Positions 1-44,283 of a stretch of 44,283 bases of DNA are shown here, one piece after another (within the stretch, counting starts at the first letter, position 1; every line of letters starts with the position of its first letter). A program made the position numbers and the translations under genes. The stretch is from a virus: IMG/VR virus record IMGVR_UViG_3300035211_000051, positions 1 through 44,283 of that record, one strand, 5' to 3'. A model generated the notes under the pieces. It had not been told where the DNA came from, made no database searches, and worked only from the letters and a program-made list of their open reading frames with translations.

Positions 1-19
1 CCCGGACATCAACAAGCCT
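1..19. repeat. Left copy of 19-bp terminal direct repeat
   Basis: Bases 1-19 are identical to 44265-44283. The reading frame that leaves the right end continues without a break after this repeat, so it is the overlap of a circular or circularly permuted molecule and not a biological insertion boundary. Confidence 0.9.
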
Positions 20-298
20 GTTTTCAAACCCGGCGAGGACTTGCCGGCGCAGCAGCCGGTCGAGGTGTTCCCGCAGCCGCCGGTGCTGCCTGACGGCTCT
101 GTGCCGCCGCTGCCGCCGGTCGCTTTCGGCAACCCGTACCGGAATGCGTATCGCCTGATCTCAAACCTGGGCCCCGGCCTTCAGGGCCGCAGCTACCGGC
201 TGCTGCCGAGCAACTACCAGGGCTTCAACGGCATGGAAAACGCGGCCGACCTATTCCGCCGGTTGGCTGAAGAAACCAACTACCCGATGGTGCCGTAA
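1..298 (+). CDS. C-terminal part of contig-spanning virion protein
   Basis: This is the end of the gene that begins at 43213. Read from base 2 the frame gives PDINKPVFKPGEDLPAQQ and continues to the stop at 296-298. The last codons before the right end encode the same PDINKP, so the joined protein is about 449 residues. This part is Pro-rich (several PQPP, PLPP and PPV stretches) followed by a more ordered tail with NPYRNAYRLISNLGPGLQGR and NAADLFRRLAEETNYPMVP. It sits between the nozzle-like protein and the internal virion proteins, so a structural role is likely. I do not recognise the family. An internal TTG at 41 is not a real start. Confidence 0.8.
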   Translation, partial: PDINKPVFKPGEDLPAQQPVEVFPQPPVLPDGSVPPLPPVAFGNPYRNAYRLISNLGPGLQGRSYRLLPSNYQGFNGMENAADLFRRLAEETNYPMVP

Positions 299-310
299 GG
301 GAGAAATCGC

Positions 311-1387
311 ATGGCCTTTGGGTTTCTTGAAGACCTTTTCGGCGGCGGCGACGACGCGACCGAGAAGTTGATCGAAGAGGATCGCCGTCTGGAACAGGAG
401 CGCCAGGCGAAGCTCCAGGAGGGCATGCGCCTGATCGACGCGCTGTTCGCCGACTACTACGGCCTGTCGGAGAACCCGGAGTACCTGTCCTGGATGCCGC
501 CTGAGCCGCCCCCGCCTGGGGCCCCGGTACAGATCGGCGATCAGCTTTACGATCTCGCGCCCAATTCCACGGTGCCAACGGTCGAGTCTTTCGGCACCAC
601 GCTCGACCCGACCGAGCTGGCCTGGCTGTTGAACAACGGCTTCACGCCAGGAAACCTGGGCATGCAAGTGATGTCGCCCGACAACATGCCGCACATCTGG
701 ACCGACGAGCTGGGCAACACCTACAGCATCGTGCCTGGCGAGGAGGCCACGGTGCGATCGGTTACGGACGAGTTCACCAACGGCATTCCGGTGGATTCTG
801 ATGTTCTAAACGCGCTGCTGCCGTTCAGTGATCAGTACCAGCGCAACGTGGTCACACCCAACACGACGCCGTTCGAAGTGCCTGAGAACCCTTACGAGCG
901 GTTCGTGGAGGACGAGAACAAGAAGTCGTTGTGGGACCAGGCGTATGAGAACCAGGTCAACGCCCTGATCCCCGGTGCCAAGCAGCAGATTCAGGACGCG
1001 CAGAACGAACTCAACTTCGCCCTGGCGCGGGCGGGCATGACCGACAGCACGCTGCGCAACAAGCGGTATGCGCGCCTGGCACAAGACCAGGAGCAGATGT
1101 TCGCGCAGGGCCTGAACATCGCGGAGCGCCAGCGTGATGCCGTCCGTCAACAGGTCGAGGACGAGAAGCAGGCCATGATCCAGCTCCTCAACGCGACTGC
1201 TGACCCGGCAATGGTGGCGAATGCCGCCAACAGCGCTGTGGGCGCGCTCTCCAGCACGCCGGCGACGACGAAGCTGGAACCGGCCTTCCAGAACACGCTT
1301 TCCGGCCTGGCGTTTGCCAACCAGCCGCGTTATTCGTTCAACCCCAATACCGGCCAGATCGACAGGACCGGCTCAATTTTCGGGTGA
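311..1387 (+). CDS. Probable internal virion protein (358 aa)
   Basis: The ATG follows a GGGAGA ribosome-binding site at 6-bp spacing. The N-terminus (MAFGFLEDLFGGGDDATEKL) is amphipathic and leads into a charged helix (about residues 17-45) and a Pro-rich stretch (PPEPPPPG). The region from about residue 200 to 285 is rich in Q, E, A and R and looks like a long helix or coiled coil. It is the first of four consecutive genes between the nozzle-like gene and the giant polyvalent gene, the place where short-tailed phages usually keep proteins packaged inside the head and ejected with DNA. That role is inferred from position; no family motif was recognised. Confidence 0.75.
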   Translation: MAFGFLEDLFGGGDDATEKLIEEDRRLEQERQAKLQEGMRLIDALFADYYGLSENPEYLSWMPPEPPPPGAPVQIGDQLYDLAPNSTVPTVESFGTTLDPTELAWLLNNGFTPGNLGMQVMSPDNMPHIWTDELGNTYSIVPGEEATVRSVTDEFTNGIPVDSDVLNALLPFSDQYQRNVVTPNTTPFEVPENPYERFVEDENKKSLWDQAYENQVNALIPGAKQQIQDAQNELNFALARAGMTDSTLRNKRYARLAQDQEQMFAQGLNIAERQRDAVRQQVEDEKQAMIQLLNATADPAMVANAANSAVGALSSTPATTKLEPAFQNTLSGLAFANQPRYSFNPNTGQIDRTGSIFG

Positions 1388-1393
1388 TCTGAC

Positions 1394-2125
1394 ATGCCTG
1401 TACCTATTTGGCTTGCAGTAGCCGCCCTGGCCGCCGGCACGGCGCTTCAGATGTCCGGGCAGCGCAAACAGCGCGAGGCCCAGATCGACCAGGCGAAATA
1501 CTTCCGTGACCGCCAGCGCATGCTGGACGACCAGGCGTTCGAAAACTTCCAGGAGGCCCTGGACACCGGCGATTACGAGCGCGCCCAGGAGGTCATCGCC
1601 GATGCGGCGCAACGACGAATATCGGAGCAGCGAGACATCGTCTCCGAGCAGAACAGTCTGGAAGCGCCAGATTTCGGCGATTACGACTCCAGTGAGGTTC
1701 TGGCCAAGGACTTCGCGCAGCAGATAGCCGATCGCGTGAAACGAACGCGGGAGGGCCTTGATGCCCAGGCGCGTGCGGACGCTTTCACCGACAGGGCCCA
1801 GGACCGCGTCTATGAGATGCGCAATTTCGGCAACGTCCAGAACCTGATCAACAACGCGAGCCGCGGGAACCAGAACGTGTTCTCGCAGGGCACGCAACTG
1901 GCGCGTTCGATTGGCACCGACCAGCAGAACATAGGCAACTTCCTGGCCAGCCTGGGCATGATGGGCATTGGCGGGAATATCGGCGCTGGCAGCGCTGCCG
2001 GCGCTAGTGCGGCCAATAACCCGGCTATGACGGCGGCCCTGATGGGCACCGAGGCGTCTTACGCGCCCCTGATGGACGATTGGGTGAAGGCACTCGGCGG
2101 GCGCGCGGTTGGAGGGTTCAACTGA
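1394..2125 (+). CDS. Probable internal virion protein with N-terminal hydrophobic segment (243 aa)
   Basis: It starts 6 bp after the preceding stop. Residues 3-18 (VPIWLAVAALAAGTAL) form a hydrophobic segment that could insert in a membrane. A charged Q/R/D/E helix follows to about residue 130. The C-terminal third is Gly/Ala/Met rich (LASLGMMGIGGNIGAGSAA) and may be another membrane-active segment. Size, position and this mix resemble the T7 gp14-type ejected core proteins, but this is analogy and no homology was shown. Its stop overlaps the next start (TGATG). Confidence 0.72.
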   Translation: MPVPIWLAVAALAAGTALQMSGQRKQREAQIDQAKYFRDRQRMLDDQAFENFQEALDTGDYERAQEVIADAAQRRISEQRDIVSEQNSLEAPDFGDYDSSEVLAKDFAQQIADRVKRTREGLDAQARADAFTDRAQDRVYEMRNFGNVQNLINNASRGNQNVFSQGTQLARSIGTDQQNIGNFLASLGMMGIGGNIGAGSAAGASAANNPAMTAALMGTEASYAPLMDDWVKALGGRAVGGFN

Positions 2126-3390
2126 TGGCTGCATACGGCAGTACGAGCGGTTGGGGCCAGATGGGCGAGCTTGTCGGTGCCATGATGGGCGGCGGCAACA
2201 ACAACAGCCTGAGCAACGCTGTTGACCAGGCCAGGGGATACGCGGCCGGCCAGCTCGCGCTGAAGCGCCGGCTGGAAGCCGCGGAGGTGCGCAAGCGCAT
2301 GGAGGCGCGCCAGCGTGGCGCTGATCTGCTTTACCAGATGGGCCTCAATGGCCCTGACCAGAAGCTCATGGCCGAGTTCGGCGCGAGCGGTTACGGCGGC
2401 GGCGTGGACCCGAAATTCGCCCGCTGGGGCCATACCGCGGTCCCTGGCCGTGACGAGAACACCGCGCTGGCGTTTCACCTGACCGGCGGCGGGACGCCGG
2501 TTTCGCCGTTGCAGAGCCTGACAGTCGATGCCCAGCAGCAGGCCAGGCGCGAGCAATTTGAGAACGAGATCGCCAAGGTGACTGCGCGCGTAACCGCCGG
2601 GGCAAAGGCGGGCACGCCAAAGAAGCCGACGCCGCAGAACATCCCGCCTGGCAACGTGAACACGTACAAGAAGCTCGCGTTTGAGCGCCTGGGCCTGAAT
2701 AAAGGGCTTGAGGCCCTGAACATCCGCGAAATGGACTTCGAAAAGCTGGCCTCCACGAACCCCGACATCGCGCTTGGCCTGGAGGCGATCGTTGACCGGA
2801 TGAGCGAGCTGTCGCAGGCCGGCCTGAAATCAGACGCCGCGTTCCGGCAGGCGATGTCCGAGTTTGAGGCGGCGGCCCAGGTCAAGGAAGTCGAGACGGG
2901 CGAGGAGAGCGCCTGGAACCCCATGTCCCCCTTCGACACCTGGGGTGAAACGAGGCCCACCTACGCAAAGAGGCTGGATATCTCCAAGTTCAACATCGGC
3001 AACCCTGACGCACCTGTTTCCCCAGGTGGTGCCGGCGGTGCCAGTGGTGCCGGCGGCGATGTGCAGCTCTGGGATGCCATGTTTGGCACACAGGGCGGCC
3101 CGGTGCCGGCCGTGGACGAGCCGCAGCCGCTGAACTACGGCATGGGCGTCAATATGTCGGGTAGGGGCACGCCGCCACCAATGCCCAGCGCTGGGCCGCT
3201 GCCGGACGCCTACGGGCTGCCCGCGCCGTCGATGCCTGGGGGCGCGCCAGCGCCTGCTGCTTCGCAGGCTGGCTTCACGGTAGACCAGGCCAAGGCGGCT
3301 GCCCTGAACCTGTTGCGCAGGAATCGCATCGGCGAGGCCGAGGAGATCGCGCAGGAGTGGGGATTCAGCCTGAATGACCTCGCCCCATGA
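2125..3390 (+). CDS. Probable internal virion protein (421 aa)
   Basis: The start was chosen at ATG 2125, inside the TGATG overlap with the preceding gene and preceded by GGAGG; an upstream start would run into the earlier gene. The protein opens with a Gly/Met-rich region (MGELVGAMMGGGNNNS), has an Arg/Glu helix near residues 45-70 and an Ala/Lys-rich helix near 150. A Gly/Ala/Pro-rich low-complexity linker covers roughly residues 305-390, and a short helical tail ends with EEIAQEWGFSLNDLAP. It overlaps the polyvalent gene by ATGA, implying translational coupling. I infer an ejected or scaffolding-like virion component; the family was not recognised. Confidence 0.72.
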   Translation: MAAYGSTSGWGQMGELVGAMMGGGNNNSLSNAVDQARGYAAGQLALKRRLEAAEVRKRMEARQRGADLLYQMGLNGPDQKLMAEFGASGYGGGVDPKFARWGHTAVPGRDENTALAFHLTGGGTPVSPLQSLTVDAQQQARREQFENEIAKVTARVTAGAKAGTPKKPTPQNIPPGNVNTYKKLAFERLGLNKGLEALNIREMDFEKLASTNPDIALGLEAIVDRMSELSQAGLKSDAAFRQAMSEFEAAAQVKEVETGEESAWNPMSPFDTWGETRPTYAKRLDISKFNIGNPDAPVSPGGAGGASGAGGDVQLWDAMFGTQGGPVPAVDEPQPLNYGMGVNMSGRGTPPPMPSAGPLPDAYGLPAPSMPGGAPAPAASQAGFTVDQAKAAALNLLRRNRIGEAEEIAQEWGFSLNDLAP

Positions 3391-6300
3391 GCGATCGCGT
3401 AAACGCACTCATCGCTGAAGGGCTCTCCCTGGGGGCCCCGCAGGCGGATCAGTCCAGCCCTGGCGGGCCGTCATCGGTCGATAGCCTGATCGCCGAGGGC
3501 CTGTCGCTGGGCGATGTGCAAGGGAACGAAATCGACTTCCTGGACGCGGCCGGCCTGATCGCGCCGTTTGAGCCCGCGCCCTTTCGCGACATCGACCCGC
3601 GCTGGAACGCCCCCGGCGGTCCCGGCCTGGTATCCGAGCCGAACCCATACAACCCGGATGTCCAGGCCAGCTACGCCGGCCCGCCGGTGCCGTCGCCGGA
3701 ACAGAACTACCTGGTGCACCACCAGCGCGAGCTGGCCGCCGGCGGCGTGCGCAACCCGGACGGCAGCATCAGCACCGTGCGCGGCATGACGGTTGGGGCC
3801 GATGGCCGTCACTATCTGATCCCGACGGTGTGGGACAACCAGATTCTCAGCGAAGACGAAGCCTGGCGGCGGGCCAACCAGGTTGGCCTGGAGAACTTCC
3901 CGAGCGGTGCCACAGCACAGGATGTCATGGCAACTGAGCGGCGCTTGAAGGAATCCATCAACGCCCAGGCCGGTGGCGGGAACATGCCGCTGGGCTCCAT
4001 CGTCCAGCCCCAACAACCGCCTGGGCTCCTGGAGCGCCTGGACAGCCTGCTGCCGCGGGCGGACTTCTCGGCCCAGGGCAGAAGCACCAGGCCGGTCCAG
4101 GCCCTGACGCCTGGCGAGGACATCACGGGGTACGACGCGCTGTGGGACCGCGGCACGCTCAACGCCCAGCGGCTGTGGGCCCAGGGCTACGTCATGCGCG
4201 CCGGGCAGAGGCTGGAAGACCTGGTGAAGCGCCAGGCTGGTGAGCTGCTGCCACCCAGGCCGCGCGGGCCGAATGCGCCGATCGCGCAGCCGAAGCCAAT
4301 GGAGCCCCTGCCACCGGAGGAGGCTTACGCGCGGGCCGAGCAGAATGTCCAGGAGCTGGAAAGGGCCGTCGTGCGCCTGTTCGATCTGAACAAGCGCGCC
4401 AGGGAATTCGGCGTTGATCCGGTGCTGGAGAAGTATTACCGGGACACCAAGGACGCGAGCCTGCTGGAGTCCCTGGCCTACATCGTGAAGAACCCCGAGG
4501 TTGGCCTGCGCGGCTTCATTGAGTCGCTGCCGATCACCGCCCCCGGCCTGATGGCCGGCCTCGCCGGCGGCCCCGTTGGCCTGTTTTTCGGTCCAGCGCT
4601 GACCGGCGTCATGGCGGCCGGTGCCGAGATCGGTGTTGGCATGGACGAGGCCATGAAGGAGCAGGGCCTGGACCCGGCCAGGATGACCGAGGAGCAACAG
4701 CGCGAGTGGCTGTCGCAGCCGCAGAACATCACGCGCGCGCTGGAAATCGGCCGTGCACGCGCCGAGATTATCGGCAGCGCCGAGGCGGTTGGCCTGGGCC
4801 TGGCGAAATTCCTGGGCCCGACCTGGAAAAACTTGGCGATCCAGGGCGTGGCGCAGCCGGTCCTGGAGGGCGGCGGCGAGGCTGTTGCCGGCCTGGCTAC
4901 GACGGGAGAGTTCGACCCGGCCGAGGTTGCGATGGAGGCCGTTGCGGGCAGCATGTCCGCGCCTGTCGAGGTCGCCACCGGCGCGGCGGAAGTCGTCCTC
5001 AATCCCGAGCGCCAGGCCGACGCCTTCCTGCGCGACCTGAGCAGCGGAAAGATCGAAGTCACGGGCAACGAGCGGGACATCTTCTCTCGCGCCGAGACGC
5101 TACAGCTCGACCTGGTGCGCAGCATGGAGTCGGAAGCCGACGCCGAGCGCGTGCAGCGCAAGGTGCAGGAGCTGGAGCTGGTGAAGCAGGGCGTCAACAC
5201 CCTGTCGAACCTTGAAACAGAGCCCGAGCCCACGTTTGAAGCGGAGAAAACCCGTGAAGGTAGTTACGAACCAACAGCTCCAAGCCAACCTCAAGCAGCG
5301 ACTGTTACGCCTTTCCCAACGCAGGCAGGAACAGAAGTACCTCCCGTATCAGTTGTTCCTGGAACGTCTGATGGAGGGCGCGTTGAAGGCGGCTTCACAA
5401 GTGGACAGCAAGAACCAATCACAGCGTCAGTCGAGCCCGCCGGCAACGTAATCCCCGGCGAGGATCAAGCCTGGCGGCGACAGGCTGGCAAATCCTCCGG
5501 CGAGATAGCCGACGAGGCCGTGCGCCGTTTCTGGCAGCCGGCCCTGGACAGGCGGCCACAGGACGAAGACGAGGAAGGCATCTACACGTTTGGCGTTGAC
5601 CCGTACACGGGCGAGCGCCGCGAAGACACTGTCGGCCGCGTGATCGGTTCCGACGACCAGGGCAACCTGTGGCTCCAGGCACCTGACGGCCGGGTGAGAA
5701 AGCTGATGGCCAGCTACGTGGCCAGCCCGCAGGCCGTCCCCGAGCAGAATGTCCCGCGCCAGGAATTCGAACGTCAGGCCGACGAAACCACGTTCACGGC
5801 CAAAACGCTGGACGGCGCGACCATTGGCGTGAATTCGATCATTGCGCTGGTTTCGGAGCATAAGAGGGGCATCGCTATCCCCGCGCGTGTGATCGAAGCA
5901 AATGACCAGCGCCTGGTTATCGAACAACCATCCGGCGAGAGGCAGACCATCAAGCGCAACCAGATGCGCAACTGGCGGCCGTACACGGGCAAGATTCCGC
6001 GGGCGATGCTGAACCGCATCGTCAAGGGTGAGTCGGTCAAGAAAGACTCGACCAAGGATTGGGCCGAGAAACGGCGCAGGGTCAACGAGCAGGCGGCCCG
6101 CGAGAAAGCCGAAAGGGCCAAGCGGCGCGAGTCCTGGGCCCCGGTTCGCTTACTGGAAGACAATCTTCGCGAGGCCAGCAAGAAAGACCTGGAAACCAAG
6201 AGCGCCGTGCAGTTGAAGGCAATGGCGACCGAGCGTGGCCTGCCGGTCACGGGCTCAAAGCAGGCGCTGATGGACAGGATCACGGCGTACCGTGAGATTG

Positions 6301-9300
6301 TCATGCTGCTGGCCTACAACCTCCCCGGATCGACAGGACTGAAGTCCCGCGTCTGGGACGCCGAGCCTGGTGACGCCTTCTTAAAGCGCCTGGCCGACCT
6401 TTTGCCGGTGGCCTTTGGCAAGAAGAAGGGCGGCCAAAGCGCACTGATCAACACGGACTATTGGGAACGAACCCTCGCCGGGGCCCTGGATGACGCGCAG
6501 GAAGTCGCCAAGGTGCTGGAGGCGAGGAGCAAGAAGGCCAAGGCCAAGAAGTCCCAGCCAAAGACCGAGCCCCCGAAGACCGAGCCGCCAAAGACCGCCG
6601 GCCAGGAGCCCGCGCAGCCTGCGCCGAAACCGGCTCCGAAGCCAACGAAGCCGGCCGAGGTCAAGCGCATCTTCGCGGACAGGATCGAACTCGACGTTGT
6701 CTACGAGCTGCGCAGCCTGGACGACATCACAACGTCGGACCAGGAGGGCTACCCGCCGGAACTGCAACCACGCGATCGCTCCAGGATCGCGAGCCAGGAC
6801 CAGATACGCGACATCGCCAAGAACCTTCGTCCCGCGCAGTTGATGGAGAGCGCGACCGCCGATACTGGCGCGCCAATCATTGGCCCTGACGGCAACGTGG
6901 AGTCTGGCAACGGGCGCATCATGGCGTTGCGGGTGGCCGCACAGGAAAACCCGGCGAAGTACGCCGAGTACATCCAGGCGCTCCAGGACGCCGGCTACGA
7001 CACGGCCGCGGTGGAGAACCCGGTGCTGGTGCGCCGGCGTGTCACCGACATGAGCCAGCAGGAGCGCGAGGCGTTCGTGTCTGCGGCCAACACCAGCCAG
7101 GTGGCGGCGATGTCCTCCACCGAGCAGGCGAAGCAGGACGCCAAGATCGTCCGCGACATCATCGGCGGGTTCGACCCGGACAGCGACCTGGACTCGGCCA
7201 ACAATCTCAAGTTCCGGTCTGCCTTCGTTGGCAAGCTGCCAACGAACGAGCGCGGCGGCCTGATCGACAGCAATGGCCGCCTGTCGCAGCAGGGCCTGAC
7301 CAGGCTGCGCAATGCCATGCTGGCAGCCGCCTACGACGACACCGACGCCATTGCGCAACTGACCGAAGACCTGGACGACACGATCCGCAGTGTCACCAGC
7401 GCAATGGCGCGCGTTGCCGGCGACATCATCGTGCTGAAGCAGGCGGTCACGGACGGAAAACTCGGGCCCGAGTTCGACATCAACCGCGTCATCACGGACG
7501 CAGCCCAGAAGCTGCGCCAGATTCGCGCCGACCGCAACCAGAACGTCGAGAGCTATCTCGGTCAGCAGAGCATGTTTGACGAGGGCGACCCGCGCATCGC
7601 TCTGCTGCTGAGGGCCTTCTACAACGACGACCTGACGCGCGCTCTCGGCGCGGACAAGGTGGCGGCTTTCCTGCGCACCTACCACGACGAGGCGATGAAT
7701 CTGACCAAGGCCGCTGGCGATTTCTTTAGCCAGGGCAACAGCAGCGCCGACATCCTGGCGATTGCCCTGGCGGCCAGAAACCAGGACGTACCGAAACAGC
7801 AGGGCATGTTCGACCTGGACGAGACAACCATCGTCGGACACACCGCGCGCCTGTACGACGAAGTCGGCATGAGCCGCATCGGCTTGGCGCTGTCAGAAGT
7901 GAACTTCTCCCAGCGGCCGTCCTACCACCAGATGGCCTGGCAGATGGCCGGCCTGGACCCGGCCAAGGTCGCCAACATGCCGGCGGACAAGAAGATCGCC
8001 GCGCTGGCCAAGGTCATGCGCGAGATATTCGGGTTCCGGGTGGTCGTGGACCCACGGATCAAGTACGCGCACGCGATCCACCAGATGCTGGACGCCGTTT
8101 CCAACCTGATCCACATGAGCAGCGAATTGCAGCTCCCGGTCAGGGCCATGTCGCTCAACGGCACGCTGACGCTGCGCCTGATCAGCCGCAAGCAGATGCG
8201 CAGCGCGCTTGGCATGTACGACCCTGTCACCAAGTCTCTGTATCTGCCGGATCGGTCCAACTCGTTCTCCCACGAGTGGATGCACGGCCTGGACAACTAC
8301 CTGGTGGCCCTGTTCTCGCAGCACGCCAACAAGCCTGGCGCGGAAAACGCGCTGTGGACGAGCGTCATCCAGGAGCTGGGCGAGGACGTACCGAGTCGGA
8401 CCCTCCAGGGCGCATTCCTGCGGCTGGTCAACACGCTGACATTCGGTGCCGGTGAGCCCGTCATGCGCCTGATGACCTTGCTGGAAGTCCTGGCGCACAA
8501 GCAGAACCTGACCCCGACCGATCGGCGCAACCTGAAGACCCAGATAGAGGCGCTGAACAGGGTGATGAGTACCGGCAAGATTGCCGGCAAGGGCCAGCGC
8601 GACCTTCGCGCGCACATGGGCGAGTGGGTGAAGCGGATCGAAGCGCTGGCGAATGCCGGCCAGTTGAACCCACGCCTGGTGTCCTACTACATATCCCCCT
8701 GGGAAATGCTGGCGCGTTCGTTCGAAGCGTACATGGCGCACCGGCTGTCGCGCACGACACGCGACACGGCGTTTGTGACCAAGCCCGACCTGTTCTACCA
8801 GGCCCAGAGCCTGGAGTGGGTGAACGCGATCTATCCCCAGGACGAGCAGCGCCGGGAGATTTTCCGGCTGTACGACGAGCTGTTCGACCACCTCCGGGCG
8901 GTCCAGGTGTTCCAGGGCGATTTGCCGGATACGGCCACGCAGCGCGCCAACCGGCCCGCCTATACCCCGGACGGCCAGCCTGTCATCTATGGGCCCAACG
9001 CGCCCGAGAGCAGGATTGCCCTGGAGCTTCAGACCGGCGGATCGAACGGTGGCTACAAGCCGCCGTCATGGGCCGGCGAGGCGCTGGGCCCGATGGACGA
9101 TTGGCTGGGGTTCGCAGGCGGCTTTATTGGCGGCACCTGGAACACCTTCCGTCACCCCATCAAGACGATATCGGAGGCGCTGGAGAAGGCGAATCGGGGC
9201 CGCCAGGCGTGGCTCTCCGCGATGGTCACGCGCATGAAGGCGGTCGAGCGTCGGTCGCCGAACAACCCCTACGTCCGTGAATGGGTGCGCGCCGTCACCT

Positions 9301-11918
9301 ACGAGATCGGCAGCGGGAAATTCCAGCCGCAGGCTTTTGAGGAGGCGGTTGTCTCCCGCGTGCAGAGTCGCGCATCGCAGATGCAGAACCTGTTGAAGCG
9401 CTTCGGCCTGGAGGGCATTGAGCGCAAGGGCAAGGCCGCGCAGGAGGCCCAGGAAATCCTCTACTTCGTCATGCTGGGCATGGACGCGAAGGCCAAGGCC
9501 GCCAATGGCGGCCGGCCAGTGCCACGGCGGTATTACGAGGCCGCCGCGGCCTTCCGGCGCATGCTGGACGACGAGTGGTATCAGAACGACAAGGTCGGCA
9601 TGGATGTGGGCTACACGAAGGAAGCCTACCTGATGCGCGTCCTGAACTTCGATGCCGTCCAGGAGGACACCGAGGGATTCTTGCGCCAGGCCAGGAAGCT
9701 CTACGATGTCGCATTCCGCGAAGACATCATGGATGGCGACACGGTTGGCAATTACGAGAGCCTGCTGGAGCTTGCCCAGGAGCTGCTGTCCGATGCCAAG
9801 CGCCAGGCGAAGACGCCGGAAGATGCCCGCATCCTGATCGTCGGCGTGGAAACGGCCAAGTCCTGGGTCCAGGCCATTCGGCGTGTCATCAAGACGCGCA
9901 AGCAGATTGAGGGATTGAACGAAGCCCTCAAGGAAGTAACCGAGCGCGGCGATGCTGACCAGATCAGGCAGCTCAAAGACGCGATCAAGAAGAAGGCCAA
10001 GGAGCTGGCCACCGCCGAGAAGTTCGTCAACGACAACGTGGACGCAATGCGGTCTGCGTCTTCCGGCTACCAGGCATACGCCTGGCTGAGCAAGATCACG
10101 CTGAGCGAGTTTGGCGACTTCGACACGGTGGGCCCGCAGACTGCGTACACCAAGAAACGGACGCTGCCGGCCGCGGCTGGCGCGCTGATGAAGGATTTCT
10201 ACATCAGCAATCCGATCGAACAGATGATGGCCTACTTCCTCCAATCGGCGAGGCGCACGGAGTACGCCAAGCGCTTTGGCCCGGCCGGCGAGAAGCTGAA
10301 GCAGCTACGCCAGCGGGCGCTGAATTGGGAGCAGAAGAACCGGCCTGCGAACGATCGCCTGACCAGCCGCGACTACAAAGAGCTGGACGACATGGTGCAG
10401 GCGATCACCGGCCGCGTGAAATGGGACAACAATCAGTACATCACATCCACCCTGGCGATGATCCAGGGGCTCGGCACGCTGAGCCTGCTGCCGCGCGCTG
10501 TCTGGTCTTCATTCCACGAGCCCATTTCGGCCTTCTCGCGCACCGGCGACATCAATGACCTATGGCGTGGCTTCGCGTACCAGATGCGCGAGGTTCTGCG
10601 CGGCTTGAAGGCGTTGCCGAAATCAGAGCGCGCCCAGGAGGCGCGCGACATTGCCGAGTTCATGGGCCTGATCGCACCGGCCATGTGGGACCAGGTGATC
10701 CAGGCGCGCGTCAACAGCGACGTATTGCAGAGCCAGAAGTGGCAGCGCCGCATGGGCTCATTCTTCAAGTTCACATGGTTGCACGGCGTGACCAACACCC
10801 AGCGCATCGCCATGCTCCCGATCGCGTCCAGGTACATCCTGCGCAACCTGGAGAAAATGGCCGACCCGCGCGTGAGTCGCAAGCGCGGCCAGGTGGCCTT
10901 TGGCGAGCTTCAAGACTTGGGCGTGCCGCCGAGTGAAATGGAGAACCTTCTGGAGTTCATGGGCAAGCTCAAGAACGAGCAGATGCGCATGCCCACGGCC
11001 GAGGAGCTGGCGACGGACGCCGGCCGCGTCTGGGCGATCGCCACGACCCGCTTCGTCAACCAGGTCATCCAGCTCGGCGAGAAGCAGGACCGGCCGGCGA
11101 TGGCGGTCAAGTCCCCCTGGGGCTCTATGGTGCTATCCCTGACGCAGTTTATTTGGCGGTTTTGGCGTGCCTTCAACGTGCGTGTGGTGAAGCAGACCAT
11201 ATCCAAGTGGGAGGCCGGCCGGCAGACCGAGGGCTGGATGGCTGGCACGACCGAGGCCGGCAAGCACCTGGCCCTGCTGGGCTTTCTCGGCTATGGCGCG
11301 ATCTACTACGGGGCGGCCGTCTTCTCGTTCGTGCGCGAAGTCCTGTTCAGCACGGACAAATGGGACGACGACGAGGAGGACAAGGACGACACCTGGCTGG
11401 ACAACAAGCTGGAGGCGGCCCGGAACTTCAACCCCTGGAAGGGGCCCCTGGCGCTGCTGTTCGTGGAAGACCCAAAGGAGCGCAAGGCGATCCAATTGGT
11501 CACTCAGCGGACAGGCATCGCCGGCCCGCTGGAGATCGTCTGGAACGCGGTTACCGGCATCCGCTGGGACCGCGACCTGACCGCGCTCACCGCGGGGCCC
11601 TACCTGGGCTACATGCTCCAGCAGGCCATGTACATCCTGAACAGCTTCGTGGGCAACAACAGCCCGAACACCAATACGGCCGAACACCGGGCGCTGTCGG
11701 CCACGTACCGTCTGTTCATGCAGCCGATGATCAACCTGGGCCTGGCCGCCGCGCCTGGCGGTTGGCTGATCGACACCGCCAAGGGCGTCCCGGCGCAGTA
11801 CCTGACCGGCTACGATGTCGGGGAAATGTTCGCCGACTATTTCGTGGGCCCGCGCGGCAGCAAGACCGAGAAGAACTGGCAATTCTCCACCGCCAAGGCC
11901 AAACCGGCACCCCTGTGA
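3387..11918 (+). CDS. Giant polyvalent virion protein: SAP-like, ParB/DdrB-like and HExxH domains
   Basis: This 2843-residue frame is the longest in the window and starts in an ATGA overlap. Visible parts in order: a duplicated 12-residue motif (residues 5-16 and 31-42, both ending LIAEGLSLG); an NPDGSISTVRG module often seen in phage structural proteins (about 107-195); a hydrophobic Gly/Ala segment (373-423); a disordered linker (about 610-690); a SAP-like DNA-binding motif (about 935-970, LKAMATERGLPVTGSK); a Lys/Pro linker (1049-1093); a ParB/DdrB-like domain (about 1095-1330, with ESGNGRIMALRVAA); an HEWMH zinc-protease motif at 1629-1633 with candidate third ligands E1773 or E1780 (WEMLARSFEAY); a charged coiled coil (about 2165-2215); and a C-terminal region with a hydrophobic segment near 2627-2655. 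Phage polyvalent proteins of this kind are thought to enter the host with DNA. Domain assignments are by eye, and catalysis by HExxH is inferred. Confidence 0.88.
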   Translation: MSDRVNALIAEGLSLGAPQADQSSPGGPSSVDSLIAEGLSLGDVQGNEIDFLDAAGLIAPFEPAPFRDIDPRWNAPGGPGLVSEPNPYNPDVQASYAGPPVPSPEQNYLVHHQRELAAGGVRNPDGSISTVRGMTVGADGRHYLIPTVWDNQILSEDEAWRRANQVGLENFPSGATAQDVMATERRLKESINAQAGGGNMPLGSIVQPQQPPGLLERLDSLLPRADFSAQGRSTRPVQALTPGEDITGYDALWDRGTLNAQRLWAQGYVMRAGQRLEDLVKRQAGELLPPRPRGPNAPIAQPKPMEPLPPEEAYARAEQNVQELERAVVRLFDLNKRAREFGVDPVLEKYYRDTKDASLLESLAYIVKNPEVGLRGFIESLPITAPGLMAGLAGGPVGLFFGPALTGVMAAGAEIGVGMDEAMKEQGLDPARMTEEQQREWLSQPQNITRALEIGRARAEIIGSAEAVGLGLAKFLGPTWKNLAIQGVAQPVLEGGGEAVAGLATTGEFDPAEVAMEAVAGSMSAPVEVATGAAEVVLNPERQADAFLRDLSSGKIEVTGNERDIFSRAETLQLDLVRSMESEADAERVQRKVQELELVKQGVNTLSNLETEPEPTFEAEKTREGSYEPTAPSQPQAATVTPFPTQAGTEVPPVSVVPGTSDGGRVEGGFTSGQQEPITASVEPAGNVIPGEDQAWRRQAGKSSGEIADEAVRRFWQPALDRRPQDEDEEGIYTFGVDPYTGERREDTVGRVIGSDDQGNLWLQAPDGRVRKLMASYVASPQAVPEQNVPRQEFERQADETTFTAKTLDGATIGVNSIIALVSEHKRGIAIPARVIEANDQRLVIEQPSGERQTIKRNQMRNWRPYTGKIPRAMLNRIVKGESVKKDSTKDWAEKRRRVNEQAAREKAERAKRRESWAPVRLLEDNLREASKKDLETKSAVQLKAMATERGLPVTGSKQALMDRITAYREIVMLLAYNLPGSTGLKSRVWDAEPGDAFLKRLADLLPVAFGKKKGGQSALINTDYWERTLAGALDDAQEVAKVLEARSKKAKAKKSQPKTEPPKTEPPKTAGQEPAQPAPKPAPKPTKPAEVKRIFADRIELDVVYELRSLDDITTSDQEGYPPELQPRDRSRIASQDQIRDIAKNLRPAQLMESATADTGAPIIGPDGNVESGNGRIMALRVAAQENPAKYAEYIQALQDAGYDTAAVENPVLVRRRVTDMSQQEREAFVSAANTSQVAAMSSTEQAKQDAKIVRDIIGGFDPDSDLDSANNLKFRSAFVGKLPTNERGGLIDSNGRLSQQGLTRLRNAMLAAAYDDTDAIAQLTEDLDDTIRSVTSAMARVAGDIIVLKQAVTDGKLGPEFDINRVITDAAQKLRQIRADRNQNVESYLGQQSMFDEGDPRIALLLRAFYNDDLTRALGADKVAAFLRTYHDEAMNLTKAAGDFFSQGNSSADILAIALAARNQDVPKQQGMFDLDETTIVGHTARLYDEVGMSRIGLALSEVNFSQRPSYHQMAWQMAGLDPAKVANMPADKKIAALAKVMREIFGFRVVVDPRIKYAHAIHQMLDAVSNLIHMSSELQLPVRAMSLNGTLTLRLISRKQMRSALGMYDPVTKSLYLPDRSNSFSHEWMHGLDNYLVALFSQHANKPGAENALWTSVIQELGEDVPSRTLQGAFLRLVNTLTFGAGEPVMRLMTLLEVLAHKQNLTPTDRRNLKTQIEALNRVMSTGKIAGKGQRDLRAHMGEWVKRIEALANAGQLNPRLVSYYISPWEMLARSFEAYMAHRLSRTTRDTAFVTKPDLFYQAQSLEWVNAIYPQDEQRREIFRLYDELFDHLRAVQVFQGDLPDTATQRANRPAYTPDGQPVIYGPNAPESRIALELQTGGSNGGYKPPSWAGEALGPMDDWLGFAGGFIGGTWNTFRHPIKTISEALEKANRGRQAWLSAMVTRMKAVERRSPNNPYVREWVRAVTYEIGSGKFQPQAFEEAVVSRVQSRASQMQNLLKRFGLEGIERKGKAAQEAQEILYFVMLGMDAKAKAANGGRPVPRRYYEAAAAFRRMLDDEWYQNDKVGMDVGYTKEAYLMRVLNFDAVQEDTEGFLRQARKLYDVAFREDIMDGDTVGNYESLLELAQELLSDAKRQAKTPEDARILIVGVETAKSWVQAIRRVIKTRKQIEGLNEALKEVTERGDADQIRQLKDAIKKKAKELATAEKFVNDNVDAMRSASSGYQAYAWLSKITLSEFGDFDTVGPQTAYTKKRTLPAAAGALMKDFYISNPIEQMMAYFLQSARRTEYAKRFGPAGEKLKQLRQRALNWEQKNRPANDRLTSRDYKELDDMVQAITGRVKWDNNQYITSTLAMIQGLGTLSLLPRAVWSSFHEPISAFSRTGDINDLWRGFAYQMREVLRGLKALPKSERAQEARDIAEFMGLIAPAMWDQVIQARVNSDVLQSQKWQRRMGSFFKFTWLHGVTNTQRIAMLPIASRYILRNLEKMADPRVSRKRGQVAFGELQDLGVPPSEMENLLEFMGKLKNEQMRMPTAEELATDAGRVWAIATTRFVNQVIQLGEKQDRPAMAVKSPWGSMVLSLTQFIWRFWRAFNVRVVKQTISKWEAGRQTEGWMAGTTEAGKHLALLGFLGYGAIYYGAAVFSFVREVLFSTDKWDDDEEDKDDTWLDNKLEAARNFNPWKGPLALLFVEDPKERKAIQLVTQRTGIAGPLEIVWNAVTGIRWDRDLTALTAGPYLGYMLQQAMYILNSFVGNNSPNTNTAEHRALSATYRLFMQPMINLGLAAAPGGWLIDTAKGVPAQYLTGYDVGEMFADYFVGPRGSKTEKNWQFSTAKAKPAPL
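5254..5451 (+). CDS. Candidate overprinted 65-aa gene inside the polyvalent gene
   Basis: This lies in the +1 frame relative to the 3387-11918 gene. GTG 5254 is preceded by CGGAGA at 6-bp spacing, and the frame stops with TAA at 5449-5451. The product is Gln/Arg/Lys/Leu rich, with NLKQRLLRLSQRRQEQKYL and a hydrophobic patch YQLFLERLMEGALKAA, consistent with a basic amphipathic helical protein. By hand count GC at codon positions 1/2/3 is about 61/31/71 percent in this frame. In the host frame it is about 71/61/31, although the 40 flanking host-frame codons have 31 with G or C in third position. The phase of coding pressure therefore changes here. An ancestral pair of compensating indels in the large gene would give a similar picture. 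Function unknown. Confidence 0.5.
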   Translation: MKVVTNQQLQANLKQRLLRLSQRRQEQKYLPYQLFLERLMEGALKAASQVDSKNQSQRQSSPPAT

Positions 11919-11952
11919 CCCGCTTTGCAGTGTGACCCGCTGGCGTTATACT
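11914..11952 (+). promoter_or_regulatory. Promoter with tandem TGTGACCCGCT operator-like repeats
   Basis: TTTGCA (11924-11929) and TATACT (11947-11952) are 17 bp apart and sit just upstream of the HTH gene at 11974. An 11-bp motif TGTGACCCGCT occurs at 11914-11924 and 11931-11941, with 17-bp periodicity; the first copy overlaps the stop of the polyvalent gene. A third copy lies in the leftward promoter near 22312. The arrangement looks like a sigma-70-type promoter with an operator or activator site, but this is inference. Confidence 0.65.
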
Positions 11953-11973
11953 CCCCGTCTGGGGAGGAACGCC

Positions 11974-12306
11974 ATGACCACATCACGCCAAGAACGACCC
12001 TTCGACTTTGACGTTCGCGCCTTCGTGGATGACTTCTACGGCGGCAAGCTGACCAATCTCTGCGACCACATGAATGGCCTGGGCTTCAATTTGCAACGCA
12101 ACACCGTTGCCAAGTGGGCCTACCGGCGATCAATGGACATGGGCTGGTTCCTGGCCATGCTGATGTCCACTGACCCGCGCCTGGTCGAGCGCTTTTCGCA
12201 GTACATCGTGGATCACGATCGCAGCAACCGATACCTGAAGAAGAACACGCCAGGCTACCAAGACTACCTGGCGCGCGAGAGAGCCAAGAAGCGCAGAAGC
12301 CGATGA
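11974..12306 (+). CDS. Small HTH-type DNA-binding regulator (110 aa)
   Basis: ATG 11974 has a strong GGGGAGGA ribosome-binding site and is the first gene after the promoter. Residues about 24-55 (GGKLTNLCDHMNGLGFNLQRNTVAKW in part) look like a helix-turn-helix in which LQRNTVAKW is the recognition helix, as in Cro/CII-like proteins. The tail is strongly basic (ARERAKKRRSR). It opens the rightward regulatory and recombination operon, and the repeats around its own promoter make it a good candidate for autoregulation and for control of the leftward operon, whose promoter carries the same motif. The fold is inferred from motif shape only. Confidence 0.7.
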   Translation: MTTSRQERPFDFDVRAFVDDFYGGKLTNLCDHMNGLGFNLQRNTVAKWAYRRSMDMGWFLAMLMSTDPRLVERFSQYIVDHDRSNRYLKKNTPGYQDYLARERAKKRRSR

Positions 12307-12330
12307 TGATACTTACCTGGGAGAACCAAT

Positions 12331-12558
12331 ATGCGTGCATCGAAGCACTGGATGAAGAGCGATAACGAGCGTCGTGTTACCTACTACCCGGTCGATGTTT
12401 CCTACCGCGTCAGGCACCGGCCCGTGCATGGCGACATCCGCCTGGAGCTGACGCGCACCAGCGCGGATCGTTACAGCACTGTCCTGATGAGCCCGACCGA
12501 GGCGATCGACCTTGCCATCAGTCTCATACGCGCCGCCAGCGTCGGCGTGGAAGCATGA
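12331..12558 (+). CDS. Small hypothetical protein (75 aa)
   Basis: ATG 12331 follows GGGAG at suitable spacing, 24 bp after the HTH gene. The protein mixes beta-like segments (RRVTYYPVDVSYRVRH) with a C-terminal helix (SPTEAIDLAISLIRAAS). The pattern of a short beta sheet plus a helix with small aliphatic residues resembles many small phage early proteins, but I recognise no family. It lies in the early rightward operon. Confidence 0.65.
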   Translation: MRASKHWMKSDNERRVTYYPVDVSYRVRHRPVHGDIRLELTRTSADRYSTVLMSPTEAIDLAISLIRAASVGVEA

Positions 12559-12567
12559 GGTGCTGAC

Positions 12568-13029
12568 ATGGGCGAATTCAACCGCGACAACAGCGCCACC
12601 ATTGCCAACCTGGTCGATCAGCTCCGCGACGAGCGTGCCGAAGTCGAGCGCCTGAATGGCGAGTCCAACGCCCTGGCGCTCAGACTGCACATGTGCGGGA
12701 ATCTGCTGAAACGGGCCGATTCAATTATCCGCGCAGTGAGTGGCTGGCCGGTTGGCCATCCGAACGATGTCACCGAGTGGATGGAGTCCTGGCAGAAACT
12801 GGAGCCAGAAATCTACACCAAGTATTACATCGATTACGGGAACCTGTTGGCCCAGAACATCAGGTTGCAGTCCGATGCCAGGCTAGGCGAGCTGCAAGAC
12901 GAGATCAAACGCCTGGAGGCCAAGAACAAGCGCTTACTGGAGCGAGCCAAGGGATACCTGTTGAACCACTACGGCGAGACGCTTGGCGGCCAACTGTTCC
13001 AGGATTGGCTGGAAGAAAGCGAGGGCTGA
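12568..13029 (+). CDS. Coiled-coil early protein (153 aa)
   Basis: It begins 9 bp after the previous stop. Two heptad-rich segments are visible: residues 10-40 (ANLVDQLRDERAEVERLNG) and about 105-135 (LGELQDEIKRLEAKNKRLLE). Between them is a Trp-containing central part (SGWPVGHPNDVTEWMESWQK). The heptads suggest an oligomeric protein. Several neighbours (13031, 13365, 15514) carry similar short coiled coils, so they may be diverged relatives or partners. Function not recognised. Confidence 0.65.
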   Translation: MGEFNRDNSATIANLVDQLRDERAEVERLNGESNALALRLHMCGNLLKRADSIIRAVSGWPVGHPNDVTEWMESWQKLEPEIYTKYYIDYGNLLAQNIRLQSDARLGELQDEIKRLEAKNKRLLERAKGYLLNHYGETLGGQLFQDWLEESEG

Positions 13030-13030
13030 C

Positions 13031-13219
13031 ATGAACCAGATACAGCGTGTTCTCAACTACCGGCGCTTCGAGCGCGAGGCGTTTCGCGCAGAGGTCGAGG
13101 CACTGGTCAAGCGTGCCGAGACTGCCGAGGCCGAGGTCGAGCGGCTGCGCGGGTTGCTGGAAGACCCGGACTATGACCCGGAGGATCTTTTGGATGCAGA
13201 CGACGAGCGGGAGTATTGA
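13031..13219 (+). CDS. Short acidic coiled-coil protein (62 aa)
   Basis: ATG 13031 directly follows the preceding TGA; the longer upstream frame belongs to the previous gene. Residues 14-43 form a charged heptad helix (FRAEVEALVKRAETAEAEVE), followed by an acidic tail (LEDPDYDPEDLLDADDE). The last stop base overlaps the next ATG (TGATG). Product unknown; the helix resembles those of the neighbouring small proteins. Confidence 0.6.
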   Translation: MNQIQRVLNYRRFEREAFRAEVEALVKRAETAEAEVERLRGLLEDPDYDPEDLLDADDEREY

Positions 13220-13365
13220 TGAGCAAAAAGGTAAGACAAGGCCTGGGGCGGCGCAGCGTCAGCTCCGAGCAGCGGCGCAATAACAGATGGGGTACGCGCG
13301 GCAGTCTTCTGCCTTGGGAGCGCAGGAACAAGACCAAGGCCCAGCAGAAGAAGAAGCGGAAGTGA
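13219..13365 (+). CDS. Very small basic protein (48 aa)
   Basis: This frame starts at ATG 13219 in a TGATG overlap and ends at TGA 13363-13365, which itself overlaps the next ATG. The product is highly basic: MSKKVRQGLGRRSVSSEQRR at the start and a lysine-rich end (KTKAQQKKKRK). Tight coupling on both sides supports expression. A nucleic-acid-binding role is plausible from charge alone, but no motif was identified. Confidence 0.55.
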   Translation: MSKKVRQGLGRRSVSSEQRRNNRWGTRGSLLPWERRNKTKAQQKKKRK

Positions 13366-13766
13366 TGGGCAGATCAGCGAACGACGGCACGCCTCTCTAT
13401 GCGCAAATCGAATCGCTGGAGCGGCGCAACGCCGAACTTGAGTCCGAGGTCGAGCGGCTCAGCAAGGAACTCGCGTCAGATAAAAAGCGAGTATTCAACG
13501 AAGCAGTGAGGCAGTTACGGGCAGACGATGTTGGTGCCTATGTGCGGGCGATCGATGCGTATTACGGCGTCCCGTGTGAGCAAATTCGGCACGCGCAGGA
13601 AGTCGAAGGACTGCAAGCCGAGATCGATAGGCTGCGGGAAGGAGAGCGCGCGGCGGACGCCGAGATCGAACGCCTGCGCGCCGAGTCCCGCGACCTGAAG
13701 GCGTTCGCTGACAGGGTGATAACGCTGGCCAGGGGCTACAGGCCGGTGGTCGAGGAGGGCGACTGA
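13365..13766 (+). CDS. Coiled-coil protein (133 aa)
   Basis: ATG 13365 lies in a TGATG overlap. Two heptad helices are evident: residues about 14-40 (IESLERRNAELESEVERLSK) and about 80-120 (LQAEIDRLREGERAADAEIE). They flank a middle segment with RADDVGAYVRAIDAYYGVP. The repeated ExERLR pattern also occurs in the 13031 and 15514 products. The protein is probably oligomeric; its role is unknown. The next gene starts in the overlap at 13766. Confidence 0.62.
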   Translation: MGRSANDGTPLYAQIESLERRNAELESEVERLSKELASDKKRVFNEAVRQLRADDVGAYVRAIDAYYGVPCEQIRHAQEVEGLQAEIDRLREGERAADAEIERLRAESRDLKAFADRVITLARGYRPVVEEGD

Positions 13767-14131
13767 TGGACGCTGACTTCAAGAGAAACGGCCCGTTCAA
13801 GCCGCAACCGCCAACGCTGACGGTTGGCGACACGCCAAACGAGTGGACTGTTATTGCGGTGCTGGGTCACGGCAAGGAACACCCAGAATCCGGCAAGGTG
13901 TACAACCACGGCTATTGGTGGTACGAGGCCAGATGCTCCTGCGGGCGCAAGGTCGTTCTGCGCCAGACCCAACTTGCCAGCAAAAAGGCGAAGAAGCACT
14001 GCAACGAGTGTGAACGCCAGGCGCAGCGCGAGCGCGACACCACGGCGAAGGACAAGCCAACCAACACCATCCCGCCGGAGCTGGACTTCGCCAGGATGAA
14101 GCTCCGCGTGGAGGAGGATTCGCCGGCATGA
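13766..14131 (+). CDS. Small zinc-ribbon-like protein (121 aa)
   Basis: The start is coupled to the previous stop (ATGG within TGATGG). Four cysteines form two pairs, CSCG near residue 57 and CNEC near residue 79, the spacing of a treble-clef or zinc-ribbon unit, surrounded by aromatic beta strands (NHGYWWYEARCSCGRKVVL). A basic helix (ERQAQRERDTTAKDK) follows. Phage proteins of this type are common next to recombination or replication genes and may bind nucleic acid. The stop overlaps the resolvase start. Confidence 0.62.
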   Translation: MDADFKRNGPFKPQPPTLTVGDTPNEWTVIAVLGHGKEHPESGKVYNHGYWWYEARCSCGRKVVLRQTQLASKKAKKHCNECERQAQRERDTTAKDKPTNTIPPELDFARMKLRVEEDSPA

Positions 14132-14679
14132 TCGTGTGCGGCATCGATCCTGGCGCAACGCCGACGCTTTGCATCCTGGATATCAACGAGCGGCGCGAGA
14201 TCGTCAATGTGCACTGGCATGACGAGGGGCTTGGCCGCAAGGTACAGAAACCCGCCAATTCCAAGTTCAAGACCGAGCCGCACCTGGCTGTTATCCGCGA
14301 TGTGTTGATCCGCGAGAACCCCGACTTCGTGGCGATCGAACGGATCACGGCGATGAACGGGTGGGGCGTGGGCACAATGGGCGACTTCATGCGGCACTAC
14401 GGCAACCTGGTTGGCCTGGCTGCTGGCATCGGCCTGGAGTACGACCTGGTGCTGCCCGCCGCCTGGCAGAAGTGGCACGGCATCCGCCGGCCGAGGAAGG
14501 AGGAGCTGGTGCAGCGCGAAGCCGTTGCCCGCAAGGAGCTGCACCGCTCCATCGCGCTTGACCTGGTGCCGTCCGCCCACCGGGAGCTTGCGCGCAAGAA
14601 GGATCACAACCGCGCGGACGCCCTGTTGATCGGGGTATGGGGACACAACCGCTACCTGGAGCTTCACCAAAATGACTGA
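14128..14679 (+). CDS. RuvC-like Holliday junction resolvase
   Basis: The 183-residue product has the acidic residues of the RuvC/RNase H fold: D7 in MIVCGIDPGA, E71 in FVAIERITAM, and a C-terminal pair around D159 and D164 in KKDHNRADALLIG. RuvC enzymes cleave four-way junctions and branched DNA, and in phages they resolve recombination intermediates before packaging. Its length is normal for the family. It sits directly before the exonuclease and ERF genes, making a recombination block. Starts overlap by ATGA with the preceding gene and by 8 bp with the next. Confidence 0.87.
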   Translation: MIVCGIDPGATPTLCILDINERREIVNVHWHDEGLGRKVQKPANSKFKTEPHLAVIRDVLIRENPDFVAIERITAMNGWGVGTMGDFMRHYGNLVGLAAGIGLEYDLVLPAAWQKWHGIRRPRKEELVQREAVARKELHRSIALDLVPSAHRELARKKDHNRADALLIGVWGHNRYLELHQND

Positions 14680-15517
14680 TGAAATCAGAGAAGTCGAATA
14701 TGTCGAGCGAATGGACTTCGCCGATTACGTGCAGGCGGAAGGCATCAACGCAAGCCTGCTGTCGCGCTACTACCTACACACGCCGGCGCATGCCAAGGCG
14801 TACATGGACGGCGTGCTGCCGTCTCCCAGCCAGGAGGCGCTGGACTTGGGCAACGCTGTGCACTGGATGGTGCTGGAGCCCTCCGAGGCGATGGGCCGCA
14901 TCGTGGTCCCGCCGAAGATCGATCGGCGCACGACTGCCGGCAAGGCTGAATACGCGGCTTTCGTGGAGAAGGCCAAGAACCGCCTGGTGCTGTCGAAGGA
15001 CGCTTTCACGACGGCCGTCAACATGGCCGAGACAGTGAACGGACACGAAATCGTGCGCGAGTACCTGGATCAAGCGCAAACCGAGTTGTCAGCGTTCGGC
15101 ATGTGCCCGATGACTGACGCCAAGATCAAGGGGCGCGCGGATGCGTTCCTGGCGAACGAGAGCGTGGGCCGGCTCGTTATCGACCTGAAGACCACGACGG
15201 ATGCCAGCTACCGTGGCTGGATGTCGTCCATGAACAAGCTCGGTTACTGGATGCAGGCTGGACACTACGGCCGGCTCTTTAACGCCGACGCATTTGTTTT
15301 CATCTGCGTCGAGAAGAAGGCCCCGTACAACGTGGGCATCTATCGCCTGGCTGGCGAACAGCTCGCAGTGGCCAAGCGCATGGCCCTGGAGGTTCTGGGG
15401 CGCGTGACCTATTCGATAGCCAACGAGTTCTGGCCTGACACCGCGGGGCTCGCCGGCGTGGTCGATCTGACGATACCCGACTACGCCATAACCGTTGACC
15501 AGGGAGGCTTGCGATGA
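14672..15517 (+). CDS. PD-(D/E)XK exonuclease, RecE/exonuclease VIII-like
   Basis: The 281-residue protein shows the family pattern: a conserved LGNAVHWMVLEP segment (residues 59-70), D157 in KGRADAFL, the core VIDLKTT with D171 and K173, and a downstream Q/Y helix (GYWMQAGHYGRLF, about 191-203). Such nucleases resect duplex ends to single strands, which an annealing protein then pairs. The ERF-type annealing gene follows one small gene later. The frame is intact and of expected length. Confidence 0.87.
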   Translation: MTDEIREVEYVERMDFADYVQAEGINASLLSRYYLHTPAHAKAYMDGVLPSPSQEALDLGNAVHWMVLEPSEAMGRIVVPPKIDRRTTAGKAEYAAFVEKAKNRLVLSKDAFTTAVNMAETVNGHEIVREYLDQAQTELSAFGMCPMTDAKIKGRADAFLANESVGRLVIDLKTTTDASYRGWMSSMNKLGYWMQAGHYGRLFNADAFVFICVEKKAPYNVGIYRLAGEQLAVAKRMALEVLGRVTYSIANEFWPDTAGLAGVVDLTIPDYAITVDQGGLR

Positions 15518-15783
15518 GCTACGGCAGAGAAGATGACTACGCATACGTGAATCGCAAAGTGGACCGACTGACCGACGCGCTGAATGCGGTCCTGTCCTAC
15601 ATGGGGCTGCCGCTGTACGGCGTCGATCAAGGCCAAGAACCGTCCGCGCTCGTCGCGAGCCAGCGAATCCGGGAAATGTACCGCGCCACCGAGATGCTGG
15701 TGGAGGCCAAGGAGCGCGAGTGCCGTGAGCTTCGCGTGGAGGCCGAACGCCTGCGGGCGCAGATCGGCGAGGCCACGGAATGA
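15514..15783 (+). CDS. Small coiled-coil protein (89 aa)
   Basis: It starts in an ATGA overlap with the exonuclease and ends in another with the ERF gene, so it is translated within the recombination cassette. Residues 10-35 form an amphipathic segment (VNRKVDRLTDALNAVLSYMG) and the last 35 residues a heptad helix (EAKERECRELRVEAERLRAQ). It could be an accessory subunit of the exonuclease or annealing protein, but this rests only on position. Confidence 0.62.
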   Translation: MSYGREDDYAYVNRKVDRLTDALNAVLSYMGLPLYGVDQGQEPSALVASQRIREMYRATEMLVEAKERECRELRVEAERLRAQIGEATE

Positions 15784-16250
15784 AGACCAGCGAACAGTGC
15801 GATCAAGTCTATGCGGCGATGTTCAACGTCATTGGCACGCTGATGCAGCGGTCGCTGGGCAAGAGTGCCGACGCTGGCGGGCGCTATCGGTACGTCCCCC
15901 TGGATGACGTAATCGACTACGTGCTGCCTGTGTGCTTCCAGCATGGCCTCGTCATTATCCAAGCGCCGATCAGCAATTCGCCTGGCATGATTGGCGTCAC
16001 CACCAGGGTGGCTCACGTAGCGAGCCAGCAGTGGCTGGAATCCACGATTGAGTTCCCGATTGTCGAGCTGCGCGGGCAGAACCCGTACCAGGCTTGCGGC
16101 TCCGCATTGTCGTACATCAGGCGCTACGCGCTGATCACGACATTCGGGCTGAAAACAGAGGACACGGACGCTGGCGGAAGCACCGGCCAGTGGACACAAC
16201 CAGGCACACCAGGCGGCCAACAATCAACGCCGCCTCGTGGCCTTTTCTAA
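15780..16250 (+). CDS. erf: ERF-family single-strand annealing protein
   Basis: The 156-residue product matches the ERF pattern: YRYVPLDDVIDYVLPVCFQH near residues 36-55, then GVTTRVAHVASQQWLEST, then the diagnostic GSALSYIRRYALITTFGL followed by acidic residues (TEDTDAGG). ERF proteins anneal complementary single strands and, in phages such as P22, allow genome circularisation and recombination. The Gly/Pro/Gln tail resembles the tail of the neighbouring SSB-like protein. It works logically with the upstream exonuclease. Confidence 0.88.
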   Translation: MKTSEQCDQVYAAMFNVIGTLMQRSLGKSADAGGRYRYVPLDDVIDYVLPVCFQHGLVIIQAPISNSPGMIGVTTRVAHVASQQWLESTIEFPIVELRGQNPYQACGSALSYIRRYALITTFGLKTEDTDAGGSTGQWTQPGTPGGQQSTPPRGLF

Positions 16251-16262
16251 CCAGGAGATCAC

Positions 16263-16850
16263 ATGCAACAGCGTGACGACAGCAATCGCTTCACGATCGG
16301 AGCGAACAAGTACAAACAAAAACCCGAGCAGCCGGATTACCGGGGCAAGTTGAAGATGGTCCTGACGGCCCAGGAACTCACGGCCCTGATGCACCAGGCG
16401 CACAACATGGGCTATGCGACCGTCGAGAAGCGCCTGTCGGGCTGGACGAAGGTCAACAACCAGGACGGCTCGCAGTTTGTCTCCGGCATGGTGGACGATT
16501 ACCAGGAACGGCAGCAGCAGGACGGCGGCCAGCCGCCCGCCTGGGGCCAGCAACAGCCGCCTCAGCAGCCACCCCAACCGCCGCAACAGCCGCCGGCATG
16601 GGGCCAACAGCAGCCGCCGCAACAGCCGCCTCCCAACAGCCAATGGGGCCAGCCGCAAACGCAACCGCAGCCGCCGCAACAGCCGCCGCAACAGCCGCCG
16701 CAGCCGCCTGCCTGGGGCCAGCCACAGCCGCAAGGCCAGCCGCCCGCACAGCCGGCCGGCGTGCCGCCTGGTTGGAGCCAGCAGCCGCAAGGCTGGCCGC
16801 CTGAGCGGCCGATGAACAGCGGCTCTCTTGAGGACGATATCCCCTACTGA
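16263..16850 (+). CDS. SSB-like protein with long Pro/Gln linker
   Basis: The 195-residue protein has a short N-terminal globular part (residues 1-80, with NKYKQKPEQPDYRGKLKM), a long Pro/Gln/Trp-rich linker (about 85-180, repeated AWGQ and QPPQQPP) and an acidic tip SLEDDIPY. Bacterial SSB proteins end in a DDDIPF-like tip that recruits partners through a flexible linker, so the organisation and position next to ERF support an SSB role. The N-terminal part is shorter than a standard OB fold (about 110 residues), so the DNA-binding fold is uncertain. The linker DNA is a CCGCAACAG-like repeat. Confidence 0.72.
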   Translation: MQQRDDSNRFTIGANKYKQKPEQPDYRGKLKMVLTAQELTALMHQAHNMGYATVEKRLSGWTKVNNQDGSQFVSGMVDDYQERQQQDGGQPPAWGQQQPPQQPPQPPQQPPAWGQQQPPQQPPPNSQWGQPQTQPQPPQQPPQQPPQPPAWGQPQPQGQPPAQPAGVPPGWSQQPQGWPPERPMNSGSLEDDIPY

Positions 16851-16869
16851 CAAAACCGACAAAACTGAC

Positions 16870-16883
16870 GGCCAGGGACGGCC
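16870..16883 (+). repeat. Intercistronic palindrome before 16902
   Basis: GGCCAGGGACGGCC sits 18 bp before the ATG at 16902 and is followed by CTACCTGGAG. The same palindrome and ribosome-binding arrangement recurs on the opposite strand in the 18-22 kb array. The stem is five pairs with one G-T wobble. Confidence 0.7.
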
Positions 16884-16901
16884 GGCTACCTGGAGCTTCC
16901 C

Positions 16902-17231
16902 ATGTACAGAACTACCGACCCGATAACCAGCCGCCTGGCGGCCGAACACCACATTGCCACCAACCTGTCCGAGCGCCGGCTACAGGTGATGATCGTCTTG
17001 ACCGAGAACCCAGGAAGTACGAGCGGCGAGCTTTCGCGCCGGTTCTACGAGAAATACGGTGGCACGTTGCCGATACGCACATGCGTGGAAACCGCGCACA
17101 AGCGCCTGCCAGAGCTGGAGAGCTTGGGCATGTGCGTGCGCGGCGCACCCAGGAAGTGCCTGGATGGGGCTACCATAGCGATAACGTGGTGGCCAATAGG
17201 TGGCGGGTATGAAGAGAAAGAAAAAGGGTAA
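16902..17231 (+). CDS. Winged-helix-like DNA-binding protein (109 aa)
   Basis: ATG 16902 has a TGGAG ribosome-binding site behind a palindrome. The N-terminus MYRTTDPITSRLAAEHH resembles the DP.TS..AA opening of a common small phage protein group. Residues 25-85 have the pattern of a winged helix (ERRLQVMIVLTENPGSTSGE, then an HKRLPELESLGM recognition-helix region) and a beta wing near GATIAITWWP. A role in transcription control is likely but not proved. It ends inside the next frame. Confidence 0.65.
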   Translation: MYRTTDPITSRLAAEHHIATNLSERRLQVMIVLTENPGSTSGELSRRFYEKYGGTLPIRTCVETAHKRLPELESLGMCVRGAPRKCLDGATIAITWWPIGGGYEEKEKG

Positions 17232-17802
17232 CAAGCCCAGGGCGCTTGGCATCGGCGATTGTTACGTGGTGATGGACAAGTTGACCGAAGACGAGCTGGG
17301 GCTGTTGCTTAGCGAGACAGGATCAGCGGACGAAGACCGCGTGAAGTTGCTTCGCAAGATGCAGGAAGAGGTGGTCGATACCGCGATCGGCGTTATGAAA
17401 AAGGAAGGCGTCGAGCTGATGTCGGAGGTCAAGGATGCTACCGGGATAGCGCATCAGCAGGCGCGCGTCATGCAGGCAATACTCGCGCTGGGCTCCGAGC
17501 TTCCCTGGCCGACATTCGACTCCACGATGGACGATCTGTTGCCCGAACACCTGGACTGCGTGGCCCGCCTGGGCGTTGTGGCGCGGCGCTTGTCTCAAGG
17601 CGAGGCAATGACCGAGCGCCAGCAGCGTGAGGTTGGCGATTTATTGGCGAAGGCAATCAGGTATCTGCACCTGGGCTCTTTGGGGCTGGCCGTCATGGGC
17701 TGGGAAGACGCGCAACGCCAGGGCATTGAGAAGGCCGTGGAAAAAACTCGGGCCAGCGTTGAGAGCTGGCTGCACGAAATATCCGGTGGCACGACACACT
17801 GA
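17209..17802 (+). CDS. Hypothetical helical protein (197 aa)
   Basis: I chose ATG 17209, which has AGGTGG at about 8-bp spacing; GTG 17200 is an alternative. The protein starts with a basic patch (MKRKKKGNKPR) and then is mostly helical. It has a segment DRVKLLRKMQEEVVDTAIGV, a possible HTH-like patch (ELMSEVKDATGIAHQQARVM) and a C-terminal amphipathic helix. It overlaps the previous gene by 23 bp. No family was recognised; DNA binding is suggested only by the basic start. Confidence 0.62.
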   Translation: MKRKKKGNKPRALGIGDCYVVMDKLTEDELGLLLSETGSADEDRVKLLRKMQEEVVDTAIGVMKKEGVELMSEVKDATGIAHQQARVMQAILALGSELPWPTFDSTMDDLLPEHLDCVARLGVVARRLSQGEAMTERQQREVGDLLAKAIRYLHLGSLGLAVMGWEDAQRQGIEKAVEKTRASVESWLHEISGGTTH

Positions 17803-18109
17803 CACTGAGGCCGCGCGTTTCTGGCACGAGGCCAGGTATTGGCGCAGCATCGCGCAGTACGATCCTGTCCTGTGGCGATGGCACAAGGAAGGGCTGCGCA
17901 AGCGGCGGGGCGATCAAGGGCTGGCGCTTCTGGTCGAAGAGATGTGCCGGCAGCATTACGCCAACGAGGCCCTGATACCCAGGGAGGAAATGGGGCTGGC
18001 GCTTGTTCGCCCGAAGTTGTTACTGGATGAGATAGGCGGCAGGAAAAAACCCCGGCGCACGGCCGGGGCTGTTGATGAACCTGGCAAGCCAGGCACCGGC
18101 CTGGATTAG
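17786..18109 (+). CDS. Small hypothetical protein, last gene of rightward operon (107 aa)
   Basis: The likely start is GTG 17786, overlapping the previous stop; it lacks a good ribosome-binding site and may rely on coupling. The sequence is protein-like, with aromatic helices (ARFWHEARYWRSIAQYDPVL) and a basic tail (GGRKKPRRTAGAVDEPG). Its stop (18107-18109) overlaps the stop of the convergent leftward gene (18106-18108). The terminator of the leftward operon lies inside its coding end. Function unknown. Confidence 0.55.
   Translation: MARHTDTEAARFWHEARYWRSIAQYDPVLWRWHKEGLRKRRGDQGLALLVEEMCRQHYANEALIPREEMGLALVRPKLLLDEIGGRKKPRRTAGAVDEPGKPGTGLD
18044..18068 (-). terminator. Rho-independent terminator of leftward small-gene array
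   Basis: On the minus strand CCCCGGC (from 18068) pairs with GCCGGGG around a 5-base loop and is followed by six T residues (complement of 18044-18049). It lies 38 bp beyond the stop of the last leftward gene, inside the 3' end of the convergent gene. Confidence 0.85.
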
Positions 18110-18600
18110 TGCCTGGCGCGCTCGTCTTCATCGGCCTGCCAGGTGGCGCGGATATTGGTCATCATCTTCTGCGCGACCGCGTAGGGCTCCCTGTCCTCCG
18201 TCTCCACCAGGTGTCGAACGAAGCTGTAGGACGCATGCAGCGCTTGGATTAGCGCGCGCCCAGGCCGACCGACGCCGAACAGCAGGACTTTCTCCAGTTG
18301 CTCGCGTTCTATTTGCGGGGATTTACTGTCGCCTGCGTTGTCGCAGCCCAGCACCAGGCCGTTACCGTACAGGGGCCAGGGGTGGATACCAGGCAGCGCG
18401 AACCAGCGCGCGCCTTCTGGGTTGTCTTCCGCTTTCAGCGCGCCTTCGTCGTCTATGTATATGCCGTCACCATTACCGCCCGGCAAGTGCGCAACGTCGA
18501 ACGTCTCGCATCCCACCTGGCGATAAATATCGGCGGTCGTGTCGTCGTGTTCTACGGTTGTCACCGTCCACTCGGCCGGGTTGATCAGGTATGCCTTCAT
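18106..18600 (-). CDS. DUF3846-like small protein (164 aa)
   Basis: It is the last gene of the leftward array, with GGACTGACCG before ATG. The N-terminal 85 residues (MKAYLINPAEWTVTTVEHDD, then DGIYIDDEGALK, then GNGLVLGCD) follow the pattern of DUF3846 proteins: an ID/NP strand, a variable charged middle, a short hairpin with an acidic residue, and a final G.VLG strand. The C-terminal half is helical (REQLEKVLLFGVGRPG, ALIQALHASYSFVRHLVETE) and may be an extra domain. The biochemical function of DUF3846 is not known to me. Confidence 0.68.
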   Translation of the reverse strand: MKAYLINPAEWTVTTVEHDDTTADIYRQVGCETFDVAHLPGGNGDGIYIDDEGALKAEDNPEGARWFALPGIHPWPLYGNGLVLGCDNAGDSKSPQIEREQLEKVLLFGVGRPGRALIQALHASYSFVRHLVETEDREPYAVAQKMMTNIRATWQADEDERARH

Positions 18601-18755
18601 CGGTCAGTCCTCCACAGTCGATTACGGGGCTGGCGCTTGCGCGCAGCCAGGAAGCGGCGGGCGGCCATGCTCAGCAGCTCGGCCACCAGCAGCAGCGCGG
18701 CGATCCCGCCCGCCGCCAATATCACCAGGAAAAGCTCGTCTAGGGTTTCGGTCAT
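18597..18755 (-). CDS. 52-aa single-pass membrane protein
   Basis: The start has GAGGGAG upstream and the stop overlaps the following ATG (ATGA). The acidic N-terminus (MTETLDELF) leads into one long hydrophobic helix (residues 9-29, FLVILAAGGIAALLLVAELL) and a very basic C-terminus (RRFLAARKRQPRNRLWRTDR). This charge pattern predicts N-out, C-in topology. It is a possible holin-like or host-membrane-targeting protein, since no other holin was found, but its place in the accessory array away from the endolysin argues for caution. Confidence 0.6.
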   Translation of the reverse strand: MTETLDELFLVILAAGGIAALLLVAELLSMAARRFLAARKRQPRNRLWRTDR

Positions 18756-18837
18756 GGCTCCCTCTCGTTGTCAGTTGTGGCGCTAGGTGCGCGCCGCGAT
18801 AGCCTGGGCCCGCCAGGCCATCGCGCTGCGTACCACT

Positions 18838-18857
18838 GGCGGCCATCCCTGGCCGCC
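18838..18857 (-). repeat. Intercistronic palindrome (extended form)
   Basis: GGCGGCCA and TGGCCGCC form an 8-bp perfect stem around TCCC. It lies in the 109-bp gap between the genes ending at 18865 and starting at 18755, farther (about 83 bp) from the next start than the other copies. Confidence 0.7.
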
Positions 18858-18864
18858 GCCTGTG

Positions 18865-19101
18865 TTACTCGTCGTCGGGCGCTGGTACATAGAGCCAACA
18901 TTGAACCCAATAGCCAGAATCGGATTCTGATACCAGCGCGTCCGTGTCTACTTCCACCTCATCATCCGCGTCGAGCCACGACGCGATTCGGTCGGCGGCA
19001 GCCCATACTTGTTCAGAGCTGGCAAACTCAAATTGACGCGCAAGCGCGCGCGCTTCGTCGGTCCCGAGTTCAGTCAGGAATTTGTGAACCTCTCTCAACA
19101 T
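18865..19101 (-). CDS. Small acidic hypothetical protein (78 aa)
   Basis: The ATG is preceded on the minus strand by CTGGGAG and, farther up, by a 9-bp hairpin (19121-19145). The N-terminal helix (MLREVHKFLTELGTDEARAL) and a central helix rich in Ala/Trp (EQVWAAADRIASWLDADD) are followed by a short beta-like end (SGYWVQCWLYVPAPDDE). The product is strongly acidic, as several phage host-takeover or DNA-mimic proteins are. No family was recognised, and mimicry is only a thought from charge. Confidence 0.62.
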   Translation of the reverse strand: MLREVHKFLTELGTDEARALARQFEFASSEQVWAAADRIASWLDADDEVEVDTDALVSESDSGYWVQCWLYVPAPDDE

Positions 19102-19120
19102 TGTCGTCTCCCAGGTAGTG

Positions 19121-19145
19121 CCGGCCAGGGGGTAAGCCTGGCCGG
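19121..19145 (-). repeat. Strong intercistronic hairpin
   Basis: CCGGCCAGG (19121-19129) and CCTGGCCGG (19137-19145) form a 9-bp perfect stem with a 7-base loop, 20 bp before the start codon at 19101 on the minus strand. It has no T tract, so it is not an intrinsic terminator. It occupies the same place as the shorter palindromes in this array. Confidence 0.75.
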
Positions 19146-19152
19146 GGCTGTG

Positions 19153-19512
19153 TTAGCCCGTCAGCGTGTTGCGCACGGGCATTGCGTCTTCAATGAAGTC
19201 CTCGGCGATGCTGCGCCACTCCACGCGGTCGAGCGTGGCATTGATCATATCGGCGAACATGCCGGCCTCGCCTAGCGTTTCTTCGGCCATCTCCTGGAAC
19301 GTTTCTTTCATGGCGTCGGCCAGTTGGTTCTGCATTCGATACCAGGTGCGGTCATCGATCGCAGCGCTGTTCGTTTCGTCCAGGTTTTCGCCTTCAACGA
19401 TTTCCTCGGCCTGTTCCTGCCAATATTCTGCATCGCCTTCGCTGTTGCGAATCCACAAGTTGACAAGCCAGGTGTCGTAATTGGGCCAGCCGTTGTACGT
19501 TTCATCGGTCAT
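19153..19512 (-). CDS. YNGWxNYxTW-type small phage protein (119 aa)
   Basis: The start was set at the ATG in the ATGA overlap with the upstream 48-codon gene. The N-terminus MTDETYNGWPNYDTWLVNLW carries the NGW-NY-TW-V-LW signature of a widely distributed small phage and plasmid family of unknown function. The remainder is acidic and helical (EYWQEQAEEIVEGENLDETN, and later MKETFQEMAEETLGEAGMFAD). Length is typical of such proteins. I give no database number because I cannot verify one. Confidence 0.7.
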   Translation of the reverse strand: MTDETYNGWPNYDTWLVNLWIRNSEGDAEYWQEQAEEIVEGENLDETNSAAIDDRTWYRMQNQLADAMKETFQEMAEETLGEAGMFADMINATLDRVEWRSIAEDFIEDAMPVRNTLTG

Positions 19513-19655
19513 CGGTTTTTCTCCAGGTAGTAAAGGACAATCACTCCGGGCTGCGCGTTCGCATGCTGGCGTAAGCATCGCGCCAGCCTGGCATGCGTCC
19601 AGCCCTTGAAGGTTTCGGCGTTCGTGGCCGTGACAATTGTCACCGTGTACGTCAT
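19509..19655 (-). CDS. Very small protein (48 aa)
   Basis: The minus-strand frame runs from ATG at 19655 with GGAGAACGACCG upstream to a TGA that overlaps the next gene start. The product has a beta-rich N-terminus (MTYTVTIVTATNAETF) and a basic middle (GWTHARLARCLRQHANAQ), ending with VIVLYYLEKNR. Its leader and palindrome match the neighbouring genes, which supports it despite the length. The last codons contain the ribosome-binding site of the following gene. Function unknown. Confidence 0.6.
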   Translation of the reverse strand: MTYTVTIVTATNAETFKGWTHARLARCLRQHANAQPGVIVLYYLEKNR

Positions 19656-19674
19656 CGGTCGTTCTCCAGGTGTC

Positions 19675-19688
19675 GGCCATCCCTGGCC
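19675..19688 (-). repeat. Intercistronic palindrome before 19655
   Basis: GGCCATCCCTGGCC gives a 5-bp stem with loop TCCC. It lies 19 bp upstream of the start at 19655, immediately before the CTGGAGA ribosome-binding site on the minus strand. Confidence 0.7.
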
Positions 19689-19701
19689 TGTTGGTAGTCC
19701 G

Positions 19702-20004
19702 TCAAGCGTTCGCCAGCGCCCAGGCGCGGCGCATGTAGCGCAGCGCGCGGTCGTCGTCGGGGTGATAACTGCGCGATTCGTAGCCGCCCGTGAAGGGGTT
19801 CTGGTCGTCGTACACCGTCCACCAGGTGGCCGCCTGGGGCTCGCTACAATTCGGTTCGGTTCCTTGCAGCATGTCCACCAGCTCGCGAAAGTCGGCCTCG
19901 AGTGGCATCGCCGGGTCGTGCGTGAATCCGCGCTCGTCGGCCTCGCCGTGTTCGGCGGACTCAGGGGTTACGATTTCGTAGGTTTCAGCGTAGAAAACAG
20001 GCAT
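19702..20004 (-). CDS. Small hypothetical protein (100 aa)
   Basis: A CTGGAGG ribosome-binding site precedes ATG 20004. The protein begins with a beta strand (MPVFYAETYEIVTPES), then an acidic region with a helix (LEADFRELVDMLQGTE). The second half is aromatic (AATWWTVYDDQNPFTGGYES), ending with a helix RALRYMRRAWALANA. It could be a compact alpha/beta domain. No family assigned; it lies within the leftward accessory array. Confidence 0.62.
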   Translation of the reverse strand: MPVFYAETYEIVTPESAEHGEADERGFTHDPAMPLEADFRELVDMLQGTEPNCSEPQAATWWTVYDDQNPFTGGYESRSYHPDDDRALRYMRRAWALANA

Positions 20005-20028
20005 TGTCTGGCCCTCCAGGTTGTGTGG

Positions 20029-20328
20029 TCAGTCGGTAGTCGCCGGCACGAATTCGTCCGCGTAGGCGGACGGGATGCGCTCGCCGGTATGGGCGCAGCG
20101 TAGGTCCGAGTCTTCCCAATTGATGGCGACGCCGACAACGCGCCAGCCATCGCGGAGCCCGTGTTCTATCGCGCGCTCTATGGCCTCGGTAACGTCGGGC
20201 TCATCAAGCGCTTCGAACGATAGCGCTTCGCCTTCATCGGTCAGGAAAAACAGCGGATAGCCGCCTGGCCAGGCGTAGGGCCCATACTGCACGGCACCGC
20301 GAAATTGCTGCACTGTTCTGATTTCCAT
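20029..20328 (-). CDS. Small hypothetical protein (99 aa)
   Basis: GGGAGG lies just before ATG 20328. Residues 1-35 (MEIRTVQQFRGAVQYGPYAW, PLFFLTDEGEALSF) look like a strand-turn-strand unit. Residues 45-60 form a helix (VTEAIERAIEHGLRDG), and WRVVGVAINWED is a core strand. A Cys-His pair (RCAHTGERIPSAY) near the end resembles the CxxTGE-IPSAYA end of other small phage proteins. Function unknown. Confidence 0.63.
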   Translation of the reverse strand: MEIRTVQQFRGAVQYGPYAWPGGYPLFFLTDEGEALSFEALDEPDVTEAIERAIEHGLRDGWRVVGVAINWEDSDLRCAHTGERIPSAYADEFVPATTD

Positions 20329-20339
20329 GTCGCCCTCCC

Positions 20340-20609
20340 TTAGTCGCCGAATACTCGGTTCAGCAAGATTTGAAGCATTGCCTGCGGCTCACTGTCGGCC
20401 GCGCCGTAGCGGGCGTGCTTGGTCATGACGTTCTGCATCAGAATCTCAACGTCTCCGCGCGGAAAGCCGCTGTTCACCAGGTGCACAAAGCGCTCGTTCA
20501 TTGCCTTCGCGGCGATATCGGAGCCTTCGGGGTAGCGGTTCGTGTACAAGTCCCACTCCTCCGCGCTAACGTCCAGGTGCTTGATCCTTTTTTCCAGTTC
20601 AACTTTCAT
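20340..20609 (-). CDS. Small helical hypothetical protein (89 aa)
   Basis: The start at 20609 follows GGAGACAGACCG and a palindrome; the longer upstream frame has no such site. The protein is helical and charged, beginning MKVELEKRIKHLDVSAEEWD, with a central NERFVHLVNSGFPRGDVEIL and an end QAMLQILLNRVFGD. No motif suggests an activity. It shares its leader with most genes of the array. Confidence 0.62.
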   Translation of the reverse strand: MKVELEKRIKHLDVSAEEWDLYTNRYPEGSDIAAKAMNERFVHLVNSGFPRGDVEILMQNVMTKHARYGAADSEPQAMLQILLNRVFGD

Positions 20610-20628
20610 CGGTCTGTCTCCAATAGTC

Positions 20629-20642
20629 GGCCGTCCCTGGCC
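20629..20642 (-). repeat. Intercistronic palindrome before 20609
   Basis: GGCCGTCCCTGGCC, the variant with a wobble closing pair, lies 19 bp upstream of the start at 20609 on the minus strand and next to its ribosome-binding site. Confidence 0.7.
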
Positions 20643-20650
20643 AGGTAGTG

Positions 20651-20887
20651 TCATGCCATCCGGTACTTGGCCGGCACGCCAGCGGCGCGTTGGCACTGGT
20701 TCCAGGTGGCGTTAGCGCGGAACCGCGCGATGCGGGCCGCCTTGTCGGCGTGCGTTGCCGGAACGCCAAGCTCATACGCGGCATCCAGCGCGGCTTCGCG
20801 CTCATCGCCGCAGAAATCCCTGGCGTTCAGGATTGCGTCGGCGATCAGCTCCAGCGTTTCGTCGGGGATGTAGTAATCGGTCGTCAT
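20651..20887 (-). CDS. Small hypothetical protein (78 aa)
   Basis: ATG 20887 has the standard GGAGACTGACCG leader of this array. The protein is helical: PDETLELIADAILNARDF, then EREAALDAAYELGVPATHAD, then a basic end RIARFRANATWNQCQRAAGV. The middle could form a helix-turn-helix-like unit, but spacing is not convincing. No function assigned. Confidence 0.62.
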   Translation of the reverse strand: MTTDYYIPDETLELIADAILNARDFCGDEREAALDAAYELGVPATHADKAARIARFRANATWNQCQRAAGVPAKYRMA

Positions 20888-20902
20888 CGGTCAGTCTCCA
20901 GG

Positions 20903-21238
20903 TTAGGCGGCCAGGTCGCGCTTGCGCGTAACGTCAATCGCGCTGTAGTCCAGGCGCGCGCCGATACTCTCGGCCGCGAGCCTTGGGTGCGTCTCGCGCA
21001 TGTCTGCCACGGTGTCGGCGTCCTGGCCGGCGGCGGCGAGCGCGCCGGCATCAACTAGGTCGTGCCAGGCCGTGATTAGATACTGGCTGTCGTACCCGTA
21101 GCTGAACGGAACGCGGCCGTCGATCACGCTGCCGTCGTTGTGGATCACGCGCCAGGCGGCCGAGTGGTACGTGTTGCCGTAGGTGCGCTGACGCCAGCGG
21201 CGGCCGGTGATTTCGATCAATACGATTTGCTTGGTCAT
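20903..21238 (-). CDS. Small hypothetical protein (111 aa)
   Basis: The start at 21238 is chosen because it carries the GGAGACTTACCG leader; the longer frame begins inside the upstream palindrome. The first 60 residues are beta-rich (MTKQIVLIEITGRRWRQRTY, AAWRVIHNDGSVIDGRVPFS), and the rest is helical (YLITAWHDLVDAGALAAAGQ). The end RLDYSAIDVTRKRDLAA is basic. A small RNA- or DNA-binding beta domain is conceivable; the family is not recognised. Confidence 0.62.
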   Translation of the reverse strand: MTKQIVLIEITGRRWRQRTYGNTYHSAAWRVIHNDGSVIDGRVPFSYGYDSQYLITAWHDLVDAGALAAAGQDADTVADMRETHPRLAAESIGARLDYSAIDVTRKRDLAA

Positions 21239-21259
21239 CGGTAAGTCTCCAGGGTTGGC

Positions 21260-21273
21260 GGCCATCCCTGGCC
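21260..21273 (-). repeat. Intercistronic palindrome before 21238
   Basis: GGCCATCCCTGGCC lies 21 bp before the start at 21238 on the minus strand, between the upstream stop (21284) and the ribosome-binding site. It is identical to the copy at 19675. Confidence 0.72.
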
Positions 21274-21283
21274 AGGTAGTCGG

Positions 21284-21472
21284 TTATTCGCCGGCAAGCT
21301 CCAGGTATTCGGCGTAGCTCTCAAGCTCTGTTACCAGGCCGTCGAAGTCCTCGGTTGGCCCCAGCAAGTCGGCCAGCATGCGCACGGCCTCCAGCTCCAG
21401 GCCGAATTCGTCGGCCAGGCTGGCCAGGTAGTCGGCGCGATGGTCGTAGCCCTGTTCGGTGTAGATGCTCAT
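21284..21472 (-). CDS. Small acidic protein (62 aa)
   Basis: It starts 3 bp after the stop of the gene above, with GGACTGACTG upstream. The product is acidic and helical (YLASLADEFGLELEAVRMLA, DFDGLVTELESYAEYLELAG), with no strongly basic region. It may be an interaction or inhibitor peptide of the accessory array; nothing in the sequence identifies its target. Confidence 0.6.
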   Translation of the reverse strand: MSIYTEQGYDHRADYLASLADEFGLELEAVRMLADLLGPTEDFDGLVTELESYAEYLELAGE

Positions 21473-21475
21473 CAG

Positions 21476-21742
21476 TCAGTCCTCGGTGGTTAATTTGCAG
21501 TCGCAGTCAGGCGCGCATTGCTCCAGGCCGTCGGCCATGCACTCCAGCATTGCCTCGTACACTTGCGGGCGGGTCCAGCCGCAACCTGGCCAGAATCCCC
21601 AGTCGGCGTAGTGCATCCCCCAGACACCGGCCTTGAAGTGCCAGCCCTCCGGGGCGTAGATGGCTGCGTTGTCGGGCGCGTCGTCGAATTCGACGCCAAG
21701 CGCTTTGCAGCGGCGGCGGACGTTCGCCTTCGTCGGTTTCAT
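21476..21742 (-). CDS. Small Cys/Trp-containing protein (88 aa)
   Basis: The leader GGAGACAGACCG and palindrome precede ATG 21742. The N-terminus is basic (MKPTKANVRRRCKALGVEFD). The middle is aromatic (GWHFKAGVWGMHYADWGFWP), and the end has several cysteines (AMLECMADGLEQCAPDCDCK) that may bind a metal. It is compact and unlike its neighbours. No family recognised. Confidence 0.63.
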   Translation of the reverse strand: MKPTKANVRRRCKALGVEFDDAPDNAAIYAPEGWHFKAGVWGMHYADWGFWPGCGWTRPQVYEAMLECMADGLEQCAPDCDCKLTTED

Positions 21743-21763
21743 CGGTCTGTCTCCAGGTTGGCG

Positions 21764-21779
21764 GGCCGTCCCTGGCCCT
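21764..21779 (-). repeat. Intercistronic palindrome before 21742
   Basis: GGGCCGTCCCTGGCCC extends the common palindrome to six stem pairs including a wobble. It lies 22 bp upstream of the start at 21742 on the minus strand. Confidence 0.7.
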
Positions 21780-21787
21780 GTGGTTCG

Positions 21788-21970
21788 TCAGTCCTCGGTC
21801 CTGTGCATCGTCACAAGCGCAAAGTCGGGCACGTAGTAGCTGCGATACGTGGCCTCGCCGCGGTAAAAGCGGCTGACGGCCAGGGCCTCGCGCTTGTTGT
21901 AACTACGGTGCAAAACCTCGGTTTCGCCCGTGTACGGGTTCTCGCGTGTCACTTCGTGGACGGTTCTCAT
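21788..21970 (-). CDS. Small basic protein (60 aa)
   Basis: The start at 21970 has GGGGACAGACCG; the longer frame upstream is antisense-like and lacks a site. The product has a TRENPYTGETEVLHRSYNKR segment typical of short beta hairpins, then a helix (EALAVSRFYRGEATY) and a beta end (YVPDFALVTMHRTED). No function recognised. Confidence 0.62.
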   Translation of the reverse strand: MRTVHEVTRENPYTGETEVLHRSYNKREALAVSRFYRGEATYRSYYVPDFALVTMHRTED

Positions 21971-21986
21971 CGGTCTGTCCCCAGGT

Positions 21987-22253
21987 TCAGGCGGCTTTCG
22001 CCGGCAAGTGGTAAGCGCGGCGCTGGCGTTCCATCGCCAGCTCGCGCACGGTGCGCGCTGCGTCCAGCAGCTCGGCGCGCTCGGCCTCCGGGAGCCCGCG
22101 CGTGTAGCAGACGAGGGCCCAGATGCCATCGGCCTGTTCAGTGATCCCGCGCCAGGCGAAAACGGCCATCTTGCTGTCACCCTCGGCTTCGAATGCGTTG
22201 GCGGTGCGCCAGGAAATCCACAGCGCCTTGGCGATTGTCTCGGTCGTGATCAT
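21987..22253 (-). CDS. First gene of leftward array (88 aa)
   Basis: ATG 22253 follows CTGGAGAGCTGACC. It is the promoter-proximal gene of the fourteen-gene leftward operon. The protein is helical (TETIAKALWISWRTANAFEA), with a Trp-rich core (AVFAWRGITEQADGIWALVC) and a long charged helix (EAERAELLDAARTVRELAME) before a basic end. The first position in an operon often holds the gene needed earliest, but I recognise no family. Confidence 0.63.
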   Translation of the reverse strand: MITTETIAKALWISWRTANAFEAEGDSKMAVFAWRGITEQADGIWALVCYTRGLPEAERAELLDAARTVRELAMERQRRAYHLPAKAA

Positions 22254-22301
22254 GGTCAGCTCTCCAGGTTGTCGGTTAGCGGGCACGGGGGCCCTGGAGG
22301 A

Positions 22302-22329
22302 AGAATAGCACAGCGGGTCACAGCCAAAG
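22302..22329 (-). promoter_or_regulatory. Leftward promoter sharing TGTGACCCGCTG motif
   Basis: On the minus strand TTTGGC is followed directly by TGTGACCCGCTG (complement of 22311-22322) and then TATTCT (complement of 22302-22307). The same 12 bases stand between TTTGCA and TATACT in front of the HTH gene at 11974. It is about 50 bp from the first gene of the leftward array, so it is the probable promoter of that operon. The rest of the 22254-22428 gap shows no clear rightward promoter. Confidence 0.62.
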
Positions 22330-22428
22330 GCTCGCCAGGCGGTTAATTCGGGCCCGTTGCATTGGATGCTTCTATCGCCTCGGGTGGTGGTATAGGCTGC
22401 CGTCTATACATTGCGGCAGGGGGTGCGT

Positions 22429-23070
22429 ATGGCAGCCAAACAGGGCAAGCGCGGGCCAGGGCCAGGGCTCGCAACCGTGAAGGCCAGGGGCGGGTACGTG
22501 GCCGAGCTGGCGGCCGCCGAGCGCGAGCGGGAGCTGAGCCAGGGCCCGGACGTTAGCCGGCAGCTCGCAGCCGTGGCGGGCCCGGATGACGTAGTGCCCC
22601 GACACCTAGATTCGGTCTATGGCCTGCGCGGCGTGCCGGCGCTGTTCGTCTGGCACATGGCGCGCACGGGCTCCGCGACCGAAGCGGCCAGGCTGGCCGG
22701 GTGTCCTTCGCCTGAGCGCGACGGCCGCGACCTAATGGCGAGCGCGGCCGTCCAGCGCGCGCTCATGGGGGAGGCGCGCCTGGCCGTCAGCCGGCTGACG
22801 CATGCGGCGTTGCACCGCATGGCGACCATGCTGGCCAGCGATGACGTTCCGCCGGCAGTGCACGCCAGGCTCATCGACACCGCGTTCAAGGCGGGCGGGG
22901 TGATCGACACGGACAACTCAAAGACACGCACGACGGGTCATTTAGGCGTGAGGGCGAGCGCTGAACCGGTGGCCGTCGATCCGGCCGCTGCGCAGGCCCA
23001 GCTAGCAGCGCTACGCGACGATCTACGCGCGCTGATCAAGCAATCAAGGGGCGAGCAAGGGTCCGAGTGA
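22429..23070 (+). CDS. terS: Probable small terminase subunit (213 aa)
   Basis: ATG 22429 has AGGGGG at 6-bp spacing; a TTG at 22411 is less likely. The core resembles Terminase_2 small subunits: an HTH segment ARTGSATEAARLAGCPSPER followed by a SAAVQRAL pattern, then helices (LTHAALHRMATMLASDDVPP, HARLIDTAFKAGGVID). The N-terminus is basic and the end is Ala/Gln rich. Small terminases bind the packaging site and recruit the large subunit. It lies about 11.5 kb from the large terminase gene, which is unusual, and is followed by a 388-bp non-coding block. Confidence 0.68.
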   Translation: MAAKQGKRGPGPGLATVKARGGYVAELAAAERERELSQGPDVSRQLAAVAGPDDVVPRHLDSVYGLRGVPALFVWHMARTGSATEAARLAGCPSPERDGRDLMASAAVQRALMGEARLAVSRLTHAALHRMATMLASDDVPPAVHARLIDTAFKAGGVIDTDNSKTRTTGHLGVRASAEPVAVDPAAAQAQLAALRDDLRALIKQSRGEQGSE

Positions 23071-23458
23071 TCGCCGGCCAGAGGGCCGCTAGAGGGCCCT
23101 GGAAGGGCACGCTACGGCCATCGGCCAATTATCGGCCCCTGGGGGGTGCCTGGCATTGCCTGGCGAGCGCTGGCGGCTGCGCGGGTGGCCATCGGCCTGG
23201 CCTGGCGGCCGGCCGGAGAGTGGAGGCGGGCGCGTGTGCCCGCGCCTCCGACCCCTGGGGGGCTCGCCCGCCCCCGCCACAATTTTGATTATCCCCCGCC
23301 CGTACCAAAATTCGCCCTGAAAACGTTCACCCTTCCCGGCCCTTCTAGAGCCCGCATTTGCCCTTTTCCCGCCGACCCTATACCTTGGCATGGGTAAGCA
23401 CCTGATCGTTGAATACAGCCTGCCAGATTGGGCGATATGGCCTCACCAGGAGGGAAAC
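23071..23458. other. 388-bp non-coding block with repeats and hairpins
   Basis: No convincing gene is seen. CCCCTGGGGGG occurs at 23136-23146 and 23252-23262, and GGCCATCGGCC at 23116-23126 and 23187-23197. A GC hairpin spans 23222-23249 (GGAGGC pairs with GCCTCC, inner GGGC with GCCC). An AT-rich inverted repeat AATTTTG/CAAAATT is at 23281-23287 and 23306-23312. Repeats, hairpins and an AT-rich patch beside the small terminase suggest a replication origin or packaging site; this is inference. Confidence 0.6.
23357..23384 (+). promoter_or_regulatory. Candidate promoter for HNH gene
   Basis: TTTGCC (23357-23362) and TATACC (23379-23384) are separated by 16 bp, about 75 bp before the HNH start. 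The TTTGC core matches the -35 candidates at 11924 and 27166. Confidence 0.45.
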
Positions 23459-23905
23459 ATGGCTGACTGCGAAGTACCTGGATGTTCTGATCCAGCGAGA
23501 GGCAAGCATGGCTTGTGCAACAAACACCGGCTGAGGCTTCAGCGGCGAGGAACCACGGACGCGAGGCCGGCCAAGAGATACCGCATGCAGAAGTCGGAAG
23601 CCGGCCTTGGATACCAACACCGCGCCGTAGCGGAAATGGTGCTTGGCAGGCCTTTGCCGGAAGGCGTCGAGATTCACCACATCAATGGGCTCAAGTCAGA
23701 CAACCGGCCAGAGAACCTGGTCGTTTGCCCAAATCGCGCTTACCACATGCTGCTACATGCCCGCCAGGCCGCACTGGAAGCCTGTGGAAATCCCGATTGG
23801 GTGCGATGCCTCGCCTGTGGTGAACACGGGAATCCTGCCCACATGCGCGGGCCTTACGGCAATCGGTACGCGCACCGCACCAGGGGTGGAATGTGCCTGA
23901 AATGA
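23459..23905 (+). CDS. HNH endonuclease with zinc-finger N-terminus (148 aa)
   Basis: ATG 23459 follows a perfect AGGAGG, so it is preferred to ATG 23390, which has none. Residues 4-23 hold C4, C9, C20 and H23 (CEVPGCSDPARGKHGLCNKH), probably a zinc site. The nuclease core is EIHHINGLKSDNRPENLVVC (residues 71-90), with the HH-N-N pattern of HNH_3 enzymes, followed by an AYHMLLH helix. A second Cys-rich end (CLACGEH to MCLK) may bind DNA. Free-standing HNH nucleases beside terminase genes can be homing enzymes or packaging helpers; which applies here is not clear. Confidence 0.83.
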   Translation: MADCEVPGCSDPARGKHGLCNKHRLRLQRRGTTDARPAKRYRMQKSEAGLGYQHRAVAEMVLGRPLPEGVEIHHINGLKSDNRPENLVVCPNRAYHMLLHARQAALEACGNPDWVRCLACGEHGNPAHMRGPYGNRYAHRTRGGMCLK

Positions 23906-24120
23906 CTTTTGAGCAGATGGAGGCGAGGCGACAGGCGCTGATTCAGCGCGAGTCTGCGAAAAGCGGCCTGCGTGGCAGAGTGAACGCTGCGTGCATCCGT
24001 TGCATTTACGACGTTGGCTGCGGTTCTGGAACCTGGCGTCAGCAAATCGAAGCGTGCACTGACGTTGCATGCCCGCTGTACCCGGTCAGGCCGGTGTCCA
24101 GGGCCCAAAAAAAGCCCTGA
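23902..24120 (+). CDS. Cys-rich small protein (72 aa)
   Basis: ATG 23902 lies in an ATGA overlap with the HNH gene; a GTG at 23893 is an alternative. The N-terminal helix (MTFEQMEARRQALIQRESAK) precedes a C-x2-C segment (ACIRCIYDVGCGSGTWRQQI) and a C-x4-C segment ending in CPLYPVRP. This layout is common in small phage proteins and presumably binds zinc. A terminator for the opposite operon overlaps its end. It is probably co-expressed with the nuclease. Confidence 0.65.
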   Translation: MTFEQMEARRQALIQRESAKSGLRGRVNAACIRCIYDVGCGSGTWRQQIEACTDVACPLYPVRPVSRAQKKP

Positions 24121-24145
24121 CGGGGAGGAGTGGCCCCGCCAGGGC
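24107..24145 (-). terminator. Rho-independent terminator of leftward replication operon
   Basis: On the minus strand a 12-bp stem (24134-24145 with 24114-24125, one wobble pair) around an 8-base loop is followed by seven T residues (complement of 24107-24113). It lies 44 bp beyond the last leftward gene. Confidence 0.88.
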
Positions 24146-24188
24146 CGATAAGCAGCCAACGCCAGCCGTTGCGGCCGGCGGGGCGATT

Positions 24189-24341
24189 TTACCCGGCTCC
24201 TGCCCAGCGGTGGTCAGGCGTGTGCTTGTCGCAGCCGTCCGTGGGCTCTCGACGTTGTGGTGGCGAGACATTCCGGCACTTGCCCAGCACGTAGTGGCGG
24301 CATGTCGCGCAGTTACGCGGCAACTTGAACGGGATGTCCAT
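24189..24341 (-). CDS. Small zinc-finger-like protein (50 aa)
   Basis: The start overlaps the helicase stop (TGATG); the longer frame through the helicase is antisense noise. The product has CATCRHYVLGKCRNVSPPQR and a DGCDKHTPDH end, giving four cysteines and several histidines in the order of a zinc ribbon found in small phage replication-operon proteins. It is the last gene before the terminator and may assist replication, but no partner is known. Confidence 0.62.
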   Translation of the reverse strand: MDIPFKLPRNCATCRHYVLGKCRNVSPPQRREPTDGCDKHTPDHRWAGAG

Positions 24342-25273
24342 CAGAACCCCGCCATCGGGCCTGGCGGCGGTGGCGTGATGTTGGCCAGGTTCATCGGCCT
24401 GGCGTTCGGGCCTGGGAGCCATTGCCGTGACGGCTCGTGCCACCAGAACTTCCATGCGCCGTTGAATCGCCCGTGGCGGTTCTTGTCCAGCCGCAGATAG
24501 CAGTCCGGGTCGTCTTCGTGTCCCGGCAGGCCCTTGCGCGGGTTGCGGTACACGAGCATGACGTTGTCGGCCAGGTCGCTGATCTCGCCGGCCCCGCGGA
24601 TGTCCCACTTGCTGGGCGTGTGCGTCGAGTCGGACGGCTTGCGCATGTGGTGCACCAGGTGCACATGGATGCCGGTTTCCATCGCCACGTACTGGAGTTC
24701 TTCGACCAGGCGGATATCGCCGCCGGCGTCCTTGTCCACGCCGCACTTCATCAGGCTGTCGATGAACAGGTGCTTGCAGCCCAGCTCCTTGGCTACGTAG
24801 TGGGCCAGCTCAATCACGATCGGCGGCTTGATGTGCCGCTGGCGCGTGTAGAACACCAGGTACGGGTTCAGGTACTCCAGGGCCTGGCGCTTGAAGTCCT
24901 CGGTGAAGTTCTCGCAATGCGCAATCTGGTTGATCATCCGCCCCATCGTGTCTTCCGGGCGCATTTCGAAGCTGGCGATGCACGTTTTCGCCTGCCACCA
25001 GGCCGCGCACTGGCCCATCACGAGCGACTTCCCGGCGTTGTTGTAGCCGGCCCAGATGGTCAGCTCGCCTTCCCGAAACGTGAAATCGGTGTGGGTCTTG
25101 GCCCAGGGCATCGGGCTGCCGGCAAGCTCGCGCGAGGCGTCGTTGCGAATCAGCGGTGCCAGGTCTGAGGGCCTGACCAGGTAGGGCTGCGGGCCGTCCT
25201 CTCGGTCCTGGGCGTAGCGTTGCAGGGTGTCGTCTGAGATCACGCTCAGCTCGTTGGCGCGGACGAAGCTCAT
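24341..25273 (-). CDS. DnaB-like replicative helicase (RecA-type, 310 aa)
   Basis: The Walker A motif is GYNNAGKS at residues 76-83, with a catalytic Glu in SFEM (E103). Walker B is HLFID (168-172), the HLVHHMRKP sensor lies at 205-213, and a KNRHG finger-like segment at 264-268. The GAGEISDLADNVMLVYRN stretch is typical of DnaB/Twinkle C-terminal domains. It is about 310 residues, so the DnaB N-terminal domain is missing, as in several phage helicases. It should unwind DNA 5' to 3' at the fork. Start and stop are coupled to neighbours (ATGA, TGATG). Confidence 0.85.
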   Translation of the reverse strand: MSFVRANELSVISDDTLQRYAQDREDGPQPYLVRPSDLAPLIRNDASRELAGSPMPWAKTHTDFTFREGELTIWAGYNNAGKSLVMGQCAAWWQAKTCIASFEMRPEDTMGRMINQIAHCENFTEDFKRQALEYLNPYLVFYTRQRHIKPPIVIELAHYVAKELGCKHLFIDSLMKCGVDKDAGGDIRLVEELQYVAMETGIHVHLVHHMRKPSDSTHTPSKWDIRGAGEISDLADNVMLVYRNPRKGLPGHEDDPDCYLRLDKNRHGRFNGAWKFWWHEPSRQWLPGPNARPMNLANITPPPPGPMAGF

Positions 25274-26001
25274 TTCGCGTCCTCGTCGGCGTTACGTGGA
25301 TGGGAAGATGTCTGCGGCGAGAATTGCGCCTGGCGGGCCAGCCACCCGCTGGCCGCGGACTTCCAACACTTCATCGGGTTGCGGCCCACCTTCCAGCCGT
25401 TGGCCGCGTAGTAGTCCAGGAATGCCTGGGCCATTTCCGGCCTGAACGCCAGCTCGCGCCTCTCGGCCGTATCCCGCATGTAGCTCGTCAGTTCATCGCG
25501 TGAGGGGGGCACGAAAGTGCCCCTCTTCTTTTCTTTCTGGTTCTGTATCTGGTTCTGGTTCTGATTGGCATTGCTTAAGCACTGCTTGGCGTCTGCTTGA
25601 CGAGTGCTTGAAGCATTGCTCTGAGCATTGCTTGGAGCATTACCCCATCGGGTGTTGGCCGCGATTGTCGCCCGCTCGCGATTTGTGGCGATCGTGTTTT
25701 TCGTCCATTCGATCTCGCGCTCTGCCCGCAAATGCCGGTAGACCGGCCCATATTCAGGGTCTTCTGTCGCCAGGAAGAACTCGGCCAGCACCTGGCGGAT
25801 GGCGTTCTGTTCGGTCGGGCTGGTGGCGTGACACAGCCTGTAGACCTTGTCCATGTCGCCTGGCAGGGCCCGCTGGTGCTGGTAGATGTAGCCCAGCAGC
25901 TTCATGTACGCCCCGAGCTGCATCAGGTCCAGGTGCATCGTGTCGGCGTTCCAATCGCCCCAAAAAAACCGCGTGTAGGCGGCCTTGGTCTTCGTCGTCA
26001 T
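25270..26001 (-). CDS. DUF1376-like replication protein (243 aa)
   Basis: The start at 26001 was chosen because residues 8-40 (AYTRFFWGDWNADTMHLDLM, then QLGAYMKLLGYIY) match the DUF1376 opening found in phage replication proteins. The N-terminal 100 residues look like a winged-helix domain. A middle region is Asn/Gln/Ser rich (NQNQNQIQNQ), and the end has a helix SRDELTSYMRDTAERRELAF and a KVGRNPMKCWKSAASGW motif. Such proteins precede helicase genes and may load helicase at the origin. It overlaps the helicase gene by 4 bp. Confidence 0.75.
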   Translation of the reverse strand: MTTKTKAAYTRFFWGDWNADTMHLDLMQLGAYMKLLGYIYQHQRALPGDMDKVYRLCHATSPTEQNAIRQVLAEFFLATEDPEYGPVYRHLRAEREIEWTKNTIATNRERATIAANTRWGNAPSNAQSNASSTRQADAKQCLSNANQNQNQIQNQKEKKRGTFVPPSRDELTSYMRDTAERRELAFRPEMAQAFLDYYAANGWKVGRNPMKCWKSAASGWLARQAQFSPQTSSHPRNADEDAK

Positions 26002-26228
26002 TCCCCGGCCCCCCCGGCAAATTCGATCAACGCGGGCAGGATTCTGGCCAGTGCAGATCGTCTGATGCAGACCGACCACCGTGAGAAAGTGCCATCCGAC
26101 GCAGTCAGGGTTGGATCGAACTCCAGGTCGAACGTCGTGATGTCCACAATGTCGTCTTCGAAGTCCACGGAATAGATGGTGCTGTTGTCCGTGAACATGA
26201 TCTTGTTGTCGTCAGGTATTGCCGGCAT
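25998..26228 (-). CDS. Small acidic hypothetical protein (76 aa)
   Basis: It lies between the primase-like and DUF1376 genes and is coupled downstream by ATGA. The product has beta-rich acidic segments (NKIMFTDNSTIYSVDFEDDI, VDITTFDLEFDPTLTASD) followed by a basic helix (RWSVCIRRSALARILPALIE). No motif gives a function. Its position suggests a replication accessory or regulator. Confidence 0.6.
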   Translation of the reverse strand: MPAIPDDNKIMFTDNSTIYSVDFEDDIVDITTFDLEFDPTLTASDGTFSRWSVCIRRSALARILPALIEFAGGAGE

Positions 26229-26262
26229 TTGGCCTCTCCCGTATTTTTTTCAGAAATTCGTT

Positions 26263-26784
26263 TCACTTGGCGACAAGATCGCCACTTTTGTCGGCAGGAT
26301 CGCGCAGCCCCAGGTCGTGGTAGAGGGTCCGCAGAAGCACCGCCGGGTCCGATTCGACGCCCCGGCTCTGGAGCCACCCGATCGCGATCAGGTAGTCGTC
26401 CCGGTCCCGCGGTGACAGGGGCTCGCCGCGTTCGAATTTCGCTTGCGCCAGGGCCACGACTGTCTGCTTGATCCGCACCTCATCACGTTGTTTTTCTTCG
26501 CGTTTCCGTTCAAGCCTGTAAAACGCATGTGGCGGCTGGTAGTCCTCCCGCGTGCCGTCGTACAGGTCTTTGAACTCCAGGCCCAGGGCCGCGATGACAT
26601 CGGTCGTCGGACAGCCCGCGTGGCAGTGGATCAGCAGCGAATCGGCCGTGTCGGCCACGGACAGCGAAGGCGATCGATCCTGGTGCGCTGGGCACTGGCA
26701 GACGAATTTGCCGTCTCCAACGCGCTTGACGGTCATTCCGGCCTGGCGCAGCCGGTCGAGGAAATTGATCGTGGCGAGACTCAT
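26263..26784 (-). CDS. Primase-like CHC2 zinc-binding protein (173 aa)
   Basis: Residues 26-58 contain the zinc-binding unit of DnaG/T7-type primases: CPAHQDRSPSLSV with C31 and H34, and LIHCHAGC with C54 and C58. The rest is a charged helix (RLERKREEKQRDEVRIKQTV) and a short C-terminal domain. There is no TOPRIM catalytic domain, so it is much shorter than a full primase. It may be the zinc module of a split primase, recognise the priming site and recruit host DnaG, or regulate replication. It overlaps the previous gene by ATGA. Confidence 0.78.
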   Translation of the reverse strand: MSLATINFLDRLRQAGMTVKRVGDGKFVCQCPAHQDRSPSLSVADTADSLLIHCHAGCPTTDVIAALGLEFKDLYDGTREDYQPPHAFYRLERKREEKQRDEVRIKQTVVALAQAKFERGEPLSPRDRDDYLIAIGWLQSRGVESDPAVLLRTLYHDLGLRDPADKSGDLVAK

Positions 26785-27020
26785 TCTTGTTTGTTCTCCA
26801 GGTGGTGGGCGATCAGCGACAACTGCATCGCGACAGGGCCGGCCAGATTTGCCGGGATCGCGATTGAGCCCAGGGTTACGCGCCCGTCGATGCCGGTTGG
26901 CGACGGGTACGATGTCTTCAGGTAGATGGAGCCGCGGGCCTCGTCCAGTTCGATGTCGAGGCGGGCTTTCGCGGGTAGTTGTGACGAATGTGCGGGGAAT
27001 GCTATTCTGTCAGTTGACAT
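26781..27020 (-). CDS. Small hypothetical protein (79 aa)
   Basis: It precedes the primase-like gene and overlaps it by 4 bp. ATG 27020 has AAGGAGAG upstream. The product is beta-rich: KARLDIELDEARGSIYLKTS, GIDGRVTLGSIAIPANLAGP, with a C-terminal helix QLSLIAHHLENKQE. I recognise no family. It is the first full-length gene of the leftward replication operon. Confidence 0.62.
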   Translation of the reverse strand: MSTDRIAFPAHSSQLPAKARLDIELDEARGSIYLKTSYPSPTGIDGRVTLGSIAIPANLAGPVAMQLSLIAHHLENKQE

Positions 27021-27058
27021 TGGCTCTCCTTGTGCTGGTGTCGTGAGTCAATCTTCAT
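27002..27058 (-). CDS. Possible 18-residue leader peptide
   Basis: A minus-strand frame of 18 codons (MKIDSRHQHKESQCQLTE) starts at 27058 with GAGAGAGTCTGACCG upstream. That resembles the leader of most genes in the 18-22 kb array. It ends inside the next gene, past its start, so it may couple translation. Because of its length this could be chance. Confidence 0.35.
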   Translation of the reverse strand: MKIDSRHQHKESQCQLTE

Positions 27059-27075
27059 CGGTCAGACTCTCTCTC

Positions 27076-27112
27076 GTTGCCGACCGGGGTGGTAGCCGGT
27101 CAATAAGGCAAC
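27076..27112 (-). ncRNA. Structured 5' leader element of replication operon
   Basis: GTTGCC-GACCGG (27076-27087) pairs with CCGGTC (27096-27101) and GGCAAC (27107-27112), giving 12 base pairs with an AATAA bulge on one side. It lies in the untranslated leader downstream of the leftward promoter. A regulatory RNA hairpin or a protein operator are both possible. Confidence 0.45.
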
Positions 27113-27130
27113 AGCCCCAGGTAAGGGACG

Positions 27131-27168
27131 GGCCCAGGCGGATCGCATCTGCCTGGGCCTTTTCCTTT
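27131..27168 (+). terminator. Rightward Rho-independent terminator before the tail-fibre promoter
   Basis: GGCCCAGGCGGAT (27131-27143) pairs with ATCTGCCTGGGCC (27147-27159), 13 pairs with one wobble, followed by TTTTCCTTT. It would stop rightward transcripts just before the fibre promoter. No plus-strand gene ends nearby, so it may insulate the fibre operon or end a small RNA. Confidence 0.75.
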
Positions 27169-27193
27169 GCGGATAGGCAATATAGGCTAGAAT
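27166..27193 (+). promoter_or_regulatory. Candidate rightward promoter for tail-fibre operon
   Basis: TTTGCG (27166-27171) and TAGAAT (27188-27193) are 16 bp apart and about 40 bp before ATG 27233. The TTTGC -35 core is shared with other candidate promoters in the window. It overlaps the leftward promoter at 27179-27208. Confidence 0.5.
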
Positions 27194-27208
27194 CTCGGGG
27201 GATTCCAA
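27179..27208 (-). promoter_or_regulatory. Candidate leftward promoter for replication operon
   Basis: On the minus strand TTGGAA (complement of 27203-27208) and TATATT (complement of 27179-27184) are 18 bp apart. It overlaps the rightward promoter, so early and late transcription could compete here. Confidence 0.5.
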
Positions 27209-27232
27209 GCCTTATACGGACTTGCCTGCAAA

Positions 27233-30200
27233 ATGGCCGAACTCCCCCGATATAGCCGGAAATTCGGCTTTGCAGATCACTCGGTAAGCAACCCAACCAC
27301 CCCTCATCCGGGTCAGAAACTCGACCAGGAATTCGATCGCCTGGCGGCCTGGATCGTGGCGGCCACCGCGTCTCTCCGTGAGCTTCAGCGCGCAGACGGC
27401 GAGCTGATGAATGCCACGGTCGGCCCCGACCAGCTCAAGCCTGGCGTTCTTGAATACCTTGCCGACCAGGTGCGCGAGATCATCGCGCTCGACATCCAGC
27501 GCGTGAACTCGCTGGTGGAGCTGGCCGGCGACCACCGCGCAGGCGCTGAGCGTGCGGTTGGCGCGATCAAGGTGAACCAGGCCGAGGCGATCCAGCGCTC
27601 CGGCGAGGCGGTGCACGCAGCGGCGCTGTCGAACAGGGACGCGGAACGCGCCGGCTCCGCGGCCCTGCGTGCATCGACCGATGCCCTCGACGCGCAACTG
27701 GATGCCAACCGGGCCGAAGACAACGCCAACAAGGCCGCCATCCACGAAGCGCTGGCACGCGACTTCGCGGAGAAGCTGGAAGGCCCGGTCATGCTTCTGC
27801 CGCCGGATGCCACCTACAACGAGGCCAACGACCAGGCCCTGTGGTCATCCAAGTGGTGGGCCGTCTACACCCAGAACCTTCTGGCCGAGTTCAACGTCTG
27901 GTATCTGGGCGCGTTCCCGACGCCGCCCACGCAGACCCCAAGCGGCGATGCGCTCGCGCCTGGGATGATCTACTACGACACCTCCACCGAGCTTCTGTAC
28001 TTCTACGACGGCTCGCAGTGGTTCTCGCTTGAGCGCCGTAACTGGCTGGTCGCCAACAACCTGACCAACTACGCGACCGACCCGACTGCCATCGCCAATG
28101 CCATCGCAGCCGGCGACGATGCCCAGGCACTCGGAGACGAGGCCATTGCCATCGGCAACGGTGCCTATGCCAAGAGCTTCAACAACGTCATCATCGGCGG
28201 CTACGCCTATGCGGACGGTGCGGGCGCTTACGAGTCCGTCGCCCTGGGCTTTGGCGCTGAGCTGTTCGACGCGCCCTATGGCACATCTCTGGGGGCCTAC
28301 GCCTACACCTACGCACCGGAAGGTGTCGCGGTCGGCTACGCCTGCGGTGTCGGCGGTCAGCGCGGCACTGCCATCGGTGCCAATGCCTGGGCTGGCATGG
28401 AGTATGGCATCGCGGTTGGCTACGGCAGCCTGGTGGCACCTGTCGGTCACTACCTGTACGACGAGTCGAAGATCAAGCTGCTGACCGACACGGTTGGCCT
28501 GCGTGTCACCGAGGCCGGCGATGTCGAAAAGACGCTCGACGGCGGCTCAGTCTGGGTGCCCGTCGCGGCAGGCTCTGGCGGTGGCATCGAAGAAGCGCCG
28601 ATTGACAGCAACGAGTACGTTCGCAAGAACGCAGGCTGGGTGCAGACGGCCTACTTCAGCGGCGACTACAACGACCTGACCAACATCCCGCCTGGCGAGC
28701 TTGTCGATCCAGGCAACCTGACGAACCAGACCTTGCGCTGGGATGGCACGCGCTGGGTACGCAACCCGTACCTGGAGTCGTATGACACCGGCACTCTCTA
28801 TATCGGCAGATTCGCCACCGACCCTGGCCTTCTTGTCGCCGTTGGCCAGGGCAGAAACCCGGACGGGTTCGCGCACTTTGACTTGCATGGCGCGGCAACT
28901 TCGAAACTGCGCATGGCACGCAAAGCTGGCGTCAACGGTGACGCAGAAATCACCAACGATGGCTCTGGTGACCTCCTGATCGGCACTGGCGGCAAGATCG
29001 ACATGCGCGTTGATGCCTTTGGCGGGGTTGTCATTGGTGACTACGCGCATCGCGAGCGCAACTTGGAGATTCACGCACCGGGCGGTACAGGCGCGCTGGG
29101 AAGACCGAGCCTTCAGTTCGTCAACCACACGGTTGACGACTACGCCTGCAACATCGAGTTCTTCAACGACACCGTTCGGGCAGGGTATATCGCTGTTGCC
29201 GGTACAAGCGGCACCCTGGCCCTTGCCAATGAAACACTTGGCAGTGATGTCGTATTTTCGACTGAATCCACAGTGCGGATGCGTATCGAAGCCAGTGGCA
29301 GAGTCGGCATCAACGAGACGGATATGTCTGCGTCCGGCGCTAACGCCCAGCTGGCAATCGGCACAGGCTACCTGAACTTCACTGACGGCTACGGCGTTGT
29401 TTGGGGTGGCGGCAGTGGCAGACCAGCATTAATCGGCAACAAGTCCACTGGCACAATCTATTTTTCTGGCGCGGATGTCGGTGTCAATACGAACAGCCCA
29501 GGTGCCAAGCTGGAGGTCGTCGGCAGCGGGTCCGACCCGGCCTGCATCATCACTGGCGACACCGGACCCGGTCTGGAAATCGGCGTTCATTCAGTCAACG
29601 CAGAATCCGACATCGCGTTGCAGGCCAACGCGGCCATCGTTGGCGAAGATTCGATCTCCTACGCGGTTGACGCATCCGGCTACCACCGCTGGATGACAGG
29701 CGCGACCAACCGGCGCACTGGCATTGCCGGTGCCACCGAACAGATGCGGATCGACAGCACCGGGGTGCTGGATGTCGCGACTGCCGTTCAGATCGGTGCT
29801 GGCGACACGCGCATCGAACAGCATACGGGCAACTACGGCAGCCTGAACATCACCAACCACGCGTCAGGCGGCTACTACGGCATCAGCCTGAACGGTTGGC
29901 TGAACTTGATGAAGTCCACCGGCCAAACCGGGTCGGGCGGGCTTTATAACGACGACCAAAACCATTGGGTAGTGCGGTATGCGCCGAATCAGGGCACTTT
30001 TCTTCATTACGCAGGCTCTGAAAGGCTGGAAACTACATCCAATGGCGTTGATATCGCCGGCAGCATTACTGTCAGCGGCAACATCACCAAGCCCGGATCC
30101 AGTGGCGACTTCAACGTAAACAGCGAAGGCGTCCTCGACGCATGGGAAGTCGTCGCCGGTCGCGGCAACGGATCGGTCGGCCTGACCATCAATGACTCGC

Positions 30201-30676
30201 AAGGAAACGCCAACGTCACATTCAACCATGTCAATGGCGTTCCTGACATCAGCGGGTCTTCTGCACGCATCGCTGTTACTGTTGATAGCGCAACAGCGAT
30301 AATGTCTTTTGAACTTGCGAATAGTGTCACCGCTGGCGTGTCAGTCAACACGCCGGTTGTTGCGACTATGGCTGCAAACGGCGACTTCACTGCGACCGGC
30401 GATGTCACGGCGTTCTCCGATGTCAGGCACAAGACCAACATCGAAACCATTCCCTACGCACTGGATGCGGTTCTCAAGATGCGCGGCGTGCGGTTCGACC
30501 GCAAAGACACCGGCAGCCGTGGCTGCGGCGTGATCGCCCAGGAGATGCAGGGCATCGTGCCCGAGGTCGTGAAGTCGAACGATGACGGTGTCCTGTCTGT
30601 CGCCTATGGCAACCTGGTTGGCTACCTGATCGAAGCGGTCAAGGAGCTGAACGCCAAGGTGGAGGCGCTGTCGTGA
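27233..30676 (+). CDS. Tail fibre with YadA-head-like repeats and S74 chaperone (1147 aa)
   Basis: The N-terminal 60 residues (MAELPRYSRKFGFADHSVSN and the following PHPGQKLDQEFDRLA) look like a virion attachment domain, followed by a long Ala-rich coiled coil (about 95-185). Residues about 290-405 contain short YadA-head-like repeats (AIGNGAYAK, SVALGFGAEL, GVAVGYACG, GIAVGYGSL), a trimeric beta roll. A large beta-rich region follows. The C-terminus is an S74 intramolecular chaperone: S1062 and nearby Lys in AFSDVRHKTNIETIPYALDA, then GCGVIAQEMQGIVPEVV. S74 domains fold the trimer and cleave themselves off, here releasing about 86 residues. The fibre probably binds the host receptor. The stop overlaps the next GTG start. 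Confidence 0.88.
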   Translation: MAELPRYSRKFGFADHSVSNPTTPHPGQKLDQEFDRLAAWIVAATASLRELQRADGELMNATVGPDQLKPGVLEYLADQVREIIALDIQRVNSLVELAGDHRAGAERAVGAIKVNQAEAIQRSGEAVHAAALSNRDAERAGSAALRASTDALDAQLDANRAEDNANKAAIHEALARDFAEKLEGPVMLLPPDATYNEANDQALWSSKWWAVYTQNLLAEFNVWYLGAFPTPPTQTPSGDALAPGMIYYDTSTELLYFYDGSQWFSLERRNWLVANNLTNYATDPTAIANAIAAGDDAQALGDEAIAIGNGAYAKSFNNVIIGGYAYADGAGAYESVALGFGAELFDAPYGTSLGAYAYTYAPEGVAVGYACGVGGQRGTAIGANAWAGMEYGIAVGYGSLVAPVGHYLYDESKIKLLTDTVGLRVTEAGDVEKTLDGGSVWVPVAAGSGGGIEEAPIDSNEYVRKNAGWVQTAYFSGDYNDLTNIPPGELVDPGNLTNQTLRWDGTRWVRNPYLESYDTGTLYIGRFATDPGLLVAVGQGRNPDGFAHFDLHGAATSKLRMARKAGVNGDAEITNDGSGDLLIGTGGKIDMRVDAFGGVVIGDYAHRERNLEIHAPGGTGALGRPSLQFVNHTVDDYACNIEFFNDTVRAGYIAVAGTSGTLALANETLGSDVVFSTESTVRMRIEASGRVGINETDMSASGANAQLAIGTGYLNFTDGYGVVWGGGSGRPALIGNKSTGTIYFSGADVGVNTNSPGAKLEVVGSGSDPACIITGDTGPGLEIGVHSVNAESDIALQANAAIVGEDSISYAVDASGYHRWMTGATNRRTGIAGATEQMRIDSTGVLDVATAVQIGAGDTRIEQHTGNYGSLNITNHASGGYYGISLNGWLNLMKSTGQTGSGGLYNDDQNHWVVRYAPNQGTFLHYAGSERLETTSNGVDIAGSITVSGNITKPGSSGDFNVNSEGVLDAWEVVAGRGNGSVGLTINDSQGNANVTFNHVNGVPDISGSSARIAVTVDSATAIMSFELANSVTAGVSVNTPVVATMAANGDFTATGDVTAFSDVRHKTNIETIPYALDAVLKMRGVRFDRKDTGSRGCGVIAQEMQGIVPEVVKSNDDGVLSVAYGNLVGYLIEAVKELNAKVEALS

Positions 30677-31929
30677 CAACGCCCTGCTCAGGCCCGATCA
30701 GCTTGCAGGACGTTGCCACTGAGTTTGGCGGCGCGACACCGCATGCCATGTCAGAGTACCGCGGCGAAGGCGATGCGCCAGCGTCCGGCCCGATCAGCAT
30801 GTCCGACTTCTACTGCGCCACTGCGTTCCCGACCGTGAAGCGCGTGCAGCGCGGCACGGTGTATATGCACGACCTGTCGCCGCTTACAAACGGGTCAGGC
30901 ATCGATTCGCGGTACACCGACATCACGGTCACTGCGGTTGACCCAAGCAAGACATGGGTGCTGGTGGACTGCGAGAACCCGAACGGGACAATGAACGATG
31001 CCAACTACTCTGCAAATTTCTTTGGCCGACTGATCAACTCGACCACCCTGCGAATTCACACCGATCACACCTCGTTTGTGCTGTACACCGCTCGTATCTG
31101 CTGGCAGTTGATTGAATTCAACGAAGGCGTTACGTCGTACAACTACACCGTATCCGATGCACTGATGACAACGGTTAACGACGATTCGGTTGACGATGTT
31201 TATGTCAACAAAGCCATCACGGCGGTTGATTTGAACAAGTCGTTTTCATGGATGTGTGGCGGCGGCAACAGGACTGCTGACAACACCATACGCGACAACT
31301 TGCGTCTTGCCAGCGGGTCGCAGGCCAGACTCTTCACTAACTCAAACCTCGTTTCTCCAAGAACGAGTGCAGGGTTCCATGTGCTGCAATTCGACACCGG
31401 CATTCAGTCGGTGCAGCGCGTGACAGATGGCGCAAACAGCGCCACCAACGGCGGGTTTGCTGGCGGTTCTGGTATCGACCAAGTTTACAAGGACTACACA
31501 ATATCGGCTGTCGATACCAGCCGGTCGATCATCCTCATAAACTCGTTCATGGCCAATAACGCGCAAATGAATGCGCGGTTCATCAACAGCACGACGGTGC
31601 GCGTCAGCCACTGGTTTCCTATCACGGCATATGCGCTGGAGTTTCAGGTCGTCCAGTTTGAAGCCGGGTTTGCCCAGGTGCAGCATGTCACAGTCAATGG
31701 AAAGGCGGTTTCCAACGACGGCGCAGGGTCAGACCCCTGGTATCGCTACACCAGTTTTCCAATCTCGTCGGTCAATACGGCCAAGTCTGTTGCCATCGGC
31801 AAAATGGCAATTTCTGGCGGGCGAACACGGGGCCAGTTCCAGCTCTACAGCGCCACTGAAATACGCGCTGCGTATCAGACGACGGACCCGACCTACGGCA
31901 CTGCATCAGTGATTGAGTTTTTGACCTGA
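30673..31929 (+). CDS. Tail protein with four tandem beta modules (418 aa)
   Basis: The start is GTG 30673, with GGAGG at 8-bp spacing and a GTGA overlap with the fibre gene. The N-terminus has the phage-tail motif GPISLQDVATEFGG, with AMSEYRGEG and a second GPISMSDFYC copy (residues 7-49). After this come four copies of a roughly 90-residue module at about 55-149, 152-240, 243-329 and 332-416. Each has an I(T/S)AVD..KS/T strand, a RxINSTT(L/V)R-like middle and an (I/V)xxF end. This is a good candidate for a receptor-binding or secondary fibre protein. The family of the module was not identified. Confidence 0.75.
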   Translation: MTTPCSGPISLQDVATEFGGATPHAMSEYRGEGDAPASGPISMSDFYCATAFPTVKRVQRGTVYMHDLSPLTNGSGIDSRYTDITVTAVDPSKTWVLVDCENPNGTMNDANYSANFFGRLINSTTLRIHTDHTSFVLYTARICWQLIEFNEGVTSYNYTVSDALMTTVNDDSVDDVYVNKAITAVDLNKSFSWMCGGGNRTADNTIRDNLRLASGSQARLFTNSNLVSPRTSAGFHVLQFDTGIQSVQRVTDGANSATNGGFAGGSGIDQVYKDYTISAVDTSRSIILINSFMANNAQMNARFINSTTVRVSHWFPITAYALEFQVVQFEAGFAQVQHVTVNGKAVSNDGAGSDPWYRYTSFPISSVNTAKSVAIGKMAISGGRTRGQFQLYSATEIRAAYQTTDPTYGTASVIEFLT

Positions 31930-31942
31930 AAACGGAGAAGAC

Positions 31943-32137
31943 ATGACACAGGCACCAGGCGAGAAGCCAACCGACATTCCAATGCCACGCGAGCTGGTGG
32001 ATGCGATCTACAGCTACCTGTCGGCGCACCCGCATCGCGAGGTCAGGCACATGGTCAGCGCCATCGAAGTCGCAGTGTCATCTGCGAACAAGCCTGGCGT
32101 GGTTAATTTCCCGGACAAGGAGCGCGCGGATGGGTGA
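31943..32137 (+). CDS. Small hypothetical protein before endolysin (64 aa)
   Basis: ATG 31943 has CGGAG upstream. The protein has a helix LVDAIYSYLSAHPHREVRHM followed by VSAIEVAVSSANKPGVVNF. It has no transmembrane segment, so it is not a normal holin. The end overlaps the endolysin start by 8 bp, implying coupling to lysis genes. Function unknown. Confidence 0.6.
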   Translation: MTQAPGEKPTDIPMPRELVDAIYSYLSAHPHREVRHMVSAIEVAVSSANKPGVVNFPDKERADG

Positions 32138-32477
32138 CATCAGCGAACACTTCGACCGGCGAGAATTCCGCTGCAAATGCGGCTGCGGATACGACACAGT
32201 CGATGTCGAGCTACTGGAGCTGTGCGAGATCGTGCGCCAGGAAACCGGCAAGCCTTTGATCATCAACTCCGCGTGTAGGTGTCCGTCACACAATCGCGAG
32301 GTGGGTGGCGGCAAGCGCAGCCAACACTTGATAGGACGCGCAGCGGACCTCCGCGTCGATAACCCGAAGGCAGTCTACGACGCGCTGTGCAAGAGGTTCC
32401 CAGATGAATATGGATTTGGGTGTTATGACACGTTTGTCCACGTTGATTCTCGTACCAACGGCCCTGCTCGTTGGTAG
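32130..32477 (+). CDS. Endolysin, M15 peptidase (DD-carboxypeptidase-like)
   Basis: The start at ATG 32130 gives a complete 115-residue domain. It begins EHFDRREFRCKCGCGYD and has the zinc ligands of Peptidase_M15_3: H66 and D73 in SQHLIGRAADL, and H104 with D106 in TFVHVDSR. Such enzymes cut peptidoglycan stem peptides. There is no signal peptide, so export needs a holin. The 3' end overlaps a lipoprotein gene by 74 bp. Confidence 0.86.
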   Translation: MGDISEHFDRREFRCKCGCGYDTVDVELLELCEIVRQETGKPLIINSACRCPSHNREVGGGKRSQHLIGRAADLRVDNPKAVYDALCKRFPDEYGFGCYDTFVHVDSRTNGPARW

Positions 32478-32646
32478 CTGCGGAGGGCTGGATGTCACGC
32501 AAAAAGGGAAAGCGTGGAGTTTTACGTGCGTGGGCGTCTGTCAATCAACTATGCAAGGCATTCGCGGCGAGGTACAGGTTGTAGACGATGTCGAGTACAC
32601 GGTCGATGTGCCCGCCCCAACAGCAACACCGGAGACTGAGTTATGA
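32404..32646 (+). CDS. Small lipoprotein, possible spanin-like lysis protein (80 aa)
   Basis: ATG 32404 has AGAGG at 7-bp spacing; ATG 32425 is an alternative. The N-terminal signal is hydrophobic (LSTLILVPTALLVGSC), with a VGSC lipobox at which signal peptidase II would cut, leaving a short mature protein (CGGLDVTQKGKAWSFTCVGV). The frame overlaps the endolysin gene in a different phase, as lysis lipoproteins (Rz1) often do. An outer-membrane lysis or exclusion role is likely; no inner-membrane Rz partner was found. Confidence 0.65.
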   Translation: MNMDLGVMTRLSTLILVPTALLVGSCGGLDVTQKGKAWSFTCVGVCQSTMQGIRGEVQVVDDVEYTVDVPAPTATPETEL

Positions 32647-33191
32647 ACTGGCTGACCTACTGTGACGATGGCGCTGTGACATTGCAGCACCTGAACGAAC
32701 ATTTCGGAGACGAAACCTGGGTTGAGAGCTGGCTGGCGGACCCGACGGTGCCTGATGCCATTGCCAAGGAAATCGACGGCTTCCACGAGGCCCACATGGC
32801 CGAGTTCCTGGGCCTGGCCGAGCGCTGCATGACGATGGATATGGTCGAGAAGTACGGCGGCACTGACATCGCCGGCAAGATGGCGAAGGGCGAGGTCAAG
32901 TTGACCTGTTCAAACCCGAAGACCTACAGCACCTTCGTGCCGCGCAAGATTCCGCCAATCAACGCCTGGTCGGAGAACTTCATCGAAAACAAGTCCTGCC
33001 ACACCTACTATTTGAAGCAGGACAAGGGCGACAGCTACCGGCATTCGCGCATGATCCGGCTGTTCAGCGAGGCGCAGTACCACCACCAGAAACGGACCTG
33101 GGACAAGGAACAGAACGCCGACCCGATGATGGTGCGCATGATGGCCGAGTTCGGGCCGTTTGCGCTACCGGAGGAAGCAGCCAGCAAATGA
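32643..33191 (+). CDS. Hypothetical protein (182 aa)
   Basis: ATG 32643 overlaps the lipoprotein stop (ATGA). Residues 1-60 are acidic with a helix (AIAKEIDGFHEAHMAEFLGL). The middle (PKTYSTFVPRKIPPINAWSE) is aromatic, and the end is basic and His-rich (YRHSRMIRLFSEAQYHHQKR). No known family was recognised. Its place between the lysis genes and the small pre-terminase genes suggests a lysis or late function. Confidence 0.65.
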   Translation: MNWLTYCDDGAVTLQHLNEHFGDETWVESWLADPTVPDAIAKEIDGFHEAHMAEFLGLAERCMTMDMVEKYGGTDIAGKMAKGEVKLTCSNPKTYSTFVPRKIPPINAWSENFIENKSCHTYYLKQDKGDSYRHSRMIRLFSEAQYHHQKRTWDKEQNADPMMVRMMAEFGPFALPEEAASK

Positions 33192-33382
33192 GCGAGGGGC
33201 GCAATGACATCACGGCGCAGGAAATCAGACTTCGCCTTGAACGCCTGGAAGCGCTCACGCTGGAGCTTGGCGCACTGCTGGCGCGGGCGCTGCCTGCGGC
33301 CCACCAGTGGGCCATCAAAGACGTTTTTGACAAGTACCGCACGGAGGAACCCGATGCCGCGCAAGTACGAAAAGATGCGTGA
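33188..33382 (+). CDS. Small helical protein (64 aa)
   Basis: It starts in an ATGA overlap. One long helix is evident (AQEIRLRLERLEALTLELGA, LLARALPAAHQWAIKDVFDK) with a heptad-like pattern, so a coiled-coil dimer is likely. Its last 29 bp overlap the next gene. No role can be read from sequence. Confidence 0.58.
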   Translation: MSEGRNDITAQEIRLRLERLEALTLELGALLARALPAAHQWAIKDVFDKYRTEEPDAAQVRKDA

Positions 33383-33494
33383 CAGTCTAAAGTCACAGGG
33401 CAAGTCCGACCGTGAGGCCAAGCGCATCGCGGCGGCAACGTACAACAAACAGCGCAAGCCAGGTCAGCGGCCTGTCACGCGCGGGAGCAAATGA
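33354..33494 (+). CDS. Small basic protein (46 aa)
   Basis: ATG 33354 follows GGAGG at 6-bp spacing; the longer upstream frame is out of phase with real genes. The sequence MPRKYEKMRDSLKSQGKSDR and the continuing AKRIAAATYNKQRKPGQRP resemble a small basic phage protein with a KS..EAK.IAA..YNK pattern. Charge suggests nucleic-acid contact. Function unknown. Confidence 0.65.
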   Translation: MPRKYEKMRDSLKSQGKSDREAKRIAAATYNKQRKPGQRPVTRGSK

Positions 33495-33495
33495 C

Positions 33496-34356
33496 ATGAC
33501 ACAAGCGATGCGTTACGTGAGAACCAAACGGACCTACTCAAAGTCCAGCTACGCCAACATCTGGGGCCTGTACCCGACCGACCAGGTGCTGCCGCCTGGC
33601 CCGATTGAGCTGCCCGACATGCCGGATACGCTCACGCCGATGGTGCCGATCTTCAAGCCGATCACGCCGAGTATCCCCGGCGCTGTCGGTGTCACGCCTG
33701 GCCTGCCCGGTACGGGCACCGTCACGCCGGAAGTCCCTGGTGCGATCGGCGTTCAACCCGAAGTCCCCGGTGCCGTTGGCGTCACGCCGGATGTCCCAGG
33801 CAGTATCGGCGTGCGCCCGGAGGTGCCGGGAACCGAAGGCCTGAAACCCGGCATCCCCGGCACCGAGGGCCTTCAGCCCGAAGTCCCCGGCCAGGTCGGC
33901 GTTCAGCCTGAAGTCCCTGGCCAGATTGGCGTGCGTCCAGAAGTCCCGGGCACCGAAGGCGTTCTGCCTGGTAGGCCTGGTGGAGGCTTGCAGCCACAAG
34001 TCCCCGGTCAGATCGGCGTTCAGCCGGAGGTGCCGACCGCGCCTGGCCAGACGGTGATGACCGCGGACAAGTCGGTGCTGGAGATTCCGACGCTGACCGG
34101 CAAGGGCACGATCATGGTCAAGCTGTCGAAAGACGGTGCCCCGGTAACGGGCGCTCTGGTCAACTACACCGGCCTGAATCCCGACATCGCATCCGTGATG
34201 CTCAGTAATGCTGGCGTCACCGATGCCAACGGCGAAATCCTGGCGACGGTCACGGCCAAGGACAACGGCAGCATGGACCTGGCGTTCATGTCGCCCGAGG
34301 TCGAAGTCGGAAAGGATGTCACGGTGGTCTGTGGCACGAAGCAGGCCAAGGGATAA
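33496..34356 (+). CDS. Elastin-like decapeptide-repeat protein with Ig-like domain (286 aa)
   Basis: ATG 33496 follows GGGAG. The N-terminal 60 residues (KRTYSKSSYANIWGLYPTDQ, with a Pro/Met-rich end) probably anchor it. Residues 61-180 are twelve near-perfect units of ten residues with the pattern PGxxGVxPEV (one copy has nine). The VPG-containing units resemble elastin-like beta spirals. Residues 188-279 look like a bacterial Ig-like domain, with SKDGAPVTGALVNYT and GVTDANGEILATVTAKD. The gene lies between lysis and packaging genes. It is a likely virion stalk, decoration or head-fibre protein, inferred from architecture only. Confidence 0.8.
   Translation: MTQAMRYVRTKRTYSKSSYANIWGLYPTDQVLPPGPIELPDMPDTLTPMVPIFKPITPSIPGAVGVTPGLPGTGTVTPEVPGAIGVQPEVPGAVGVTPDVPGSIGVRPEVPGTEGLKPGIPGTEGLQPEVPGQVGVQPEVPGQIGVRPEVPGTEGVLPGRPGGGLQPQVPGQIGVQPEVPTAPGQTVMTADKSVLEIPTLTGKGTIMVKLSKDGAPVTGALVNYTGLNPDIASVMLSNAGVTDANGEILATVTAKDNGSMDLAFMSPEVEVGKDVTVVCGTKQAKG
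33676..34035 (+). repeat. Tandem 30-bp repeat coding for decapeptides
   Basis: Twelve imperfect 30-bp units (one is 27 bp) encode PGxxGVxPEV decapeptides. The repeats are in frame, so copy number can change without frameshift, and the region may vary between relatives. Confidence 0.85.
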
Positions 34357-34371
34357 GCGGCCTTGTTGAAG

Positions 34372-34635
34372 ATGGAGTACGCCGCTGAACTGACCTGGCA
34401 TAAGCCGTCGCCGGCCATTGCCGGCGTGCAGCAGTATGTCGTGGCGACCAACCCCTACATGCCGAAATACTGGCTGTGGGGCGTGCTGACGGACACGAAC
34501 TACTTCGATGCCGCGCACGAGCTGGTGCCGTACCAGGCGGCGTTCAGCACCATCTTCGACTCGGAGCAGGATGCCCTGACCGCGCTGCAAGCGGCCCTGG
34601 AGGCATGGGACGCAGCCAGGCCGCCGCAGCCATGA
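34372..34635 (+). CDS. Small protein before large terminase (87 aa)
   Basis: ATG 34372 is the likely start (TTG 34363 and 34366 are alternatives). The protein is aromatic (WHKPSPAIAGVQQYVVATNP, YMPKYWLWGVLTDTNYFDAA) with a C-terminal helix DALTALQAALEAWDAARPP. Its stop overlaps the terminase ATG (ATGA). Genes in this spot are often small terminases, but this one lacks a DNA-binding motif, so it is more likely an accessory protein. Confidence 0.62.
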   Translation: MEYAAELTWHKPSPAIAGVQQYVVATNPYMPKYWLWGVLTDTNYFDAAHELVPYQAAFSTIFDSEQDALTALQAALEAWDAARPPQP

Positions 34636-36272
34636 CGGACGTTCTCAAGGAAATCGGGGAGCTGCTTGCGGAGCTGCCGCCGGATGCGCGCTCCGCAATG
34701 CACGATCGCATCGACGCGATCTTCGCCGACGCGAAACAGTCTGAAATGGGCCAGGCCATCCAGGCCGCCAAATCCAGCCTGCTGGCGTTCACCAAATTGA
34801 TGATGCCGCACCCGGACGACCCGGACGACGCGGCCATGTCCCGCTACCAGGCCGCGCTGCACCACAAGATCATCGCCGCGGCCCTGGAGGAAATGCAGAA
34901 GGGCCACCTGTTGCGCCTGATCGTCAACGTGCCGCCGCGCCACGGGAAAAGTCAGCTCGCCAGCCGCATGAATCCCGCCTGGGTGGTGGGCAAAGACCCA
35001 TACCGCAGCATGATCCTGGCGACCTACAACCAGGACTTCGCTGACGACTTTGGTCGCGAGGTTCGGGAAATCCTGGAATCGGAGCGCTACCAGCGCGTGT
35101 TCCCAGGCACCAGGCTGCGTACTGGCTCGCGCTCCGCATCCCGCCTGGTGACGACCGAGGGCGGCCAGATGTCGTTCGTTGGGCGCTCAGCTTCACTGAC
35201 CGGCCGCGGTGCCGACATGCTGGTAATAGACGACCCGATCAAGGACGCCCAGGAGGCCGGCAGCAAGCTGATCAGGGACCAGATATGGGATTGGTTCACC
35301 AAGGTCGCCTATACCCGCCTGATGACCAAGAGCGCCAGCGTGGCGATCATCCAGACCCGCTGGCACGAGGACGACCTGGTGGGCCGGATTACGGACCCGA
35401 AGAACCCGTATTACAGCGCCGAGGAGGCGTCCAAGTGGAAGATCATCGATCTTCCGGCGATAGCCGGCGAGAACGATGTCATGGGCCGCAAGCCTGGCGA
35501 GCCGCTGTGGCCGGAGAGGTTCGATCTCAAGTACCTGGAGGGCGTGCGCAGGATCGATCCGAGAGGCTTCAGCGCGCTGTACCAGGGCAGGCCGAGCCCG
35601 GAATCCGGCGACTTCTTTAAGCGCGAGTGGGCAGAGAAGAACGCCTACATGCCGTCCGATTTGCCGCGCGATCTGCGGTTTTACTGCGCCTCAGACCACG
35701 CCGTTTCGACCAGCCAGCGGGCCGACAGGACTTGCATCGTGCCGGCCGGCGTTGACGATAACGGCGTGATTTGGGTGCTGCCGGAAATGTTCTGGGACCG
35801 CGCTGACACCGAGCGCGTGGTCGAGGCCATGCTGAATATCTGGCGGGCCAGGCCGTATCTCCTGCATTGGGCGGAAAAGGGCCACATCAGCAAGTCCATC
35901 GGGCCCTTCCTGCGCAAGCGCATGCGCGAGCGCGAGGTTTACACGGCGATCGATGAGATTCACCCGGCGGCCGACAAGCAGACCCGCGCGCAGTCGATCC
36001 AAGCGCGCATGGCGATGGGCCGCGTGAGGCTCCCCAGGCACGCGCCGTGGTTTGCGGATGCTGTCGAGGAGCTGATGAAATTCCCGCATGGCACCTACGA
36101 TGACTTCGTGGATGCCTTGGCGTTGCTTGGCCTTGGATTGGCCAAACAGGTGTCGGCGCAGACCGGCAAAAAGAAGGACGACACCCCCAGGCCAGGCACT
36201 TTCGCCTGGATAAAGTGGCAGACCAAGATGCAAGAGCAGGAAGCTGCCCGTTACAACCGCAGAGGCTGGTGA
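34632..36272 (+). CDS. terL: Large terminase subunit
   Basis: The true start is ATG 34632 in the ATGA overlap; a longer frame would run antiphase through the previous gene. The 546-residue protein has Walker A VPPRHGKS (residues 100-107), Walker B MLVIDD (196-201) and a coupling motif AIIQTRWHEDDL (238-249). The nuclease domain begins near RFYCASDHAVST, with D355, and ends with DDFVDALALLGLGL (D490, D491, D494). The ATPase translocates DNA into the head, and the nuclease cuts the concatemer. Frame and length are normal. Confidence 0.93.
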   Translation: MTDVLKEIGELLAELPPDARSAMHDRIDAIFADAKQSEMGQAIQAAKSSLLAFTKLMMPHPDDPDDAAMSRYQAALHHKIIAAALEEMQKGHLLRLIVNVPPRHGKSQLASRMNPAWVVGKDPYRSMILATYNQDFADDFGREVREILESERYQRVFPGTRLRTGSRSASRLVTTEGGQMSFVGRSASLTGRGADMLVIDDPIKDAQEAGSKLIRDQIWDWFTKVAYTRLMTKSASVAIIQTRWHEDDLVGRITDPKNPYYSAEEASKWKIIDLPAIAGENDVMGRKPGEPLWPERFDLKYLEGVRRIDPRGFSALYQGRPSPESGDFFKREWAEKNAYMPSDLPRDLRFYCASDHAVSTSQRADRTCIVPAGVDDNGVIWVLPEMFWDRADTERVVEAMLNIWRARPYLLHWAEKGHISKSIGPFLRKRMREREVYTAIDEIHPAADKQTRAQSIQARMAMGRVRLPRHAPWFADAVEELMKFPHGTYDDFVDALALLGLGLAKQVSAQTGKKKDDTPRPGTFAWIKWQTKMQEQEAARYNRRGW

Positions 36273-36273
36273 C

Positions 36274-38427
36274 ATGGACCCCATGAACCCCGATATGAAC
36301 CCGATGGACGAGTCCAGGCCGTCGCCGCCGAATGAGAAATCGGGCGTCTTGCGCGACAAGCCGACGAAGATCGATCCGGCGCGCGAGGCGCACGTTTCCG
36401 AACTCCTGGCGGCGGTGGACAGCGCCAAGAAATACTACGCCCCGCGCTTCAAGCAGATGACCGACGACGCGAAATTCGCCCGCGGCAAGCAGTGGGACGG
36501 GGATTACGTGGACGACCAGGAAGATCGCTACGTGGCCAATATCACGCAGCGGCACATCCAGCAGCGCGTTGCCACCCTGTACGCCAAGAACCCCAAGTTC
36601 CAGGCCAAGCCCCAGGAGCGCATTGAGACGCGCATTTGGGACGGCACGGCGGAAAGCGTGCAGCAGGCGGTCCAGCAGATGGCGGCCGGCGCGGAGAGCG
36701 GCATGCCGCCGAACCCCATGCAAATGATGATGATCCAGGAGTACGAGCAGGAGCGCCAGCGGCGGTCGATGTACCGCAACATCGCCAGGACGATGGAGCT
36801 GGTGGTCAAGCACTACGTCTCCGAACAGGTGTACCCGTTCAAGCGCCAGATGAAGCGCCTGGTGCGCAGGGCGCTGATCATGGGCGTGGGCTACCTGAAG
36901 CTCGACTACCAGCGTGTCATGGAAATGCGCCCCGGTGCCGAGCGCCAGTTGGCCGACATGACCGAGCGCCTGGCGTCGATTGAGCGCATGTCGCGCGACA
37001 TGCAGGACGGCGAAATCACCATTGACGAGGCCGAGGCGGACAGGCTGCGGTCCATGATTTCAGCGTTTGAGCAGGAGGCCCAGGTGCTGATTCGCGAGGG
37101 CCTGGTGTTTGAGTTCCCGGATTCACGGCGAATCATCCCGGACGAGCGCTGCGTCAGCCTGGACGGCTTCATTGGCTGCGAGTGGGTGGCCGAGGAGTAT
37201 TACCTGTCGCCCGAGGAGGTCCAGGAAATCTACAAGGTCGATGTCAGCAGCAGCGCCAAGGGATACACGAAGTCCAGCAGCGGCTCGTACACGGAGAACC
37301 GCAACGACGAGGGCGAGCTGGAGGGCTCCGTCCGGGTCATAGAGGTCTACCACAAGAAAGACGGGCTCGTTTACCCGATCTGCGACGGTTGGCCGGATTT
37401 CCTGATGGAGCCGTACACCCCGAATGTCTACCTGGAGCGCTTCTGGCCCTATTTCACGTTGATGTTCACCGACCTGGAGCCGGCCGAGACGAAGGACATC
37501 TTCCCGATGTCCGATGTCAGCCTGATGCGCCACCAGCAGCAGGAATACAACCGCTCCCGCGAGGGCCTGCGCGAGCATCGCGTCCACAACCGGCCAGGAT
37601 TTGCAGCGCCGGCTGGCGTGCTGGAATCGGACGATCGGAGCAAGTTGAGCAACCGTACGGCACACGATGTCGTGGAATTGCAGGGCCTCCAGCCTGGCCA
37701 GCGAATTGAAGACGTTTTGCAATCACTCCGCGGCAATCCCATAGACCCCAATCTATATGAGGTCAGCCCGGTGTTTCAGGACGTTCTGCGCGTTGTCGGC
37801 ACCCAGGAGGCCAACCTGGGCGGCACTAGCGGCAGCACGGCGACGGAATCGGCCATTGCGGAGGGCAGCCGCGCCACATCGACGGAAAGCGCGATCGATG
37901 ACCTGAACGACTTCCTGGGCGAGCTGGCCCGCTGCATGGGCCAGGTGCTGTTCCAGGAGCTGTCCGAGCAGACCGTCAAGCGGATCGTTGGCCAGGGCGC
38001 TGTCTGGCCGCAACTGGAGCGCACCGAGATCGCGGAGGAGCTGGTGCTGGAGATCGAAGCCGGCAGCACGGGCCGCCCGAACCGCGTGCAAGACCTCGAC
38101 AATCTGACCCGCGTTGCGCCGTACCTGATCCAGATTCCGGGAATCAAGCCAGAATGGCTTGCAAAACAGGTACTTAACCGCCTGGACGACAACCTCGACG
38201 TTGCCGATGGCGTGCAGACCGGCCTGCCCAGCATCACGGCCCTGAACCAATCGCCCAGGCCAGGCACGGGCAACCCGGCCACGGAGCCGACACAGCAGGG
38301 CGGACAGGGCATGAACAACGCCCCCAGGCAGGAAGATCAGTCCAGCGGACAGCGCGGCAGGCCGCCGATGTCGCCGGTCAGGACAACGGATCAAGCGAAC
38401 AACGCAATCCGCAGTCTGCCAGGTTAA
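36274..38427 (+). CDS. Portal protein (717 aa)
   Basis: It starts one base after the terminase stop and precedes the scaffold and capsid genes, the usual order. Residues 45-110 (AKKYYAPRFKQMTDDAKFAR, GKQWDGDYVDDQEDRYVANI) match the clip/wing opening of large podovirus-type portals. A charged coiled segment lies near 230-285. The region LMRHQQQEYNRSREGLREHR near residue 425 is the typical central helix, and the end is Gln/Pro rich and disordered. It forms the dodecameric ring through which DNA passes. Length fits the 700-residue class. Confidence 0.87.
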   Translation: MDPMNPDMNPMDESRPSPPNEKSGVLRDKPTKIDPAREAHVSELLAAVDSAKKYYAPRFKQMTDDAKFARGKQWDGDYVDDQEDRYVANITQRHIQQRVATLYAKNPKFQAKPQERIETRIWDGTAESVQQAVQQMAAGAESGMPPNPMQMMMIQEYEQERQRRSMYRNIARTMELVVKHYVSEQVYPFKRQMKRLVRRALIMGVGYLKLDYQRVMEMRPGAERQLADMTERLASIERMSRDMQDGEITIDEAEADRLRSMISAFEQEAQVLIREGLVFEFPDSRRIIPDERCVSLDGFIGCEWVAEEYYLSPEEVQEIYKVDVSSSAKGYTKSSSGSYTENRNDEGELEGSVRVIEVYHKKDGLVYPICDGWPDFLMEPYTPNVYLERFWPYFTLMFTDLEPAETKDIFPMSDVSLMRHQQQEYNRSREGLREHRVHNRPGFAAPAGVLESDDRSKLSNRTAHDVVELQGLQPGQRIEDVLQSLRGNPIDPNLYEVSPVFQDVLRVVGTQEANLGGTSGSTATESAIAEGSRATSTESAIDDLNDFLGELARCMGQVLFQELSEQTVKRIVGQGAVWPQLERTEIAEELVLEIEAGSTGRPNRVQDLDNLTRVAPYLIQIPGIKPEWLAKQVLNRLDDNLDVADGVQTGLPSITALNQSPRPGTGNPATEPTQQGGQGMNNAPRQEDQSSGQRGRPPMSPVRTTDQANNAIRSLPG

Positions 38428-38491
38428 AAAGATCGGCTTGTTTCTTGAAAATCGCCTAAAATCTTGAAAATTCTTTGAATGGTGCCGGTAA
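38428..38491. promoter_or_regulatory. AT-rich gap with TCTTGAAAAT direct repeats
   Basis: The 64-bp gap before the scaffold gene is markedly A/T rich for this genome. TCTTGAAAAT occurs at 38443-38452 and 38462-38471 (19-bp period). TTGAAA and TAAAAT elements exist, but their spacing is poor. It may be a promoter or regulator site for capsid genes; evidence is weak. Confidence 0.4.
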
Positions 38492-39553
38492 ATGGCCGAC
38501 CAGGAAGATTTTGACGGCGTCGATCACGACGCCCCTGACGTACCGGATTCGTCACCGGACACATCTACCCCTGACGTAGCCGAGCAATCGGCAGAGGGTT
38601 CGTCACCCGATACTGACGTAGCGGACTCGTCATCCGATGGCGGCGATGAATCGCACGAAACCCTGCTCAGCTTTGTCGAGAGCGTGCTGGACAGGGCGGA
38701 AAGCGATGATTCGTCGGGCGAAGAAGGAGAGGAATCGGGCGATCGGGACGATACGGGCGATGAGCCCGTGGCGGCCGATGGCAGCGACGACTACGACGAC
38801 CTGGCTGGAGACAACTCAAAGGAAGCCAATTTCGAACGTCTGCGCCGTGAGCGCGCCAAGCTCAAAAAAGAGCTGGAGGCAGCGACTCACGAGGCTGGTT
38901 ACGCGCGAAAAATCCGAGAGTACATGCAAAGCCAGGGGCTCGACGGCCAGGAGGCGGTCGAGGCGTTGAACTTCGCGGCAATGGTCAAGAGTGCCACCCA
39001 GGGCGGGAAAGACCCGCGGGAGGCGCTGGCCGAGATCGACAAACTGCGTCAGCACATGGCAATGCTGGCCGGCGAGGCGATCCCGGATGATCTGCGCCAG
39101 AAGGTAGACGATGGCTACGTCGATGAGGAAACCGCCAGGCAACTGGCGCAGTACCGATCCCAACTGGAAATGCAACAGCGTGTCCAGGCAAACCGTGAGG
39201 CCGAGTCGCAGCGCTTCTGGCAGAACCAGCAGCTACAGCGTATCGGCAACACCGTGAAGCAGTGGGAAGCCAATGTCGCCCAATCCGATCCTGATTACGC
39301 CACAAAACGACGGTTCGTTTTGGACCGTGTGCGGGTGTTGGCCGCCGAGTACGGTGCGCCACAGGACGAGAACCAGGCAATGCAACTGGCACAACAGGCT
39401 TACAACGAAGTCAGTCAGTCCATGCCGGCGCGCCAGGCGCGTCCTACCGTACCGAGTCCGTCGAGCCATTCAGGTAACGGTGCAGCGTCGATGCCGGCCC
39501 CGAAATCCGTACTGGAGGCCATTACTCGCGCTGCCCGAGGCGAACATACGTGA
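38492..39553 (+). CDS. Scaffolding protein (353 aa)
   Basis: ATG 38492 has only a weak ribosome-binding site. The first 110 residues are an extremely acidic Asp/Ser/Glu region with imperfect repeats (PDVPDSSPDTSTPDVAEQSA). Residues 110-140 form a basic coiled coil (NFERLRRERAKLKKELEAAT), and further helices are Gln rich (QLEMQQRVQANREAESQRFW). The tail is Pro/Ser-rich with a short basic C-terminus (ITRAARGEHT), the region that contacts the capsid protein in other phages. Position directly before the capsid gene supports scaffold. Confidence 0.8.
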   Translation: MADQEDFDGVDHDAPDVPDSSPDTSTPDVAEQSAEGSSPDTDVADSSSDGGDESHETLLSFVESVLDRAESDDSSGEEGEESGDRDDTGDEPVAADGSDDYDDLAGDNSKEANFERLRRERAKLKKELEAATHEAGYARKIREYMQSQGLDGQEAVEALNFAAMVKSATQGGKDPREALAEIDKLRQHMAMLAGEAIPDDLRQKVDDGYVDEETARQLAQYRSQLEMQQRVQANREAESQRFWQNQQLQRIGNTVKQWEANVAQSDPDYATKRRFVLDRVRVLAAEYGAPQDENQAMQLAQQAYNEVSQSMPARQARPTVPSPSSHSGNGAASMPAPKSVLEAITRAARGEHT

Positions 39554-39561
39554 GGTAGACA

Positions 39562-40590
39562 ATGGCTTTCACAGCAGGCGAACTCGCCAACATCGCAAAT
39601 GCGGCCTTGGATTTCTATATCCGTGGGCCGGCGAACTCCAATATCAAGCAAGCGAGGCCGTTAACCAACGCTTTCGACCGGGCGAAGAAGACTTTCCCCG
39701 GCGGCAAGGCTGAGATCAGCGGTGCAGTCAAAGGCGTCTACACGACGGCGCTTTCCGGCTACACGCATGATGACCAGGTAACGTACAACAACCCGGCCAA
39801 CATCCTGCGGTGCAGCATCCCGTGGCGTGAACACCACGCGGGTGTCGGCCTGACGATGACCGAGCTGAAGATCGACGGCATCAGCGTCACCGACAGCATG
39901 CGCAACAGCGGCACTTCCAAGCACAGCCAGCGCGAGCTGACCGTGCTGGCCGGCCTGCTGGAAGACAAGATGGAGGACATGATGGAGGGCTATTGGCGCT
40001 CCCTCGACGCCCTCTATCACGACGACGGCACGACCGACGCCAAGGCCCTGGCCGGCATCGCGTACTGGATCACCGACGCGCCGGCCACCGGCACCGTGGG
40101 TGGCATCGACGCCGCAGCCAACGCCTGGTGGCGCAACCGCTCCCTGCTGCTGATCGCCCCGGCGACAACGCCGCTGGCGAGTGTCATGCACACCGAAATG
40201 CGCCAACTGCGCCGTTTCGGCGGTCGCCCGAACCTGATCATCGCGGGATCGGACTTCCTGGACGCGCTCCAGGCAGAGCTGCTGGCCAACGGCATCTACA
40301 CCCAGACCGGTTGGAACCGTCGCGAGAACACCGACATGGGCATGGCGGAAGTCAGCTACAACGGTCTGGTGTTCCAGTACGATCCGGGCCTGGACGACGC
40401 CGGCAAGGCGAAATACTGCTACGTGATCGACACGAAGCACCTGTTCCCGTATGTCATGGATCAGGAAGACATGAAGCGGCACAACCCGGCTCGTCCGCAC
40501 GACCAATACACCTGGTACACGGCGCTGACCACGACCTGTCAGCTCTACTGCAACCAGCGAAACGCGCAGGGCGTGTACTCCATCGCATGA
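39562..40590 (+). CDS. Major capsid protein (342 aa)
   Basis: A good GAGGT ribosome-binding site precedes ATG 39562. The sequence (MAFTAGELANIANAALDFYI, then GYTHDDQVTYNNPANILRCS, then WREHHAGVGLTMTELKIDGI) resembles capsid proteins of podovirus groups with HK97-like folds. The central region has a long helix (RELTVLAGLLEDKMEDMMEG) and a C-terminal KHLFPYVMDQEDMKRH segment. It is followed by a strong terminator, as expected for a highly expressed gene. Confidence 0.88.
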   Translation: MAFTAGELANIANAALDFYIRGPANSNIKQARPLTNAFDRAKKTFPGGKAEISGAVKGVYTTALSGYTHDDQVTYNNPANILRCSIPWREHHAGVGLTMTELKIDGISVTDSMRNSGTSKHSQRELTVLAGLLEDKMEDMMEGYWRSLDALYHDDGTTDAKALAGIAYWITDAPATGTVGGIDAAANAWWRNRSLLLIAPATTPLASVMHTEMRQLRRFGGRPNLIIAGSDFLDALQAELLANGIYTQTGWNRRENTDMGMAEVSYNGLVFQYDPGLDDAGKAKYCYVIDTKHLFPYVMDQEDMKRHNPARPHDQYTWYTALTTTCQLYCNQRNAQGVYSIA

Positions 40591-40605
40591 CCCTGTGACC
40601 TACCT

Positions 40606-40635
40606 GGGCGCGGTCTTCGGGCCGCGCCCGCTTTT
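40606..40635 (+). terminator. Rho-independent terminator with TTCG loop after capsid gene
   Basis: GGGCGCGG (40606-40613) pairs with CCGCGCCC (40622-40629), extended by T-G and C-G pairs around a TTCG tetraloop, then GCTTTT. It lies 16 bp after the capsid stop and before the next gene. Confidence 0.85.
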
Positions 40636-40649
40636 GAACGGGAGAAGTC

Positions 40650-41057
40650 ATGCAAACTGAACGAGCAACCGTCACGATTGCCCTGCTGGGCGATATTCGC
40701 AACACAACGCCGCGCGCCAACGTAACACCGGCCGAGGCGATGGTTCTGCGTGAGATTCACGGCCCGCAAGGCGTCATCAGGATTGATGACACCGTAGAAG
40801 ACGAGGTCGATACGCACGAGCTTCTGGAGTACCTGAAAACGCGGTACGTCAAGAACCTCAAAATCGTGAACGGGCTGTTCCAAGGAATTCGTCCGTCGTT
40901 GCCGTCCACCTTCTCGGACGCCGGCTTCGACAACGTGATCAGCGTCAGCATGGGCATACCGGCAAGCCTGCCGGACGAGGAAGACGCCCCCAGGAAGCGC
41001 GGCCCAGGCCGGCCCAGCAAGGCCGAGCTTGAGAGGCGCGCAGCCGGAGCGGCCTGA
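40650..41057 (+). CDS. Head protein with AT-hook-like tail (135 aa)
   Basis: ATG 40650 has GGGAGA upstream. The N-terminal 100 residues look like an alpha/beta domain (TIALLGDIRNTTPRANVTPA, EVDTHELLEYLKTRYVKNLK). The C-terminus carries a basic KRGPGRPSKAE segment, the GRP core of an AT-hook. It lies between capsid and connector genes, so a head decoration, minor head or head-completion role is likely. DNA contact by the tail is inferred. Confidence 0.65.
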   Translation: MQTERATVTIALLGDIRNTTPRANVTPAEAMVLREIHGPQGVIRIDDTVEDEVDTHELLEYLKTRYVKNLKIVNGLFQGIRPSLPSTFSDAGFDNVISVSMGIPASLPDEEDAPRKRGPGRPSKAELERRAAGAA

Positions 41058-41746
41058 TGTCTCGCGGCACCGAGCTGACAGTCCTGGTCGATATGCTGCG
41101 CTCAGAAATGGGCCACACGATCGTTCGCAGTGCTGGCGTGCAGAACCTGGAGAACCTGAAGCAAGTCCTGTCCAGGGTTGAGCAGATTCTGTGGGCCCAA
41201 TTCGATTGGCCGTTTGGCTACATCGTGGAAACGCTCCAGCTTGAGCCCGGTGCCGCGTACTACGATTACACCGAGAACATCGACTTTACGCGGGTCGTTG
41301 ACATCTGGCACGTAGACCAAAGCACGCGCATCGCGCACAAGTTGGACTACGGCATCGATCCGACGCACTACATGGCGTCGATGGACCGCCAGAACCCGGT
41401 GCTGCGCTGGCGACACCAGGGCACCGCCAGGCTGGAAATCTGGCCCCCGCCGATATCCGATACCCAGGTGCTGATGATCTACGGCATCCAGCGCCTGGCC
41501 AACATGGTCAACGACACCGACCTGTGCACGCTGGACGACCAACTGATCGTCCTGCACGCGGCAGCGGAGCTGCTGGAGCGCCAGGGCAGCCCGGACGCAG
41601 GGGCCAAGGCGGCCACGGCCGCGGCCCATTTCAGGGCGCTGAAATCGAAGGCATCCAGCGCCAAGCAGGAGCCCTGGAAGTTTGGCGCTGGCGATGTCCG
41701 CCCACGCCTGCGGCCTGGCATCGACTACGTCTCAAGGCACGGATGA
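41057..41746 (+). CDS. Head-tail connector/adaptor protein (229 aa)
   Basis: The gene starts in a TGATG overlap. Residues 1-60 are helical (VDMLRSEMGHTIVRSAGVQN), followed by a beta region (YIVETLQLEPGAAYYDYTEN, RVVDIWHVDQSTRIAHKLDY). A mixed domain (RLEIWPPPISDTQVLMIYGI) and an Ala-rich C-terminal helix come last. Order and size match adaptor proteins (T7 gp11 / P22 gp4 type) that attach to the portal. Homology is not proved by a motif. Confidence 0.72.
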   Translation: MSRGTELTVLVDMLRSEMGHTIVRSAGVQNLENLKQVLSRVEQILWAQFDWPFGYIVETLQLEPGAAYYDYTENIDFTRVVDIWHVDQSTRIAHKLDYGIDPTHYMASMDRQNPVLRWRHQGTARLEIWPPPISDTQVLMIYGIQRLANMVNDTDLCTLDDQLIVLHAAAELLERQGSPDAGAKAATAAAHFRALKSKASSAKQEPWKFGAGDVRPRLRPGIDYVSRHG

Positions 41747-41747
41747 C

Positions 41748-43211
41748 ATGGCCCAGCTCACAATCGATGACTTCCGTTACGGCGTCGATGTCCGAAAGTC
41801 TGAGATAACCGGGCGCATCAGCAGCCTGCGCGAAGCGCAGAACGTCTTCATCAACCGCGGTGGAGAGCTACAGAAGCGCTATCGCTTCTACGCGATGGCA
41901 AACATCCCGGCCGCCTCCCTTGGCAATGTCTTTGGATCGGCGACTGACGGCGATCGCTACTACATCGTCGGCCACGGCGCGGCCCCGACTCTCCAGAACG
42001 TCGAGACAGACCCCGCCTGGCCGGCCATTGAGTGGTATCAGATCGATGCCGGTGCCAACAATGTCGCCAAGCGGATCGTTGACTACACCCTGTACGACGG
42101 CAAGTTGTACCTGGTGGTCGAGCTGAACGACGGCACGCGCAAGCACTACTACGACAAGACCCTGGTGACATGGAATTTCCCAGGCGATGCTGCCGCCAAC
42201 CAGGCGCTCCAGAACACTTGTGCATCCGTGCTGACGCGCGACCAGAAAATTTACGCGCTGTGCAACCGGACGCTGTACTACAGCCAGTTGAATGTCCCGA
42301 CAGTCTGGGACACCACGACCGGCGCGGCGGAATCCGGCGGCCTGATTGAGCTTGGCCGGTTCATCCCGGTAGGCCAGCGTGGTACCAACCTGTCTGTGTT
42401 CCGCGAGTACCTGGCGATCTTCTTCAGGCACTACGTCATCATGTACCAGACGGACCCTGACCCGGCCAAGAACTTCTACGTCAACCTGATGCCGAACATC
42501 GGTGCCGTGGCCGACCAATCCGTGGCCTCCTACGGCACGGAAAACCTGATCTTCCTGGCCCCAATGGGCGTGCGCAGCCTGCAACAGACCTACGGCACAT
42601 CCATCGCGTCAACGTCCGACATCGGCACGCCGATAGACGACGTTTTGAGCGACCTGGAGAGCTTCGACCAGGACGCGCTGGCGATCATTGAGCCCCTGAC
42701 CGGCCAGTATTGGCTGAAATGGGCCGGCGGCATCATCTTCGTTTTCTCCAAGTATTCCGAATCCGAAGTCCAGGGCTGGTCTACCTTTTTGACGGGGTTC
42801 GAAATCCAGGACATGCGCGTGTGGAACTCCAGCCGCGTGATCCTGCTGTCAAACGACGGCACCATCCTGATCTACGGCGGCGGTGTTGAGGTTGGGCACG
42901 AGGAATTCGACGGTTCCTTCTGCGCCATCCGCACGCCTTACATGGACCTTGGAGCGCCTGGCGTGAAGAAGACGATGACCCAATTCGACATGGGCATGCT
43001 AGGCACCTGGCAAGTCCGCCTGGGCGACAACCCCCTGGATGTCAACTCGCGCCAGATCATCGGCACTTTCGCCGAACACACGTATTCCGACGAGATCGCT
43101 GGAATGAACTCGTTCAGCTCCCATTTCGACTTCGATATGTACTCGGAGGAGAACGGGCCAAGTCTGATCAACAACGTCACGCTGCACTACAACATCGCGG
43201 AGACTCAGTAA
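41748..43211 (+). CDS. Tail nozzle-like protein (487 aa)
   Basis: The start is ATG 41748, coupled to the preceding stop; the longer frame upstream is out of phase. The sequence is beta-rich throughout, with a REAQNVFINRGGELQKRYRF opening that is typical of the nozzle or stabilisation proteins following adaptor genes in podoviruses. Later segments such as LIELGRFIPVGQRGTNLSVF and ENLIFLAPMGVRSLQQTYG continue the pattern. It probably closes the tail tube. Family placement is by order and motif resemblance. Confidence 0.75.
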   Translation: MAQLTIDDFRYGVDVRKSEITGRISSLREAQNVFINRGGELQKRYRFYAMANIPAASLGNVFGSATDGDRYYIVGHGAAPTLQNVETDPAWPAIEWYQIDAGANNVAKRIVDYTLYDGKLYLVVELNDGTRKHYYDKTLVTWNFPGDAAANQALQNTCASVLTRDQKIYALCNRTLYYSQLNVPTVWDTTTGAAESGGLIELGRFIPVGQRGTNLSVFREYLAIFFRHYVIMYQTDPDPAKNFYVNLMPNIGAVADQSVASYGTENLIFLAPMGVRSLQQTYGTSIASTSDIGTPIDDVLSDLESFDQDALAIIEPLTGQYWLKWAGGIIFVFSKYSESEVQGWSTFLTGFEIQDMRVWNSSRVILLSNDGTILIYGGGVEVGHEEFDGSFCAIRTPYMDLGAPGVKKTMTQFDMGMLGTWQVRLGDNPLDVNSRQIIGTFAEHTYSDEIAGMNSFSSHFDFDMYSEENGPSLINNVTLHYNIAETQ

Positions 43212-43212
43212 G

Positions 43213-44283
43213 ATGTTTGACGCACTCATTAAGGCGATCCAGGATAACCCGAACTACGCGCCTAAACCCGTCACCAACCCTGGCTACAAAAAGCCGGCGG
43301 TCAAGAGCAGTACGAGCAAGCCGAAGCCGTCTGTTGGCGTGACAAGCACGACCAAGAAGCCGAAGCCGAAGAAGAAGAAATCTACGTCTTCGACCAAGTC
43401 TTCGACCAGCAAATCGAACACGTACACGGCGGGTGCCGGCGACATCGTGGCAGGCCCGGTAGCCCCCGGCCAGACGTACACGATGAACTCTGGCGGCCCA
43501 CTCGACAACCCGCTGTACGCGCCGAAAGACATCAACGACCCGGCGCTACAGGAGCAGCGCAGGCGGGCGCTCGCGGCCAAACAATTCTACGACCAGAACG
43601 GCTACTGGCCAGGCCAGGAGCCACCGAAGCCCAAAACGGGCACGATTGGCATCGGCCCGAACCCGAACCCGACGCCGCCGGCAGGCAGCATCGTAATTGG
43701 CCCCACAGGTACGCCCAAGAAAGTCACGGCGACCACGCCGACCGCCGAGGCTTACCAGGCAGGCAAGGACTCGCAGGCCCAGACCTGGCAGAACGTGCAG
43801 AACTATTCGAACACGGCCGGCATGGCGAACGACCCGAACGCCAGCAGCAACCCGGCCTATCAGGAGTCGCTGAAGAACAGCGGCAAGCCGTTGGAGGTCT
43901 ACACCAACCTGGCTGGTATGGGCTGGGGCTGGGTGCCTGTCACGCCTGGCATGGACACGACGGGCATGCTGACGCGCGAGAGCCAGCGCAAGCCCAACAA
44001 CGTGGCAGCGCCAGGTGGCATCGCTGGCATCCAGAACATCGCCCGCGGCCAGACCACGGTTGGTGGCGGTGGCACAACCGGCGGTGGCGGTACGACAGGC
44101 GGTGGCACCACGGGCGGCGGCACCACGGGCGGTGGTACTACTGGCGGCGGTGGCACAACAGGCGGCGGTGGGACCACGGGCGGTGGCACGACCGGCGGTG
44201 GCGGTGGAAATCCGTACAACCCCATCCCGGACCCGATCCCGACCGACGTTTTGCCGTCGCCGGACCCGGACATCAACAAGCCT
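43213..44283 (+). CDS. N-terminal part of contig-spanning virion protein
   Basis: ATG 43213 has GGAGA upstream and directly follows the nozzle-like gene. The N-terminal half is basic and Lys/Ser/Thr-rich (PKPKKKKSTSSTKSSTSKSN); the middle has Pro/Gly-rich linkers. A run of TTGGG and TTGGGG units (44059-44208) makes a flexible Gly/Thr spacer. The frame is open to the last base and continues at base 20 of the window, ending at 298. It is probably a tail or internal virion protein; the family was not recognised. Confidence 0.8.
   Translation, partial: MFDALIKAIQDNPNYAPKPVTNPGYKKPAVKSSTSKPKPSVGVTSTTKKPKPKKKKSTSSTKSSTSKSNTYTAGAGDIVAGPVAPGQTYTMNSGGPLDNPLYAPKDINDPALQEQRRRALAAKQFYDQNGYWPGQEPPKPKTGTIGIGPNPNPTPPAGSIVIGPTGTPKKVTATTPTAEAYQAGKDSQAQTWQNVQNYSNTAGMANDPNASSNPAYQESLKNSGKPLEVYTNLAGMGWGWVPVTPGMDTTGMLTRESQRKPNNVAAPGGIAGIQNIARGQTTVGGGGTTGGGGTTGGGTTGGGTTGGGTTGGGGTTGGGGTTGGGTTGGGGGNPYNPIPDPIPTDVLPSPDPDINKP
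44059..44208 (+). repeat. Gly/Thr-coding minisatellite
   Basis: Imperfect 15- to 18-bp units of the type ACN-ACN-GGN-GGN-GGN encode a (TTGGG/TTGGGG) spacer. The plus strand is rich in GG runs, so it may form secondary structure, and copy number may vary. Confidence 0.8.
44265..44283. repeat. Right copy of 19-bp terminal direct repeat
   Basis: It is identical to bases 1-19. The last codon in the frame of the 43213 gene ends exactly at 44283, and the next codon is at base 20, showing that the two ends join. Confidence 0.9.

Follow-up and report, generated by a model that had tools for sequence, protein, structure and literature searches.

The polyvalent protein gene and its linker

The window analysed here is an entire virus record of 44,283 bp with a GC content of 62.6%; it carries terminase, portal, major capsid and tail-fibre genes, and, among named phages, Microcystis phage Mae-Yong1326-1 (48% identity in the portal) and Rhizobium phage RHph_N65 (portal 40%) are closest to it. 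Its longest feature of interest (Table 1) encodes a large polyvalent protein (LPP), in which ddrB-ParB, LPD and further domains lie within one giant phage protein, with Pfam matches to PF18763 (E=7e-35), PF18796 (E=5.5e-10) and PF02037 (E=1e-6); the top phage match of its second half is a Mae-Yong protein. Like the DdrB-type LPPs described by Iyer et al. 2017 (PMC5512222), it is a giant multidomain phage protein with PF18763 and PF18796. With those LPPs, which come from phages and conjugative elements, it shares ddrB-ParB, LPD1 and SAP domains joined by linkers, here in a tailed phage, but it differs from them in that one of its linkers has an extreme codon shift. The text of PMC5512222 nowhere mentions linkers, disorder or overlapping genes.

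Over the whole LPP gene, GC by codon position is 0.648/0.444/0.847, and no frame break was found in the gene outside the stretch discussed below. Relatives close enough for dN/dS were sought with pieces of the LPP, the whole LPP, the portal, the major capsid, the terminase and the N-terminal domain as queries, and none was found in IMG/VR, GTDB genomes or INPHARED; for structural genes the identity of the relatives recovered does not exceed 61%, and for the N-terminal part of the LPP it is about 30%, the conserved Gly/Ala-rich domain being about 30% identical to its counterparts at the loci L032 and L039 (= L235 and L234). The linker region has no match among plasmids.

Table 1. Features of the LPP gene and of the linker stretch (aa, residues of the LPP)
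Feature	Position	Strand	Basis
Large polyvalent protein (LPP) gene, 2843 codons	3387..11918	+	Pfam and PHROG matches, distant relatives
Conserved N-terminal Gly/Ala-rich domain, directly 5' of the linker	4347..4990 (aa about 321-535)	+	L032/L039 similarity
Disordered P/T/E/Q/V/G linker, outer frame	5235..5466	+	linker run, GC3, AlphaFold2 coil
GGAG Shine-Dalgarno-like site, 7 nt before GTG	5243..5246	+	sequence
AAAA run, putative +1 slip (AAA to AAA) into the inner frame	5247..5250	+	sequence; rival reading only
Candidate inner ORF, 65 codons, frame +1: VKVVTNQQLQANLKQRLLRLSQRRQEQKYLPYQLFLERLMEGALKAASQVDSKNQSQRQSSPPAT, then stop	5254..5451	+	codon tests
SAP domain of LPP	aa 935-969	+	Pfam
ddrB-ParB domain of LPP	aa 1099-1218	+	Pfam
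LPD1 domain of LPP	aa 1766-1838	+	Pfam

The frame of the LPP gene (the outer frame) encodes disordered sequence in the linker, as a sequence-only reading of this DNA had proposed: a P/T/E/Q/V-rich run that AlphaFold2 predicts to be coil, most of it at a pLDDT of about 30-37. Across 5235-5429 the GC content at third positions (GC3) dips in this frame, and the minimum of 0.31, in the 65-codon window that starts at 5235, is the lowest among all such windows of the gene (mean 0.85). Outer-frame GC by position over the inner ORF is 0.701/0.621/0.348, and at fourfold sites GC3 is 0.40 in the linker vs 0.87 elsewhere, a dip deeper than in any other linker examined. The dip exceeds what chance would give: no outer-frame score is more negative among the 64 loci (274,411 codons) first surveyed, and the phase reversal is among the three strongest in an enlarged set of 121 loci (477,595 codons). 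Most of the other strong reversals in that set show the R-rich outer translations that are expected when a sequence is truly read out of frame or the wrong ORF has been picked. A second, P/K/T-rich linker of the same gene (about 6537-6650) keeps a high GC3. A regulatory element at the linker was considered and rejected, since promoter or terminator patterns and repeats are absent there and the RNA fold z is 0.33.

Nested within this stretch is the candidate inner ORF, a GTG, 64 further codons and TAA in frame +1 relative to the LPP gene. The sequence-only reading had noted an open frame with its own GGAG-type ribosome-binding site lying wholly inside the giant gene, and that description stands; its counts of G or C by codon position (61/31/71% in the inner frame, with a drop at outer third positions) likewise agree with our recount of 0.631/0.354/0.708. 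GGAG also precedes several other genes of the phage, and such a site occurs at 7 of the 121 out-of-frame NTG codons of the LPP gene. The linker run starts at the same base as the GC3 dip, 5235, which lies 19 nt 5' of the inner start; the inner signal opens with the GTG itself (maximal inner-frame segment 5254-5415). These ends do not separate the hypotheses weighed below. The length of the ORF is unremarkable and within what the host gene would be expected to yield: stop-free +1 runs of 60-194 codons are usual over the linkers of GC-rich LPPs, longer spurious ORFs are present on both strands of this LPP gene, and the +1 frame stays open with a probability of 0.38 when codons follow the usage of the whole gene and of 0.05 when they are permuted locally.

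The inner peptide is predicted, from its single sequence, as one helix spanning residues 6-58 (mean pLDDT 75.5), but models built from one sequence often render polar peptides as helices, and the prediction therefore counts for little. Searches of Pfam, PHROGs, NCBIfam, PDB and phage sequences returned no homologue (best E=0.08). The amino-acid score of the peptide falls in the range of real proteins and is higher than in any +1 window taken from genes of the phage. On the antisense strand, reverse frame r2 gives z 1.6-2.4 with a score near or below zero.

Codon signal in the two frames

When the outer synonymous codons were shuffled so that neither the outer protein nor the number of each of its codons changed, the inner score of +18.4 stood against -3.9 +/- 5.1 in the permuted sequences, with 0 of 5000 as high and the permuted +1 frame open in 5%. 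The same z for +1 frames in the phage's own genes has a mean of 0.72 (sd 1.13), and the inner frame ranks top of 477 windows; its calibrated z of 4.06 is above the maxima of two sets of low-GC3 windows, 721 from natural linkers of related phages (3.16) and 700 others (3.99). Among natural linkers with GC3 0.25-0.45, 1 of 613 matches the +1 score of the inner ORF and 3% are open. The permutation test does have false positives, because a window of the L260 LPP reaches z 4.12 though its +1 frame scores -15 and is plainly non-coding, and the nominal P values overstate the case, the candidate having been chosen for its looks. Under a shuffle that also keeps the codon-junction dinucleotides, the inner score becomes ordinary (P 0.24-0.28); we rejected this version as a decisive test because it is over-conservative, fixing most of what makes the inner codons. 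Overall, the arrangement of synonymous codons favours the inner frame, though not decisively.

The outer frame is real in the linker, and part of the information it holds is left unexplained by the inner frame. Its translation consists of linker residues to 92%, with R/C/W/H at 1.6% against 29% in genuine -1 frames from the phage, and so lacks the look of an out-of-frame product. Permuting the inner synonyms yields an outer linker content of 80% +/- 3%, against the 92% observed (z 4.2); not one of 3,193 control windows is as extreme, on a measure that was picked after the sequence had been seen; redrawing the inner codons from phage usage gives P 0.019 for the outer linker content and 0.0007 for the outer amino-acid score. 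At L032 and L039, too, a P/E/Q/V linker in the outer frame comes directly after the orthologous N-terminal domain. The reciprocal permutations thus reveal independent signal in both frames.

Linkers of related polyvalent proteins and the origin of the inner frame

The same tendency is seen in the linkers of other LPPs. Fourfold-site GC3 in the linker vs elsewhere is 0.72 vs 0.92 in L256 (P=2e-9), 0.76 vs 0.95 in L003 (P=1e-18), 0.70 vs 0.86 in L260, 0.64 vs 0.81 in both L261 and L257, and 0.81 vs 0.92 in L264; the drop is significant in all these GC-rich LPPs, not significant in L258, and absent from L262 and L263, which have moderate GC3, and from AT-rich LPPs. In L256 (codons 371-508), L257 (439-503) and L003 (280-446) it is the positionally equivalent first linker that is affected. 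In those or in other linkers of these LPPs the +1 frame can score above the outer one, as it does here but with no strong permutation signal: the +1/outer scores are +13.5/-19.6 in L256 (z -0.6), +24.7/-9.9 in L264 (z 1.2), +7.1/-4.8 in L257 (z 0.7) and +16.8/-3.3 in L003 (z 2.5). No nested gene is indicated in the affected linkers, their +1 translations share nothing evident with the inner peptide, and stops break the +1 frame of the orthologous N-terminal linkers of L032 and L039. Codon phase reversal is therefore largely a property of relaxed linkers, of which the stretch at 5254-5451 is an extreme case. The order of GC by codon position, which had been taken as the mark of an inner gene, is not diagnostic: low outer GC3 itself produces such an order, and the relatives' linkers drop GC3 too. 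The composition shift as such is diagnostic only in part.

Among the linkers of related LPPs, those at codons about 924-1010 of L264 and about 869-935 of L257 also combine a coding-like +1 frame with a poor outer one. Long ORFs of L009 (from 16683, codons about 326-406), L208 and L205 have an odd or R-rich outer translation and, inside it, a good translation in an alternative frame; these records probably contain genuine frame errors, or the wrong ORF was picked.

We posit, as the probable reading, that the locus is a disordered linker with relaxed codon usage and that the inner ORF is its by-product. The predicted disorder, the GC3 below that of the rest of the gene and the like tendency in relatives are observed directly; the cause of the codon relaxation, and that no inner product is made, we infer. 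The linker would act as a disordered hinge that joins the N-terminal Gly/Ala-rich domain to the SAP/ddrB-ParB (nuclease-like) part, and such a hinge would evolve fast and be freer of the codon bias of the gene, allowing a shift to A/T-ending synonymous codons; the extreme relaxation here may reflect drift, escape from very GC-rich, repeat-like sequence or recent import from an AT-richer relative. Outer P/A/T/S codons that end in A or T would be read as Q/L/K/N/R codons in +1, which would make that frame protein-like and nearly stop-free. The lack of relatives of the inner peptide, the ordinary score under the junction-preserving shuffle, the depressed GC3 and phase reversal of the relatives' linkers, the shared first base of linker run and dip and the stops at L032 and L039 all agree with a by-product, while the dip being the deepest seen, a z of about 4 that is absent from 1,421 low-GC3 controls, the rarity of so high a +1 score and of open frames among natural linkers of similar GC3, the low chance of an open frame under local permutation and the high GC3 of the second linker of the same gene speak against it. 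A eukaryotic study (Homma et al. 2016, as cited in PMC9153123) found less optimised codons in disordered segments, and PMC9153123 itself describes the codon differences in such segments of E. coli and yeast as only slight. As far as that account goes, the present linker is similar in being less codon-biased than its flanking domains, but differs in that its shift is large.

The alternatives ascribe the inner frame to coding. Our analysis leans against the overprinting proposed by the sequence-only reading, and we regard it as possible but doubtful. As we frame it, ribosomes would use the GGAG site within the LPP mRNA to initiate at GTG 5254 and would make a basic, helical protein of 65 aa; the same doubt attaches to the corollary that a change-tolerant linker was overprinted, its third positions becoming inner second positions. 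The first permutation test, the rank of the inner frame above all low-GC3 controls and the phage's own windows, the maximal segment that opens exactly at the GTG, the protein-like amino-acid score and the independent signal in both frames argue for it, but the phase reversal recurs in other LPP linkers that have no strong permutation signal, the non-coding L260 window reaches as high a z, the junction-preserving shuffle removes the effect, neither a homologue nor close relatives for dN/dS were found, and the choice of the candidate by its looks inflates the nominal P values. Such a gene would resemble the overlapping viral genes found from one genome by Schlub et al. 2018 (as cited in PMC7531306) in its open +1 frame and codon-permutation signal, and would depart from what is cited of them in being short, of unremarkable length, without homologue and known from sequence alone.

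Compensating frameshifts, whether old mutations or assembly errors, would make the inner frame the original and leave the outer one out of frame; this had been named as the main alternative, and the lead of the inner over the outer frame across 50 codons (+16.6 vs -18.7) accords with it. We consider it improbable, because the outer linker is authentic by its residue composition and by the reciprocal codon test and because the P/E/Q/V linkers of relatives sit at the same place in the same frame; the rest of the LPP gene, moreover, has no frame break. Least credible of all is a programmed +1 frameshift at the AAAA run, stimulated by the GGAG, that would join the N-terminal part of the LPP to the inner tail in an isoform of about 690 aa. 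An AAA-to-AAA slip is possible beside the internal GGAG, and the inner frame is open from the run to 5448, but the A site offers neither a slow codon nor a stop, the spacing of the site is unlike that of the RF2 type, the inner signal starts at the GTG rather than at the run, and no conserved site is known.

In GC-rich genomes, phase-shifted GC by codon position is used as a sign of a nested gene. Should the inner frame not be translated, the relaxed linker serves as a warning that this sign also arises in disordered linkers with relaxed codons; if it is translated, the linkers of giant phage proteins could give birth to new genes while the outer protein is unharmed. The broader idea, that disordered linkers of phage polyvalent proteins are nurseries of small out-of-frame genes and that 5254-5451, with its own GGAG start, is one of them, strikes us as somewhat more doubtful still than overprinting at this locus by itself.

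Repeats at LPP N-termini and the tail fibre

The extreme N-terminus of the LPP (3399-3515, aa 5-43) contains the motif LIAEGLSLG twice. At the N-termini of other LPPs, too, a short motif occurs two to three times, the copies agreeing within a phage but not from one phage to another: PEGFD(L/I)V three times in L256, PPPPxGFxLD three times in L257, RTFSDAEVSAP twice in L260, DDW(I/V)VPDA twice in L264, P(P/Q)GFVLDQ twice in L265, DPWAVV twice in L003, DFRP(A/S) three times in L235, FGLF three times in L259 and FKGAFDDLVPTP twice in L050. These repeats could be a virion-targeting or ejection signal. In the tail fibre of the phage (27233-30676, 1147 aa), the last 110-280 residues match many tail-fibre families and are perhaps a shared chaperone or knob domain.
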